Source of the DNA: Pseudofabraea citricarpa
Taxonomy: Eukaryota > Ascomycota > Leotiomycetes > Helotiales > Dermateaceae
DNA length: 64,000 nt
NCBI GenBank assembly: GCA_029641185.1
Contig: JAPWGK010000003.1
Location: 2,170,001 to 2,234,000, forward strand
Reading direction: 5' to 3'
Under the pieces are notes generated by a model. It was not told where the DNA came from, searched no databases, and saw nothing but the letters and a program-made list of their open reading frames with translations. Positions 1-64,000 of this stretch are shown here, in pieces. How positions within the stretch are numbered: position 1 is the first letter of the stretch; each line of letters opens with the position of its first letter. Made by a program: the position numbers and the translations under genes.

Positions 1-856
1 CCCTCCCTTCCCGGCATACTGGGTTGGCGAGAGGGAGGGACGGAGAGACTGTTTTGAAAACAAATCTGGGTCCTTGTATTTCCTGAAAACCTTACTCCGT
101 ATGGACCATAGACCATGGACTTTTGTTTCGGTCTTTTCTAAGATCCCGCCGCGCCGTACGATACTTGAAAAGAACAGAGCAAAACAAAACAAAACAAAGC
201 ACAAGACAAAATCCTCGTAGAGAGGTATCCACACCTGCATACCCAGCGATACAGATACAGAGACCAAGAGCAAGAGCAAGTTTGAGCGTCACGAAACTTC
301 CGTCTCCACAAATGACTTGTTTGCATATCGAACTATGATCTGGTCTGGTCTGGTCATGTCATGTGCCGAGATTTCCAGAACCTCGAACGAAGGCACGTGT
401 GCCGCACTGCTGTACGGACATTTCCCTCGCCCAAAACTTTTCATCTCATCTTTCCCTCATGCAAGATAAAAAGTTTCCGAAACCAAGCAACAAACAAAGC
501 GGGAGAGGGGGGGAAAATAAGCTCGCAAGATGCACCAAACTGGAAAGAGGGTATTGGGTGAGAAGATGCGATGAAAAGAGAGAGCCCGGCGGTGGTTCGT
601 TGCGCATGGACCGGAGAGGGAGAAACATCAAACAAGAGATCTGAAGAGAAGAGCCGCCACACGCTCCCACTCCCACTTCTACGGTAACTCGCGCTCGGCC
701 GGCGGAAAATGATAAGGGAAACGCCCATCGATCCCTCGATCCATTTATTCGTCGAGCGACGGGCGGGTGGAAATTAAAGGATAAACAAATCACACACAGC
801 ACGATCCTCACTTTCCCCTCGCGTGAAACAAAGAAGGAGAGCAAGACGCACACGAG
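1..856. other. Intergenic / 5' flank of the dihydroorotate dehydrogenase gene
   Basis: No supported gene. The stretch is rich in purine and pyrimidine runs, which is typical of a fungal promoter and 5' leader. Several open frames on both strands overlap each other and have no family resemblance. The last 80 bases before the ATG at 857 are a plausible 5' UTR. Confidence 0.6.
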
Positions 857-2101
857 ATGGAGTCGAAACAAGCTCTTGCTCAAGTCGCCACAGACCAGCC
901 AGATGTCGCAAGGTCCAGCCAAGCAAAGCCGTTCGGCATCTCGCCACCGCTGCTGAATTCCGCCAACCCATGGGCCACGACGAAAGAAGACCTGCTTGCT
1001 CTGTACTCGTGCCCATACACAGGAGCCGTGACGGTGCGGACGAGTCTGTTGAAGGGCTTCCCCCACGACCCGTCCATCCACCAGTACACGTTCTTTTCGG
1101 CGGGCGTGGGCTATGCGATAGCAGAAGTCGGTGCTGATGGACGGAGCATTGGAGTTGCTGAGGGGGAGACGAGCAGTCTGAACACGTTAGGGTACAGCCC
1201 CATCGCCTTCGACGAGTACCTGAGTATCGTGAGGGAGATCGTGGACGCAGATGCAGCGCCCAGAGAGCCTGCCAAACCCTTCATCGTGTCCGTCACGGGC
1301 ACGGCGGACGAGGTGGGCGAGTGCTATAGGCGCATGGCGGAAGCCAGCGTCGCGAAGCCCAAGTTGAGCCTCATGATGGAAGTCAACCTGTCGTGCCCGA
1401 ACATCCCAGATAAAGCCCCGCCGGCGTACGATGGCACCGCCCTGAGCGAGTATATCCAGGCCATTGCAAAAGCGAAAGCCAAAGCGACGGCTGCATTGGG
1501 AGAGCGAGCTTCGCTGCATGTGGGAATCAAGACGCCGCCGTATACTTATCAGGGCCAGTATGAGACTCTGATACAAGCATTAGAAGGAGCGGCTGTCAGT
1601 TTTGGTCCTGTTAGTCAGGAATCGGAATCCGAGTCTGAACGGGCACAGGCACAGGCACAGGCGCAGGCACAGATCCAGGAACCGCACCCAATTTCCTTCA
1701 TCACCGCCACCAATACACTCGGATCCTGTCTCGTCATGAATGCGGCTTGTGTACCGGCACTAGCATCATCCTCATCTTCGACCTCTCCATCCTCTGGCAG
1801 CAATAATAATGCAAGAGCGAGAGGAAGTGGGATTGGAGGGCTGGCCGGTGATGCAATCCACGCGCTGTCGCTGGGCAACGTCAGCACGATCCGGGCCATG
1901 CTCGACTCGTCGAAACAGGCGCGCCTCAATAGGATCGCCGTTATAGGCGTTGGCGGTGTCACGTCGCCCGCGGCCTTTCAGAGGATGACGAGCGCTGGTG
2001 CGGCGGCTGTTGCGGTCGGCACGGCGCTGGGCCGTGAAGGCATCCCGGTCTTTGAAAGGTTAAGCCTCGCGTTGTCGCAGGCGGATCGAGCTGCTGTCTA
2101 A
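857..2101 (+). CDS. Class 1A dihydroorotate dehydrogenase-like flavoprotein
   Basis: Single-exon gene of 414 aa. It is a TIM-barrel FMN oxidoreductase of the dihydroorotate dehydrogenase family. The cytosolic class 1A type oxidises dihydroorotate to orotate in pyrimidine synthesis. The class 1A active-site loop is visible as EVNLSCPNIPDK with the expected catalytic Cys at residue 180. The C-terminal phosphate-binding part is visible as IGVGGVTSP near residue 365 and AVAVGTALGREG near 385. There is no mitochondrial presequence or N-terminal membrane segment, which argues against the quinone-linked class 2 enzyme. The family length is about 310 aa. The excess comes from the N-terminus and two low-complexity inserts: a Ser/Glu stretch running into alternating Ala-Gln near residues 255-275, and a Ser/Asn run near 300-320. 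The start at 857 is the first ATG upstream of conserved sequence. Fungi often carry a separate class 2 enzyme, so this one may be a secondary enzyme or a paralog acting on a related substrate. Confidence 0.85.
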   Translation: MESKQALAQVATDQPDVARSSQAKPFGISPPLLNSANPWATTKEDLLALYSCPYTGAVTVRTSLLKGFPHDPSIHQYTFFSAGVGYAIAEVGADGRSIGVAEGETSSLNTLGYSPIAFDEYLSIVREIVDADAAPREPAKPFIVSVTGTADEVGECYRRMAEASVAKPKLSLMMEVNLSCPNIPDKAPPAYDGTALSEYIQAIAKAKAKATAALGERASLHVGIKTPPYTYQGQYETLIQALEGAAVSFGPVSQESESESERAQAQAQAQAQIQEPHPISFITATNTLGSCLVMNAACVPALASSSSSTSPSSGSNNNARARGSGIGGLAGDAIHALSLGNVSTIRAMLDSSKQARLNRIAVIGVGGVTSPAAFQRMTSAGAAAVAVGTALGREGIPVFERLSLALSQADRAAV

Positions 2102-2723
2102 TCTTAGTCTTGCTTTTCTCTCCTGCTGGTCTTGTTCCTCAGAGCCAAGTGAGCTCAGCTCAGAGAAGCAGAATGACAAAAGCTAAGCTTTTAAAATTAG
2201 ATAACCTTTTTGTTCTTGTCTCTCTTCTTGCTGTTCCTGTTCCTGTTCCTGCTGAAGTGAAGTGAAGTAAAAAGAAAAGCAAAGTAAAAGAGCAAGTTAG
2301 TAAACCTACCACTTATCACGAAGACACAGGACACTCAATTGGGAACGGAGGATCAGAATAGAATTGGATTGATGTATACACATAAATAAATAAAAGTAAG
2401 GCGAGCTGAAAGGAAGTTATGCTCTGTGCTCATAGGTTTTTTTTTTGGGCTTGCCTCTAAATCCGATCCTCGCTCCCCAGGAAAAGAAAACACAAAATCA
2501 TCTTTAGAGACCTAGGACAGAAAAAAAAAAAGAAAAAGAAAAAGAAAGAAAAAGTTTTGTTTGGTTAAATCGCACCCCATTAAAAAATCAATCAATCAAT
2601 CAAATCTCCGCCGAATATAATATACTCCTCTTTTGCTCTCTCTCGCTCTTCCTCGCTCGATCTCTCGCTAGGGGTCTCTTCGGTCTACCGCGCTGGATGC
2701 TCACATTCTCCCTCTCCTCACAT
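2102..2723. other. Convergent intergenic region
   Basis: 3' flanks of two convergent genes. It contains A-rich and CT-rich simple tracts, including short GTTCCT and AAGTG iterations near 2230-2275 and an A/G run near 2521-2555. No gene is seen. Confidence 0.5.
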
Positions 2724-3799
2724 CTATGAGATGGGGAGGACGAGAGGTCCTGCAACGGTGATGGCATCCGTCAGCGCGCCGGTCGCTGGCGACTCGGTAG
2801 CGAGGTTGAGGTAGGTGACACCGGCGAGGTTCTGGGGCACGGCACAGGCGCCGTTGGCGAAAGGAGTGAAAGCAGTTCCGCCGGGGAGACCACCGTTGGT
2901 GAAGGCACAGGCCGTGGCGCCCGTGGCCGTGGTGGTGAGAGCGAGCTGCGTGCCGGCCGTGATGGCCTGGCCTGCTGCTGGGCTGGTCTGCGTGATGGCT
3001 GGGAAGGGCGTGATGGCCAGGTTGGAGCCCGTTGGGCACGACGAGATGAAGCCTGCTGCCAGAGTGAACACGGAGCGGATGCCCAGCGGCGTGTCGAATG
3101 CAGATGGGATCGCGGCTGCTTTCGATGCTGTGCGGATGAAGGTCTGATGGCGTGCCTCGACCGTCACGATCTCGGCCGCGACGGTCAGGATCGCGGGTGT
3201 CTTGACGAGTGGTGCGGCTCCAATGTATCTGTGGGCTTTGTTAGTCGTGATTCTGCTTGAATGCCTAAACTGGGACCACTTACGCAGAGACACCAATGTT
3301 CTCAAGGACACCAGCAGTGGCGACCATAGCGGCGGCCGTGGTGAAGCCAAAGTTGTAGGTACATGGCTGTACGGGCTGGGTTCCGGCTCCAGCGATGGCA
3401 CTGTTGAGGGTGGTGACGTGCGTAGCCTCGGTGCCGCCAATCGACTTCAAGTCGGTGATCTGTTGAGTATTGAGGCCCAGAGCTGCGAAGTCAGAGTCCG
3501 GGAACTTCGCAAAGCCCTGCTGGTAGAAGGTTGTCTCGAGATGCTCAGCGGTCAATGCGCTACACTCTGTGGTCAGCACCGTGTCCCCTCGGATTCTCTC
3601 CTCGTCACGCCCAGAGCACTCACAATTGCAGAACGTCGATATCCGTCAGTCCGTCTGGGAGACCCGTCGTTGGGTTCTGTCTTCGGTGTACATCGTACAG
3701 TCTCAGCGCTCTCGCGTTCAACTTTGGCTGTGCGGGGAGTGCTGATGCAACAACGGCGAGTCCCATAACCACCCCGGTAATCTGTCTGATGCTAGGCAT
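2724..3799 (-). CDS. Secreted ferritin-like domain protein (Rds1 / desiccation-related type)
   Basis: Three exons on the minus strand: 3624-3799, 3284-3559 and 2724-3228, joined by 64 bp and 55 bp GT-AG introns, giving 318 aa. The start MPSIRQITGVVMGLAVVASA is a clear signal peptide. Residues about 58-210 form a four-helix ferritin-like region. It opens with FALTAEHLETTFYQQ and contains EATHVTTLNSAI and EIVTVEARHQTFIR, whose Glu/His pairs match the di-metal motif arrangement of the Ferritin_2 family. The C-terminal 100 residues are Ala/Thr/Gly-rich and may form a small separate domain. Fungal relatives include stress- and nitrogen-responsive Rds1 and many secreted proteins of unknown activity. 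No GPI signal is evident. The substrate and true function are unknown. Confidence 0.85.
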
Positions 3800-5385
3800 G
3801 ATGAAAAAAGGCGTGATGTGTATATATATATGTTCGGTGGGTGAGGATGGAGATTTAGTTTCGTAGATGTATGGACAACAAGACCAGCCTGAGCTATTAC
3901 AACTGTTCGATAGATGGATGGATGGGGAGGATTAAAAAAGTAATTAGAATAATTAGATACCGAAAAGAGTGGAAAGCGATTGTATTGTTTCTGAAAGCAA
4001 ACCAGCGCTTGAAATGGGGTATTACTGAAGGAAGGTAGCGAAGAGAGTGCCTTTTGAAAACATTTCCTGGAGGGGGGGATGTGCCGAAGTTATAATGTAG
4101 TCGCCCACTGGTCTGGTCTGGTGCTGTACCGTACCTGCGCAGTGGCCGGCGGAGGATGGGCCATCATCTCTTGGCAGTTCACGGGAAGAGCGTTCACCGG
4201 AGCAAGGCAAGATCAAGAGTCAAGACTCAAGACATGCTCATTACCTGGCCTGCCTGCCTGCCCGCCTGCAAACACCCATCGCTGCTGGCCGAGGAAGCTG
4301 GGCCATCCGAAAGGCATTAAGCTTACTGACAGCGGGATCTGCAGCGAGAAGGGGATTTCCCAGCGAGGCCAATAGAAACACCCCAGAGGCCGGCCCCCGG
4401 AACAAAGAAGGTTAAAGCAGCTGGCATGATGTTCGTGATGACTGATGAGATCCGTCGGTTGTCGGCTCCTGGCTGGCTTTTAGGCGAGCAGCAGGGCACA
4501 ATGCACATACGGGCTCCAAGACGGGGGTCGAGCAGGGGAGCAATGTCGCAGACTCGTTTGGAGTCGCGCCTTAGGACCTTTACCGAAGCAGCTGCAACAA
4601 ACGGCCCTGGGTCCGTGAGATCAGATTCGCCCCGAATCAAGGGAATCAAGGGCCCCCCCGCCACGCTCCCTCGAGCCTCCCCAATCACCTCCCGTGCTGG
4701 TCGTGGCGGAAGCTCTCGAAGCCGTTGCTCTTCGACAGCAAGTGTTCCAGCCATGCACTCCGCGAGTCCTGGGGGCACATAATTTACAGCAATGTCCCTA
4801 CGACGTCCCTTTGGCCCGCCGTGGCTGATCTTTAGCCGATTGTTATATGAGGCCAAGGGACCTGCTTCAGGAAGCCAGCGCTGGATGAGATAAATTAATT
4901 AAATGCCCTCGGTCGTGTTCAACTTAAGTCTAAATACAAGCGGGGATGCGCATCCTCCCACGCGACTAACGTCCGAGGAGCTTATCTTGTGGGCACTGCT
5001 GCACTAGGCAGGCCGATGTGCTGCGAAGATGGGCCTGTCCATCTCCAATTAGTCAGGAACTCCATGTGTACACCGTACGCTCTCATCAAGACCCGGTACT
5101 TGCAAGTGAATACATTGTTTTGCGCTAGAAACTATAGATGCACAACGCTAAAAGCAAAGGAAAACAGTTTTTACCCCATCTGATATTTCTATGCAGGCCT
5201 CCCCCCCGCCTGGCACAATATTTAACTTCTTCCTCCGCTACTTTCTGCTGGGCCTCGATTCATCGAGTAACCTATTACCGGTTCCAATTGCACGAGTCTT
5301 CCGTACACATGAATTCCAAGAAATCAAATTGCGACGCACGTGAGTTGGCTGAATGCACAACATGGAGCCTTCATTGTGATCGCGT
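3800..5385. other. Intergenic region, no recognisable gene
   Basis: About 1.6 kb between the promoter side of the ferritin-like gene and the 3' end of SSD1. Open frames of up to 177 codons occur on both strands near 4320-4860, but they overlap antisense to each other, lack family motifs and sit in locally GC-rich DNA, so I do not call them. Confidence 0.5.
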
Positions 5386-8300
5386 CTAAAGAGCGTAGGG
5401 GTTGAGGGAGCGGATCGTCAAGCATCTAGAGATGTAATTAGCAAAGTTAAGGAAGGACGAGCAGGGATCAACATACGGAGGGCTCTTGGTAAGATCCGTC
5501 TTGAGGATGACAGGGACCCTGGTCATCTCCTTGACATCTTGGATGTACTCCCCATTCTCTTCTCTGAGTGTGAACAGCTTCAAGTACTTTTCTTTCAAGG
5601 AAAGCTTAGCATCCACAGGCTCGGCAGCATGTACCTTGGAGTCGGAGCGAGTGCGATGAAGGCTTCCAGTCGCCATGAGAGAGTTCTTAGTTGGCGACGG
5701 TGGCACACTTTGAGTTGGACGCTCAGCCAATGACACGCCAGCCAGAGACTCAGCAACATCAGAAGCGTCATCCTCGTCGTCAAACAGAGCATCGACATCA
5801 TCAGTAGAAATGGTGCCAGTCTCCATCTGTTTGCGTTGAGCTTCCTCGTGCTCCTTCTTGGCGCGCTCAGCAACCGCAGCTTGACGAGCAGCCGCTGCAG
5901 CATTGGTTGTGCGCTGGGAAGCACCGGCCTTGGGTCGTTCATCTTCTGGGACGTAGGCGGAGGAAGTAACTCCCTTCTCCCAGTAAAGCTCAAGGACACG
6001 CTCGTTCTTACGGAACTCGGCCTTCTTGAGTGGAAGTTGATCACAGTGCACTCGCTTCTCAAAGCCGTACTCTGGAATGAGGACGTCAAAAGCAGAGTCG
6101 TACACACAAATGACAATGCCCTCGCTAATAAGCTCACCACCAACCTCTTCTCTCTTTCTATCCATCATTCTGCAAGATTCAATGTGGACACTCTGCTCTT
6201 GGGCATTCTGTGCCGAATCTTTCTTTGTGTTGCAAGATTCAGTAGTCTTGACGAGTGCCTCCAAATCTTCATTATACTCAATCTTTCCTTCAGAAAGAAC
6301 AGCTTCAAGTTGTCGATGAACAACAAGATCTGCATATCTGCGAGATGGGTTTGTGAAGTGAGTATACAAAGGTACATTAAGAGCGTAATGAGGCCAGAGA
6401 TGTTGAGGAGTCTTTCCGGCGATGTAGTATTTCGCACGGTGCATCGCCTTGACTAGGAGTGTTTCCATACCCTTTCGGATATTGGTGTCGTCAACCTTGA
6501 AAAGACTGTTCTGAAGTGTTCCACTGCTGCTTGTGTCGATTTCGTATCCAATCTTGTTCATACGATCAGCGAATGTTTGGAGTCTCCGTGGGTTAGGGGG
6601 GCCTTGGCGACGGAGCAGTGCTTTGTCTGGTAAACCCTTTGCAATCTTTTGGGCAACATAGGCGTTTGCCTTATGTAACAATTCCTCGATCAGTTCATGC
6701 GAAGTGGTGGAATCAAAGATGTTATGTTCTACAGGGACATTTTCATCATCTAGTTGATAGATGAGTCTCAATGGCGCGATGGTCTCTCCATCAGAACCCA
6801 AACGAGTCTCACGGAATTTCTGTGCGACAGCCTAAAATTATTAGCAAATCATCTTGCACTGAAGGTAAGTACGGTACTTACATGTAGGATCTGAATATCC
6901 TTGACTTCAGCACCATCAAGCTTGGTGTCAACCTGACCTGCAAGTACGGCATCAACCTCCTTGTAAGTGAGCTTGCCTGCACTCTTGATAATACTCTTTC
7001 CAATCCAAGTGTCATCATCAGATACCGCTCCAGTCTGTGGGTTGACTTTGAAGACAACACTGACAGTGAGACGCTCTTGACCCGGAGTTAACGAACAGAC
7101 CTCTGAAGCAATCTTTGGTGGCAACATGTTGCAAGCTCTGTTCATGAGGTAAACGGCAGTTCCCCGCTTCTTGGCCTCACGGTCTACAAGAGAGTTTGCT
7201 TTGATGAAATGTGCAACATCAGCAATGTGAATACCGATCTCAATCTTTCCGTCAGTTTGAGTCTTAACATGAATAGCATCGTCAAGCTCGTTAGCTCCAT
7301 TTGGATCAATTGTGAAGGTCTTCTCTTCACGGAAATCTCGTCGAGCTGCAATGGCCGCCTCATCTTCCTTGGCGAGGTCCCAGTCATCAAGTCCAACACT
7401 TCGAGTAACGGCATCGGAGAACTCATCAGATGCAAAGTTATTGTCTCGGAGAAGTGCATCCGTCTCGACCTTCAGTTCGCCCATCTTACCCAGTTGCTCA
7501 ACAAGCGTACCGAAGGGATGAAGAGAAGTGATTGGCCATCGCTTAATGCATGCAACAAAGATGCGGTCGGCATAATCTTGGTGCTTCTCAACAAAGTCAC
7601 GAGGGGCTTGTTCGGTAGGAATAGCAATGAGTGGAACTCGCTTGTCGGTTGGCTTGAACCAAACAATCTTTGGCTTGTCTTGTTGTCTTTGCTCTTGGTG
7701 ACGACCATTGTGACCATCTCTAGCTTGACGTTCAGCTTCCTGCTTCTCTTTTGTAGCTTGACTGCTGGGTCTCAAGAGGCCAAGAGTACCCGAAAACATC
7801 TGACCAGCAACTCGCTCAATGACGGCCACAATGTGGCCTGCATAGAGAGGCTTCTGTTCGTCGTTTACCTCTTCTTCTTCAACAAGCAAGAGGCTCTGGC
7901 CTTCGACCTCGACGTCATCGTTCTTCTTCTGCGTGGGTCGCTGTCTCAAGCTTCCACGTCTTCTGATGCCACCTTCGTTATTACTCTGCTCATCACCAGT
8001 AGTAGAGTTGTCACGATGGGATCTATCGTTGTTGTTGTTGTTTGAATTACCACCTCGGGTGTCAGTGATGTCTTTGCGCTTCTTCTTCTCTTCTTTCTCG
8101 CGCTTCTGGCCCCACACTTCATCAACGTCAAGCAATTCTACAGCAACGAGATCTCCTTCGAGAGCTCGGTTACGATCCTTACTACCGCAAATGAAAATGT
8201 CAGCGTCAAGCAAACCATCCTGTGTGGACACATAGGCATCACTGCGATTCTTCTTGTTGACTCGCAAGATACCAGATACAAGTTGACCATCTCCCAACAG

Positions 8301-9800
8301 AGCAGGAAGTGTTGCTTGCGGAAGGTAGGGTGTGAAAAGTGTCTTTCGTTGCTGCTGCTGTTGTTGCGCAGAAAGTTGAGGAGCATGCTGACTACCTTGG
8401 AGGCCAACATGGCCGTTCATCTGAGCAGCTTGTAGTGCTTGAAGCTGGTTCATCTGCAGAGGGTTCAATTGCTGGCCAGGGTATAGCGGCTGTTGAACCA
8501 AAGCCATCTGGCCTTGCGGCAATTGGACCAACTGAGGCTGAGATCCATATTGAAAGTTGCCAATTGAGTTGACAGATTGGTTCATGGACCCGCGGGTGCG
8601 GTGACCAGGTTGGAAGTTACCCTGCTGTTGTTGTTGGCCGCCTTGGGCAAAGTTGCCCATTTGACCTTGTTGATCTTGCTGACCACCCTGAGCTTGCGGT
8701 GGTTGATTTCTCCAATTGCCTTCGAAATTGCGAGAAGAGTTTCGGGCGTGACCAGTCGCACTGCCCCTTCGCTGGAAGTCATTGGCTTGGGCCGCGTTTG
8801 CATCGGCAGGTGCTGGCATAGCGGGGAACTGAAAGTTACCACCACCACGCATGGATGAACCACCTCTTCCATTGGCACCTACTGCCATGCTCTGGCTCCT
8901 ACCATGAGCCCCACCACGTCCACCACGAGTGTTGGTATTTGTGTTATTTCCATTGTTACCTGTAGGTTGGGGTTGGGCAGGTTTGTCATCGGTCTGGCTA
9001 TCTGCTTGAGTGCCTGCAGATCCTGGAATTGGAAATTGGAAGCCAGACGTAGTTCTTTTTTGTTGTGCAATCTCAGCGGCCTTTTTGGCCTCTGGTAGTG
9101 CGAGAGAGTGGCGACGCTGATGTCCACCACCTGGCGGACCACCACCGCCTCGTCCGCCTCTAGCGCCATTGTTCTCCCTATGCTGTTGTGGCTGCTGCTG
9201 TTGCTGCTGTCCGCCAAAATCGCCAAAGGCAGAGCCTGAGGCTCCAGAGGACGGTGCTGGAGGTGGGCCCATGCCCATATTGGGCAGTGCCGATTGATTA
9301 CGGCGATGTGATAATGGTTGCGTTGGAGCCCCCATTGGCGCATTCATCTGTTGCTGTTGTAGCTGACCAGGGAATTGGAAAGCATTCTGGGGCTGGATGT
9401 TTTGCATGTTCTGTTGCAGAGGATTGTATGCACCGGTTGGAGCCAGGTGCTGCGTTGGCGGGATCATGCCCATATTGACATATTGCTGGTGTGTAGCTTG
9501 GATCTGCTGCTGCTGTTGCTGCAGTAGCTCAATTTGCTGCTGGATTGCGAGCTGTTCCACTACAGAGACGACGCGATCAGCATTTGAGGGTATTGAGATG
9601 ATAGCATCTGGTGAAACAGAGTTGCGATGACGACAGATAGCCTTGTTTTACTTACTTCCTGGGGATGAGAACATGCTCATGAGCGGAGTCAGCTCGGAAG
9701 GACTCCTGCGATGTGCAATGTGAAGCCTCCGGCCAGTTGGGCCCGGGACACCACCCTGAGGTGGTGGGGGCTGTGGTTGTTGTTGCTGTTGATGCTCCAT
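5386..9800 (-). CDS. SSD1: SSD1-type translational repressor (RNB-fold RNA-binding protein)
   Basis: Four exons on the minus strand: 9656-9800, 6882-9559, 5477-6831 and 5386-5425. All joins keep frame and give 1405 aa. The middle intron (6832-6881) separates ILH from AVAQKFRET, and the last one gives the C-terminus SPPCLTIRSLNPYAL, both characteristic of Ssd1. The first 450 residues are low-complexity, rich in Gln, Gly and Asn, with Arg-Gly patches and RRHS/RRNQS-type motifs that resemble kinase sites. Then follow cold-shock folds (from about 465, TPYLPQATLPALLGDGQLVSGILRV as a family landmark) and an RNase II/RNB domain from about residue 760. The acidic RNB signature reads TIDPNGANELDDA, with Glu replacing one Asp of active enzymes, in line with Ssd1 being a nuclease-dead mRNA binder. 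In yeast Ssd1 binds cell-wall mRNAs and is regulated by the NDR kinase Cbk1. It is divergent from GLE1. Confidence 0.93.
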
Positions 9801-10533
9801 GGTGGTGATGGAGGTGCACGTCGAGTGCGAGTGAAACGGGGCGTATGTTGTGTGCAATCCGAAAGATGGTGTGTCTTGGTAGTTTGATGGGGATCAAATG
9901 AGGGGCAAAGGAGAGGATTGAAAGATTCCGTGAAGGAAATCAAGGAGCGGGCTCGAAGATTCGAGATGTGGGATGGGGAGGGATGAGAGATGGAGGTGGA
10001 GAGAGAGACGAAGAATAGAAGACGACGTATGAATTGGATCCGGAGTACTAGACTAGAGTGACCTCTGCACCTGGTCGCTGTTTCCCGAAGCTTTGACCTC
10101 CTCCCATTCGCACCGCTTCGAACCTGAAGGCGAAGGCGCAACCCCGTAAAGAGCAGCCTGACTCACGTGCCAGGCCGACTGTGGTGTAGGGTGGCTGTAG
10201 GAAGTAGGGTGCGGGTGCGGGTGCTGTAGAAGTGCAGCAGTTGCAGTGTAGAAGTGCCGGGGTGGGGCTAGCGGTGTGTGCTTGGGTGTGGTGTGGTGGT
10301 CGGTGGGTGCGGGTGGAGGTCGCGGGTGCGTACTTTATTGTTCATCTTCCACCCGGAATAATAGTTGATCCACTTGCCGCGCAAGGCTGGCAATAAACAC
10401 GCTTCGGCTGAGATTCAAAGAAAGACTCCTACTAGCCTAGCTATCTACAAGGTACCCTTTCTCTTCTTCTTTTTCTTTCAACCCCAACGCACTCCTCTGC
10501 TACAACCACCGGACCACCAATGCGACTGTTGCC
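9801..10533. promoter_or_regulatory. Divergent promoter region of SSD1 and GLE1
   Basis: The 733 bp between two start codons facing away from each other must hold both promoters and 5' leaders. The part from 10170 to 10330 is strongly G+T-rich on the plus strand, with repeated GGGTGCGGG-type blocks. A CT-rich tract at 10460-10480 lies just upstream of the GLE1 ATG. No specific factor site is assigned. Confidence 0.6.
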
Positions 10534-12224
10534 ATGGGGGACTCCGCCACCGCAGAAGACGACCTGTCGTCTCTCCTGAAGAACAACCATATTGGAGCTT
10601 CCAAGTCCAAGTCGCGTCAGCGCACTGCTGAGGACATCCACACCGAAGCTTTGGACGCTGCGCAAGAGGAGCACAAGAAGGTCCGAGATTGTGCCTTGCG
10701 AGTCTTTGAGCTCCACCGGGTCCGGGAGCTGCGTGAGAGAGTGCAGCGACAAATCGCACTCGAAGAGGAACGTCTCCGAATCGAAGCTGCAAAGGCCAAG
10801 GAAGAGATCCGTCTACGAGAGTTGAAGGCTACACATATCCAAGCTCCCCCACCTCCTCCAGAGCCCAAGCCAGCACCGCGAGCTCCATCTCCCCCTCCAG
10901 TTACACAGGCAGCACGACCAGAGCCCCCAAAGCAAGCTGCTGCCCCAGTTCCTGAGGTCAAAGTTCAACCCTCATCCCAACCTCAACCCAAACCTACTAC
11001 CGATCTCTTTGGACAACCACAGCAACAGAAGCCGAACGCACCTTTCTCCAACTTTCCTCCTGCTCAGGCCAATGGATTTCAGCAGCCTTCGCAGGCTTCA
11101 CAAGCTCCGGTAGCCCAACAACCCGCTCCAGTTGTACAGCCGGTGCAGCCAAAGCCAGCTCCAACCGCGCCTGTCGCTCAACCACGCCAATCTCAGAATC
11201 ATGTCTTCCCAAGTGTGGACAGGTATTCGGCCATTCACATGACCTTGAAGAAACTCCGAAAACATCTGGCAGATGAGGGGAAAACGAACATTCCGTTGAA
11301 GAAGAAGGTCGGAGAAATGCGCCGGGAGATTCGGAAGTCTGTTGGCCAATTGATTGAAGGAAAGGGTGCAAATAAGCAACCAGTAAGTGGTGATATTTTT
11401 GTCCTATCTATACATCTCTAACCTATTCACAGATCTCAAAAATCCAAGCAACTTTGACAGAAGCTCTTACGCTCCCAAGTCCGCCCATTGACCCAAGCAT
11501 GGTCATGCTCTCGAAGCCAAACCCGAAAGAAGGAGCCATCAACAATGGTGAAACCCTACCAATTCTCTACATATACCTCCTCAACATCTTTTCCAAAGCT
11601 ATCGTAGCACAGTTTATTGACGAAGCTGGTGTCTCTCCCAAAGCTGCAGACCCAATTGGCGTTGTAGCTGTTTCTATCTTCTCGAAGCCTGACCTATTAT
11701 GGCGAGGAGAGTCTCTGATTGATATTTTGATGTCCAAGATGAGAATGACCTGTCCTGTCTTGTTCGGCATTCGAGGAAATGAAGGAACTGAGGAAGGTAG
11801 AGCAAGACTCGGCTGGAAGAAAAATGGAGACCAATGGGTCATCGAGCAAGAACACAATACACGAATGGCTGGACTGGGTGCTGGGTATGCTGCAATCTCT
11901 CTGCGAGACTACTCGAAGACGAAGCTGAAGAACCCATACCCACCACACTTTTATTGGCAAACAATGGCAAGCATTGTCTCTACGCCTGCTGACCAAGCTT
12001 CGTCAACACAGTACATGGTTTTAAAAGCACTTATCGATGGTTACGAGCAACGATTCATGACATTTTACGGACATGCGGCGCGTGCAGCTCTACAGGTGGC
12101 TTTGATTGACTTCCCAAATCGAGCTAAGGAATCAAACGTGGCTTTGAGCTCTCTCAAGGTACTGGCTGATAAGTTGAAGCGAGATATGGGTCTTCGTCTA
12201 CAACACAATACAGGTGGATGGTAA
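10534..12224 (+). CDS. GLE1: mRNA export factor GLE1 (nucleoporin)
   Basis: Two exons, 10534-11382 and 11433-12224, split by a 50 bp GT-AG intron and giving 546 aa. Residues about 45-110 are a charged coiled coil (for example RVQRQIALEEERLRIEAAKA). Residues 110-225 are a Pro/Ala/Gln-rich linker. Residues 230-546 form the helical GLE1 domain, with landmarks RYSAIHMTLKKLRKHL, ISKIQATLTEAL, ILYIYLLNIFSKAIVAQF, KMRMTCPVLFGI and HFYWQTMASI. Gle1 sits at the cytoplasmic face of the nuclear pore. With inositol hexakisphosphate it activates the DEAD-box ATPase Dbp5 to release exported mRNPs. Fungal proteins are 500-560 aa, so this copy is full length. It shares its upstream region with SSD1. Confidence 0.93.
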
Positions 12225-12830
12225 ATGGTTTTCTTATAAGCATAGGATGGAGTTACGGATATGGATGCAAAAACAAGAGGAGTATTTGATGTGCGTCGTT
12301 ATTAAGCGGCCCATTTGGATGAGATTGTGGTGATGGATATACCCAAATCAAAGAAAACGTTCTGAAACTGAAACATTGTGTCTCAAGTGAACGTGCTGTG
12401 CACGTTTTACCTCTCTAATTTCCCCTCGACCCTTTGAGGATTCCCTTGCATTGTTCATCCCTAAATAGGCTCACAGCTATCATGTGACGGTTTACATTTA
12501 ACCGGCCAAATCGTCCACCTTTCTGCATACTCCACCACCACTTCTCCGCATTATAATTTTTGTGGGGAAATTGCCCTGGATGCATTTGGTCTGATAGGAG
12601 CGGCTGGGCTGTTTTGATATGCAAGGTTACGTCGCGGTACTTTTGGGATTAATTTGCAGCGGAAGCATTACCGGCAGGCTTGGAACTTAGGTATGTGCTC
12701 ATGTCAAGGGAAGTTCCTCGAAAAGTCTGCTACCCCGCTGTACCCCGCCATGATTAGAGAGAAGTATAAAGTCAACTAGCAATTCTTGTATCAATCATGG
12801 TACCACTCAGAGCTGAGTACTTTTAACATC
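12225..12830. other. Intergenic region with GH1 promoter
   Basis: 3' flank of GLE1 and 5' flank of the beta-glucosidase gene. No gene is seen. A TATA box lies at 12765-12770. Confidence 0.55.
12765..12770 (+). promoter_or_regulatory. TATA box of the GH1 gene
   Basis: TATAAA lies 61 bases upstream of the chosen ATG at 12831, a usual spacing for a regulated fungal hydrolase promoter. Confidence 0.5.
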
Positions 12831-14840
12831 ATGAAAGCATCCATGAGAATTTTTAATGGGCTAATTGCTGTAGTTCCTGCAGTAGCACAGTATATTGATT
12901 CCACAGGTTCTGTTATTGCGTCCCAAAACGAAACAGTTCCAAGCAGCAATGGCAGTGATGTTTCCAACCCGTCGGCTCTCACTGCTACGATAACCATCAA
13001 CTTGCAGCGTACGTACTCAGAGCAGAGAAGATATTACGAGCCCTAATTTCAAATAGAATATTGGGATCTCTTCATTGGTCCAGTCTCCACAGCAACAATC
13101 AATACCACTGTGTCTGCTACCCCAGTTCCCACGAGTGAACTAGTACCACCTCCACCTTTGTACTATTCTCCATTTCCCGCAGGAGCTCAGAATCCCTTGG
13201 TCGTCAAGAACGAGAGCTGGAAGTTTCCAAGCGGGTTTTTCTGGGGTGTCGCATCGGCAGCTTATCAAATCGAAGGAGCTATGCAGGCAGAAGGACGCGG
13301 TCCTTCCAATTGGGATGTCTATACCCATCGCTCCACTGAGATCACAGCCGGGAATGATACTGGCGATATTGGGTGTAATGAATATTACCTATATAAGCAA
13401 GGCAAGAGCCAAACCTCCCCTCGCGAAAATAGCTTCTATACTAATTGGTTGAAAAGACATAGCAAGAATCGCAGCCCTTGGCGTTCCGTACTATTCTTTT
13501 TCCATCTCATGGTCGCGTATTTTCCCATTCGGTAAAGGACCTGTAAACGAGCTCGGGCTGCAACATTATGACGACCTCATCAACACGTGTCTCGAGTACG
13601 GTGTTCAGCCCATGGTCACATTGTTCCACTGGGACATTCCTCTTTTTCTGCAGAATGAATATGGTGGGTGGTTGAGCGAGCAGATTGTTGCTGATTTCGT
13701 CGCTTATGCGGAAGTGGTTTTCGGGCGGTACGGGGACCGAGTGACGCGTTGGTTTACTATGAACGAGCCACTTGTGTTCTGTGATGAGTATCCTGTGAGT
13801 TTTGATTCCCTCTACTCTACGAATAATGTTGTTCATCTGTTTCTAGTATCCCAAGAATTACTTCACCGCGGTAGATATCCCAGACGCTGAACAGAAATTC
13901 TTCTGCGGACACCACGTACTCCTCGCACACGCTCAAGCCTACCGTCTTGGGAAGTCAATGGGTCTCAATGGCACGATCGCATTCAAGAACAACGGCGGTT
14001 ATAAGATTCCATTGACAAACTCATCAGATGATGCACTGGCAGTCCAAAGGGCGTGGGACTTTAACGAAGGCTGGTACGCGAATCCCGTCTACCTCAACGG
14101 CGACTACCCTCCCTATTTGAAAGACTACGTGTCAACGCTAGGTCTTGAGTTCACCGAAGAGCAAAAGGCCTTGATCAACGGTACGTCGGATATCTTTGCA
14201 CATGATGCGTATACGTCAAGCTTCTACTTCGCACCCGACGACGGTGTCGCGGCATGCATAGCGAATTCCTCCAACCCGCTGTATCCCGGATGCTTCAACT
14301 CGACGAATCTCAATCCCGATGGGTGGAATATCGGCTCCGCTTCGGATCCTTATACTCCTTGGCTGAACAGTGCCACGGATTGGGTGCCCGCGTTCCTGAA
14401 ATACATGCAAGATACGTGGCCGTGTGAGGGCGGGATAGCAGTCAGTGAGTTTGGATGGGCGGAACCATTCGAGCATTTGAAAACACTCAAGCAGGATATC
14501 CTGTATGATCCTGGGCGCATGACTTATTACCATAATTATTTAGAGGCCATCCTCATGGCTATTTCCGAAGGCGTCAATGTAGTTGGATGCTTGGCGTGGA
14601 GCATTATGGATAATCTTGAGTGGACTTCGGGTATGTTCCTGGGCCCCTCTTCTATTCTCTATTTCTTTGGAATGAGGAATTGCTTTACTTACTTGATTCA
14701 CAGGCTTTTACCCGAAGTTTGGGGTTCAGTATGTTAATTTCACGACGTATGAGAGGAGCTACAAGGCTTCTTTCTTTGAGTATGTCAATATGTTCAAGAC
14801 ATATGCTGAAGATCCAGTTGTGCCGGTCTTTGTTTCTTGA
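12831..14840 (+). CDS. Secreted GH1 beta-glucosidase
   Basis: Five exons: 12831-13008, 13084-13401, 13457-13794, 13847-14630 and 14704-14840, giving 584 aa. It hydrolyses terminal beta-D-glucosyl bonds with retention. The N-terminus [20 protein letters not shown] is a signal peptide. About 110 residues of Asn/Ser/Thr/Pro-rich sequence follow before the barrel begins at [20 protein letters not shown]. The acid/base Glu lies in TMNEP (residue 268). The nucleophile Glu lies in [10 protein letters not shown] (residue 479), the form used by this fungal branch instead of TENG. Intron 2 (13402-13456) starts with GC, not GT, and has a perfect TACTAAT branch motif. Removing it restores [20 protein letters not shown]. 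Intron 1 has two in-frame acceptors (exon 2 at 13084 or 13093). The gene is convergent with the MFS gene downstream. Confidence 0.9.
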
Positions 14841-15081
14841 TATAAGGTGGCAACGGGTTTAAGCGAGGGAATGCCGGAGGATGACCGGTCAATTTGTTGA
14901 CAATTTAGATCTATTAGTTCCTGCAGTCAACTAATATATTCAACCTTCAACCAGTTCAAAGCGCCAGATCACTTTGAACTATCTGCCATTCAGAAAACTT
15001 TAAACGCACAAGCTTGTTAAAGTGTAGCTCGCTTAGCTCGGAAATTCCCCTTTGCCAATCATATCGCATTTTTGGCTCTGC
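14841..15081. other. Short convergent intergenic region
   Basis: 3' flanks of the GH1 and MFS genes. AT-rich, no gene seen. Confidence 0.5.
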
Positions 15082-16665
15082 TTACTCAATCTTCTTATCG
15101 ACTTTCGGAACCAGAAGCCAGCTCAAACCCATAGCTACGAGAAGACCAACCAGGACCGGTTGAAGTGTTCCTACACCTGCTTGTACAGCTACGACACCTG
15201 TCAGGGCAGGAAATACCGCCGCTCCGGCTTGAGCAACAACGAAGATAAAGCCTATGACATAGGTAAGCTTTCTATACCTACAAAAAAAATTACAAATTTA
15301 ACAAACCTAATGCCGAAGCGTGTATCTCTTTAGGAATTAATTTGGTTGCTACCGAAATCCCCTTAGACACTTATTAGTCTTGAAGGACGGTTTTTGATGA
15401 TGACAAGCGGACTGACCGTAGCAAAATTTGGGCCAAGGAAAAATCCCATACCAGCCACGACGATGGTGTTAGCAACTAGATTATCGACGCGCCAGAAAAT
15501 CACCTCCAGCACACAGCAGAAAATTGCATACAGGAGCAGCATCCGCTTTTCTCCGTAGCGATATGTTGGCTCTGGAAGCAAAAGTCTACCGAGGACTGTG
15601 CCCCCATAGAATGCAGTTGGGACATACCCAGCCTTGGACAGTTTGATATTACGAATAGTCACGAGATACTCGACCAACCAACCTGTATATGTTAGTCAAA
15701 TGAACCGAGTAACACATCGGGAAACTCACCTCCTGCCGTGAATGTCGCGCCCAGGTAGAAGAAATAAAACATGCTGAGCAACCAAACAACCTTCTTTTTC
15801 AAAGTCTCTTTGGTTTCTCTCCAAACCTGATCTCCTCTTCGAACAACTTGTACCTCCCCGTTTTCTGCAGGGGCAGGTTTGGAAAAGTCAATTTCTTCTC
15901 GGAACGCCCATGTAACTAATATGAGATTTACAACTCCTAATCCCAGCGGGAAATAGAAAGCTAAGGGCCATCTCGAAGGTTCCGAAACGGCAATAGACGT
16001 CGCAACAAATGGTCCAATCAGAAGCCCTATGCTATAGCTTGCATGGATAACTCCTAACCAGCGGTGAGCAGATTTTATTGTCGATACAAACGTGTTCGAT
16101 TGAGAGTCCTGAAATGCTTGTCCGACTGCCACAAGAAAGAAAGTGAAGCAGAAGAGGCCGAAGGGTGGTTTCTACACAGAAGTAGCTTCAATCAGCAGCG
16201 AGCTCAAACAATTGTCATCGAGAGCTCTCATATACTTACCCAGACTCGTAAGGTTTGAGCAAGCAGTTGAATAGCAGCGCCCAGAACCAAGGAACCTCCT
16301 GACCCTGTATATGCTCTGACATAACCACCCGTCAGCGCGGCAATCACCCACCCTGAAAATGAGCCTGCATAGATGATGGCTACAGATCCTGTGCCTATTC
16401 CGTATCCATCGAGGATATATGGTACCAAAGCACCGAAACTCCCATCTGTGATACCAGCTACGCAGAAGGCAAAGCACGCACTCGTGAGTTTTGCTGCGAC
16501 GGGGAAAGTAACGGGAGCTGAGCTATCAACTGCTGCCTCTGTAAAATTTCCATCTTCGGTGCCTGATCTTTGACTTGTTGGACGCCGTAGCTCGGTCATG
16601 ACAATCTCCTCGTCTACGTGACGATCGTTTTGTGATCTAGGTTGTTCCACTGCGTAGCTCGTCAT
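15082..16665 (-). CDS. MFS transporter, 12-TM type (Bsc6-like)
   Basis: Five exons on the minus strand: 16240-16665, 15730-16171, 15417-15682, 15307-15361 and 15082-15251, giving 452 aa with all phases consistent. The first 60 residues are a hydrophilic cytoplasmic tail. Helices then follow, for example ACFAFCVAGITDGSFGALVP (TM1), with a long polar loop near residues 245-275 (KPAPAENGEVQVVRRGDQ) between the two six-helix halves. The 55 nt fourth exon encodes GISVATKLIPKEIHASALG, joining GPNFAT to FIFVVAQAGAAVFPALTG. Without it the reading frame appears broken. The overall pattern fits the fungal MFS group related to yeast Bsc6, whose substrates are poorly known. The ATG at 16665 is used because the longer open frame has no upstream ATG. 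Confidence 0.85.
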
Positions 16666-18330
16666 GCTGAGAACCAAGGCGAATATTCTTGGATTTTATC
16701 TGTTGAAATTATGAGGGCAATCTCATTGAGTTTTTGAAATTCCAAGAGGGTGAAAATCGATGGCTTTTAAATAGATCATACCTAGTGATTGAAGCATATT
16801 CCGGGGAAAAGTGGGTTATTACCTGCCGGTGTGCCGGGCCGTTTATCCCCATGGTGATCGACATTCTAAACGGTATACGAGTAAGCGAGGCAAGTTCGAT
16901 GGTTGGCGTAGCTCCTAATACTTGCAAAGAAAACTTCAGAGATGGCTTTTCAATTTAATTCTAGGTTGAGTTGACTGCTTATTTGCTTCTTCTTTTTGAA
17001 ATAGACAAAAAATAAAGAAAAAATTAAAAGTCGACTGGCAATAGTACTACGACTTCAGACATTCTAGCTCGGTCCGCCAAAATACGAAGGATTTAGTCGT
17101 TTGAGGCATGTTGAAGTACCCCTACTCAGGTATAACCTAGAATATATATCTTTATAAGCAAAGAACTGACCTAGCAGCAATCGAAAGGCCATTCGGATAT
17201 ATAACTTTTAGATGAGATCAGTGATCATAACGCTTGGAGGTAGATAGATCGGTTTTATTGAACGAAGCTCGTAAAGAGAACCATGGAGAATGTGAGGAAA
17301 CAGAATCCACTACTTAAATTCCATGGAGGAAAAATGAGAAAGACTCATGAGTCAAATTTTCAATCACAGATGTTTAAGCCAATGAGAAACTTTCAAGGAT
17401 TAAAGTTCCAGACGGCATAGATGAAGACTAGACAATACCTACGACCCTTTACAGAACATTCACTTACTAAAGCTGGCATAAGATCCTAACTCACATTAGG
17501 GTAAATACCGATGAACATCTAGACGGGATTTTCAACATTACTTCATTAACAATTTGCTAGCATTTCAGATAGCTGTCCATTTTGAACATCTCAGCGCTAT
17601 GATTTTCATATAAGAGAATCTGCCAGCCACGTTAAGACTCATTTAAAGCCTACAATCTTTACCGAATATCAATCGCAACCATCCAACTACATTGAGAGTT
17701 CCCGCCGGTTCTGGCCATAAAAGAGTCGCTAGCTCGGGAAGCTCCTTAGAAAATGCCGAGGCACTGGTGGCTGTGTTAAACTAATACTCTTCGAGGGCAA
17801 CACACTACTAGAAACTACCTTATATAAAAGGCGAGTTATTTTGGATAAAGTCTATAAATAAGTTGTCGTCAGCTCTATAAACCCTATTATAAGCTAAGAA
17901 TTTCAGCCCAAGGCAATTAATGATTTAGCTTACGGTATAGCTAATGGCTTTTTATTTTGCACACACTTATTGAGACCGCTTGTAAGTAACAGGTTAGCTC
18001 TTAATAGGCTTTGATGTAAGCATAGCGAATGAGGGGGGGCATAGAGTGTTGATATTAGCAAATGTTGTTGAATTACTATTTTATAAGAGCCGGGCAAGGG
18101 GTGTGAGGAACACTCCGCCCTGGCCCACACAGGCAAAAGTGTGCCTTTAGGAATGAGCCTTTGTTTTGGTGCTTATTACCCGAGAAAAAGAAACTTACAG
18201 CTGCAGTGGCATTCTGGTAGCCTTTTGATTCCATGAAATTGTTATAAGCTTCAAAGCTAGTCCAAGTATGTCTTGCGACTGACATAGGTTGACATAGGTT
18301 CACGTACGTCTTTGATCCCTAGTAATAACA
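16666..18330. other. AT-rich gene-free stretch
   Basis: MFS upstream region followed by about 1.5 kb of AT-rich DNA with no open frame of note and no recognisable transposon domain. Composition is clearly more AT-rich than the neighbouring genes, so decayed repeat DNA is possible, but no family can be named. Confidence 0.4.
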
Positions 18331-19275
18331 TTCGTTGCACGACGGATCTCAGATTCACCCTTCATTCTGAAATATCTCTATCTCTCTAAATATATATTTC
18401 GTTGCATGACGGACCTCAGATTCATCCATCACTCTGGAATCTACATGTTTCGTTGCATAACGGACTCAGATTCGTTCACCCTTCATATACACTCTCTATA
18501 TACATGTTTCGTTGCGTGACGGACACCAAATTCACTCTAGAATCTCTCTTCATCTCTCTCTCTATATATATGTTTCGTTGCGTGACGGACACCAAATTCA
18601 CTCTAGAATCTCTCTTCATCTCTCTCTCTATATATATGTTTAGTTGCGTGACGGACCTTAATTCACCCTTCACTCTAGAATATATATATTTCGTTGCGTA
18701 ACGGACACCAAATCTACCCTTCACTCTGGAGTCTCTCTCTCTCTGGAACCTATGTATTTCGTTGCACAACGGACTCAGATTCACTCTTCACTTTAGAATC
18801 CATATATACCTAGGTATATATTTCGTTGCGTGATGGACCCAGCAGGATTCACCCTTCATTTTGGAATTCATATATACCTAGGTATATATTTCGTTGCGTG
18901 ACGGACCCAGATTCACTCTTCACTCTGAAGTCTTTCTCTCACTTTGGGATCTATGTGTTTCGTTGCGTGACGGACTTTAATTCAATCTTCACTCTGGAAT
19001 ATATATTTCGTTGCGTGACGAACTCCAAATTTACTTTACACACTCTCTTTCTATACATATATGTTTCGTTGCGTGACGGACCCAGATTCACTCTTCACTT
19101 TGGAATCTATATATATTTCGTTATATGACGGACTTCAATTCACCTTTCACTCTAGAGTCTTTCTCTCACTTTGAAATCTATATATATATTTCGTTGCGTG
19201 ACGGACCCCAAATGTATTCACTCTTCACTCTGGAATCCCCGCCTAGGTATATATAGGTAAGTATATTTTGTTATA
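18331..19275 (+). repeat. Degenerate tandem array, about 16 units of 48-76 bp
   Basis: A core TTTCGTTGCGTGACGGAC recurs at about 18331, 18397, 18448, 18507, 18573, 18639, 18689, 18757, 18822, 18888, 18958, 19006, 19063, 19115, 19189 and 19266. After each core come CCAGATTCAC, CTTCACTCTGGAAT and a CT/TA-rich spacer of variable length. Units at 18507 and 18573 are 66 bp and almost identical, and units at 18822 and 18888 share CCTAGGTATATAT. Terminal units (ACGACGG, TATATAA) are the most decayed. No inverted-repeat ends or coding capacity are seen. Confidence 0.9.
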
Positions 19276-20125
19276 TAATAGACATAAGATTTGATAGTGA
19301 GTATCAACTGTTTCATGAAGATTTACTTTCCGGATGACTTACGAAGGGTGTTGGTGACTTATCCCACTCAGCCAATCTCCATGGTGATAATGATATACCT
19401 GGTAGTAGGACCGAATTCTTTTGCTGAGGCTGGCAGTTGCAGTTATATCGTCAGCGTAAACACTAAGCCAAATTAATATCATTTAAAACAACAACTTCTT
19501 CCCGATATTAGAACTGAGCCTTATACTTCAAATTCTCATTGATACTATCTTGACTTCATCCACTTACAGACAACTCATGTACCGAAGGTTGAACAGAAGC
19601 AAGGAGACATCTAACGAATACACAAGTTCTGGGTCGTGTGATAATTTACAATTGACCCTAACCCCAATCTTTAACAGATTCATATAACTCCCAGTTATGA
19701 GCTCTATAGCCCGAGATATCATCTGTGGGTTGAAGATAGCAATGTATTTTTGTTCAAGTATTCACCACGTGAAATGCAGGGCCTCGGATGGACTACCCCT
19801 TTTGTGGACAAGCCCGCATCTCCACAACCGAGGCCCTGAGCTGCCGAGTGCTTTCAACTCCAGGCCGGCCGTTCGCATTTCCAACTGGGCTTCGGAGCTA
19901 CGAACTTGCCTGATTTAACCTCTGTGCGTTTTCTGGTGCCTCTTCGCAGTTTGCTTATTTTCAAATTAACACCGGTCATCATCCTTGCGTCAATCTCGAA
20001 ACACAACCTGTTTACCCCTCCACGGCACTCGAGAGCATGAACCCACGGGATTCATAGCTACCTTCGAAGCAGGCGGCGCATTGCAGCGCGGTCGAGACCT
20101 GATATAGCTGGAGAAATAAGTTAAA
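19276..20125. other. Intergenic region upstream of PEX6
   Basis: About 850 bp between the tandem array and the PEX6 start. The left half is AT-rich like the array flank, while the right half (from about 19780) returns to normal composition and probably holds the PEX6 promoter. No gene supported. Confidence 0.45.
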
Positions 20126-23100
20126 ATGGCTATTGCTGAGCAGTTACCGATCCCTCATCATCGGAAGCGCAAGAGGCGGCGCAGACAGGACAAAGCTGCC
20201 ATATCCGCGAGATTGGTATTGGACGACCATGTGAAAGGAGATATTGGCATTCTATCAGAGGACCTGTTCGCGGATCTATTCCCCGCCCTCGTTCAAAGTT
20301 AGTAGCAGTCGCTGATGTCTGCCATATTCTTTGTTTACTCACAGATTACTAGCCCAATCGAACGAGAGCACTCCACCCCAAACCTCCGAACTTCACCATG
20401 TTGCGATATCCCCATGGACACCTTCTACCGCAGTCGAAGATGCTACCTGGACGCTTGTGTCAGTTCGGGTTTCCAGTGCACTTGCGCACTCGACCGTTCA
20501 ATTTTCTCCCTCTTCACTAGCTCTCCAGGGATTTGCGGAAACATTACAGAAAATTGCACCCTCCAAATTATCGAGTCACAGCAGAAGTGGGATTGAGATA
20601 AGAGTTTTGGATGTGGTGCCATTGGCTTTGGATAGTGTATTTGTGACTCTTGAAGGGGACCTGGCAAAGCGATTAGAGAATGGCGAAGGCACTTTTCATG
20701 GAGAACATCCACAGACGAATGGCCATACAAATGGCAAGAAAACTTCATCTGCGCCTGAAGATCGTTTGACATCTGCCATTCGGGAAGCTCTGTCTTCACT
20801 CAAGATAGTACATAGTGGTGATTTCTTTTCCTTACCACTACCTCCGCATCCTATTACGCATGTTCCTCCTCCTCCAGCAAAGGTCAACTTGTGCGAACCT
20901 GTAGGCCAGGGGATTCTCTCCCCACAAACCAAAATTATCATTACTCAAACGCATCACCATACAAAGCTGGCCAGAAAATCGCAACCACTTCCCTTGAACC
21001 GTGCCTTAAATGAAGTGGCCGAGGATGACGAAGACACTGCGAATGACCAATTTTATTCTGCTACTGAGGATCGCTACAAAACAGATGCGGCTATTGAAGA
21101 GGACGAGCTTGATACAGAAACAGAGACCGAAGAGTCAGGGGCAGACAACGATGATCTTTCTGACGATTCAATGGATGATATGATTTCACTGCAAGCCCCG
21201 ATGCTCCCTGCCTCTAACGTGAGCGGGATGACAACCATTGGTCCTGGAACTCCACATACTGTAGGTTTTGGGCGTAGGACAAATGGAATTAACACCCCTG
21301 GATCTGTGTTCTCAAATTTCACCGCTACAACAGCTCGTGCTAGCGGTCAACGAGGCCGTTTATTCAAGGCACAGGGACTAATGACGCCTCTCCCAGAAGA
21401 GCTTTTGCACCCAAAGCCAACAAGCGATGAGGACTCAGAAGCTCGAGTTTTTGTGGATATTAACTCATTAACCAAGATCGGGTGTTTCTCAGGGGACTGG
21501 GTGCGTCTTGAGGTTGCCTCTGAACCTCCCTCAAATGGCATGGGACTTTGGGGCCTGGGTAGCTTTGGAAACCAAGAACAGGAAGAATCAGCGTGGCGCC
21601 CTGTGAAGGTTTTTGGACTACCTGAAGGCTATTCGCATCGACCGGTAACAAAAATCCCAAGCAGTAAGAATGAAGGACGAAGAATGTCATTCTTTGATTC
21701 CCAAGTTCAAAAGCCTTCGAGTCCCACAGTCTATCTTTCACCTATTCTACTCGCAAACCTAGAAAGCACTCCATATTGTCGGTTATCTCCTCTGAAGAAC
21801 GCGTTACAGCCAGGATCAATACCTGCTCCAAAAATTACAGGGACGTCTCGTCCTCCCTTTGCTCGCGAGTTGACGCTGCTTAAAATCTCAACTCCATTTT
21901 CTACAGAGCGAACATTGCAGAATGCTCTGTTTGCTGGCCTTAAACGTCATTTTAGTGGTTGCACTCGGATTGTCCGTAAAGGAGACGTTGTTGCTATACC
22001 AATTGATGAGAGCCTGGGTCGCACATTATACCAACCGTCCTCAACGGGGGATGAAATTGATGTTGACGACTTGCTATCAAATAACACCACTGAGGATCCT
22101 AGATCCTTCAAATCATTGAAGACCACAGGTGTTGCTTGGTTCAAAATAGGCTATATCGGAACCACAAAGCCAGAATCGGAAGCTCCTGAGACTGATGATA
22201 TATGGGGTGGAGTGGCGTCAATTGATGCGTCGTCAACTCGAATGATGCAGTCGGGAAGTGAAAATAGTCGATTGCCTGCAACCATGGAAAATTGTTGGCA
22301 ATGGTACTTGGGAATGAAGACACTGCCTAGGTCAGCCCCAGGCATTTCTACTACAGGAATGCCAGAACCAAGACGGCAACATGTAACTTCTTTGCAACGT
22401 CGACTTCGGGAATTGATCGCAGCCGCAACAAGTCCTCGAGCAATTCATCTAAAACTGCAGCCCCTCGCGATTCTCTTGGTATCAACGCAAAGAAATATTG
22501 GCAAAGCAACAATGGCATCTCGGGCCTGCGCTGATATCGGTCTTCACACGTTTACCATAGATGCCTATGATATTCTTAGTGAGGGTGGGCAAGGCAGTGA
22601 TGTGAAGACTGTGGGGTTTTTAGAGGCTCGAGCCGAAAGAGCTATGGCCTGTGGTCCAGAATTCTGCTCTCTTTTGATACGCCACATCGAGGCTTTAACT
22701 GCTGACCGAATGATTTCCGCCTTGAAAGAGATTCTTTCTGGCGTGCGAGTTTTAATCGCCACCACGACCGAAGTCGATAAAGTCCCGGATGGGATCAGAG
22801 GACTATTTACCCATGAACTTGAAATGCATGCCCCTGATGAATGGGAGCGAGAAGGTATTCTTCGGAGTATCATAGATGATCAGCCCATAGCTCTTGCACC
22901 TGATGTGGAGCTCAGTGCTGTTGCTGTCAAGACGGCAGCACTTGTAGCTGGTGATCTCGTGGATGTTGTTGACCGAGCTCTTGTAGCTCGAAACTCCCGT
23001 CTGGAATCTCTGGCCTCTTCATCAACAACCGAAGACACTGTTGTTACAGTCCGAGATGTGCTTGTAGCCGGTGGATCATCTGGGCGTTGCCTCACAAAAG

Positions 23101-24551
23101 CAGACTTTGATCTTGCAGTCGAAGCCGCAAGGAAGAACTTTGCCGATGCTATTGGTGCACCCAAGATCCCCAATGTCGGTTGGGATGATGTTGGTGGTCT
23201 GTCCAATGTTAAGGATGCTGTCATGGAAACCATTCAACTTCCTCTTGAACGACCAGAGCTTTTCGCCAAGGGCATGAAAAAGCGTTCTGGCATCTTGTTC
23301 TATGGTCCCCCAGGTACTGGCAAGACATTGCTTGCAAAGGCAATTGCAACCGAATTCAGCTTGAACTTCTTCAGTGTCAAAGGACCAGAACTTTTGAACA
23401 TGTACATTGGAGAGTCAGAAGCTAATGTCCGCCGGGTTTTCCAACGAGCTAGAGATGCAAGACCTTGTGTTGTATTCTTTGATGAACTTGATTCTGTAGC
23501 ACCGAAGAGAGGCAACCAAGGAGATAGCGGTGGTGTGATGGACAGAATTGTTTCCCAACTCTTAGCTGAACTAGACGGCATGTCAGATGGAGAGGACGGC
23601 GGCGGTGGAGTTTTCGTCATCGGAGCTACCAATCGACCTGATCTGCTCGACGCAGCACTACTGCGACCTGGTCGATTCGACAAGATGCTGTATCTCGGCG
23701 TCTCAGATACGCACGAGAAACAGCTCACCATCATGGAAGCTCTAACCAGAAAGTTCGTAACACCTCCTTTTTTATTTCCTTATTTCCTTCCTCTTTCACA
23801 ACCCCCCCAAATATAACATACTAACATCAAACCTCCTTTCAGATTCACACTCCACCCCAGCCTCTCCCTCGCTCGCGTAGCCTCCCTCCTCCCATTCACA
23901 TATACAGGAGCCGACTTCTACGCGCTGTGCTCCGACGCCATGCTGAAAGCCGTGACGCGCCAGGCGGCGCTCGTCGACAGCAAGATCCACGCGCACAACA
24001 ACCAGCACGGGACCAAGATCAGCACGGCCTACTTCTTCGACCACTTCGCTACCAAGGAAGACGTCGCCGTCATGGTGACGGAAGATGATTTCCTCGCCGC
24101 CGAACGCGAGTTGATCCCCAGCGTCAGCGCCAAGGAGCTCGACCACTACGCACGTGTCCGAGGCATGTTCGAGAAAGTCGCTACTCCCGCCGAAGAAGAA
24201 GAAGGAAGAGGAGGAGAAAACGGAGAGAAGGCAGGCGAGAGGAACGGTGCGGTGCTAGCAGCTGATCGGAAAGGGAAGGGGAGAGCCGTAGCTGCCGTCT
24301 CGTCGTCATCGTCCTCGTCTTCCTCTCTGAAGGGAAAAGGAAAAGAGCGCGCGACGACGACGACGACGTGGCATCGCGACGGCGAGTACGACGATGAAGA
24401 AGAGGACAACGAAGGGGACGATGACGAGGAAGGGGAAGCCGGAGCCGGAGCCGGAGCGGGAGGAGTCAACGGCCACTCTTCTCGGGATAAAGGGAAAGGG
24501 AAGGCGGTTTTTGAAGAGCCGAGCGTGGATGATGACGAGGGCTTGTACTGA
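20126..24551 (+). CDS. PEX6: Peroxisomal AAA-ATPase PEX6
   Basis: Three exons: 20126-20297, 20353-23752 and 23843-24551, giving 1426 aa. Pex1 and Pex6 form the hexameric motor that pulls ubiquitinated Pex5 out of the peroxisomal membrane. The long N-terminal region has an acidic low-complexity stretch (residues 230-290). D1 has a degenerate Walker A, reading STQRNIGKAT near residue 765, as expected for Pex6. D2 has an intact Walker A GPPGTGKT at residue 1042, Walker B VVFFDELDSVAP near 1097, and the second region of homology ATNRPDLLDAALLRPGRFDK. The last intron joins ALTRK to FTLHPSLSLARVASLL, which gives a correct C-terminal helical lid. After about residue 1285 there is a tail of about 140 residues rich in Glu, Asp, Ser, Lys and Gly that is not part of the core enzyme. 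The first exon (MAIAEQLPIPHHRKRKRRR) is basic. Confidence 0.92.
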
Positions 24552-24617
24552 TTGAATTGAATTGAATGGGATGGATGAATCGATGGATGGATCGATGGAT
24601 GGATCGATGGATGGATA
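24551..24617. repeat. Simple tandem repeats after PEX6
   Basis: Three GAATT-type units (ATTGAATTGAATTGAAT) are followed by about four 12 bp GGATGGATCGAT units. Locally generated microsatellite in the 3' flank. Confidence 0.7.
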
Positions 24618-25424
24618 TCTAGTCTAGCATGGAAGGGTGCGAGCATAGATGAAGGAAAGATGGATGGATGGATGCGTGCGTGCATGGAGGAACAAGTTAG
24701 CGGCTGCGACTGAACTGAACCGAACTGAACTAATGTATTTGTGCATCGTATTGCATGGGGAGGAGGCTTTTAAAAGTATATCGACCGCATCATCATCAAA
24801 ATCGAGCACTTGACAATATATGCATATACCTCATCTACATGTAACCGAACGATATCTTGTCTGTCCACCAATGTGAAAGTGATAATACATCATGGCCAAG
24901 TATCACAAAGACTTCGAATTAAGTATGCACAGCACATTGCAGGGGAAATATATTTCAGTGAGAGAAGTGATTTTTTTTGGTATTCGTTTGATGGAAATGC
25001 CCGGAAAGTCATCGATCGCTATTGCAATTGCTAAAACTGAACTGATGCGAGATCTATTCGCTCTCCCTTCACGTCCCGTCCCTGCTTCCATCATTCCACC
25101 CATCATCTTCGCAAAAATAAATCGATTCCTAATGAATCTCTCGTCCCTAGAAAAAAATACAAATCACATGAAATCCCCGGAGTTAAAAAGCATGCCAGCT
25201 ACCCCGTCGAGATATGTTCTCCAATCCAATTGTTTCTCCTCCCATCTTCACCCGTCCATTATGTTCATCCATCGAGAAGAGACGAAAGAGAAGAGAAGGA
25301 TTTGTGCGCCGGCTAAAATAATATCACAAGGTCTTTTAATATTCGTCTGATCATTCTGTCGTTCCATTGGTCAATCTGCAACTTCAACTAGCCCCGCTAC
25401 CTACGGCTTATCTCAGCTCGCAGC
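24552..25424. other. Convergent intergenic region
   Basis: Between the ends of PEX6 and the C2H2 gene. The left edge has GAATT and 12 bp GGATGGATCGAT iterations. A 152-codon open frame near 24892-25350 has no motif support. The rest is probably 3' UTR sequence. Confidence 0.5.
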
Positions 25425-28071
25425 TTAACAGTGACCATGATTGTAGTTTGCGTAAAGGTCATTTGAGGTGGTCCAATCCATTCCACCATTGGGTACTCCC
25501 ACGTTGGTTGTAGCTGCTGTGTAATAATCCAACAGTTCTTGTGCCGAAAGACCAGAGAGATGTTGCTGCGGAAACCCCGAGTTCATGTTGCAATTCTGCG
25601 GCATTTGAGGGATTTCTCCAAAAAGGGCAGAAGGGGCAGAGGAGCACGCAGTACCACTACCTGACGCCGAAGATGGGAATAGCTGAAAGTCGGGATTGAT
25701 ATGACTATTGTTGGGAATAAAATCCTCAAACCCTTCATCAACTTCTCTCAAGGAGGTGGGCGTGTACAGCATGTGGTTGCCATGCCCAGCAGGAGAAAGA
25801 TGAGGGATGGTGTTGGTGTTGTTGTATGGGATACCTGATGTTTCGAAACTACCAAGCGCACGCTGGTATACCGATGGGTCAGGTGTAGGGAGCTGAACAT
25901 TGGCATTGTAGAGGTCTTCATTCTCAAACAGGTTGAAGTCCCCACCGTTGTTACCGAATGTCTGCTGGTAGAGATCCTGTTCCGGCAGAATATTCATCAT
26001 GTAAGGAGATGTGTTGGAGGAAGAGTGGTTGTCCGTGACCGGGGAGAAATCAAAGGGTGCAGGAGCATGGATGTCCAAATCCGTATCATAGGCCGGGAAC
26101 GTGATATCGTTGTAGACCAACGAATTGAACATGGCTGAGTTATCATTGACTCCCATATCATAGTCATCCTCCTCGGGGGTATGAGCTCCATTGCCATCAC
26201 TGCTAGGTGTATGCATGTTGGTCATCTGCGGAGTGGGCAGGGCACCAGAAACGCTGCCAGGGCCCTTGACAGTTCCTTGCTTGCCGTTGTTCTTTGAACG
26301 AACGTATTCCCAGCCATGGGCTTTCTCCATGTGCTGCTTGCAGTTTGACTCGCGCTTAGACTTGTAAGGGCAAGGTTTGAAGTGACACTCGTACAAAGGT
26401 GGTGCAGAGGAGTGTTTGTCGTTGTGATGGCGGTCCATCTCTTTCTCAGTTGGCCAACCATACTTGTGGTATTTGCAAGTCTCGACTGGACACTTCCATG
26501 GTCTCGAGTGGGTTTTCTCGTGCTTGGTAAGGTCACATGGTCTCTTAAACTCCTTGTCGCAACCAGGCTCACGGCATCGCTTAGGTGCAAGCTCAGCAGC
26601 GGATGCAGAACGCTTGCGGCGGGCCATGGATCGCATGATGGATTCATCGTCCTCGGCTTCCTCACTCATGGAGCGCTTCATCCTCATGGCACTCTTGCTC
26701 TCTTCGTCGAGCATGTCGACAGGTTCGCCTGTGGCGATGGAGATGGCCTTTCCGTCCTTCTTAACCCGGACGAGTTCAGCAGGCTTACCGTTCTTGCTGA
26801 GACCGCCAAATAGTTTTATTTCGTCAGTTCTGTCGAGGAGAGATCAGCATGTGTACAAAGTTATAACTGAGAGTAGAAGTGGTAGGGTTCCTCGGTGAGT
26901 CTGAGTCACTTGAGGCTCAACTACAGGTGCGAACCACCCTGGGGGACAAGGCAAAAAGGGCAACTTACGACTCGGCATCCAATTCGCCTAACTTCTCGCC
27001 CTTGGCCTCCTTTTCTTTTGTTGCTTGAACCTGCTGAGCGTATTGCTTGATCTGGTCGACAAGATCAACAAAATATCCGTTAGTATATGGGCGGTCGTGT
27101 GGTCGAGTCTGTTCGCGTTCGCTCAAGAATTCAACAGTCGCTTGAATGCACCGGATTGACGTTAGGCAGAAATCGAGATACAAGGCCGCTGTCTTGGTCC
27201 TCTCCTTCAAACGAGCAAACCAGTGAGCAACTCCCCCTACAACATCATCTTGAAGTTCACTTACGGGTGCCATAAATATCAACGTCTTCTCCAAATCACG
27301 AAGACATACTATCTCCTTTCCATGGATCCTTCTGGGGCAATCTTTTACGATGGGGTGGAAGTCCTTCAATGAAGACTTGGCGAGCAGCGGTTTCAGGATA
27401 TGTTCGTGGATGCGGTTGCTCGCGCGGGCACTGAGCCTGGGAAGACTCTCGATGTTTGAAGTATGGGTTGCGGACCTAGTTATAGCTGATGCTGCTACGA
27501 TTGACTTGGCACAGTGATCATCCGCGTGAGCGGATTCCCCGCCCACTTTGTCTGATCCCGACATGATGGAGGTTCCCAAACCGCTGTCCGATGCATGGTA
27601 TCGGGCAGGGCGGCGACGAGGTCGTGAGGATCGTCTACTCATGACTTCCGATGGCGCTGAAGCCATCACACCTTCCATGGTGGATCCGTATGAAGCAGTT
27701 GCAGGTGTGTCGACGGTGTGGTTCAGGAATCCTTGAGGCACTGGTGAGCCGTCGTCACGGAAGGACTGTCTGCTGGTCGGAGAGCGTTCTTCAGCAGCAG
27801 AGAGGCTGCGGTCGATGTCTCCCAGAGTCAAGGCAACACGACGCTTATGAGCATCGACGACATCCTCGAGGGTAGTCTGAGCACGGCGAGGTAGAGATGG
27901 TACTCGGAACAGATATGGGGCTTCACTATCTGGTGATGAAGGTGAATGGAAGGTAGCTCCTTTGCGAAGGGACATGTTGGTATTAACAGTCGGACGGCCT
28001 GACGCATTCGACGTGGGAGTCAGAGCAGAAGATGTGGTCTTTGTAGTCCGGCGGGGATGGTTGAACGACAT
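25425..28071 (-). CDS. C2H2 zinc-finger transcription factor
   Basis: Exon 1 is 26969-28071 and exon 2 is 25425-26829, with a 139 bp intron between them. This gives 835 aa if read straight through. A further 60 bp segment (27205-27264) has a GTAAGT donor and an AAG end and contains no stop. Splicing it joins TLIFMAP to ERTKTAALYLDF and gives 815 aa, which I judge more likely. The N-terminal 200 residues are Ser/Arg-rich. A conserved fungal region follows (SARASNRIHEHILKPLLAK, CLRDLEKTLIF, YLDFCLTSIRCIQATVEFL). After this come three C2H2 fingers near residues 430-520: CREPGCDKEFKRPCDLTKH, a second starting CPVETCKYH, and CHFKPCPYKSKRESNCKQH. The C-terminal 300 residues are Asn/Pro/Ser-rich and acidic, resembling an activation domain. 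It belongs to a conserved Pezizomycotina regulator family. I do not assign a named ortholog or target genes. Confidence 0.87.
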
Positions 28072-31000
28072 GCTGAGTGGTCAGGTCTGGAGGAGACTTA
28101 TGTCGGTATCTGCTCGAGGACTGGGGGAATGGTTAGCCTTGGAATCCTGTCCTGAATTCATGCAGCGATCGAATGACTCAGAGGGTGAATCGGAGAATTG
28201 AATTTGTCCCAATGGAGAAAGGCGAGCTCCTTTCAGCAGAGAGGTATATCAAAGTGATTCGTCAATGTCCATTTGACATTTCACTAGGAGTTTGGAGAGA
28301 GTAGACGAGAAGCAAAATGAATGATGGGTGCATACAGTGCGGTCAACCGCGATGGGTGGCTCTCGCAGACTTCAAGCCGGGTTCGCAATCGCAGAGCTCC
28401 GTGGGCGAGTCGGAGCAGCTGGCGATGTTGGATGTGGATGTTGGTGGTGGTGTATTCGACTGAATGATTGAATGAAGTGAGTGAGTGAGGGTTGCTTCAA
28501 GGTCGACGACGGGCGCGTAGGTTATCGAGGCTTGGGATGATGATGGACAACCTCGAGGACAAGGCTGCTAGGCTCAAGGGCGCGTGGTGGTCGGAGCTGG
28601 ACAACAACAATGAGTATATAGGAGACTCAGTTTGTCCGTGGCAGTCTCACTCTAGGTTCCTGTTTAATGGCGCTCGGGTAGAGACACTTGACTTGGGGGG
28701 GCAACGCAATAAGGCTTCGTGGCCGGGACGGGATGATGAGGACGAAGAGACAGAATGGAAAGTCAGGGAAGAAAAGAGCTGGCGGAAGAGGTGTGAGTAA
28801 GGAAAGAAGAGTGAGAGTGAGCGTGAGGTGAGGGTGGTGAGGTCGTTGGTTTCTGGTTTCCGGGGGGGGGCAGTTTGCAGTTTGCCCACGAAAACGCCTG
28901 GCCCACACGCGCTTATCCTGAGTAAAGCAGCAACAGATTTCCAGGCAGCAGTCGACGTTCAACAGCTCGACCAGTCGCTTAGAGGCCCTGAAGAGGACAA
29001 GTGCCATGCTTAAATGGGTGTAGCGAGGGGGGCGAAGCAGTGAGCGCAACTGTCAACTCATAATCATTCTCCAACATGACGCTGTTGATACCCGGAAAAC
29101 GAGGGCTCAGCACCCTCTCTCCCATCACCAAAATGGCCCTTTTCAGACCGTCTCTCAGCATACTCAAGAACGATGATGAGGGCATTCCCACGTCAAGTCC
29201 GTCGCATCCGTCTGGAAATAGCCCCCAGTTGTCCCCAGTTGTCCCCAGTCGCCCCCCCTGTATGTCAAACTCTATTGAGCACGCAAGGGTCGTTGTGATT
29301 TGACGATCAGCGCATCTGTCAGACGGTCTTTGGTTGTCCCGAGTCTTCCATGCGCCAAATCCCAAAAAGTCCCAGAAATCACTCCACCCCCGACCCCGAC
29401 TTGCTTCACCGAGTACTGTGCACTGTGCAGTACCTGCGAACGAAACATCCACCAAGTTACCAACAGAGCCGCAACCACATCCACATCCACATCCACAGCC
29501 CACAGCCCCGGCTAAACAGCACAGCACAGCACAGCTTTCGTAGCCCGGCCTATGGGCTCGCAGTGCGCAGTTTCAATATTTGGGGTCCTTGGGCCAGTGG
29601 CCAGCGGCCAGCGACCAGCAACCACCGGTGACTGGTTTGAGGCTCGGTGAGTGCAGCAGCGCTCACTCTCTTCTGTACGTACTGCAGAATACAGTATCAA
29701 CCCCCCGCTTCTTCGGCCCTCTCGCGCATTCTTACCTCTTTAGAGGTCGTGAGCATCATCACCATCTCTCCGTGTCGCAAGAGGGTTGTTGTGTCGGTCA
29801 GTCGGCCAACATTCGGTCGACTTGGCTGGCGGTACTGACGACTCCCATTGCGTCTGCATTCGGCCAACGCGAGCCTCATGATAGTTGGGATAAATTGCAT
29901 TACGACTCCAGAATGGGATGACCAGAAGAGTTGTGCAGCATGCTTGTGCTGATTGGATTTCGTCTGTGCTTTAAGCTTGAATCTTGTCTCGAAGGGGAAG
30001 CTTGCTTTTGGTCTTCCATGGCAGAGAAGCGAGGACTCGTCAGCGAACGACGACGGACAGGACTGATCAAGAGAAGAACTCGTGTTCTCTGGCTCTGCTT
30101 CGATTAACGTGCCGGTAACCTTCGCATCGTGTCCGCATCTCCTCGTTCTCTCTTGCTGTGAGTGATGTTCTTCCTCGTGTTGGACCTCCTCGCACTCGTG
30201 ACCGCATTGGTCTTTAATTGGAGTCGGGCGTAATGTTGCGAATCGGCTTCGTGCCCTGGTTCACGGACCGCAGGCCGTCTCGTCTCTGCTGGGCGAGTGA
30301 CTCAAGTCGAGATGCAGCCCTGCGGCGTGGGGTTCCAGTTCCCATCACACAATATTGGATCCTCGAGCGATGTCTGGCCACGAGGACATCATCGCAATTG
30401 CCACCGCAACCCCCATTGGGCAGCCCTACCATCTGAGCCATCTCTTCATCTTAAAGTCAATGCTGCTGCGGTTTGTAGATATGCATCTTGCGTTTCGAGC
30501 CATGTTTGTTTGCATCATGGTGCTTTTCCAGCTCTGATTCGGTGACGGGTGTGGGATTTGGAACTTTGAAAGCAGCGAGGTGGGGAGGGAAGAGGGAGGA
30601 GGGAGGGAACAAGGCTGTGCTGTGTTGTGCTGTGCTGTGCTGTGCTGTGTTGTACTTTCCCATCTTACGCCGGACCACATCTTACCAATCCAATCAACCA
30701 GCACGGATCCCAGGAACGATCTGCTCATCCATCATCCATCATCCATGATGACCCATCACACGTGAAATAGCGGCTCCACTGTTATTAATCACACTCCGAT
30801 GCGATGAGGTCAATTGAATTCAGCAGATGCTTGAGAGTGTGTCTGTCTCTCTGCTCTCAACCTCTTGATTTCTGTTCAACTTCAATTCTTGTTGTTCTCT
30901 CTTCGTCCATACTTCTCTTGTTGCTCTCCTCTCCTCTCTTCTCTTCTCCATCCCTCAGACCTTCCTCGTACTATAGGCACCAACCATAGCGATGATGGCT

Positions 31001-32117
31001 GCCTGGAACGACTGAGTGTACCAGAATAGTGCAGGTGCTTCACCAGTCGATAGCGCTTCGGAACACGAAAAGATCCCCTTTGGCGTCTATTTGAAGCAGT
31101 TGCCAAGGGTTGTTTTAATTGTTACCTCAAACTATTCACCTCATTGACTCGTAATCCATTCACGACGAGTGCAACATCTTGCGTGCAGCGAGTGAGTGTC
31201 GTGACTCGACTCGGCCATCTTGTTTTTCATGTACCAAACATACACACCAGTCGAGTTCTGAGTAGGCTCATCTTCGAAACTGGGTGCATCGTGGTTGGCG
31301 GTACGGAGTAGCTTGTAGACTCTTGAATTGGCTCTCCAGTTCCTGCTGTACCCTTATGGTTGTGTCACGTGTGTCTATAGTCACGTGATAATCGTCCGCT
31401 TCTCCAAATCAATCTTCTATTCCTCCAGGGGTTGCTCCTCCCGACAAAGACTTCACATGTTGCTATTCCCCTTGTATGCACAAATCTGTACTCTATCTCT
31501 GCCTTTGTTTCGTTTCTTTCAACCAGTGACTCTCTCTCCTTTCACATCTCGCAAGTCTCCTCACCTGAAACTCGCTAGACCATTAATCATCACTGGCCAT
31601 GCCTGTTCAGATGAACGATTGGCTGGGCGCTTCCTTCTCAACGACATCGCATGAAACCCAAATCTAGCAAACCTCCACTTCCTTCAGCTCATATTGGTTC
31701 TGCTTCTACCATTCTGCAGTTGCATTTGCCCCCTCACTAAGTTATGGACGTACACAAACCTCGACGGCGCCACCTCAGGGGCAACGGAGATGACTTTAAA
31801 GATGCTGTTGTGCTCTCCGTTGTTACTATACCACTGACCCGTGCATCTCTCACTTACACTCATTTAGTTCTTTGACCAGATCGCATCCTGCAGGAACAGT
31901 GATACGGTGCGGTGAATCATTGTCCATTGTTCATTGTAGTGAATCATTCGTCTACTATTCATTCTTTGTGCACGAGCAGCCACCGGAACAATACTATTGT
32001 CTTTGGCTACTTAAGATCCAAACTCTTCAAAAAGCTGCCATCAAAACAAAAACTCCCTCCTCGATAGTCTCCCAACGTCGAATCTTCACAACGACATCAA
32101 AGAAAACAACGTCCACC
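28072..32117. other. 4 kb gene-poor region between the C2H2 regulator and a secreted-protein gene
   Basis: No supported protein gene on either strand. Contents seen: GTTGTCCCCA direct repeats near 29228-29252, CCACAT iterations near 29475-29495, a CAGCA run near 29518-29533, a GCTGT run at 30614-30652, and CT-rich tracts near 30900-30950. Many short open frames overlap antisense to one another. The two flanking genes diverge from this region, so it must contain both promoters. A long 5' leader of the regulator is likely. Confidence 0.5.
30614..30652. repeat. GCTGT pentanucleotide microsatellite
   Basis: About eight GCTGT units with two GTTGT variants (GCTGTGCTGTGTTGTGCTGT is the start). Confidence 0.8.
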
Positions 32118-32816
32118 ATGTTTTTCAACATCTCCCTCTCGGTTTTCATGCTGGCATCTATTGCCTCAGCAATCGCTATCCCACCGGTAGCTTTCCAGCA
32201 GGATAGCACACACCTTGCCACTCGCGCGGCCGACGCATCAGCAGCAGCACAACTCCTACACATCGCACCCACATCCAACACATGCTCCGGCGCAGCCTTT
32301 GCAGACGAGTGCGCGACAGCCACCGAAGCAGCACCCTTCCTGATCTCAGCCATGGCCAAGTACAGCATCTACTCGCCCCCCGAGATCAGCGCCATCCTGT
32401 CGCTCATCGCCTTCGAGACGGGCGACTTCAAGTTCTCGAAGAACCACTTCCCGGCTCCAGGACGACCGGGCCAGGGCACGCGGAACATGCAGATGGCCAA
32501 CTACAATCTCCTGTACGCGCAGTCGATCGCGGAGCTGAAGGAGCCCCTCGCAGCTATCACGACGGCCACCTCGACCGACGGGCTCAGTGACGATAGCCTC
32601 AACAAGATCCGCGAGCTTGTCCTGGACGATCAGTATTCTTGGGCTAGCGCTGCTTGGTTCCTCTCGACGCAGTGCTCGGCTGATGTGAGGACGGCGCTGC
32701 AGGCTGGTGGGCAGCAGGGTTTCGACGCGTACCTGGGTTGCATCGGCACCACGGCTACGGAGGATCGGTTGGCGTATTGGACTCGTGCGAATGCGGCGTT
32801 CGGCCTGTCTCTATAG
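32118..32816 (+). CDS. Small secreted protein with a possible lysozyme/transglycosylase-like motif
   Basis: Single exon of 232 aa. The ATG at 32118 has a good context (CCACC before it) and starts a signal peptide, MFFNISLSVFMLASIASAIA. The longer frame upstream has no signal peptide and is rejected. Four Cys residues remain in the mature part (56, 65 and two near 195-220), enough for two disulfides. Residues 95-130 read SLIAFETGDFKFSKNH, then a Pro/Gly-rich loop, then GTRNMQMANYN. A Glu after a hydrophobic helix followed by Ser and then G-x-x-N-M-Q resembles the E...S...GLMQ layout of lytic transglycosylases and goose lysozymes. That resemblance is inference. The family looks conserved in ascomycetes but I cannot name it. 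GC-rich coding composition contrasts with the AT-rich flanks. Confidence 0.8.
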   Translation: MFFNISLSVFMLASIASAIAIPPVAFQQDSTHLATRAADASAAAQLLHIAPTSNTCSGAAFADECATATEAAPFLISAMAKYSIYSPPEISAILSLIAFETGDFKFSKNHFPAPGRPGQGTRNMQMANYNLLYAQSIAELKEPLAAITTATSTDGLSDDSLNKIRELVLDDQYSWASAAWFLSTQCSADVRTALQAGGQQGFDAYLGCIGTTATEDRLAYWTRANAAFGLSL

Positions 32817-32951
32817 TCGTCCTGCGTATCCTGTCTCTTGACGATTTCAAAGTAATCAGAGATGCATGGCTTCCCTTCTAGTGTACATATTTGCAGCGAG
32901 AGAAGAAAAACAATCAATCACCTGTACATGGCAAACACCAGATTTGGGTCC

Positions 32952-33028
32952 GAAATAAAAATGTGATATGAAATAAAAATGTGATATAAAATGAAAATAT
33001 GATATGAAATAGAAATGTGATGTGATAT
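32952..33028. repeat. 18 bp tandem repeat, four units
   Basis: Units of GAAATAAAAATGTGATAT at 32952 and 32970 are identical. The units at 32988 and 33006 have three or fewer changes. Confidence 0.85.
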
Positions 33029-33393
33029 GATTTGGGAATAAGATTTTAGTTGGCTGGCAGGTCTCAGAGAGCAGTTGTGTTCCTGAGATTTCGCATCGAT
33101 AAACTCCATGTACACAGCTGACATCTAGCATATAAGAGAGGGATGTGCTGCTAACTAACATCCGACTGCTGTGAATCTAGTCCAGCCCAGAAAGAAGACG
33201 GATGCACAGTTTTCAATCTATAAAAAGGAGTAAACCCACCTACCTAGGTAGGTAAATCATCAACCAACTAACCAGAGAACTCTGAACGAGTTCGGATCAG
33301 CAAGACACGCCACAAGAGAAAAACCAGATCTTTCCGAAGTCTTCAGCCGTCTCACTCGCTCAGCTAACGTCACGAGCGGTAGCCGTTTGGGCT

Positions 33394-33965
33394 TTTGCGA
33401 CACGTACGAGACCTGACAACCGGGTGGCGGGTGACAACCGGAGAGGTTTGCGGCAGGAGAGGGGATAGGGAAATTTGTGGAGGAGGGTAGGTGGTGGTAT
33501 AAGGATAATATAAGATGATAAGAAGATGATAAGAAGATGATATAAAAAAGTATAAGATGTTTATAGGTTCTAAGATTGATAATAATATATATCTTCAGAT
33601 AAAGTTATTACTTTATATACAAACGCTCGTTATTCTTAAGTTTTGAGTTTTGCGACACTTGGAAGGCCTGACAACCGGATAACAAATAACAACCGGAGAG
33701 GTTTGAGAGGCTAAGAGAATAAGGAAACGACAGGGAAGGAGAAGTGATTATATGAAAATCATATAAGAGAATATATATGACAAAATACAAGACGTTTACA
33801 AGTTCTAAGATTGATAGTAATAATAATCACATATACCTTTCATATGTCAAGTTTCGCGACACTCGCAAGACCTGACAACCGGATGGCAGATGACAACCGG
33901 AGAGGTTTGCGAGAGTGAAGAAAACAAGGAAACGATAGAGGGGGATAAGTGCTCGAAAGTAATAT
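33394..33965. repeat. Three diverged direct repeats with RIP-like transitions
   Basis: Copies begin near 33394, 33647 and 33850. Each starts with TTGCGACAC or TTCGCGACAC, then CCTGACAACCGG, a 14 bp variable part, ACAACCGGAGAGGTTTG and a purine-rich tail. Copies 1 and 2 are followed by a shared GTTCTAAGATTGATA block (near 33567 and 33802). The variable part goes from GG-rich in copy 1 to GA and AA in copies 3 and 2, that is, mainly G-to-A changes. Confidence 0.8.
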
Positions 33966-34637
33966 CGTTCGTTTGGCGGAAGTATTATCAGAGGCTCTAG
34001 CTCTAGAGTATCTGTGTACATCTGCGTCTTATTATTTTCTTCACATACGTCATGTCGTCATGTTGGGGATTGTTCGTTCGTAGGTGGCTTGTGAGCTTTA
34101 TACTTCGAGGACGGAGGACGGAACACGGAACGTGGAAAGCGGAGCGTGAAAGACGGAGGACGACGGTATACGGAGGAAGAAAAGACTGCAGATCTCTATC
34201 TTGTCGAAAACCAGACTTATCCAGATCTATGAAGCTATTAACAAGACAAACCTGTTCTTGCAAACAAGCGAGCGAGCAGCGACCGGGTGAGCTAAGCGAC
34301 GAGAGGTAGATATCTCCTCAGTCCGTTTGCAGCAGCAGCATTCAGAATTAAAGCCACAAAGCCCCAACTGGATTGCTTTCAGTTTCTTCATGTTTTAATC
34401 CCTCGCTTGATATTTCCCATCGGGGTTCTCTCAAACGCCACAGCGTGATGCAAGGGAGAGCGTGCGGGGAAAAGCATGGCAGGGAGATGAATCGAGAGTT
34501 AAGGTTTCCTTCTACCGCGAGATGGTTTATATCTACCTGATATCCGATTCCATCGTGCATGTATGTCGATCTATTCTTCCCTTATTAAAGTCGAAAACTC
34601 AAAGAGATATCAGGGAGTGAAGATCAACAAGACCGAA

Positions 34638-36147
34638 ATGTTCATCCGAATAAGAACCCTCTCTATCCTCGTACTCCTGCCCTTCACACACGCACAAACC
34701 AGCGGGACAGGCACGACGACGCGCTATTTCGACTGCTGCAAGCCGTCATGCGGGTATCCAGGAAAACTAACACCGGCAAGCTTCTCCAACGTCGTCCGAT
34801 CCTGCTCCATCAATGATACGCCGCTCGCAGATTTCAACGCCCAATCAGCATGTGCGGGCGGCAGCGCATATACGTGCAGCGACCAGACACCGTGGGCCGT
34901 GTCAGAGACGCTGGCTTATGGGTTCGCGGCTGTGAACATCGCGGGCGGGAACGAGAAGAGCTGGTGTTGTGCGTGCTATGAATTGACCTTCGCTTCGGGC
35001 GGTGTTGCGGGCAAGAGGATGATCGTCCAAGCTACGAATACTGGTGGGGATTTAGGGGCGAACCATTTTGATTTGGCGGTACGTATCCTATCTTCTTGTA
35101 TCTTATCTTCTTTCTTTCTGTCTTTCTCTAGAGAAAACCACTGTGCGCTGTAACGTGGTCATGCTGATGTAGGTGCAGATTCCTGGAGGCGGCTTCGGAA
35201 TCTTCGACGCCTGTACCACCGAATGGAAAGATACCTCGACCGACTGGGGCGCGCGATATGGCGGTATCTCAACTAGAGCCCAGTGTGATACCTTCCCCGA
35301 ACAGCTAAAACCCGGCTGCTATTGGCGCTTCGATTGGTTCTTGAATGCCGATAACCCGCCTGTCTCGTTCAAGCAGGTTTCTTGCCCGGCGGCGTTGACG
35401 GAGAGGTCGGGCTGTGTTAGAGCGGATGATGAGCAGATTCCCACCGTGTCGTCGGCTGTGTCGAGTTATGGTGGTGTTTCTTCGACGGAGATATTGAGCC
35501 AAGGTACGAGTACGAGTACAGGAAGTCGGAGTACAGGTGCAAGTACAAGTTCAAAGACTTCGAGCTTGAGTACTTGGGTCCCTGCATCTGAGACAGGGAC
35601 GGGGACGGGGTCTTCAGGATTAGTGGCCGCATATGAACAATGCGGAGGGCGGGACTGGAATGGTGGGACGCAATGTATCGGTGGTTATACTTGTGTACCA
35701 CAAGCGGGAAATCCCTACTACAGCCAATGTCTACCGACGCCGTCAACACTCTCGTCTCTATCAAGAAGCACCGCATCAGCTCTCACATCTTCTTCTTCGT
35801 CCTCTCCAGGCACTTCTCAATCTACAACCATACTCACAAAGACTTCTCAGAGCTCAACTCTGTCAGATTACGGTCCTACGCCATCGCCGGGTTCAGGTAC
35901 TACCGCGCCGTCGTATGGCCAGTGTGGTGGTATCGGCTGGACTGGTCCTACGGCTTGTGGCCTGGGATATACGTGTCAGGTTACCAATCCTTATTATAGC
36001 CAGTGCGTCCCCAACCCTACGGATCCAGGTGCCGTCCCGGCGTATGGACAGTGTGGGGGCTTGAACTATAATGGTGCGAGGATGTGTACCGTGGGTTATA
36101 CGTGCAAGATTGTGAATCCCTATTATAGCCAGTGCTTGCCAAGTTGA
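34638..36147 (+). CDS. GH45 endoglucanase with three CBM1 cellulose-binding modules
   Basis: Two exons: 34638-35078 and 35179-36147, giving 469 aa. The signal peptide is [20 protein letters not shown]. The GH45 catalytic domain (residues 25-235) has the hallmark [12 protein letters not shown] with the catalytic base Asp32, and [18 protein letters not shown] with the catalytic acid Asp145. It cleaves internal beta-1,4 bonds of cellulose with inversion. A Ser/Thr linker follows. Three CBM1 modules then lie near residues 298-333, 391-425 and 434-468, each with the AYxQCGG...YTC...NPYYSQC pattern and the aromatic residues that bind cellulose. The intron end is ambiguous: acceptors at 35172 and 35178 are both in frame, and I chose the second because it gives the family sequence DLAIPGGG. 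The first would insert Val-Gln. Confidence 0.92.
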
Positions 36148-37059
36148 GAGGGGAGAGACTTGGGGGATGGAAACGGAAAACAGGACGTGGGTTAGTGGCT
36201 TAGGGAGTTGGGATGCTGGAAATTTTAGGTGTTATGGTTATGAAGTACCAAGTGCGTGTTTCCTTTGATCAGCGAGCAGGACCCACCCGTTGGGATGGTC
36301 GAGTGTAATGATGAATAGTTTGGATATTATGATTAGGAATGTTTTCATTAGCTTGTCGACTTAGAACCTCGAACTCCTCGGTGCTCCTTTGTAACTTTTA
36401 TGTTACCTGTTAGCTTTGGAGACATGCTCAGTGTCGCTAAAACTCAAAAATTGGCGATAAGACGATAATTTGGCTGTATTTCCTTGAGCAGGTAACAAGC
36501 TATTCGAACTTGATTATAATATAGCCATTAGTGAGATATTCCTTACGGGTGCATGAATCCACTACGTGTTATTTAAGAAGTCCTTCCTCTGTTGCCTCTG
36601 TATAAGGTATAAGCTTATCAAAACCATTATAGAGCTTAGCCCTTAGATAAAAGTGCTTTGCTGCTTAGTCCTAAAATGGTAAAACGACGACATGCATAGC
36701 ATACTCTTGAAATATTACGAGACGGAGGTATCGTAAGAAACATCGTTGTTCGCAGGTGTGTTTATCTCTAAGCCAATCACAGTAAGCAGGCGGCCAAGTA
36801 TTCTTGGTGATAACTTGAATCACGAAAACAGGACTAGACCAGCTTCCAGATCTGAACAAGGAACTTTCCAGTTATCAAAAAACAACAATTCACCAACTAG
36901 TTGATATCGAAACTTGCTTGAAGTGTCTACCATCCCGATTGCAGACGTCAGGAACTCGCGTATACGGAAGTACGTGCACCCGTAGGGGTATACACTAAGC
37001 GAATGCGCAACACCACAGAGGGAAGTCCAAAAATATGAGAGCGCAACGAAAAGAAATGC
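36148..37059. other. Intergenic region between GH45 and the tRNA-Tyr gene
   Basis: About 900 bp of 3' flank, AT-rich, with no gene recognised on either strand. Confidence 0.5.
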
Positions 37060-37065
37060 AAAAAA
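37060..37065 (-). terminator. Pol III terminator of tRNA-Tyr copy 1
   Basis: Six T residues on the minus strand begin 11 bases after the tRNA discriminator base. This is the standard RNA polymerase III stop signal. Confidence 0.8.
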
Positions 37066-37075
37066 TTGTTTGATG

Positions 37076-37268
37076 TCCCTCAGGCGCGAGTCGAACGCGC
37101 GACTTTTGCATCTGTTAGCAGATGCCTGAGAGAAATTTGATGTGGTGAGCTTACCATTCCGGTGAGACTGAACATTACAGCTGAAGAAGGTGTTAGCAAC
37201 TTGTAATGAATTCTCATGGAATGGTGATGTCTTACCCGGACGCCATAAACCAACTAGACGACCGAGGG
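37076..37268 (-). tRNA. tRNA-Tyr (GTA), copy 1, with one canonical and two spliceosomal-like introns
   Basis: Read on the minus strand, the exons are 37236-37268, 37175-37180, 37155-37163 and 37076-37102, making a 75 nt tRNA. Acceptor stem is CCCTCGG/CTGAGGG with C1-G72 and discriminator A73 (Tyr identity). The D arm is AGTTGGTTTATGGC, the anticodon stem TCCGG/CCGGA with loop CTGTAAA (anticodon GTA), the variable loop ATGTC, and the T arm GCGCG-TTCGACT-CGCGC (B box). It aligns position by position with yeast tRNA-Tyr as I recall it. There are three interruptions. The first is a canonical 11 nt intron after position 37 (37164-37174). The second is 55 bp between positions 31 and 32 (37181-37235), starting GTAAGAC and ending GCTAACACCTTCTTCAG. 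The third is 52 bp in the variable loop (37103-37154), starting GTAAGC, with TGCTAACAG and ending AAAAG. Both long inserts have GT-AG ends and branch motifs like the protein-gene introns here. Confidence 0.88.
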
Positions 37269-38042
37269 TTGTGAGGTTTGTTGGAGCTGTTTGCGTTAAA
37301 TGAATACATAAACCGTTTGAAAATGCATGTGGGAGTTGGGCGGGGTTGATGCTAGAGCTCCCCGATTAGATGACTGTATTACGTTTAGCGCATTTCTTGA
37401 GCTCTTTCTTCTGTTCACTAGCAGAGAAATAAACGGGCGGGATCTTGGAAGCTGCAGATCACTGTTGTCAGTCCACCGCTAGCGGGTAGAATCACTTAGT
37501 TATAACTCAGCATATTCTATACAACAAAACCAAGAACACAGATCACAATGCAGACATCTATTGCTAGGTAGGCATTAGAAAAACATTGCAGTTCTACCAA
37601 TTTTTAGAAATTTAGGTTCTGCCTGCTCTCATGGTACAGAACACAGTGTAACTGACAGGAGCCACCAGCATTTTTGCGGATGCAAAGATAGATGGAAGGC
37701 GCCTGCATGATAGCTAAAGATTTCCGCTTTGGAGCACACATTTATTTATTTATTGGTCAAGAATCAAATCAATATTGAGGCGTCTACATTGCTGAGACAT
37801 TGGTGGATGTTAGATAAAAATATGTTCAGCTTTCTGTGCTGGAGACTTGGCGGGGCTCGGCCCGTGCGAGGCATTTCCCTCGTTATCGATAGAGGAGGCT
37901 GGGGAAGCAAGACATCAACTACCATCCCTTCCTCCCTCGGACTGGAGGGGTCAAGGACCTTTCATGACATATTTGCTCATGCAAAATCTACACACATTCT
38001 TAGAACTCCGGACATTTTGGTCACCATCATCTGCTATTCACA
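37269..38042. other. Intergenic region upstream of the tRNA-Tyr and GRF genes
   Basis: The first 19 bases upstream of the tRNA are identical to those upstream of the second tRNA-Tyr copy. The rest holds the promoter of the GRF gene and no other gene. Confidence 0.5.
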
Positions 38043-39108
38043 ATGTTTACTACTCCTCGTAAAGTAGGAGCTTCGCCAGCGCTAAAAACGCCCACTACGG
38101 TGACGCCTCTGCGGAAAGGACTCTATTCTGAGGGAAACTGGTACTGTAGGCTACGCCATCTGATATGCTATCACTGCCAGGCCTGACTAATGTGTGCATG
38201 CAGGCAATTGTTCTCCGCGCCATCCCGCCGCATACTTCCACGTCAGGAAAGATGGTCCCAACAGAGGACGAGGATTCTACACCTGCACACTCCCCAAGCA
38301 AGAAGCGTGTGGATTCTTCCTTTGGGAAGACGAGGCGACCACTAGGGAAAATCCCATAGTCATGACAAATTCGAGAGCCAACCCAGCCTCTACAGCAAAG
38401 AATACACACGTATCAACAAACAACAATGTAAGCTTAAGCCAGTCAACAGTGACAACCGCAACGGACTCGGAAGGCGAAGATTTTGGAGATTGGCCACTCA
38501 CAGAGGAAGATGAGAAGAAGGTGGAAGAAGTTGTGGAAGTTGTACCGCGACACATACCACCTCCAGCATATCCAGAGACACCAAGAAAGGCGAATCGAAC
38601 AAGCTATATGGCCACTCCAGGTACCAAGAGGAAGAGAGATGATGCTGATTCCTTTCCTACTCCAATGACCAACAATATCGGAGGCATGCCCATGACGCCT
38701 TCGAACACCAGGCGGAGAACCGGGATGTGGGATGGTATCGAAAGGTCAGGCATGAGCTCACTTACGACGCCAAGTGGACTAGGTCGATTCCGAGACGCTG
38801 AAGACAATTATGATATCACGGAAGAAGTACTAGATCTGTTGAAGCCAGACAGGATCAGCGAGAGAACCACCAGTGCTATCCGGGAAACATTGAACAGGTT
38901 CGCTCTTCAAGCCTCGGGCGTTTCTAAAGCACGAGACCTCGTCAGGACTTCGTTGAAAACCAAAGACAATCAGATTGCGACCCTTCAACAACGAATTACT
39001 ACTTTAGAGGCTGAAATGGAGGTAGACAAGGCTTTTATCAGAAAATGCAAAGGCGACATTCGGCACTACGCGACCCGTGGTGAAGCTAGCGCAGCTCGCA
39101 ATGGTTGA
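38043..39108 (+). CDS. GRF-type zinc-finger protein
   Basis: Two exons: 38043-38145 and 38204-39108, giving 335 aa. The splice completes a zinc-binding GRF motif at residues 33-77: WYCNCSPRHPAAYFHVRK, then DGPNRGRGFYTC, then CGFFLWED. The ligands are probably Cys35, Cys37 or His41, Cys62 and Cys70. GRF fingers bind single-stranded DNA or RNA and are found in topoisomerase III, APE2 and NEIL3. The rest of the protein is acidic and Ser/Thr/Pro-rich (residues 85-215), with a basic KRKRDD patch near residue 165. It ends in an alpha-helical coiled coil (KTKDNQIATLQQRITTLEAE, near 300). The architecture suggests a small nuclear adaptor in DNA repair or replication. That role is inference. Confidence 0.85.
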
Positions 39109-40324
39109 GTGGATTTAATTGATAAAGCAAAATATCATCTCCAAGGATGGTTTAAGGCTTTCTTATCACTTCCTGGAATCTCAATTGCACAACTAAAAAC
39201 GAAGGAAAGAGCTTCAGGGGCAAAGACTCTTTCTGCCGTCATATGATGCATTTTCATGGCTCAGTCAAGGCTCAACATCGCCATAAATATTCCGCGCTAT
39301 CCACGCTATCCACACTATCGACCAACTATACAAATTCAAAACTCCACACTCCCGAGACACCCAACTACTTGCCCCGAAATTAAAAACTATGTCGTTGGTA
39401 GCATGCGTGCTATCGTCGATGCCGTGTGACTTCTCAACAGGCCGGCAACCCATAGTCCGAAATACTTCAAACTTTCAGTGCCTGTGGTATTCGCTTGCTC
39501 GCTCTATCTGTCTATAATATGACAGAACAAGGGGAAAGAGAGATGCTTTCTTCTTGCTTTTGTTTAAGAGGCGTATAGTATTTTTTACGGTGGTAGGGAG
39601 ATAACTACAAGGTTATTGGGGGAACACCCGAACATTCATGTTTCTTTCTACCTATGCTTAAAAATCTTGGTTGTGAAGTGGCTGGACTGTGGGAAGGCAA
39701 GCTGAAAGTAGAACTTGGCATTGCATTGGGAGCTTTTGGTACAATGTATGGCATGAGAGATGGCAAAGCTGTGTTCCACATCCACTGCAACTTAATGAAT
39801 TATGACAAATGATACACTTAATGAAAGCGTTATTTTGCTTAAAGATACTATTCTGATGATGTTTCCATTTGCTTAAGTTCTTACTCGCTACCGTATTCAC
39901 TTCGGAAAGTATGCTCCCATTCCAAGATTTAAGATTCACCCCATAAAACATTACCCGGGTTTTCAAAACGGTGGGTCGGTATGCCATCGTTGGCCTCATC
40001 TCCGGCACTTTGTTCCTTGCTCCAGGAAATGAAGTAATTCTCGATGGACAAAGACATTTGGGCTAGGCGATAAGATAGGGGGGAGTCTCGCAAGGACTAG
40101 ACCAGACTGGGGAGAAGCCGTGCGCCGCCATCACCAACGACAAACGCGACTTTCCGAGTGAGCGGTCCAGAAACTGTAGCAACTCTTTCTCCACCAACGC
40201 GGCGCCCTTCGGATCTTTTCTTTTCTTGCTTAGACCTATCGCGAATGCATGCTGTCTCTCCTTAACTAAATTCTCTACAGATCGGTTTGGGTCCTGCACC
40301 TGGGTTCACTGAGCACGCGACAAG
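39109..40324. other. Intergenic region between the GRF and ELMO genes
   Basis: 1.2 kb, AT-rich at left. A 78-codon minus-strand frame ends at 40063 just upstream of the ELMO gene, but it has no partner exon or motif and is not called. Confidence 0.5.
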
Positions 40325-42496
40325 ATGGATCAAGCAGATATCCCCGCGCTTCTCTCACGCCTGTCGAGCGATGAAGATGCCATGCGCAAGATGGCTGTCT
40401 TTAAGCTTCAGTCTTCGATCAACGATCCTTCTTTCGCGGATGTCTTTATTTCCTCCGGCGGTCTTGTCATCCTTCGCCGATTAATCTTAAGTACCGGCGG
40501 CAACACCCTCGCATACTCCCTACAAAGTTTGAGTCGTCTGTTGGAAGTTGATATGGGATGGGAGATATTCGAGGCTTCGGGCGCAGGAGAATTGGTCGAG
40601 CGCCTCGTTGAGCTGATTGTCACACATCCTCTGGTCAACATTCTACGGGGGGCTATGTCCATACTGGTAGCCATCGTAAGCTACCCACAGTCTTCGAGAG
40701 GAATCATCCGGACCCCGGGCGCCTTTGGATTTCGAGCTCTGAAACCTGCTGTCGCTGTATACCCTCAATTCTTCGAAATGGTCGTCTCGCAACTCAATTC
40801 CGCAGATCATGCCCTCTGCTCGAACGCACTTATGCTGCTCAATGCCCTCATGCGCGATGCCATTACGAACGATCCGAAAGACGGCGGTGGAAAAAGCAGC
40901 GGGACAGGAGAGGAATGGCCGAAATTCATAAAAAGATTACAAGACTTGGGCGTAATAAAAGCAGTGTACATTCTCATGCAGAGCTCTGCTATGCAGGATC
41001 TTGCGCACCCGTTACTGGAGTTTCAGGCGTTGACAAAAGTGCTATTAAGGAAATGGAGGGATGTGAAGGTGGATCTGGAGAGGCCAGAACACAGGAGGGC
41101 ACTCAAAGGATTGCATTTAGCCAGTGCCCCAGACCGACGAGACCGTGATATAGGAACAAGAGCAGAGGAACTCGCCGAACCGACAGGAAGAAAGGGCAGC
41201 AGACGGCACAACCCGGAGAAATGGCGAAGGTTAGGGTTTGAGACTGAAAGTCCTGCTTGGGAATTTGATACGACGGGGTTTTTGGGCATGATGGACTTGA
41301 CCGATTTTGTGCGGAAACAAGAGGATGGGTTCCAGAAATTATTGCTGGAACAATCATCGAGACCGATGCATGAGAGGTGTCCAATCGCTAGATCTAGTCT
41401 GGCAGTTACAACGATTCTTTACGAGCACTTTGAAGTCGATAAATCTGATATTGAGGACGCGAAAGCCTATTTGGTTTTGGATGGAATGAAGAATATTGAC
41501 AAGGTTTTCCGACCGTTACTACTCCAGTGGTCGAGATTACATACAGCAAGCTTACAATCATTCTTTCGATTGTGGAAAGCAACGGGAGCAATGCAAGATG
41601 ATTTTGAAAAAGTCGCGGAACTGGTTCGAATTCTTATTGAACAAGTTGTGGGGCAAGCATCAAGAACAAAAGATGTGCAAGAAGTTGAAGAGGAGCTCTT
41701 CGAATTTGATTACCATCGCTTGCGGGAGTTGCAGATGGAACTTTTGGAATTGGGTTTCGAGGATGAATGGGGCCATCATTTAACTCAAGTACGGGATGAA
41801 CTCAAACATGAGGCCTTGCAGTTTGTCAAGGAACAACGAGTTCGATGCCTTCTCCAAGGTGCCTGGTTCCCAAGGACGGTAACTACAAAATCAAGTATGG
41901 ATGATGACTTTATGGCAAGGGATGCTGCAAGGAAACAATCATTATGGCGCTTTGTGAAACTCTCCCACAATCGGCGATACCTGCACTATTCAGATTTTGA
42001 ATCGCAGACCACGCACGAGCCCTCTCTCGATCAACTAAACGAAAAGATTGACCTGAGCGTTGTAAGCTCTGTTGTCTCGAATGTCTCAGCTTCACATGAC
42101 GATACCTCGAGCATATCAAGCACATCAACACTGAAAACAATATCACATGCACCAAAGCAGACTTCCACAACAAGAATCACCATCAACAGTTTCGTCACGC
42201 TCGCAGACGATAAGTCACAGTCATCCCAAGATCATACAAGAGAAAAGGCCCTCTTGACTCTCATGCCGCCAAACCACAGTCTAGCATCGGAATGGTTAGA
42301 TGGTTTACTAATGCTACTGAACCAAACCCCAATAACCGCGGAGACGAACAAGCTTGTGACCTTGGTGACCGACTATGGACTCAAGATCAGATTGTTGAAT
42401 GTGAGGCTAGACGACGGAATGGAGGGCATCCCACAAGATGCGGGTGTTGTACCGAGTAGGGATGGGTTGGATGACGATTATTATTATGAGGTTTGA
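40325..42496 (+). CDS. ELMO/CED-12 domain protein
   Basis: Single exon, 723 aa. The N-terminal half is an armadillo-like helical array (residues 1-300, for example MAVFKLQSSINDPSFADVFI and GGLVILRRLILSTGGNTLAY). The ELMO domain lies near 315-480 (MMDLTDFVRKQEDGFQKLLL, HERCPIARSSLAVTTILYEH). A C-terminal PH-like domain follows from about 505 (LLQGAWFPR, WRFVKLSHNRRYLHYSDFE) and extends to 690, with a low-complexity Ser/Thr insert near 575-640. In animals ELMO proteins work with DOCK proteins as exchange factors for Rac GTPases. Fungal homologues are thought to do the same in polarised growth and development. The order ARM-ELMO-PH matches the full-length family. Confidence 0.9.
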   Translation: MDQADIPALLSRLSSDEDAMRKMAVFKLQSSINDPSFADVFISSGGLVILRRLILSTGGNTLAYSLQSLSRLLEVDMGWEIFEASGAGELVERLVELIVTHPLVNILRGAMSILVAIVSYPQSSRGIIRTPGAFGFRALKPAVAVYPQFFEMVVSQLNSADHALCSNALMLLNALMRDAITNDPKDGGGKSSGTGEEWPKFIKRLQDLGVIKAVYILMQSSAMQDLAHPLLEFQALTKVLLRKWRDVKVDLERPEHRRALKGLHLASAPDRRDRDIGTRAEELAEPTGRKGSRRHNPEKWRRLGFETESPAWEFDTTGFLGMMDLTDFVRKQEDGFQKLLLEQSSRPMHERCPIARSSLAVTTILYEHFEVDKSDIEDAKAYLVLDGMKNIDKVFRPLLLQWSRLHTASLQSFFRLWKATGAMQDDFEKVAELVRILIEQVVGQASRTKDVQEVEEELFEFDYHRLRELQMELLELGFEDEWGHHLTQVRDELKHEALQFVKEQRVRCLLQGAWFPRTVTTKSSMDDDFMARDAARKQSLWRFVKLSHNRRYLHYSDFESQTTHEPSLDQLNEKIDLSVVSSVVSNVSASHDDTSSISSTSTLKTISHAPKQTSTTRITINSFVTLADDKSQSSQDHTREKALLTLMPPNHSLASEWLDGLLMLLNQTPITAETNKLVTLVTDYGLKIRLLNVRLDDGMEGIPQDAGVVPSRDGLDDDYYYEV

Positions 42497-43010
42497 GCAT
42501 GGCGTGGAGGCGAGCGTATATGTATTTTTTTTCTTGTTACTTTCTTCAAACTTGATACCCCGTATTTTGAATGTACTAGTAGATGTGGATATCTTTTTGA
42601 ATTTCTGGCCTGTTTTTGTTTCTGAAAGCGTTTTTTATTCTTGTAGATATAGGGAGGATATATAGGATAGAGTCTAGAACGTCAATTCGTTTCTTACTTG
42701 TTTTGAACGTATCTTGTAGAACGAAGTGTTAAAGTTGCGAGCTATCTTGAGTCGTATTTGTGTTGCTTGATTATTACAAATTATAGTTTTAACCCTGACT
42801 CTGGCTAAATATAACATGTTTCCCTCTACGTCAGTCATGCTCGATATTTGGGTGCTGCTAGTAAGTTTCTAATATGCATTTGAACTGAGAGATCCTCCTC
42901 TGGCTAATAACTGTGAGTTCTAGCTTGGAAAGAAACACACGTAGCTTATAATATACTTCATTTCCAACTGGGTTAATTTGAAGTTCCCAAAAGGTTTAGC
43001 GACGAGCGTT
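42497..43010. other. Convergent intergenic region
   Basis: 3' flanks of the ELMO and MFS genes. AT-rich, no gene seen. It marks the left border of the polyketide cluster. Confidence 0.5.
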
Positions 43011-44844
43011 TCACGGCTCTGCTCTTTCCTTGCTGGTATCCATACTTATATCCGTAGGAGCTACCAGATCCACCTTCTCCAACTTCTCATCTTCAACAAA
43101 CTTCTGCGTACTTCCCGATTCCTTATCCAAACTAATATCCCTCGATACGAAACTCCCCAGCGTCGCCAGTGCCGAGAAGATGGCGAGAACAATAAATATC
43201 GCATTGATACATTCCGACGTGACCTTTCGATAGATTACCCTTACGGGCTCGGGAAATTCCTTGATGAGGTTCACAGCCTGCTCGGCCTCGTGGTCTGTGA
43301 GGAAGTACTGGGGAGGTATGAGACCGTCGGCAGTATAGCGAGCAACTTTGTGGCTCCATACGTTCTGGAAGATGGTCCCGCCGATGGCAACCCCGAAAGC
43401 TTCGCCGAGACTGACGGTGAACGAGGATAGTGCGGATGCCATGGGCACATCCTCGTCCGCTTGAGAGGCTTGGATCGCTATTTGCCTACCCGGGAATAGC
43501 ATTCCTCCACCGATCCCGTATAGAACTTGGAACCCAAATTGAACTCCTTTGTTGGAGTTGGGTCGGAGTAGGGAAGTCAAGCCGAAACCGAGTGACATGA
43601 GCACCAGGCTAGTGGAATTAAGGATCTTGAATCGCTTCGTGTATGCTATTATGAAGCCTGCTGCTGCTGCAAAAACAGGGACAACAGAAGTTCCAGGTAA
43701 AATGGCAACTGCAGAACCAAGCAGGGATTTTTGTTTTGTGACAAGAAACTGTTTGGGCCGATATTAGCATCTGACGGAACAAAGATGAGGTGTATACGTA
43801 CGTAGAGAATCAAATAATACTCCATCGCCCATAAGGTAATTCCCAATACAAATGAAGAGAAATATGCCGAGACCGAGGTGCGATTCCCAATTATTCTTGA
43901 CGGTATCATTGGATGTTTGGTGACGAAGTGCTCGTACAAAACAAAGAGAATGAGACCCACTCCGCCAGCGATCAAAGATACTAGCACGTTTGGAGATGAC
44001 CATGAATACAATACTCCTCCGCTTGTAACACCAAAGAGCAGAGAGATCAGCGAGCACGTAAGTACAGCCATTCCCATCCAATCTGCGCGAAGAAGGTTTT
44101 CCTTGAGTGAAAGAGGCGGTGCTTGCAGGTGGAGAAATTTGACTAAACAAAGCAAGGTTGGAATACAGACCGGGAGATTAATATAGAATACACTGTTCTC
44201 GCGGTTAGTAATTTTGAACTATGCTGCATTTTCCATTCACTGGCAACTTACAGTCGCCAGGTTGATCTTTCTGAGATGGACGCCCCCAGTACGTAGCCGG
44301 AAATCAGGGCAACGGAACTGACCAAGCCTAGAATTCCGATGTATTTACTTCTCTCACGCAGTGCAACCATGTCCGCTATAATAATAGTACACAAGGCATT
44401 GATCCCGCCAGCTCCAAGGCCTTGTACCTGCAAAAAGAGTCAATATAGAACGTAAGTTTCCACCGACAATCGAGAACTAACAACACGCCCTCCTATCAAC
44501 CAAGATATGTTCTGAGCAACCGCACAGAGGATGCTTGCGAATGTGAAAATTGAAAGGGCAACAAGCAAGCAGGGTTTCCGGCCGAATATCTCAGACAGTG
44601 CTCCATAGACAGGCTGGAAAGCTGCTTGAGCGAAGAGAAAGCCCGTCCCATTCCAGTATGCTTGGTTGCTTGTTGCGTCGAGTGCCTTTGCAATTGCTGG
44701 GAGAGCAGCTGCAATGATGACCGTGTCCAGAGTCGTGATGAACTCGCATGCGCATAGCGAGATAAATGCCAATTTAAATGCTCTCGATTTCTTTTCTACC
44801 TTGTGCTGTGTCTGCGGTGCCAGCGCAATCTCAGGATCCTCCAT
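43011..44844 (-). CDS. MFS efflux transporter, 14-TM DHA2 type, in the polyketide cluster
   Basis: Four exons on the minus strand: 44482-44844, 44252-44427, 43802-44192 and 43011-43748, giving 555 aa. Family motifs are visible: motif C region LDTVIIAAALPAIAKAL in TM1, motif A GALSEIFGRKPCLLVA in the TM2-3 loop, VQGLGAGGINALCTIIIADM in TM4, and the 14-TM signature TWRLVFYINLPVC joined across intron 2. The C-terminal tail is hydrophilic (residues 515-555). The mean length of this group is about 550 aa, so the gene is intact. Relatives export toxins, drugs and fungal secondary metabolites. Its place next to the ligase and PKS suggests it exports the cluster product. Confidence 0.9.
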
Positions 44845-45490
44845 ATTGCCGAGAGGGCAGACGAGTGTCCTTCTTGCAAGAAGTGGATTATGCCTCCAAA
44901 TTCTCTGGCAAATATATTAAAACTTAGGTCCTACCGATTAATTTTCCATCACTGGAGAAGCTTTGATTATTGAAGAACTCGCGAAACGTTGCAAGGATGC
45001 TTCTCACTTCGTCCGAGGAAAAGAAATTAGAATACGATAGCAGTTTGTGTTTCTTCTGTTGGCATACAGCAGGTGCTTACGCTGCCCCACATTACTCCAC
45101 GAAGAAGCTGAAAATTGGATCTTTCGGGTATGCTATCACACGACAAATATCCTATGCAGTGAGACGGCAAATCTAACCTTTTCCATTCAGCTCGCTTAAT
45201 GGTTGAAATGCGACGTGTAGATAGTGAGATATTTTAACTATTTGACTGGTCGATGGCCATAAATCCTATCACAAACCGTGTTATATCATATTTGCTCTAA
45301 TCAGCTATTCTCCCATTAAGAATTGCCTTATCAAGGTGGATTTTGCAACCATTAACCTGGATTACAGAGGGGACCCTCAGCTCAGATACCCGAGCTCACA
45401 TAAGCGGAGTTTAGAAAATATAACATTCAAAACAAATTAGTTAGTAATTACTGAGATGACTAAGACAGCTACAGCTTAGTCAATAAAAAT
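44845..45490. other. Intergenic region upstream of the MFS gene
   Basis: Holds the MFS promoter and the 3' flank of the acyl-CoA ligase. AT-rich, no gene seen. Confidence 0.5.
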
Positions 45491-47508
45491 TCAAACCGGG
45501 TTACTGATCGCCAAAGACGTAAGCGCATTGCCCAGATCCCGAAGCTCGTTCTTCTTGAGCTTGCCACTCCCAGTTGTCGGAAATACCTTGCAGACACCCA
45601 CATCGCCCAGCCAGAATATGTGAACAGGAATTTTATGCCGCCCGAGTGTAAGCCGTACCCAGTCATGTAACTGTGAATCAAGTGGTCGCTGCACCGAAAT
45701 ATCAGGCTCAAGAAACGCTGCTGGCATCTCGCCGTACTTTTTATCCTTCAAACCTACGACTGCTGCTTGAGAGATGGCTGGATGCTGTGTCAAGCGCTCT
45801 TCAATCTCTAGAGGATAAATATTCTCGCCACCTAGTTGCAAGTCAGCATACTTTTTTCCTCTCGGAAAGGCTGTGTTGCAGCGGATGCCGCGGAATTAGA
45901 TTGGTTTCGAGTTATACCCAAAGGATTAAGCGACTCGAAGCAGAGCGGTCTCTCTCATCCCAAAGACTTACCTCGTATAATTATGTCCTTAATTCGACCA
46001 GTAATCTTGCAGTATCCTCTCTCATCCAAAATAACTTCATCTCCAGTCCTCATCCACATCACTCCATCATTGTCCTTGACCATTACTTCCTTCGTCTTCT
46101 CGGGATCATTGAAGTACCCGACTTGAAGATTGTATCCTGATACAACAAGTTCACCTGCGGTCCCAAAAGGCACTATTTCATTTTTGGTATCAACCACTTT
46201 GGCTATCGTATGAGGCAGAATTCGTCCAACAGTCGAAAGTTTTTCTTCTAATGCATCATCGACTGAAGTCATAAAGCTCGCAGGGGATGTTTCCGTCATT
46301 CCTAAGGTACAAAATTAGTTTCTGATGTCTTTGTAACTTTGGAAATAGCCAATATGAGATGCATACCATATGTAATTGTAAGGTCCTGCAGGCCGAACAC
46401 CTGCTGAAGCTGTGTCATTAAAGCAGGAGATACTGGAGACCCGGCTGCAATTCCGGTTCTTAATGCAATGCCAGAGATTTTGTGTTGGCGTACAAACTCG
46501 AGTTCGGCGATGAACATGGTAGGCACACCATGTAAACCAGTGCACTTTTCTTTGATAAGCGCTTTGACGACACTCGCTGGATCGAACGTTTCATTAGGAA
46601 GTACAAGTGAAGCACCATGGGTAAAGCATGCTAATAGACCAAGTACAAGACCAAAACAATGGAATAAAGGTGGGGGACAACATATCACATCACTGCTCGT
46701 TAATTTCATTCGATTGCCTATGAAACGGCCGTTGTTTATGATATTGCTGAATACGTGTTAGCAGAAACACTTCATAAGTATATATTCCTTACTAATGTGT
46801 GAGCATGGAGGCCTTTGGTTGTCCTGTGGTGCCACTAGTGTACTGAAGATTCGCTACATCCATAAAATGGGCAGATTTTACTTGATGATCCAATTCATCT
46901 TTAACAGAAATACCTTGCATGATGAACTCATCGTAAGACATGGTTGACTCTCCAATAGGTTGTTCATTGCTTCGAATGAGAATGATGTTTTTCAAATAAG
47001 ACAAAAGTGGTTCTCCGCTTCCTTTCACAGAGGCGAGTACTTCTAAATGCGGAAGCATACTTCTCTTGCCAATTTGTGTAGAGGTGAAAAGAAGCCGACA
47101 TCCTAAGTAGAATTTAGCTTCATTCTATTACATGTCTTTAAAGCAGGCACCTGAATGATCGAGTGCGTTTATACACTCTTTTGGCGTATAGGTGTTGTTT
47201 AGAACAACCACAATGCCACCTATCAGCGTAGATGCGAAAAAAAGCTCGATGTAACGTTCGCAATTTCCAGACAGAATTCCAACACGGTCGCCTCGCCTGA
47301 TTCCCAACGCAACTAATGCTCTGGCAACACTTTTGCACCGATCAAATAGCTGGCCATATGTATATCGTACTCCGGTCCACGAGGAAATCACAGCTTCTTG
47401 ATCTGGGTATTTTGCAGCTTGTTCTTGCAACAGTTGCCCCAAGGACAGCTGAACTAGTTGTGGCTCTAGAGGGCCTCTAACAACAGATGGTGCTTGGCCA
47501 AACACCAT
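45491..47508 (-). CDS. Acyl-CoA / aryl-CoA ligase (AMP-forming) of the polyketide cluster
   Basis: Five exons on the minus strand: 47151-47508, 46793-47102, 46367-46746, 45972-46301 and 45491-45831, giving 572 aa with all joins in phase. It belongs to the ANL superfamily: it adenylates a carboxylic acid and transfers it to CoA or a carrier thiol. The P-loop YTSGTTGQPKA lies near residue 210. Other landmarks are PPLFHCFGLVLG, the adenine-binding TITYGMTETSP (formed by splicing), [40 protein letters not shown] (hinge Asp and A8, read in two overlapping parts) and the catalytic Lys in PTTGSGKLKKNE. The last intron is 140 bp, longer than others here. It is divergent from the PKS and lies just upstream of the MFS in the same orientation. 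Likely roles are loading a starter acid or activating the released polyketide. No clear PTS1 is seen at the C-terminus. Confidence 0.92.
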
Positions 47509-48626
47509 TGTCGAAATCAGGAAATAAACCAGCGAAGATTCTAATCGGTAGGAAGAGAACTATTTAAGCAAGGTCGATGTAAATCCTTGGCAGGTAGGGA
47601 TAGATGATTGATAGCAGATGACAAAAGCAGAATAAACTATGTGGTCCAAAGGGCTATTTTACAAAGAAAAAGATAAGAGTGTTCTAATCAGTAACGTGCT
47701 TTTAGAGTTCTCTCATGGTCTTCCCCGACTCCCCAAGTAAGTGTTGGATATTTTTGGGCAGTTTGGGCGTTCGATCGATCGAAATGCAGGGTAAGTAATT
47801 TAGCGCGGCAGCTAAGAAGGATGCCTTGCTCTCCCGCTTTGTGACGGTTGACCTGTCTTGCACCGTACTTTGGCCAACAAATTGCGGTCTCCGAACCTTA
47901 TCAAAACTAAGAGTCATGCCCAAAGTACCAAAAATCCGGCGAGAGATGCCAAATCCTTGATAGTGCTTACGACGGAATTGTGCCACAGCGGGGCCAAGTG
48001 CATGATAAATGTAACTTGACTTGTAGGTAGTTGCATACCCGTGCAAATGGTTCGTCCTGGCTTATGCTGACAAAGTCGAATCACAGTAATCTTCGTGAGC
48101 ACGGAAACACGGAATAACTTTCAAATAAGGCTGATCGCATCGTGCGACTTGGCTCAAAGTGCCTTGGTATCTAACCTTCGACAATGACTGGGATGATAGT
48201 ACAGCTTATCACCGAGTTTAGCTCATCCAAGTAGCTGAATCACAGTTCCGTGATCCTGTTGCCACTGAGATCTATGTTATAGCTTTTATGCCTCCAATTT
48301 GAAATTAGCATGGAGTGGGACCTACAGTAATCCAGCTCGCAGAATGCACCCCCAATGTGGCTGGTCTGGCGGAAACTTCCTATTTGAAGGTATGAAGTAC
48401 CTGGGATCGTATCGTAGGTGTGGTGAGACTTTAGTCCGCTTACCCTTGTGCCTGCAGTGTCAAAGATAACCTACCTTCACTAATACATGGTGTTGGAGTT
48501 GGAGTTTACGAATTGCTAAGAAAGTTCTTCAAGTCCATCATTCTATCCTCGAATACGAACATATCTCAGGAATACCAGAAGTCTTAAGCAGCTTTTTGTG
48601 CTTCTGTCCAGGGACTATTGTCTACC
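47509..48626. promoter_or_regulatory. Divergent promoter region of ligase and PKS
   Basis: 1.1 kb between two outward-facing starts, so co-regulation is likely. A 114-codon minus-strand frame (47702-48046) has no motif and is not called. No cluster-specific Zn2Cys6 regulator gene is present in the window. Confidence 0.55.
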
Positions 48627-51600
48627 ATGGCATCTGTCAACGTCTCCCAATCAGTGGTCTCAAGCTCCATAGCAGGATGGACTCTTTTGAAGGACATAAC
48701 ACAACCTTACGCCGATTTCTTTGGACTTCATGCGCTCCCTCTTCACATACACCAGACATTGATTGTTACTATGGGGTATCAAATCATGTATAAATATGTT
48801 TTACCATTCATATCGAGTACAGCTGCCCCGGCAAGATATCAAAAGCTTTCGGGAATCCTAAAACTTGATTGGGACTTCGCTACCGTCTCATTGACACAAT
48901 CATTATTCAACAGCGGAATAGCAATAGTGGTACTTCTGACAGACAATTCGCGGAACGACACAAACTGGCAGGAAAGGGTCTGGGGATATCATCCTTCTAG
49001 TGGATTAGCCCTCGGTTTATCGACTGGTTATTTTCTATGGCACCTGGTCCAGGAGATAGTTCATAGAAATGTTGAAGGTTACATCTTTGTAGTACACGGG
49101 GTTGCTTGCATGGTACTATGTGGGATAGGCTTTGTATGTTCCGTTCGAAGTACTTTCACTGCGATGTACTAACTTTTCTAGCGACCATTTGGAATGTGGT
49201 ACCTGCCTGTATTTCTCATTGCGGAGTGTCCCAACATCTTCGTTTCCATTGAGAGATTGCTTGACAAGAATAATCTACGCCACTCCCGAATACGCTCGAT
49301 CAATCGGAACGTAATTTTAGCCACATACTTAATTGCTCGTATCATACCAAGTGTGGGATTTCTGATACTCTTGTCAAGTGATCTCCTAAAGGCAATCCAA
49401 GAGCCTAATCCCAGAATCAGAGCCCAATATGGTTTGGGTGGTTCTACTCTTCTAAAGTATGATGACTCTGATGAGCCAATGTTCAGTGTTCAGCCACTGC
49501 CGCTTTGGCTAGCATTAATTCCCCTTACTTCAATGGTCACACTCAATATACTTGGCTTTTACTGGTTTTTTACGATGCTAAAATCGCCATTTAATTCACC
49601 CATTGGCAAAGCAGTCGGGATTGATTCCCAAGAACCACTACAAGTCGATAGAACCCGGGACATCAAAGAACGCAGCTCAAATCTTCGGAAAACATATGAC
49701 AATGATGACCATACCAAAAATGAAGAGAAAGGGAAAGACTTGGCGATGCCAATTGCTATCATTGGTAAGTTATTTACTTCACTGATTCTATATGGCTATG
49801 GATAACTGATCTAGAAATACAGGTATGGGTTGCCGGTTGGCCGGAGGTGCTACAAGTCCCGAGAAGTTGTGGGAAATGATTTCAACAGGGCGTGATGCAT
49901 GGTCCGAGATTCCTACAGATAGGTTCAAAAAGGAATCTTTCTTTCATCCCAATGGAGCAAAGGAGGGGGCGGTAAGGTCCTTACTATACCACTGGAATAT
50001 ATGTGCTAAAGATCATTGCAGACCAATGTTCGAGGCGCACATTTCTTGGAGGAAGATATCTCGTTGTTCGACGCACCCTTTTTCAATATAAGCTTTGAAG
50101 AAGCAAAGGTGAACTGTTCCGTCTTAGAATTAAGTCGTCGGCTAATTCGGATTTTGCTATTTAGTCGATGGATCCACAGCTTCGATTGCAACTAGAGTGC
50201 ACGTACGAAGCTCTCGAAAATGGTACTATATCATAGAATCCATACAGATATTTTCTAACAATTTTGCAGCCGGTATTCCCCTCGCAAGTATTGCAAATTC
50301 AGATACTTCAGTATACTCGGGTATTTTTGCCAGAGACTACCATGAAAGTATGGTCAGAGACATCGAAACGTTGCCTCGTTACTTCAATACAGGAACTGGT
50401 GCTGCAATGTTCTCAAACCGCTTATCTTACTTTTTTGACCTCAAAGGACCTAGCATGACTGTTGATACCGGGTGCTCTACGAGTATTGTTGCACTGCATT
50501 TGGCATGCCAGAGCCTTAAGAACCGAGAATCCAAGATGTCGATAATCGGTGGTAATAACCTCATGTTGAATCCTGACATGATAACAGCTATGAGTAGTTT
50601 CGGGTATGTGTATTCATTGTCTCTCTATTTTACCCAATTTATTCTTTTTCTTCTGTAATTGTGCTAGAGCCTAACCAGCCACTTTCTCGTCCATCGCCTA
50701 ATTTTCTTTTGAATTTCTTCTGTTCATTATAATGATATGTTTAATATTGTTCCATTAGATTTGTCTCACCAGATGGTCGCTCGTATGCTTTTGATCACCG
50801 AGCATCTGGTTATGGTCGTGGTGAGGGTGTGACGAGTATAGTCATCAAACCACTCGAGGACGCTTTGAGAGATGGAGATCCAATTCGAGCTGTCATAAGA
50901 AACACCTGCCTCAACCAAGACGGGAAAACAGCAGGCATTACTCTACCTAGTCAAGAAGCACAAGAAGCGCTTTTCAGGTCTGCTTATGAGGCCGCAGGCC
51001 TGGATCCATCGGAAACGCCGTATATTGAGGCACATGGCACTGGAACTCAAGCCGGCGATCCTTTGGAAGCTGGCGCAATATCTTCAGTCTTTGGTAAAGG
51101 CAGAACAAGAAACAATCCTGTCTATATAGGCTCTGTAAAGACAAACATTGGTCATCTCGAGGCTGGTAGCGGGCTTGCCGGAATTCTCAAAGCCACCCTT
51201 GTTCTGGAAAAAGGCGCCATTCCGCCATCTGCCAATTTTGAAAGACCAAACCCGAAGATACCGATGGAAGAATGGAACATAAAGGTTCGTATTACATAGG
51301 GATATTGTTGCTTCAATTGCTAAATCGTAATCATTATAGATCCCCCAGGAGTTGGTGCCATGGCCTAATAATAGTCCACGTAGGGTATCGGTTAACTCAT
51401 TTGGGTAATTTTACTCCCATAATCACAATATCATATGCTAACCCTGTTCAGTTATGGTGGAACAAATGGCAATGTTATATTGGAGCATGTGGATCAATAT
51501 CTCTTGCTTGCCTCTCAGAATGGCCGAAGGGATGTGATAGCTCGAGAAATTCCTCATGCCAATCATAAACCAACCAATACCGGTCATCAGACGATTTCGC

Positions 51601-54600
51601 GCAAAGTATTCGTCCTCAGTGGCAAGGACGAGGATGCTACTCGCAAGTTAGCCTCAAACCTGGCAACATATGCTAAAGAACAAGTTTTCGATGAACACCA
51701 AGAATTGGAGAATCTCGCATATACTTTAGCCGAAAGACGTACTGTCTTCCCATGGATGAGTTCAGTGACAGCTAGTTCTCTGAAAGAACTAATCGAGGTT
51801 CTCGAAGATAAGAAGCTGAAAGCAACACGCCGCCATGAAGGCCTACGAATAGGATTTGTCTTTACAGGCCAAGGCGCACAATGGCATGCTATGGGACGTG
51901 AACTATTCGAAGCATATCCCGTCTTCAAAGAGACAATAATAACGGCCGACAAGCATATGAAAACTATAGGAGCACCATGGTCAATTATGGGTAAGTTATA
52001 ACAACACATTTCATGAAGTTTGGTCACTGATAGATACAGACGAGTTACGAAAAGATGCAACCTCCTCACATGTGAACGAAGCAGTTTATAGTCAACCGTT
52101 ATGCACTGCATTGCAAATAGCTCTGGTGAACCTTTTAAAATCCTGGAATGTTTTACCAACCGCTGTAACAAGTCATTCCAGTGGCGAGGTTGCTGCTGCA
52201 TATGCTGCCGGTGCATTAAGTCTGGAGTCGGCCATCACTGTCTCGTATTTTCGAGGGTTCGTCACGACAAAAATCAAGGTCAATGCACCAGGTCTTGAAG
52301 GGGGAATGATTGCAGTCGGACTATCTCGCGAAGAGGCAAATGATTATATTTTACGCATAAATTCTGGTAGGATCGTTGTCGGCTGCGTAAACAGCCCTAC
52401 AAGTGTGACTGTTTCCGGAGATCTTCCTGCGATACTGGAGATGCAGGCTCTTCTCGAAAAAGACAACGTCTTCGTTCGCAAGCTTCCAGTCGATGCAGGC
52501 TACCACTCTCACCACATGGAAGTCATAGCCAATGACTATCGTGCTCTCCTGGGTCGGCACCATCTCAAACCAGAAAGCTGGAGCGGCAATGTATCATATT
52601 CTTCTTCAGTTACGGGAAACTTCATTACCTCTTCAGATGTCTTCGGAGCCAATTACTGGATCGAAAATATGGTCAATCCAGTTTTGTTCATAGATTCTTT
52701 GCGTAACATGATACTAGGAAATACATCCAAGGAAATGTCAGCAACTGGCACAGCTATCGATGCCATCGTCGAAATCGGTCCTCACAGCGGACTGGCTGGG
52801 CCTATAAAACAGATTATGAAGTTACCTGAACTGAGGACACTGTCTATTCCGTATACTTCTTGTCTTATCAGAAAACGGGACTCAGTTCAAACAATGCAAG
52901 AGACAGCATCTCTACTATTGTGCGAGGGATACAACGTCAATCTAAAGGCAGTCAACTTTCCTCTAGGTCAGAGCAAACTCAAAGTTACCACCAACTTGCC
53001 TCCTTATCCATGGACACACAAGACAAAACATTGGCATGAATCACATCTGAACAAGCGACATCGATTTAGAGAAGATGGTTCACACGATCTTCTTGGAGTT
53101 CCTGCAATCAATTCAAACCCCCTCGCCCCTACATATCGTCATGTATTGCGACCTTCTGACGTCCCTTGGGTTAGAGACCATATAATCCAAGGCTCAATAA
53201 TATATCCAGCAGCTGGGTACATCTGTATGGCCATTGAAGGGTTCCGTCAAAGCTTTTACAGAGACTCTTCGAATCTCAGTCGATACAAACTACGTGATGT
53301 TGAGGTTCTTAGTGCTGCAGTTATTCCTGATACAAGTGATGGCGTTGAACTACAGTTGTCGCTTCGGCCAGCGACTGACAAGATCCCTTCTTCTCAAGGA
53401 TGGTACGAGTTCCATGTTTATTCAGTCAGCGATGGAGGTGGTGATAAATGGACAGAGCATTGCACTGGATACATTTCAGCAGAACTCAAGCCAGTTTCCA
53501 ACGAGCCTGTTTGGTCTGGCTTATCCGGCTCATTGTTGTCAAGATCAAAATTCAAAAAGTCCCTTGAAACTGCATCAAAGGATTTTAAAGCGTACGACCC
53601 TGAAAAGCTCTACGAACTTCTAAGGACCAAGAACATTAATCACGGCCCGATTTTCCAAAACATTGAAACCATACGAATTGGAAAGAATCAATCACTTGCT
53701 ACTATATTGATACCAGATACAGCATCTCTTATGCCGTACAGCTTTGAGCGGGAACATGCAATTCATCCGACTACGCTTGATACGATACTCCAGGCAATTT
53801 ACCCCGTTCTTAATAAAATGACAGAAGGAAAAGAAGGCACATTAGTTCCTACATTCTTTAACTCTGTCTCAGTATCATCGTATATCTCCAGTACTCCAGG
53901 TCACCGTTTCGAAGCATTTTCAACAATCAACAAAGCGACCAATAAAAGTGCAACAGCATCAATTTCTGTCTCGGGTATTGAAGCCGAGACAAGTTCCCTA
54001 GCTGTTGAAATATCTGGTTTTAGATGTGATGCAATCGGTAGCTCTTCTGAAGCTGGAGACCTGGAGAAGAAGGATCTCTGTTTCCAGATGCACTGGGATC
54101 ACGATATTTCTACAGTCCCGGACGGATTTCTTGCTGGCACTGACTTCGAATCAAATATTAGCAAAATACTGAATCTACATGCTCATAAGTACCCTGGCTC
54201 CTCCCACCTTGTAATCAATGCAAAAAATGGGACAGCCGCATCGATAATATCTAAACTGGTTCGAGATAGCAAGCGACCACGATCTTGGGTTGGGACCTTT
54301 GACATGACCTACCATGACACAGAAAGTATAGAGTCGGGCAGAATCTATTTCAAAGATATGAAAGATATTGTTTCTGTGAAGCAGCTGGACATTCTGTCCA
54401 ATATTGAAGAGCAGTCTTTCAAGGCTGGTTCTTATGACATGGTCATTTTGGATTATACTTATCTATCGGACACAAATATCGATTCAGCCCTAATGAATAC
54501 CCATAAACTACTAAAAGAAGGAGGGAGATTGCTGGTAATTGACGAGCAGGTTTCTAAGCGACCAAGTTCTATTTCAGATGGCAGAACAGGCCAATTGAAA

Positions 54601-57555
54601 AGTCGACTATTAACACACGATTTCCAGCCTACCGAGAGTAGCTCTGAAGATTGCATATTATCAACTGTCAAGGAAACCTCACCTGCGGTCGCAGATTTGC
54701 CCCCAGTGTCCATCTTCTACGGGAACCTGAGTCCACCTGAGCACTGGAAACAAGCTCTTGAGTCATGTATAAACTCATTAACAGGCCACGCGGTCCCAGA
54801 GGGCCACCCCAAACAAAGTGATGGCACAGGGAGGATTTTTATCTTCCTGGTAGAGGTCATAGAGCCCCTCCTCTCTCATTTAACAGAGAGTGAGTTCATA
54901 GAATTGAGGTCGGCTCTTACAACAGCTAAGGGAGTATTGTGGCTCACAAGGGGTGGATCCATCGATTGTCAAGTACCAGAGAGCAGTCTTGCCACAGGAC
55001 TACTTCGAGTATTGAGGGCTGAAAATACAGGAGTGAAATACGCAACTCTTGATCTGGACCCTGAATCTGATCTCTTCACTGCCGACACTTCGAAGTTCAT
55101 ACTCGAAGTCGTAAAGAGAGTCTTCCTGACAACATTAGATGGATCACAGTTAGATCTAGAATATGCACATCGATCAGGTGGTTTGATGGTTCCTCGACTT
55201 ATCGAAGACTTATCTACAAATGAAATAATCACAGCATCTAATCATCAATCCACCGCCCAAGTTCAACCCTTCAATCAGACGGGCCGTCCGTTGAGAATGG
55301 AAGTTGGAAGTCCAGGACTTCTTGACTCGATGAGGTTCATTGACGACGTCCAAGTCCAATCAGTACTCCCTACCGGCTTCGTTGAGGTAGAGCCCAAAGC
55401 TTTTGGGCTTAACTTCCGGGATGTCATGGTAAGTTTTAGTATCCAAAGATTTCCTCGGAATTTTCTAACAACAAGATCAACTTACTGACTGATGTACCAG
55501 GTTGCTATGGGGCATCTAGACGAGACCATCATGGGTTACGAATGCAGTGGTGTTATCACTCGTGTCGGTACAGCTGTCCCTTCTGACCTTAAGCCTGGAG
55601 ATCGAGTATGTGTCATGATGAAAGGCAATTATGCAAGCCTGATACAAGTGTCCTGGCAAGGTGTTGCAAAAATTCCCGAAAATATGGCCTTTGATATTGC
55701 TGCGTCGATCCCCATGGTCTTCAGTACAGCGTATTATTGTTTGTACGAGATAGCTCGCTTACAGAAAGGAGAAAGCATACTTATACACGCGGCAGCCGGC
55801 GGAGTAGGACAGGCAGCTATCATGCTGGCTCGTCTTGTTGGCGCTGAGATATATGTTACGGTCGGCACAAAAGAGAAAAGAGAATTTGTCGTCGAGACGT
55901 ACGGGATTGCCGATGATCATATATTTTCTAGTAGAAACACGTCTTTCGCTGCGCAGATCATGAGCGCAACCAATGATAAAGGTGTGGACGTTGTTCTCAA
56001 CTGTCTCGCTGGTGCTATGCTGCAAGAGACCTGGAACTGTATTGCAGCATTGGGACGGTTCGTCGAGATCGGAAAGCGGGACTTCGAACTCAACAATCAT
56101 CTTCAGATGGCGCCTTTCACACGAAATGTCACGTTCGCATCAGTTGATCTCATGTATCTCATGAGGTACAAACCAGATGTATTGTCAAAAATTCTGACTC
56201 ATTGCATGGAACTGCTTGCAGCGGAGTCTATCCATTCAGTACAACCGATAACCGTCTTCTCCATGTCGGATATAGAGGAGGCTTTCCGATTAATGCAATC
56301 CGGAAAACACAGAGGCAAGATCATCATTGCACCACAAGTCGACGACAAAGTGATGGTGTTATCTAAACCGGAATCTGCTCGCTTCAGTAGCAATGCCTCG
56401 TATCTTATTGTGGGTGGAGTAGGTGGCATCGGCCGCTCAATCTCTAGATGGATGGTCAAGCAAGGAGTAAAGCATCTGATTCTGCTTTCTAGAAGCGGTC
56501 TGACCCGTCAGCCTGCAAGAGACCTGCTGAACGAGCTTTCAGACGCTGGCTGTGATGTTGCAATATTCAGTTGCGACGTAACCGACAAAGCTCAGCTACA
56601 AAGAGTAGTTGATAAATGTGCAGGTTCGATGCCAGCCATTCGAGGTGTTATACAAGCCGCAATGGCATTGAAAGTATGTTGCTCATCGCAGTGCAAAAAA
56701 GGACTCAGCTAATTTTTTGGAATCTAGGACTATGTTTTTGAACAAATGCCTTACGATTCATACACCGAGGCACTCTATCCCAAAGTCCACGGAACCTGGA
56801 ACCTTCACAAGCAATTCCCGGATAGCAGTCTAGATTTCTTTATCATGCTCTCATCTGCAGCCGGTATTGGTGGAAATCCTGGGCAAGCCAATTACGCAGC
56901 CGGATCGACATTCCTCGATGCCATAGCAAGATATCGCGCTTCCAAGGGGATGCCGGGAGTGACGTTGGACCTGGGCGTGATACAAGACGTCGGGTACGTG
57001 GCGGAGAACAAAGATCTCGCTTCAAGACTTGAGCGATCGGGCCATGTAGCAATCAAGCAATATGAACTCCTCTCGATGATCGAGTCCGCAATCGTCAGCC
57101 CAATCCGGAACCTAGAATCAAGCCAGATCATCTCTGGTCTTGAAGGGGAGGGGAAAGAAGGTACGCCGTGGATGAGAGACCTCAAATTTTCCATCTTGCA
57201 ACAAAATAATCCAGCGGCAGGACTACAAGGTGCGGGTGGTAATAAAGGAGGTCTACCAGATGAACTAAGCGCAGCAAAATTGCTCCCTGATGCTGTTGAA
57301 ATTATATGCAGAGCTATCGCCGGCAAGCTCTCACAAGACTTCATGATTGCTGTATCCGATATTGACTTCGACGAGTCGTTGGGAGTGTATGGGGTTGATT
57401 CGCTGGTTGCGGTTGAGCTGAGAAACTGGATTCTAAGACAGATGAAGGCAGACACATCAATCTTCGATGTCCTACAGAGCAAGAGTTTAAGGGCTCTTGG
57501 AGAGAAGATTGTGACAAAAAGTGAGTATGTGAAGATCGATTCAGGCGATACATAA
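48627..57555 (+). CDS. Highly reducing polyketide synthase with fused N-terminal TLC membrane domain
   Basis: Twelve exons: 48627-49133, 49182-49764, 49823-49971, 50022-50108, 50165-50222, 50270-50603, 50759-51284, 51340-51404, 51452-51990, 52040-55428, 55501-56673 and 56728-57555, giving 2745 aa, all phases consistent. Residues 1-320 form a multi-pass TLC-type domain ([32 protein letters not shown] formed across intron 1). A further helix ([20 protein letters not shown]) and a polar linker run without a stop into the ketosynthase at [15 protein letters not shown] (about residue 357). KS has Cys530, His665 and His705. AT has HSSGE (Ser996). DH has [10 protein letters not shown] (His1330) and Asp1530. 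A shortened, degenerate methyltransferase region lies near 1680-1810. ER has HAAAGGVGQ (about 2175). KR has VGGVGGIG (2383) and the YAAGS motif. ACP has GVDSL (Ser2695). No thioesterase or reductase release domain follows. The polyketide should be reduced but probably not C-methylated. Confidence 0.9.
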
Positions 57556-58154
57556 TTGAAGCGACCGTTGGTTGAGCTGCAAGACGAATTGGTGGACATA
57601 AGTCTGTCTTTGGGAGTTATTGTTCCAAGAACATCAATTAGCAATTATTTAACCCCTCTATGTAACCGAAATTATAACTACCCCATTAAGTAATGTGAAG
57701 ATATACCTTTTGGTTGAGTTATGAACACTAAGTAATGAAATCATAGCACTTGCAACCAAATCCTCATAAATCATGCAGCATTCCCATGAGACTTGGCTTT
57801 ATGCACAATTAGACGGTGAAACGGCCCTGCCGAAAAAGAGATGATAGTTATCAAGGTTGATACTCATTGACAACTACTAAGCACCACTCTAAGCACCAAG
57901 CCTTATCTCCTACAATCAAATACCCGATACACATGATGCAACATAGCTAACTTTACAACATAGAGAAGTTAGGAAATCTTCATTTCTATTTCACTCACAA
58001 ATGCATGGTTACCTTCTAAAACCACATATTCATGGAGTGATTTGTCAACCCAGGAAATTTGACTAGAAACTGAATGCATTATACATAATCCGCCACCGAC
58101 AAGGGAATCAATACACAAGGACAAGCATCAATGCACCGCAAAGTCGCTCAAAAC
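57556..58154. other. Convergent intergenic region, right cluster border
   Basis: 3' flanks of the PKS and LSC2 genes, AT-rich, no gene seen. Confidence 0.5.
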
Positions 58155-59642
58155 TTAAATGTGAAGCTGGAAGCTTACTGACGCATCCATATCACGAGCT
58201 GTTTAATATTAGTTACCGTGTGTCAGAACTTTAGGATCAAATAAACTTACCCATCTTTACAACCTTCGAGAACTGCACAGCCTTCTCTGCTGCACTTTGC
58301 AGGTCATCGATAGAGAAAATCTTCAATCCAGAGTCGTTGATCAACTTGTGAGCTGCCTCCATGTTGGTTCCTTGCAATCTTGCGATGATAGGAATTCTGA
58401 GGTTCATGCTCTCAACAGTGCTGATAAGACCTTGGGCAATAGCATCACATCTGACAATACCACCGAAGATGTTGACAAAGATGGCAGTAACCTTAGGGTC
58501 GCTAGTGATCAAAGTGAAAGCCTCCTTGATGGCAGCTGGAGTAGCTCCACCACCAACATCGAGGAAGTTAGCTGGCTCTCCTCCGTTAAGCTTGATAATA
58601 TCCATGGTAGCCATGGCAAGACCAGCTCCATTGACCAGGCATCCGATATCACCTCCCAACTTGATGAAGTTAAGGCCAGACTCAGCAGCCGCAACCTCTT
58701 CGGCATCCTCCTGAGTGGTATCGCGCCATGAGAAGACTTCCTTCTGACGGAACTCTGCGTTGTCATCAAATCCAAGCTTAGCATCCATTGCAAGAACTTG
58801 GTGATCTGATGTCTCAGAGAGAGGGTTGATCTCAATTTGAGTGGCATCCTTCTCCATGAAAACCTTGTAAAGCTTCTGGATGGTATCCTTGGCATCGGTG
58901 ATGCACTGCTCGCTGAATCCAAGATCGGTTGCGATCTTGATGGCGATGTCATCAGTGACACCCTTGTGGATATCGATGTATGTTGTGTTGATCGCGTCTG
59001 GGGTCTCCTTTGCAACAGTCTCGATATCCATACCACCCTGCGATGAAGATACGATAACTGGGCCTTGGGAACCGCGGTCCATCAGGATAGCCAGGTAGAA
59101 CTCTCGGCGAGCGAACTTGCGCTCACAGATATAGACGGAATTGCAAAGACGACCTTGAGCACCAGTTTGCTTGGTGACAAGCTTGTGTCCGATCATCTGC
59201 TCTGCAAACATCTTGGCCTCAGTAGGAGAATAGATGACGCGTACACCTCCCTTCAATCCATTGTCGAAGGTTCCCTTTCCACGTCCACCAGCGAGCACCT
59301 GTGCCTTAATGACCATATCATCGCCGCCAATCTTCTTGGCAATAGCCTCTGCTTCAGCACCAGTTGTTGCAACAGAACCTTGAGGAACACCGATACCGTA
59401 CTATATTTGCATAAGCTACTGAATCGTCAATTGGCAAGAGATAAACTGACCTGTCTAAGGAGGTCCGCGGAAAGGTACTCGTGTATGCTTAAAGCTCTCT
59501 TCTGTTGTGCAACGCCTGCTAATCTTGAAGGAGAGACCTATAAGGATTAGCATTTGGCTCATACATATATCGGATCGATTGGCTTTACCTTAGCGGCCTT
59601 GAAGGCAGCCGTGAAAGGCCGGCTACGTGCAAGCTTGAACAT
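58155..59642 (-). CDS. LSC2: Succinate-CoA ligase beta subunit, mitochondrial
   Basis: Four exons on the minus strand: 59589-59642, 59451-59537, 58251-59400 and 58155-58198, giving 444 aa. The short first exon MFKLARSRPFTAAFKAAK is a mitochondrial transit peptide. Exon 2 supplies ALSIHEYLSADLLRQ, and exon 3 starts YGIGVPQGSVATTG, the ATP-grasp N-terminus. The ATP-grasp part contains KAQVLAGGRGKGTF and IEINPLSETSD. The CoA-ligase part has GGEPANFLDVGGGA and FVNIFGGIVRCD. The 44 nt last exon gives the C-terminus ARDMDASVSFQLHI. The enzyme couples succinyl-CoA hydrolysis to nucleotide triphosphate formation in the TCA cycle with the alpha subunit Lsc1. It is divergent from the DUF3245-like gene, with 270 bp between starts. 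Confidence 0.93.
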
Positions 59643-59912
59643 ATTGAGAAATGTGATAGGGAGTGAAATGTAGGTATTTGAAGTTGTCGATACTTTTCGG
59701 GAGCGTTAGGGAACAGATAGCTTTGTCTGGCAGACGGGATGGTCCTGTGATGCAGTTCTAGCACGTGCCGATTTTTTTATCCCGAAAAGTGGTCCACACG
59801 GAAATTCATCTTGGGCGCGCGCACCTTTTTCGACACGGTCTTTGCGCAACTGAGATGTCAACGTTCCCAATATCGCCTTCATTTGGTCCCTAGCAGCCAT
59901 AAAATAACTACC
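59643..59912. promoter_or_regulatory. Divergent promoter of LSC2 and the DUF3245-like gene
   Basis: 270 bp between two outward-facing start codons. Both promoters must lie here. No named site assigned. Confidence 0.5.
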
Positions 59913-60779
59913 ATGGCGCCAGATCATCCTGGAAAGGCCTCCCAGGCCGAATTCGACGTTATCCAAAATCGAATCGCAATAGCTTTAGCAAAGCGGGAAA
60001 GCCTTGTCAAGTCATGGAATACGTCCTCTTCGCAGGCCCACGAGTCCACAAAGACCGAGGAGGAACTGGACGCAGAAGATCTCCTACATTTCCGCAGAGA
60101 GCCTGCGAACTTAGGTGTTGGCGCATTAATTCCATCACATTTCCTAGTCAGCGAAGCTCAGCAGAACAATAAATCCCTTCGCGCAAAATTCTTCCCGTTG
60201 AAAGGACTGAAAGCTAGCAAAGCACGAGATGCGGACGAGAAGGCGATCAGTGCAAAAAGAGCCAAACGGGACGATAGCAGTGATGAGGAAGGAGGGCGGT
60301 CGAGTCTAGGGAAGGCTAAAAAACAAAAGACCGGCAAACATACAGCAACTGCGATTCAAGAGACGGAGATAAAGCCAAAACAAAAAGGCCATGCCGAGCT
60401 CAACGACTACATACCGTCAACCCAAGGTGGATCTAACGTCAAAACTGAAATGGATGGAATCAAGGCTGAGATGAAGAAGGCAAAGGGCTCGGCCACAGAA
60501 AACTCGCAACGGGAGCTTGAAAGTACGAATAGTCATGATAAATCGCCAATGGATGAAGAGGCTGGAAGTGGAACTACAGACCAGGATTCAGGAGTCTTGG
60601 ATTCATCTACGTCCAACGAAGAGCTTGGGACAGGGAGCTCTGCAACTGGTAGCTCCAGGGTCTTGCAGCACACGGTACTAAAGAGTAATCGAGGGGGAAC
60701 TCCGAATGGGTCTACGAGCAAAGAAGTGCGAAAGAAAAAGAAGAGAAACAAGAGAAAGGAACAGCGGGCAGCAAAATAA
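59913..60779 (+). CDS. Lysine-rich nuclear protein, DUF3245-like
   Basis: Single exon, 288 aa. The conserved part is residues 10-105: IQNRIAIALAKRESLVKSWN, ELDAEDLLHFRREPANLGVG and ALIPSHFLVSEAQQNNKSLR. This resembles the fungal DUF3245 family, though that assignment is from memory. The rest is low-complexity and highly charged, with basic patches (SAKRAKRDD; KKQKTGK) and a C-terminal KEVRKKKKRNKRKEQRAAK typical of nucleolar localisation. The ATG at 59913 has a good context (CTACC before it), and the longer upstream frame lacks an ATG in the conserved frame. The role is unknown. A nucleolar or ribosome-assembly function would fit but is only inferred. Confidence 0.8.
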   Translation: MAPDHPGKASQAEFDVIQNRIAIALAKRESLVKSWNTSSSQAHESTKTEEELDAEDLLHFRREPANLGVGALIPSHFLVSEAQQNNKSLRAKFFPLKGLKASKARDADEKAISAKRAKRDDSSDEEGGRSSLGKAKKQKTGKHTATAIQETEIKPKQKGHAELNDYIPSTQGGSNVKTEMDGIKAEMKKAKGSATENSQRELESTNSHDKSPMDEEAGSGTTDQDSGVLDSSTSNEELGTGSSATGSSRVLQHTVLKSNRGGTPNGSTSKEVRKKKKRNKRKEQRAAK

Positions 60780-61311
60780 TTGGTTGCTGTGGACCGGGTA
60801 AACCTTATGTTTTGCAGTACAGGCCATCCACTCGAATTGGCTTTTTGTACCCCACAATCTCATACATATCATACCCCAAATGGAGAGTCAAAATTTCCTA
60901 GTCCATTCAGCACCGCTGTACAAGTACTTTGTACCTAACATGATGAGCGCTGTCCACGTGACACTTCTCTTAAGTGCGACGTCATTCAGCTACGGTAGGC
61001 TCACCAGGATGTAAGCAAGATATCATGCCCTTTCTCAAACCTCCCGAAACGATGACAACTCATCAAGGCGAGCAGCATAAATAATGCTTATTTGACCTGG
61101 TCTGAAGTCAAACTAGGTTCAACTAAGACTTTCGAGGCACTTGCAGTGCTGCCCCTCTACGAAAAGACCCCGCCTTGCTCCTCTTTTTGTAAGTCTCGGC
61201 CTAGGTGCATACATCATCGTCCGCGGAAATTTCGGCCTCTGTCTAGCTATATAAAAAGATACCGAAGGCATCGACACTTTTGACCTTTGCTAATTTTTCG
61301 CTCGTTTTAAC
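60780..61311. other. Intergenic region with NDH-2 promoter
   Basis: No gene is seen. A TATATAAAA element lies at 61248-61256. Confidence 0.5.
61248..61256 (+). promoter_or_regulatory. TATA box of the NADH dehydrogenase-like gene
   Basis: TATATAAAA lies 56 bases before the ATG at 61312. Confidence 0.5.
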
Positions 61312-62562
61312 ATGGCTACCTCAGCAAAGAAGTCCGTCATAATCATTGGGTCAGGATGGGCTGGATCAACCATTTCGACCTCATTGGATGAAAGCAAATA
61401 TTCAATAACTGTTATCTCCCCGAGCTCGACCACTCCATACACACCATTGCTAGCCAGCGCAGCATGTGGTCTTTATGATTTTAACATCGTTGAAACTCCT
61501 ATTCGACATACACGGAAGAAAATAAAGTTTGTGAAAGCTTCTGTGCAGCAAATCGATTTCAAGAACAAGAAATGCTTCTGCAAGCCAGCATTTGATGATG
61601 TGGGAGTCACAGAATTCGTCCTAGACTACGATATCATTGTGTTAGCACCAGGGTGCACTAACAATACTTTTGGGACTCCTGGAGTGGAGGAACATAGTTT
61701 GTTCGTGCGTAATGCACAAGATGCCAGAAGGGTGGCCAGTCGAGTTCAAGATTCTTTCGAGAAAGCATCGATACCAGGCCTCGCAGAACAGCAACAGAGA
61801 GAACTACTACATTTTGTTATTGTTGGGGCAGGTCCCACTGGCATTGAGCTCTCCTCCGAACTCTCCGACCTTTTCGATGGCGGATACGCCAAACTATATC
61901 CACATCTGAAGGGCAAGGTCTCGATTGCTATTCATGATGTAGCACCTCAAGTGCTATCCTCATTCGATGCCAAACTACAAGACTACGCCATGTCCAGCTT
62001 CAATAAACGGAACGTCGAAGTGCTCACTGGTTCACACATCGAGAAAGTCGAAGAGAAATGCATCCACACGAAAGAGAAAGGCCGCATTCCTTGTGGACTT
62101 GTGATTTGGGCCACAGGCAACAAATCTACAAAGTTGGTTGAAACTCTTCCTTTGAGGAAAACCAGTAAACAGCAACGGATAATGACCGACTCTTTTCTGC
62201 ACGTGTTTTCAGAGTCCTCTGAGGTCATCTCAGATGCCTTTGCATTAGGTGATGCAGCGGATATCGATAATGAAAGCCTACCGACCACGGCGGAAGTAGC
62301 ATGTCAAAAAGCCAAGTATCTTGCAGACAGCTTAAATGGTGGCTTCGAAAACCCGTTCAAGTATCAGCAGGCTGCTATCGTGGCTTACTTGGGTCAGAAC
62401 GATGGAGTGATTAGCGGGAAGAGGGACTATTCGGGAGCTCAAGCATGGATTGCTTGGAGGAGCAAGAATTTCCTGTGGACTAGAACTTGGAGACAGAAAG
62501 CCCTGATTGTTGTTGGGTGGGTTTTAGATTTGTTTACGGGTCGAGCCGTGGCACCGAGATAA
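61312..62562 (+). CDS. Type II (alternative) NADH dehydrogenase-like flavoprotein
   Basis: Single exon, 416 aa. Two Rossmann folds are visible. The FAD site is VIIIGSGWAGS at residue 9. The NAD(P)H site is FVIVGAGPTGIELSSEL near 165. AFALGDAADI near 310 is the second FAD motif. A C-terminal membrane-binding stretch (ALIVVGWVLDLFTGRAV, near 395) matches rotenone-insensitive NDH-2 enzymes, which pass electrons from NADH to ubiquinone without pumping protons. It is shorter than the main mitochondrial external enzymes (500-580 aa), has no EF-hand insert and no strong presequence. It may therefore belong to the AIF-like/NDH-2 group and act on another membrane. Confidence 0.85.
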   Translation: MATSAKKSVIIIGSGWAGSTISTSLDESKYSITVISPSSTTPYTPLLASAACGLYDFNIVETPIRHTRKKIKFVKASVQQIDFKNKKCFCKPAFDDVGVTEFVLDYDIIVLAPGCTNNTFGTPGVEEHSLFVRNAQDARRVASRVQDSFEKASIPGLAEQQQRELLHFVIVGAGPTGIELSSELSDLFDGGYAKLYPHLKGKVSIAIHDVAPQVLSSFDAKLQDYAMSSFNKRNVEVLTGSHIEKVEEKCIHTKEKGRIPCGLVIWATGNKSTKLVETLPLRKTSKQQRIMTDSFLHVFSESSEVISDAFALGDAADIDNESLPTTAEVACQKAKYLADSLNGGFENPFKYQQAAIVAYLGQNDGVISGKRDYSGAQAWIAWRSKNFLWTRTWRQKALIVVGWVLDLFTGRAVAPR

Positions 62563-63192
62563 TACGGCAAGGACCTTTCCGGTCAAAAGTGCGGATTTAG
62601 TATCTTGGAAGACTTAATGGCCTTGATTTATTCCTGTTTTCATTATCTCTGTAACTGTTTTACTTTAATCTCACATATTCCGAAGTCTTGAATGGTTATT
62701 TTCCGTTACAACAGGGGCATATGAATTCAGACCTGCCAGGCTTTCTATAAAATTTCTGAAGATAACAAGTGAGAAAGAAATGAGGAAGCATGCCAGCTCT
62801 TGATGAGGAGAGAAATAATAGTTAAAGTCAGATCGATTTCCTATTCTCTAGAAGCAGAATGATAACTCAAGTGCTTCCCAGTCTCTCTAACATGAAGTAA
62901 GTTTTATCTTCTCTGTCAGATCTCACGAGTACCTTTGATTTAGTTTTCAACCCACTTAAAAGAATGTAACAAGCGGCCGACAATCTTGAATACAGCTGAG
63001 GGAAATGATGATTTATATGTATTGCAAGCTAGGTTCAACGAATGTATGAATATATGGACGGCCTCACTCGAGCCTCACTACCAGCAAGAAAAGCATGGGT
63101 TCGGCTCAGTGACTCGCTTATGGCGGGCAACCAACCAACCGTAACCGCACAAAACTTACCCCACACATATAATTCTCACCACACTTCCGTAG
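62563..63192. other. Intergenic region
   Basis: 3' flank of the NADH dehydrogenase gene, AT-rich, with no gene before the tRNA. Confidence 0.5.
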
Positions 63193-63209
63193 AAAAAAAA
63201 GGCAAAAAA
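63193..63209 (-). terminator. Pol III terminator of tRNA-Tyr copy 2
   Basis: Two T runs on the minus strand, six T at 63204-63209 and eight T at 63193-63200. The first begins 12 bases after the discriminator base. Confidence 0.8.
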
Positions 63210-63220
63210 GATGTTTAATG

Positions 63221-63416
63221 TCCCTCAGGCGCGAGTCGAACGCGCGACTTTTGCATCTGTTAGCAGATGCCTGAGAGAAACTTTGATGTGGTGGTTATCT
63301 TACCATTCCGGTGAGACTGAACAATTACAGCTAGAAGTTGTATTAGAATTATTATTCAGAAGAACCGGAGGAGGTAGACTTACCCGGACGCCATAAACCA
63401 ACTAGACGACCGAGGG
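63221..63416 (-). tRNA. tRNA-Tyr (GTA), copy 2, with the same three introns
   Basis: Exons on the minus strand: 63384-63416, 63325-63330, 63304-63312 and 63221-63247. The mature 75 nt sequence is identical to copy 1. The canonical intron after position 37 (63313-63324) is 12 nt, one T longer than in copy 1. The insert between positions 31 and 32 (63331-63383, 53 bp) starts GTAAGTCTACC and ends TTCTAATACAACTTCTAG. It is almost unrelated in sequence to copy 1 but keeps donor, branch motif and AG. The variable-loop insert (63248-63303, 56 bp) starts GTAAGATAACC and shares its 3' two-thirds with copy 1, including TGCTAACAG and the AAAAG end. Nineteen upstream bases also match copy 1. Exon conservation with intron drift argues that both genes are functional. 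Confidence 0.88.
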
Positions 63417-63759
63417 TTGTGAGGTTTGTTGGAGCAGTTTTGCTTATTCTTGTATATGTCCCCATCATTCTCTGTGAGCTTGAAAGTGGGGAAGCGGAAT
63501 CAGGTGCCACGAAACTCTGGAACGAAACTGCTTAGGACGTGCTCCACCAAATTCAAGGGAGCTTTAAATCGTGATATTCACTACATCATAAATTCCACAA
63601 TGCAAACAGTAACTTAAGAGCATCACTTAAATCACTTATATTGAGAAAGATGAATCACAACGCTGAAAGTAACCGAAGATCAATGTCTTTGATCCATTAA
63701 TGCTACATAGAACACCTGCGCCTGATAGTGTACAACCGTGCCTTGTCTATCCCAGATTT
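63417..63759. other. Intergenic region between tRNA-Tyr and RPT1
   Basis: 343 bp, the tRNA 5' flank and the RPT1 3' flank. Nothing else seen. Confidence 0.5.
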
Positions 63760-64000
63760 CTAATTGTACTGCATGTATGTGGCGGTAGAATTGAACTTCA
63801 GGTTACCCTTGATGACTTTATCAACTGCGCTCAGGAAATCCTTCTCAGTGGCCACCTTTCTTCGTGCACGAATGGCGTACATGCCAGCTTCTGTGCACAC
63901 ACTTCTCAACTCAGCACCAGTAGAGTTAGGGCACAAACGTGAAATCAGCTCCCATCTAATGTCCCGTTCTACAGACATGCTCTTAGCATGAATGCGAAGA
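63760..64000 (-). CDS. RPT1: 26S proteasome regulatory ATPase Rpt1, 3' end only
   Basis: The C-terminal 79 residues, cut by the window edge. They read [36 protein letters not shown], then [20 protein letters not shown], ending [10 protein letters not shown]. This is the helical lid and C-terminal tail of the AAA-ATPase Rpt1 (yeast Yta3, human PSMC2), a member of the base ring that unfolds substrates for the 20S core. The terminal Tyr-Asn matches Rpt1 rather than the HbYX tails of Rpt2, Rpt3 and Rpt5. The frame is open to position 64000. Confidence 0.93.

Follow-up and report, generated by a model that had tools for sequence, protein, structure and literature searches.

Putative U2-type spliceosomal introns in nuclear tRNA-Tyr and other tRNA genes of the fungus Pseudofabraea citricarpa

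Background

Can the spliceosome act on the transcript of a nuclear tRNA gene? In the usual teaching the introns of tRNAs are cut out by dedicated endonucleases or are self-splicing RNAs, and spliceosomal introns belong to mRNAs, with those of the U6 and U3 RNAs as oddities. The question is raised by a tRNA-Tyr(GTA) gene that lies in a stretch of 64,000 nucleotides (hereafter the window) of the ascomycete Pseudofabraea citricarpa (GenBank assembly GCA_029641185.1, contig JAPWGK010000003.1, positions 2,170,001 to 2,234,000 of the forward strand), and that had been predicted from its letters to be split by two introns of spliceosomal type in addition to an ordinary tRNA intron.

In fission yeast and in other fungi U6 snRNA, a small structured RNA that Pol III transcribes, has an mRNA-type intron in its gene (PMC10484740). 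A 2017 survey states that frequent interruption by an intron was at that time known for only two small structured RNAs, U3 and U6 (PMC5832005). The string "spliceosom" does not occur in the available text of a review of tRNA introns, in which algae and nucleomorphs figure as exceptions to the view of unusual insertions as marks of pseudogenes (PMC4090602), and the accessible part of the tRNAscan-SE 2.0 paper speaks of non-canonical introns for archaea (PMC8450103). Our searches of the open-access literature, judged by the titles and abstract openings listed, turned up no report of tRNA genes with spliceosomal introns, which is not in itself proof of novelty.

Results and discussion

Anatomy of the tRNA-Tyr gene

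The gene lies in three exons on the minus strand, separated by two long inserts, I1 and I2 (Table 1). A GTA anticodon, C1-G72 and A73 are the identity elements of eukaryotic tRNA-Tyr, and all of these, along with all four arms, arise when the exons are joined; ARAGORN reads the spliced gene as tRNA-Tyr(GTA) with an 11-nt intron and miscalls the unspliced gene as Glu. The original prediction had described a complete tRNA-Tyr cloverleaf, an A box, a B box and a T6 terminator, inserts of 55 and 52 nt at 31/32 and in the variable loop with GTAAG, CTAAC and AG signals, and a canonical 11-nt intron at 37/38, and each of these elements was recovered at a defined position. The boundaries of I1 are set by signals and cloverleaf only, since this insert is present in all four Tyr copies of the genome, and those of I2 are fixed via another copy, L012, in which the exon is unbroken across 46/47. 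Near the 3' end of I2 a 7-bp hairpin (GCATCTG/CAGATGC) has the branch site in or adjoining its 4-nt loop.

No tRNA was detected anywhere in the window by the tRNA finder or by Rfam at the gathering score. A long pattern for the 3' half of the gene matched twice in the window, with 0.00 matches expected, and these matches are thus not due to chance. The lowest-energy RNAfold structure of the spliced Tyr RNA is not the cloverleaf (-27.0 kcal/mol for the cloverleaf vs -33.4 kcal/mol), the same gap being 0.5-14.9 in intron-free tRNAs of this genome. The protein-coding neighbours identified with Pfam are included in Table 1; the window also encodes a 723-aa ELMO-family protein that is 92% identical to a protein of Phlyctema vagabunda, and the named matches ranking below it likewise belong to Helotiales.

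Table 1. Coordinates and insert sites of the tRNA and neighbouring genes. Plain ranges are window positions; ranges with a prefix are positions on the named contig.
Feature	Position	Strand	Signals and remarks
tRNA-Tyr copy 1, whole gene	37076..37268 (C23:2207076-2207268)	-	tRNA-Tyr(GTA), three exons
Copy 1 upstream motif CAACAAA	37277..37283	-	putative transcription start motif; starts 15 nt before position 1
Copy 1 exon 1	37236..37268	-	positions 1-31, 33 nt; identical letters in all four spliced Tyr copies
Copy 1 A box	37250..37261	-	TCGTCTAGTTGG; unbroken in copy 1
Copy 1 insert I1	37181..37235	-	55 nt, at 31/32; GTAAGA..CTAAC(37196-37192)..TTCAG; putative U2-type spliceosomal intron
Copy 1 exon 2	37155..37180	-	positions 32-46; holds anticodon GTA (CTGTAA) and the 37/38 intron
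Copy 1 canonical 37/38 intron	37164..37174	-	11 nt, TSEN type; ARAGORN on the spliced gene, anticodon loop
Copy 1 insert I2	37103..37154	-	52 nt, at 46/47 (variable loop); GTAAGC..CTAAC(37118-37114)..AAAAG
Copy 1 exon 3	37076..37102	-	positions 47-73, 27 nt; T arm, 3' strand of acceptor, A73
Copy 1 B box	37087..37097	-	CGTTCGACTCG
Copy 1 T6 run, Pol III-type terminator	37060..37065	-	10 nt past A73
tRNA-Tyr copy 2, whole gene	63221..63416 (C23:2233221-2233416)	-	pattern searches, BLAST
Copy 2 exon 1	63384..63416	-	pattern searches, BLAST
Copy 2 insert I1	63331..63383	-	53 nt, at 31/32; GTAAGT..CTAAT..CTAG
Copy 2 exon 2	63304..63330	-	holds GTA and a 12-nt 37/38 intron (63324-63313)
Copy 2 insert I2	63248..63303	-	56 nt, at 46/47; GTAAGA..CTAAC..AAAAG
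Copy 2 exon 3	63221..63247	-	
Third nuclear tRNA-Tyr locus	C2:814565-814815		
Fourth nuclear tRNA-Tyr locus	C40:400179-400443		
Thr-AGT, 4 genes			insert at 23/24 in three, at 19/20 in one; mature sequences agree
Thr-CGT (L112)	C39:404,430-405,000		insert at 33/34
Thr-TGT			inserts at 26/27 and 45/46
Pro-TGG, two genes (L077, L078)			insert at 4/5, inside the acceptor stem; absent in L079 and L118
Pro-CGG			insert at 7/8
Lys-TTT (L099)			inserts at 9/10 and 46/47; both absent in L100
Ser-GCT, two genes			insert at 28/29; absent in L049 and L050
Glu-TTC (L113, L114)			insert at 49/50 in both; D-loop insert in L114, absent there in L113
U6 gene, Rfam match	C2:955536-955687		below the family cut-off
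Protein: DIS3L2-like nuclease	5389..9647		Pfam
Protein: PEX6	20316..24548		Pfam
Protein: GH45 with three CBM1 matches	34563..36144		Pfam
Protein: reducing polyketide synthase	51970..57552		Pfam
Protein: succinyl-CoA ligase beta-like	58240..59400		Pfam

Inserts in all nuclear tRNA-Tyr genes found

We searched the genome (43,985,132 bases in 43 contigs) with a 3'-half pattern and a 5'-half pattern, each allowing at most 3 mismatches, and with whole-gene BLAST, and all three returned the same four nuclear tRNA-Tyr loci and none besides. Going beyond the original prediction, these include a second copy in the window and two copies with a third insert at 8/9. All four genes carry two or three inserts. 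One lies at 31/32 in every copy; two copies have a further one at 46/47, a third copy has two more at 8/9 and 46/47, and L012 has two more at 8/9 and 52/53. Position 37/38 holds an intron of 11-14 nt alone, so that none of the long inserts sits at the site of the canonical TSEN intron. When the inserts and the 37/38 intron are removed, three of the mature sequences are identical, and the fourth (L011) departs from them at a single T-stem pair, where a compensated change has turned C-G into T-A at 52-62. The exons are 0.97-1.00 identical between copies; I1 shows an identity of 0.59-0.68, where shuffled cores give a mean of 0.57 and a maximum of 0.66. The identity is 0.67-0.91 for I2, which has drifted less quickly, and 0.79 for the 8/9 insert. 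In L012 the third insert lies at 52/53 rather than 46/47, yielding the same mature tRNA on splicing. The exon of L012 continues without a break through 46/47, as exons of other copies do through 52/53, and the copies themselves thereby supply the flanking exon sequence at each site, without use of motifs.

An uninterrupted nuclear tRNA-Tyr gene, which the original prediction had named as evidence against it, was not found in the assembly. A generic Tyr pattern gave 93 matches vs 105 for a reversed-pattern control, that is, no excess, and none of the matches checked was called as a tRNA; 90 of the 93 rows were examined for the T stem, the remaining three repeating or falling inside listed rows. 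Four matches with 4/5 T-stem pairs were considered as uninterrupted Tyr genes and rejected, ARAGORN calling no tRNA at any of them; two of these loci have 6/7 acceptor pairs somewhere in a 14-nt range and at most 4/5 anticodon-stem pairs, which we take as chance. The sole uninterrupted Tyr(GTA) called lies on contig C36, which is mitochondrial by gene content. The 5' exon of the Tyr gene has no exact match in viral contigs.

A fifth candidate, L112, is called by ARAGORN as tRNA-Tyr(GTA) with a 64-nt intron. It was set aside, having G1-C72 instead: once a GTAAGT..CTAAC..TTCAG insert at 33/34 is removed, it reads as Thr(CGT) with an 11-nt 37/38 intron, and the apparent GTA comes from the 5' splice site. 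An intron just 5' of the anticodon thus leads the program to name a Thr(CGT) gene as Tyr(GTA), and annotation pipelines may misname such genes.

Comparable inserts in other tRNA genes

The original prediction concerned a single gene, and the same kind of insert recurs in other tRNA genes of several families (Table 1). In a partial census of 107 nuclear tRNA-like loci there are at least 27 inserts in at least 18 genes, the other 89 loci serving as a comparison set; the inserts are 50-66 nt long (n=27) and occupy 16 insertion sites in all, by our own count of positions on the cloverleaf. Loci were gathered with Rfam and with B-box/terminator patterns that cover some B-box types, so that all counts are among the matches listed, and close reading was given to those in which the acceptor resembled that of a tRNA or which showed family repeats. 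Copies that agree fully in both gene and flanks entered the count once; the 89 comprise loci with an ARAGORN call, some of them odd repeats, and Val, Phe, His and Asp genes were left unsorted. A 37/38 intron is additionally present in 12 of the 18 insert-bearing genes, the Thr-AGT and Ser-GCT genes having none.

Several families combine interrupted and uninterrupted members. The Pro-TGG genes L077 and L078 and their unbroken counterparts L079 and L118 (C23 near 1,615,000-1,629,600; C41:642,400) form a natural pair for the study of intron gain or loss. Among the Glu-TTC genes a further locus, L064, has a different body and no inserts. For Thr, ARAGORN gives this label to four of the 89 other loci (L019, L032, L072 and L110); by our reading the bodies of three of them are those of Met, Ser-AGA and Arg-TCT tRNAs, and L032 is a repeat resembling a tRNA. 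With these four doubtful labels, the statement that all Thr genes are interrupted is less firm than that for Tyr.

The census also yielded loci of other kinds. Four tRNA-like genes at L062 (C7:82,050-83,200) and L068 (C11:111,300), perhaps Ser-like repeats, have CAGATRCGGT in the D arm, G as their last letter and a variable arm reading GTCTTCGGA. L030, L031, L032 and L044 are tRNA-like with an odd anticodon loop, three of them lacking an ARAGORN isotype, and possibly represent a tRNA-derived repeat. An inverted duplicate at C12:2300-4300 and C12:113600-115700 (L038, L039) holds a cluster of three tRNA-Arg(TCG) genes and one tRNA-Arg(ACG) gene. Very long 37/38 introns occur at L013-L018 and L020, 41-64 nt in Lys(CTT) by ARAGORN and 55 nt in Cys(GCA), and by position these are of the ordinary TSEN type.

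Boundaries and splice signals of the inserts

Sixteen of the 27 inserts, lying at 10 sites, have their boundary defined independently of any motif by a gene that is unbroken at the same point. The reference genes were Pro-TGG L079 and L118, Lys-TTT L100, Ser-GCT L049 and L050, and Glu-TTC L113, with the Tyr and Thr-AGT copies serving mutually. All 16 of these inserts can be placed as GT..AG, only 1-3 placements being allowed for each; I2 is among them, and I1 is one of the 11 inserts that lie outside this test. Each comparison string came from a single other gene, and a comparison in which some strings were joined from two copies gave the same 16/16.

A CTAAY branch site is found 8-18 nt before the end of 26 of the 27 inserts, the other having TTAAC; in 2000 shuffles the mean was 1.6 and the maximum 7. 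The combined signal occurs in 17 of the 18 insert-bearing genes and in 6% of shuffles. Of the 89 other called loci 3 have it, and of the 36 other loci with a called intron of at least 28 nt, 2. The 3' sites include a less usual form, I2 ending in AAAG and 7 of the 27 inserts in AAG.

On removal of the inserts ARAGORN calls a tRNA in 18/18 genes, with the expected anticodon in 17/18, the expected isotype having been given in 1/18 before removal; the splicing script accepted only GT..AG joins of 40-80 nt, and its GT and AG counts are therefore by construction and not independent evidence. The one spliced gene misread is Thr-TGT, which has a long 37/38 intron. Rfam at the gathering score matched 8 of 16 loci submitted (14 interrupted, 2 uninterrupted). 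Its match to the two interrupted Pro-TGG genes covers model positions 5-66 only, as a broken acceptor stem predicts. The uninterrupted Lys-TTT gene L100 was also missed, and a missing Rfam match therefore says little.

The third Tyr insert (46/47 or 52/53) has a hairpin in which the stem stays paired although its letters differ (GCATCTG/CAGATGC, ACATGTG/CACATGT; 6 pairs in L011), with the branch site at its loop and with folding z-scores of only -1.2 to -2.3. Our guess is that this hairpin may keep the insert clear of the tRNA arms. Taken together, the inserts display GT..AG ends, a branch consensus at fungal spacing, the size and signals of mRNA introns, and drift of the interior with conservation of the exons, as in U2-type introns.

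Introns of the same form in U6 and protein genes

The genome contains one U6 match; in its Rfam alignment an extra stretch of about 50 nt, with GTAAGC at its start and ACAG at its end, lies between AGAGAAGA and TTAGCATGG. The U6 gene (C2 near 955,480-955,745) reads as four exons with three GTAAG..CTAAY..AG introns. The two further introns flank the first, at CATTTGG/GTAAGT..CTAG/TCAAATTTG and at AAGGAT/GTAAGT..ACAG/GACACGC, and were placed with the Rfam consensus and partly with what we take to be the U6 sequence. The original prediction also held that the tRNA inserts resemble the introns of nearby protein genes, and this is borne out by four introns in the window, defined by in-frame joins between neighbouring coding pieces, which measure 50-94 nt and have GTAAGT, GTATGT, GTACGT or GTTCGT 5' sites and CTAAY or CTGAT; the comparison has an n of 4, each join having been picked among several GT..AG options per gene. 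In most of the four, protein domains run on across the join.

Transcription signals

All four Tyr genes, which were searched without requiring a T-run, have a T6 run 5-11 nt downstream. T-runs follow 18/18 insert-bearing genes, but most of the 14 non-Tyr genes were found with patterns that require one. Upstream TATA boxes are important for tRNA transcription in some plants and fungi, according to the available text of PMC3978253. In the present genome CAACAA, CATCAAA or TAACAA occurs within 60 nt upstream of 15/18 insert-bearing genes and 54/89 other tRNA loci. Six genes have their first intron at 4/5 to 9/10; in five of them a CAACAAA-like motif precedes the mature 5' end by 13-20 nt, and in Pro-CGG by 35 nt. 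As the motif keeps its place relative to the mature 5' end, and not to the A box, the transcription start seems to be the usual one even though the intron displaces the A box.

Weighing the explanations

These observations make it very probable, as judged from sequence comparison, that the inserts are U2-type spliceosomal introns within nuclear, Pol III-transcribed tRNA genes. One could suppose instead that the loci with inserts are silenced or pseudogenic and that the working tRNA-Tyr comes from an uninterrupted gene missing from the assembly or missed by our searches. The Pro-TGG, Lys-TTT and Ser-GCT families do have uninterrupted paralogues, and according to the review odd insertions in eukaryotic tRNA genes mostly affect a single gene among many synonymous ones, which is then presumed to be a pseudogene (PMC4090602), an account that could apply to these three families. 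For Tyr it is improbable: two half-gene patterns, the generic pattern and BLAST found no uninterrupted nuclear gene, the only such gene being on the mitochondrial-type contig; and exons kept at 97-100%, a compensated T-stem change, drifting inserts and T6 runs in 4/4 genes are unexpected of decaying genes.

Another possibility is that the inserts are non-canonical introns cut by TSEN in the bulge-helix-bulge style of red algae, nucleomorphs and archaea, with GT..AG being incidental. Multiple non-canonical tRNA introns are known in such organisms (PMC4090602); TSEN is presumably active here on the 37/38 introns, and I2 has a hairpin near its 3' end, which encloses the branch site and not both splice sites. 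TSEN cleavage predicts no CTAAY at a fixed spacing, whereas this was found in 26/27 inserts and GT..AG was possible in 16/16 motif-free cases; the combined signal is, moreover, confined to 2/36 of the other loci with called introns of at least 28 nt. We regard this explanation as very unlikely. Least probable of all is an origin as group I or group II introns or mobilised insertions. Transfer RNA genes are common targets of both kinds of element, but such introns are far larger than 50-66 nt. Rfam has no match in the window at the gathering score and no group I or II match around the gene at E up to 10, the single match to the unspliced locus of copy 1 (E 0.17) being taken as chance; further, the copies of I1 are hardly more alike than shuffled sequences, and with 1-3 placements per boundary there is no long target duplication.

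Relation to known introns

Spliceosomal introns in these genes would resemble the fungal U6 intron in being of mRNA type in a small structured Pol III RNA, with U6 of this very genome reading as having three. They differ from it in residing in tRNA genes of several isotypes, at 16 sites, with up to three inserts per gene and with a 37/38 intron as well in 12 of 18 genes. Like the introns of fungal U3 snoRNA genes they combine normal splice and branch motifs with a small structured RNA, but in U3 the 5' half holds 133 of the 138 introns (PMC5832005), whereas the tRNA inserts are spread over the whole cloverleaf. The Tyr genes share the canonical 37/38 TSEN intron, here of 11-14 nt; unlike it, the long inserts lie elsewhere in the gene and have splice-site and branch signals. 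Several introns per tRNA gene at unusual positions are also found in Cyanidioschyzon and in the nucleomorphs of cryptophytes and chlorarachniophytes, but the tRNA introns of Guillardia measure 3-24 nt, and those of Cyanidioschyzon are discussed as bulge-helix-bulge substrates (all from the accessible text of PMC4090602).

Proposed processing of the precursors

The spliceosomal reading suggests a sequence of steps in which Pol III would produce a single transcript, beginning with the leader and running through the T-run. In the nucleus the spliceosome would then recognise the GTAAG-like 5' sites and CTAAY branch sites and remove the inserts, and the joining of exons would create the T arm, the anticodon stem or the acceptor stem, and hence the cloverleaf. 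TSEN would next cut the 37/38 intron where present, and RNase P, tRNase Z and CCA addition would complete the ends. As an intron breaks the acceptor stem in Pro-TGG (4/5) or sits just past it in Pro-CGG (7/8) and Tyr (8/9), splicing should precede RNase P. The dual need for spliceosome and TSEN that the original prediction had inferred is supported. A check named there, a list of all tRNA-Tyr genes in the assembly, gave inserts in 4/4 nuclear loci found, and spliceosome-type removal is favoured by the 16/16 boundaries, the 26/27 branch sites, the position shift and the reading of U6; the decoding of Tyr, and probably also of Thr, would depend on the spliceosome.

Conclusions

We consider it likely, on the strength of these sequence data, that Tyr, and probably also Thr, can be decoded in this fungus only by tRNAs whose Pol III precursors depend on the spliceosome, most of the genes needing TSEN too, and that its tRNA genes acquire spliceosomal introns, shift them and perhaps lose them much as protein genes do. 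Such inserts would constitute a new class of tRNA intron, by which translation is tied directly to splicing capacity. If this is true, the spliceosome can act on Pol III transcripts that are short and fold tightly, and the failure of standard tRNA finders to detect or correctly name such genes would be explained. The natural paralogues with and without introns would serve for the study of intron gain in very short genes, and the system would offer a clean test of whether splicing capacity limits the supply of tRNA.
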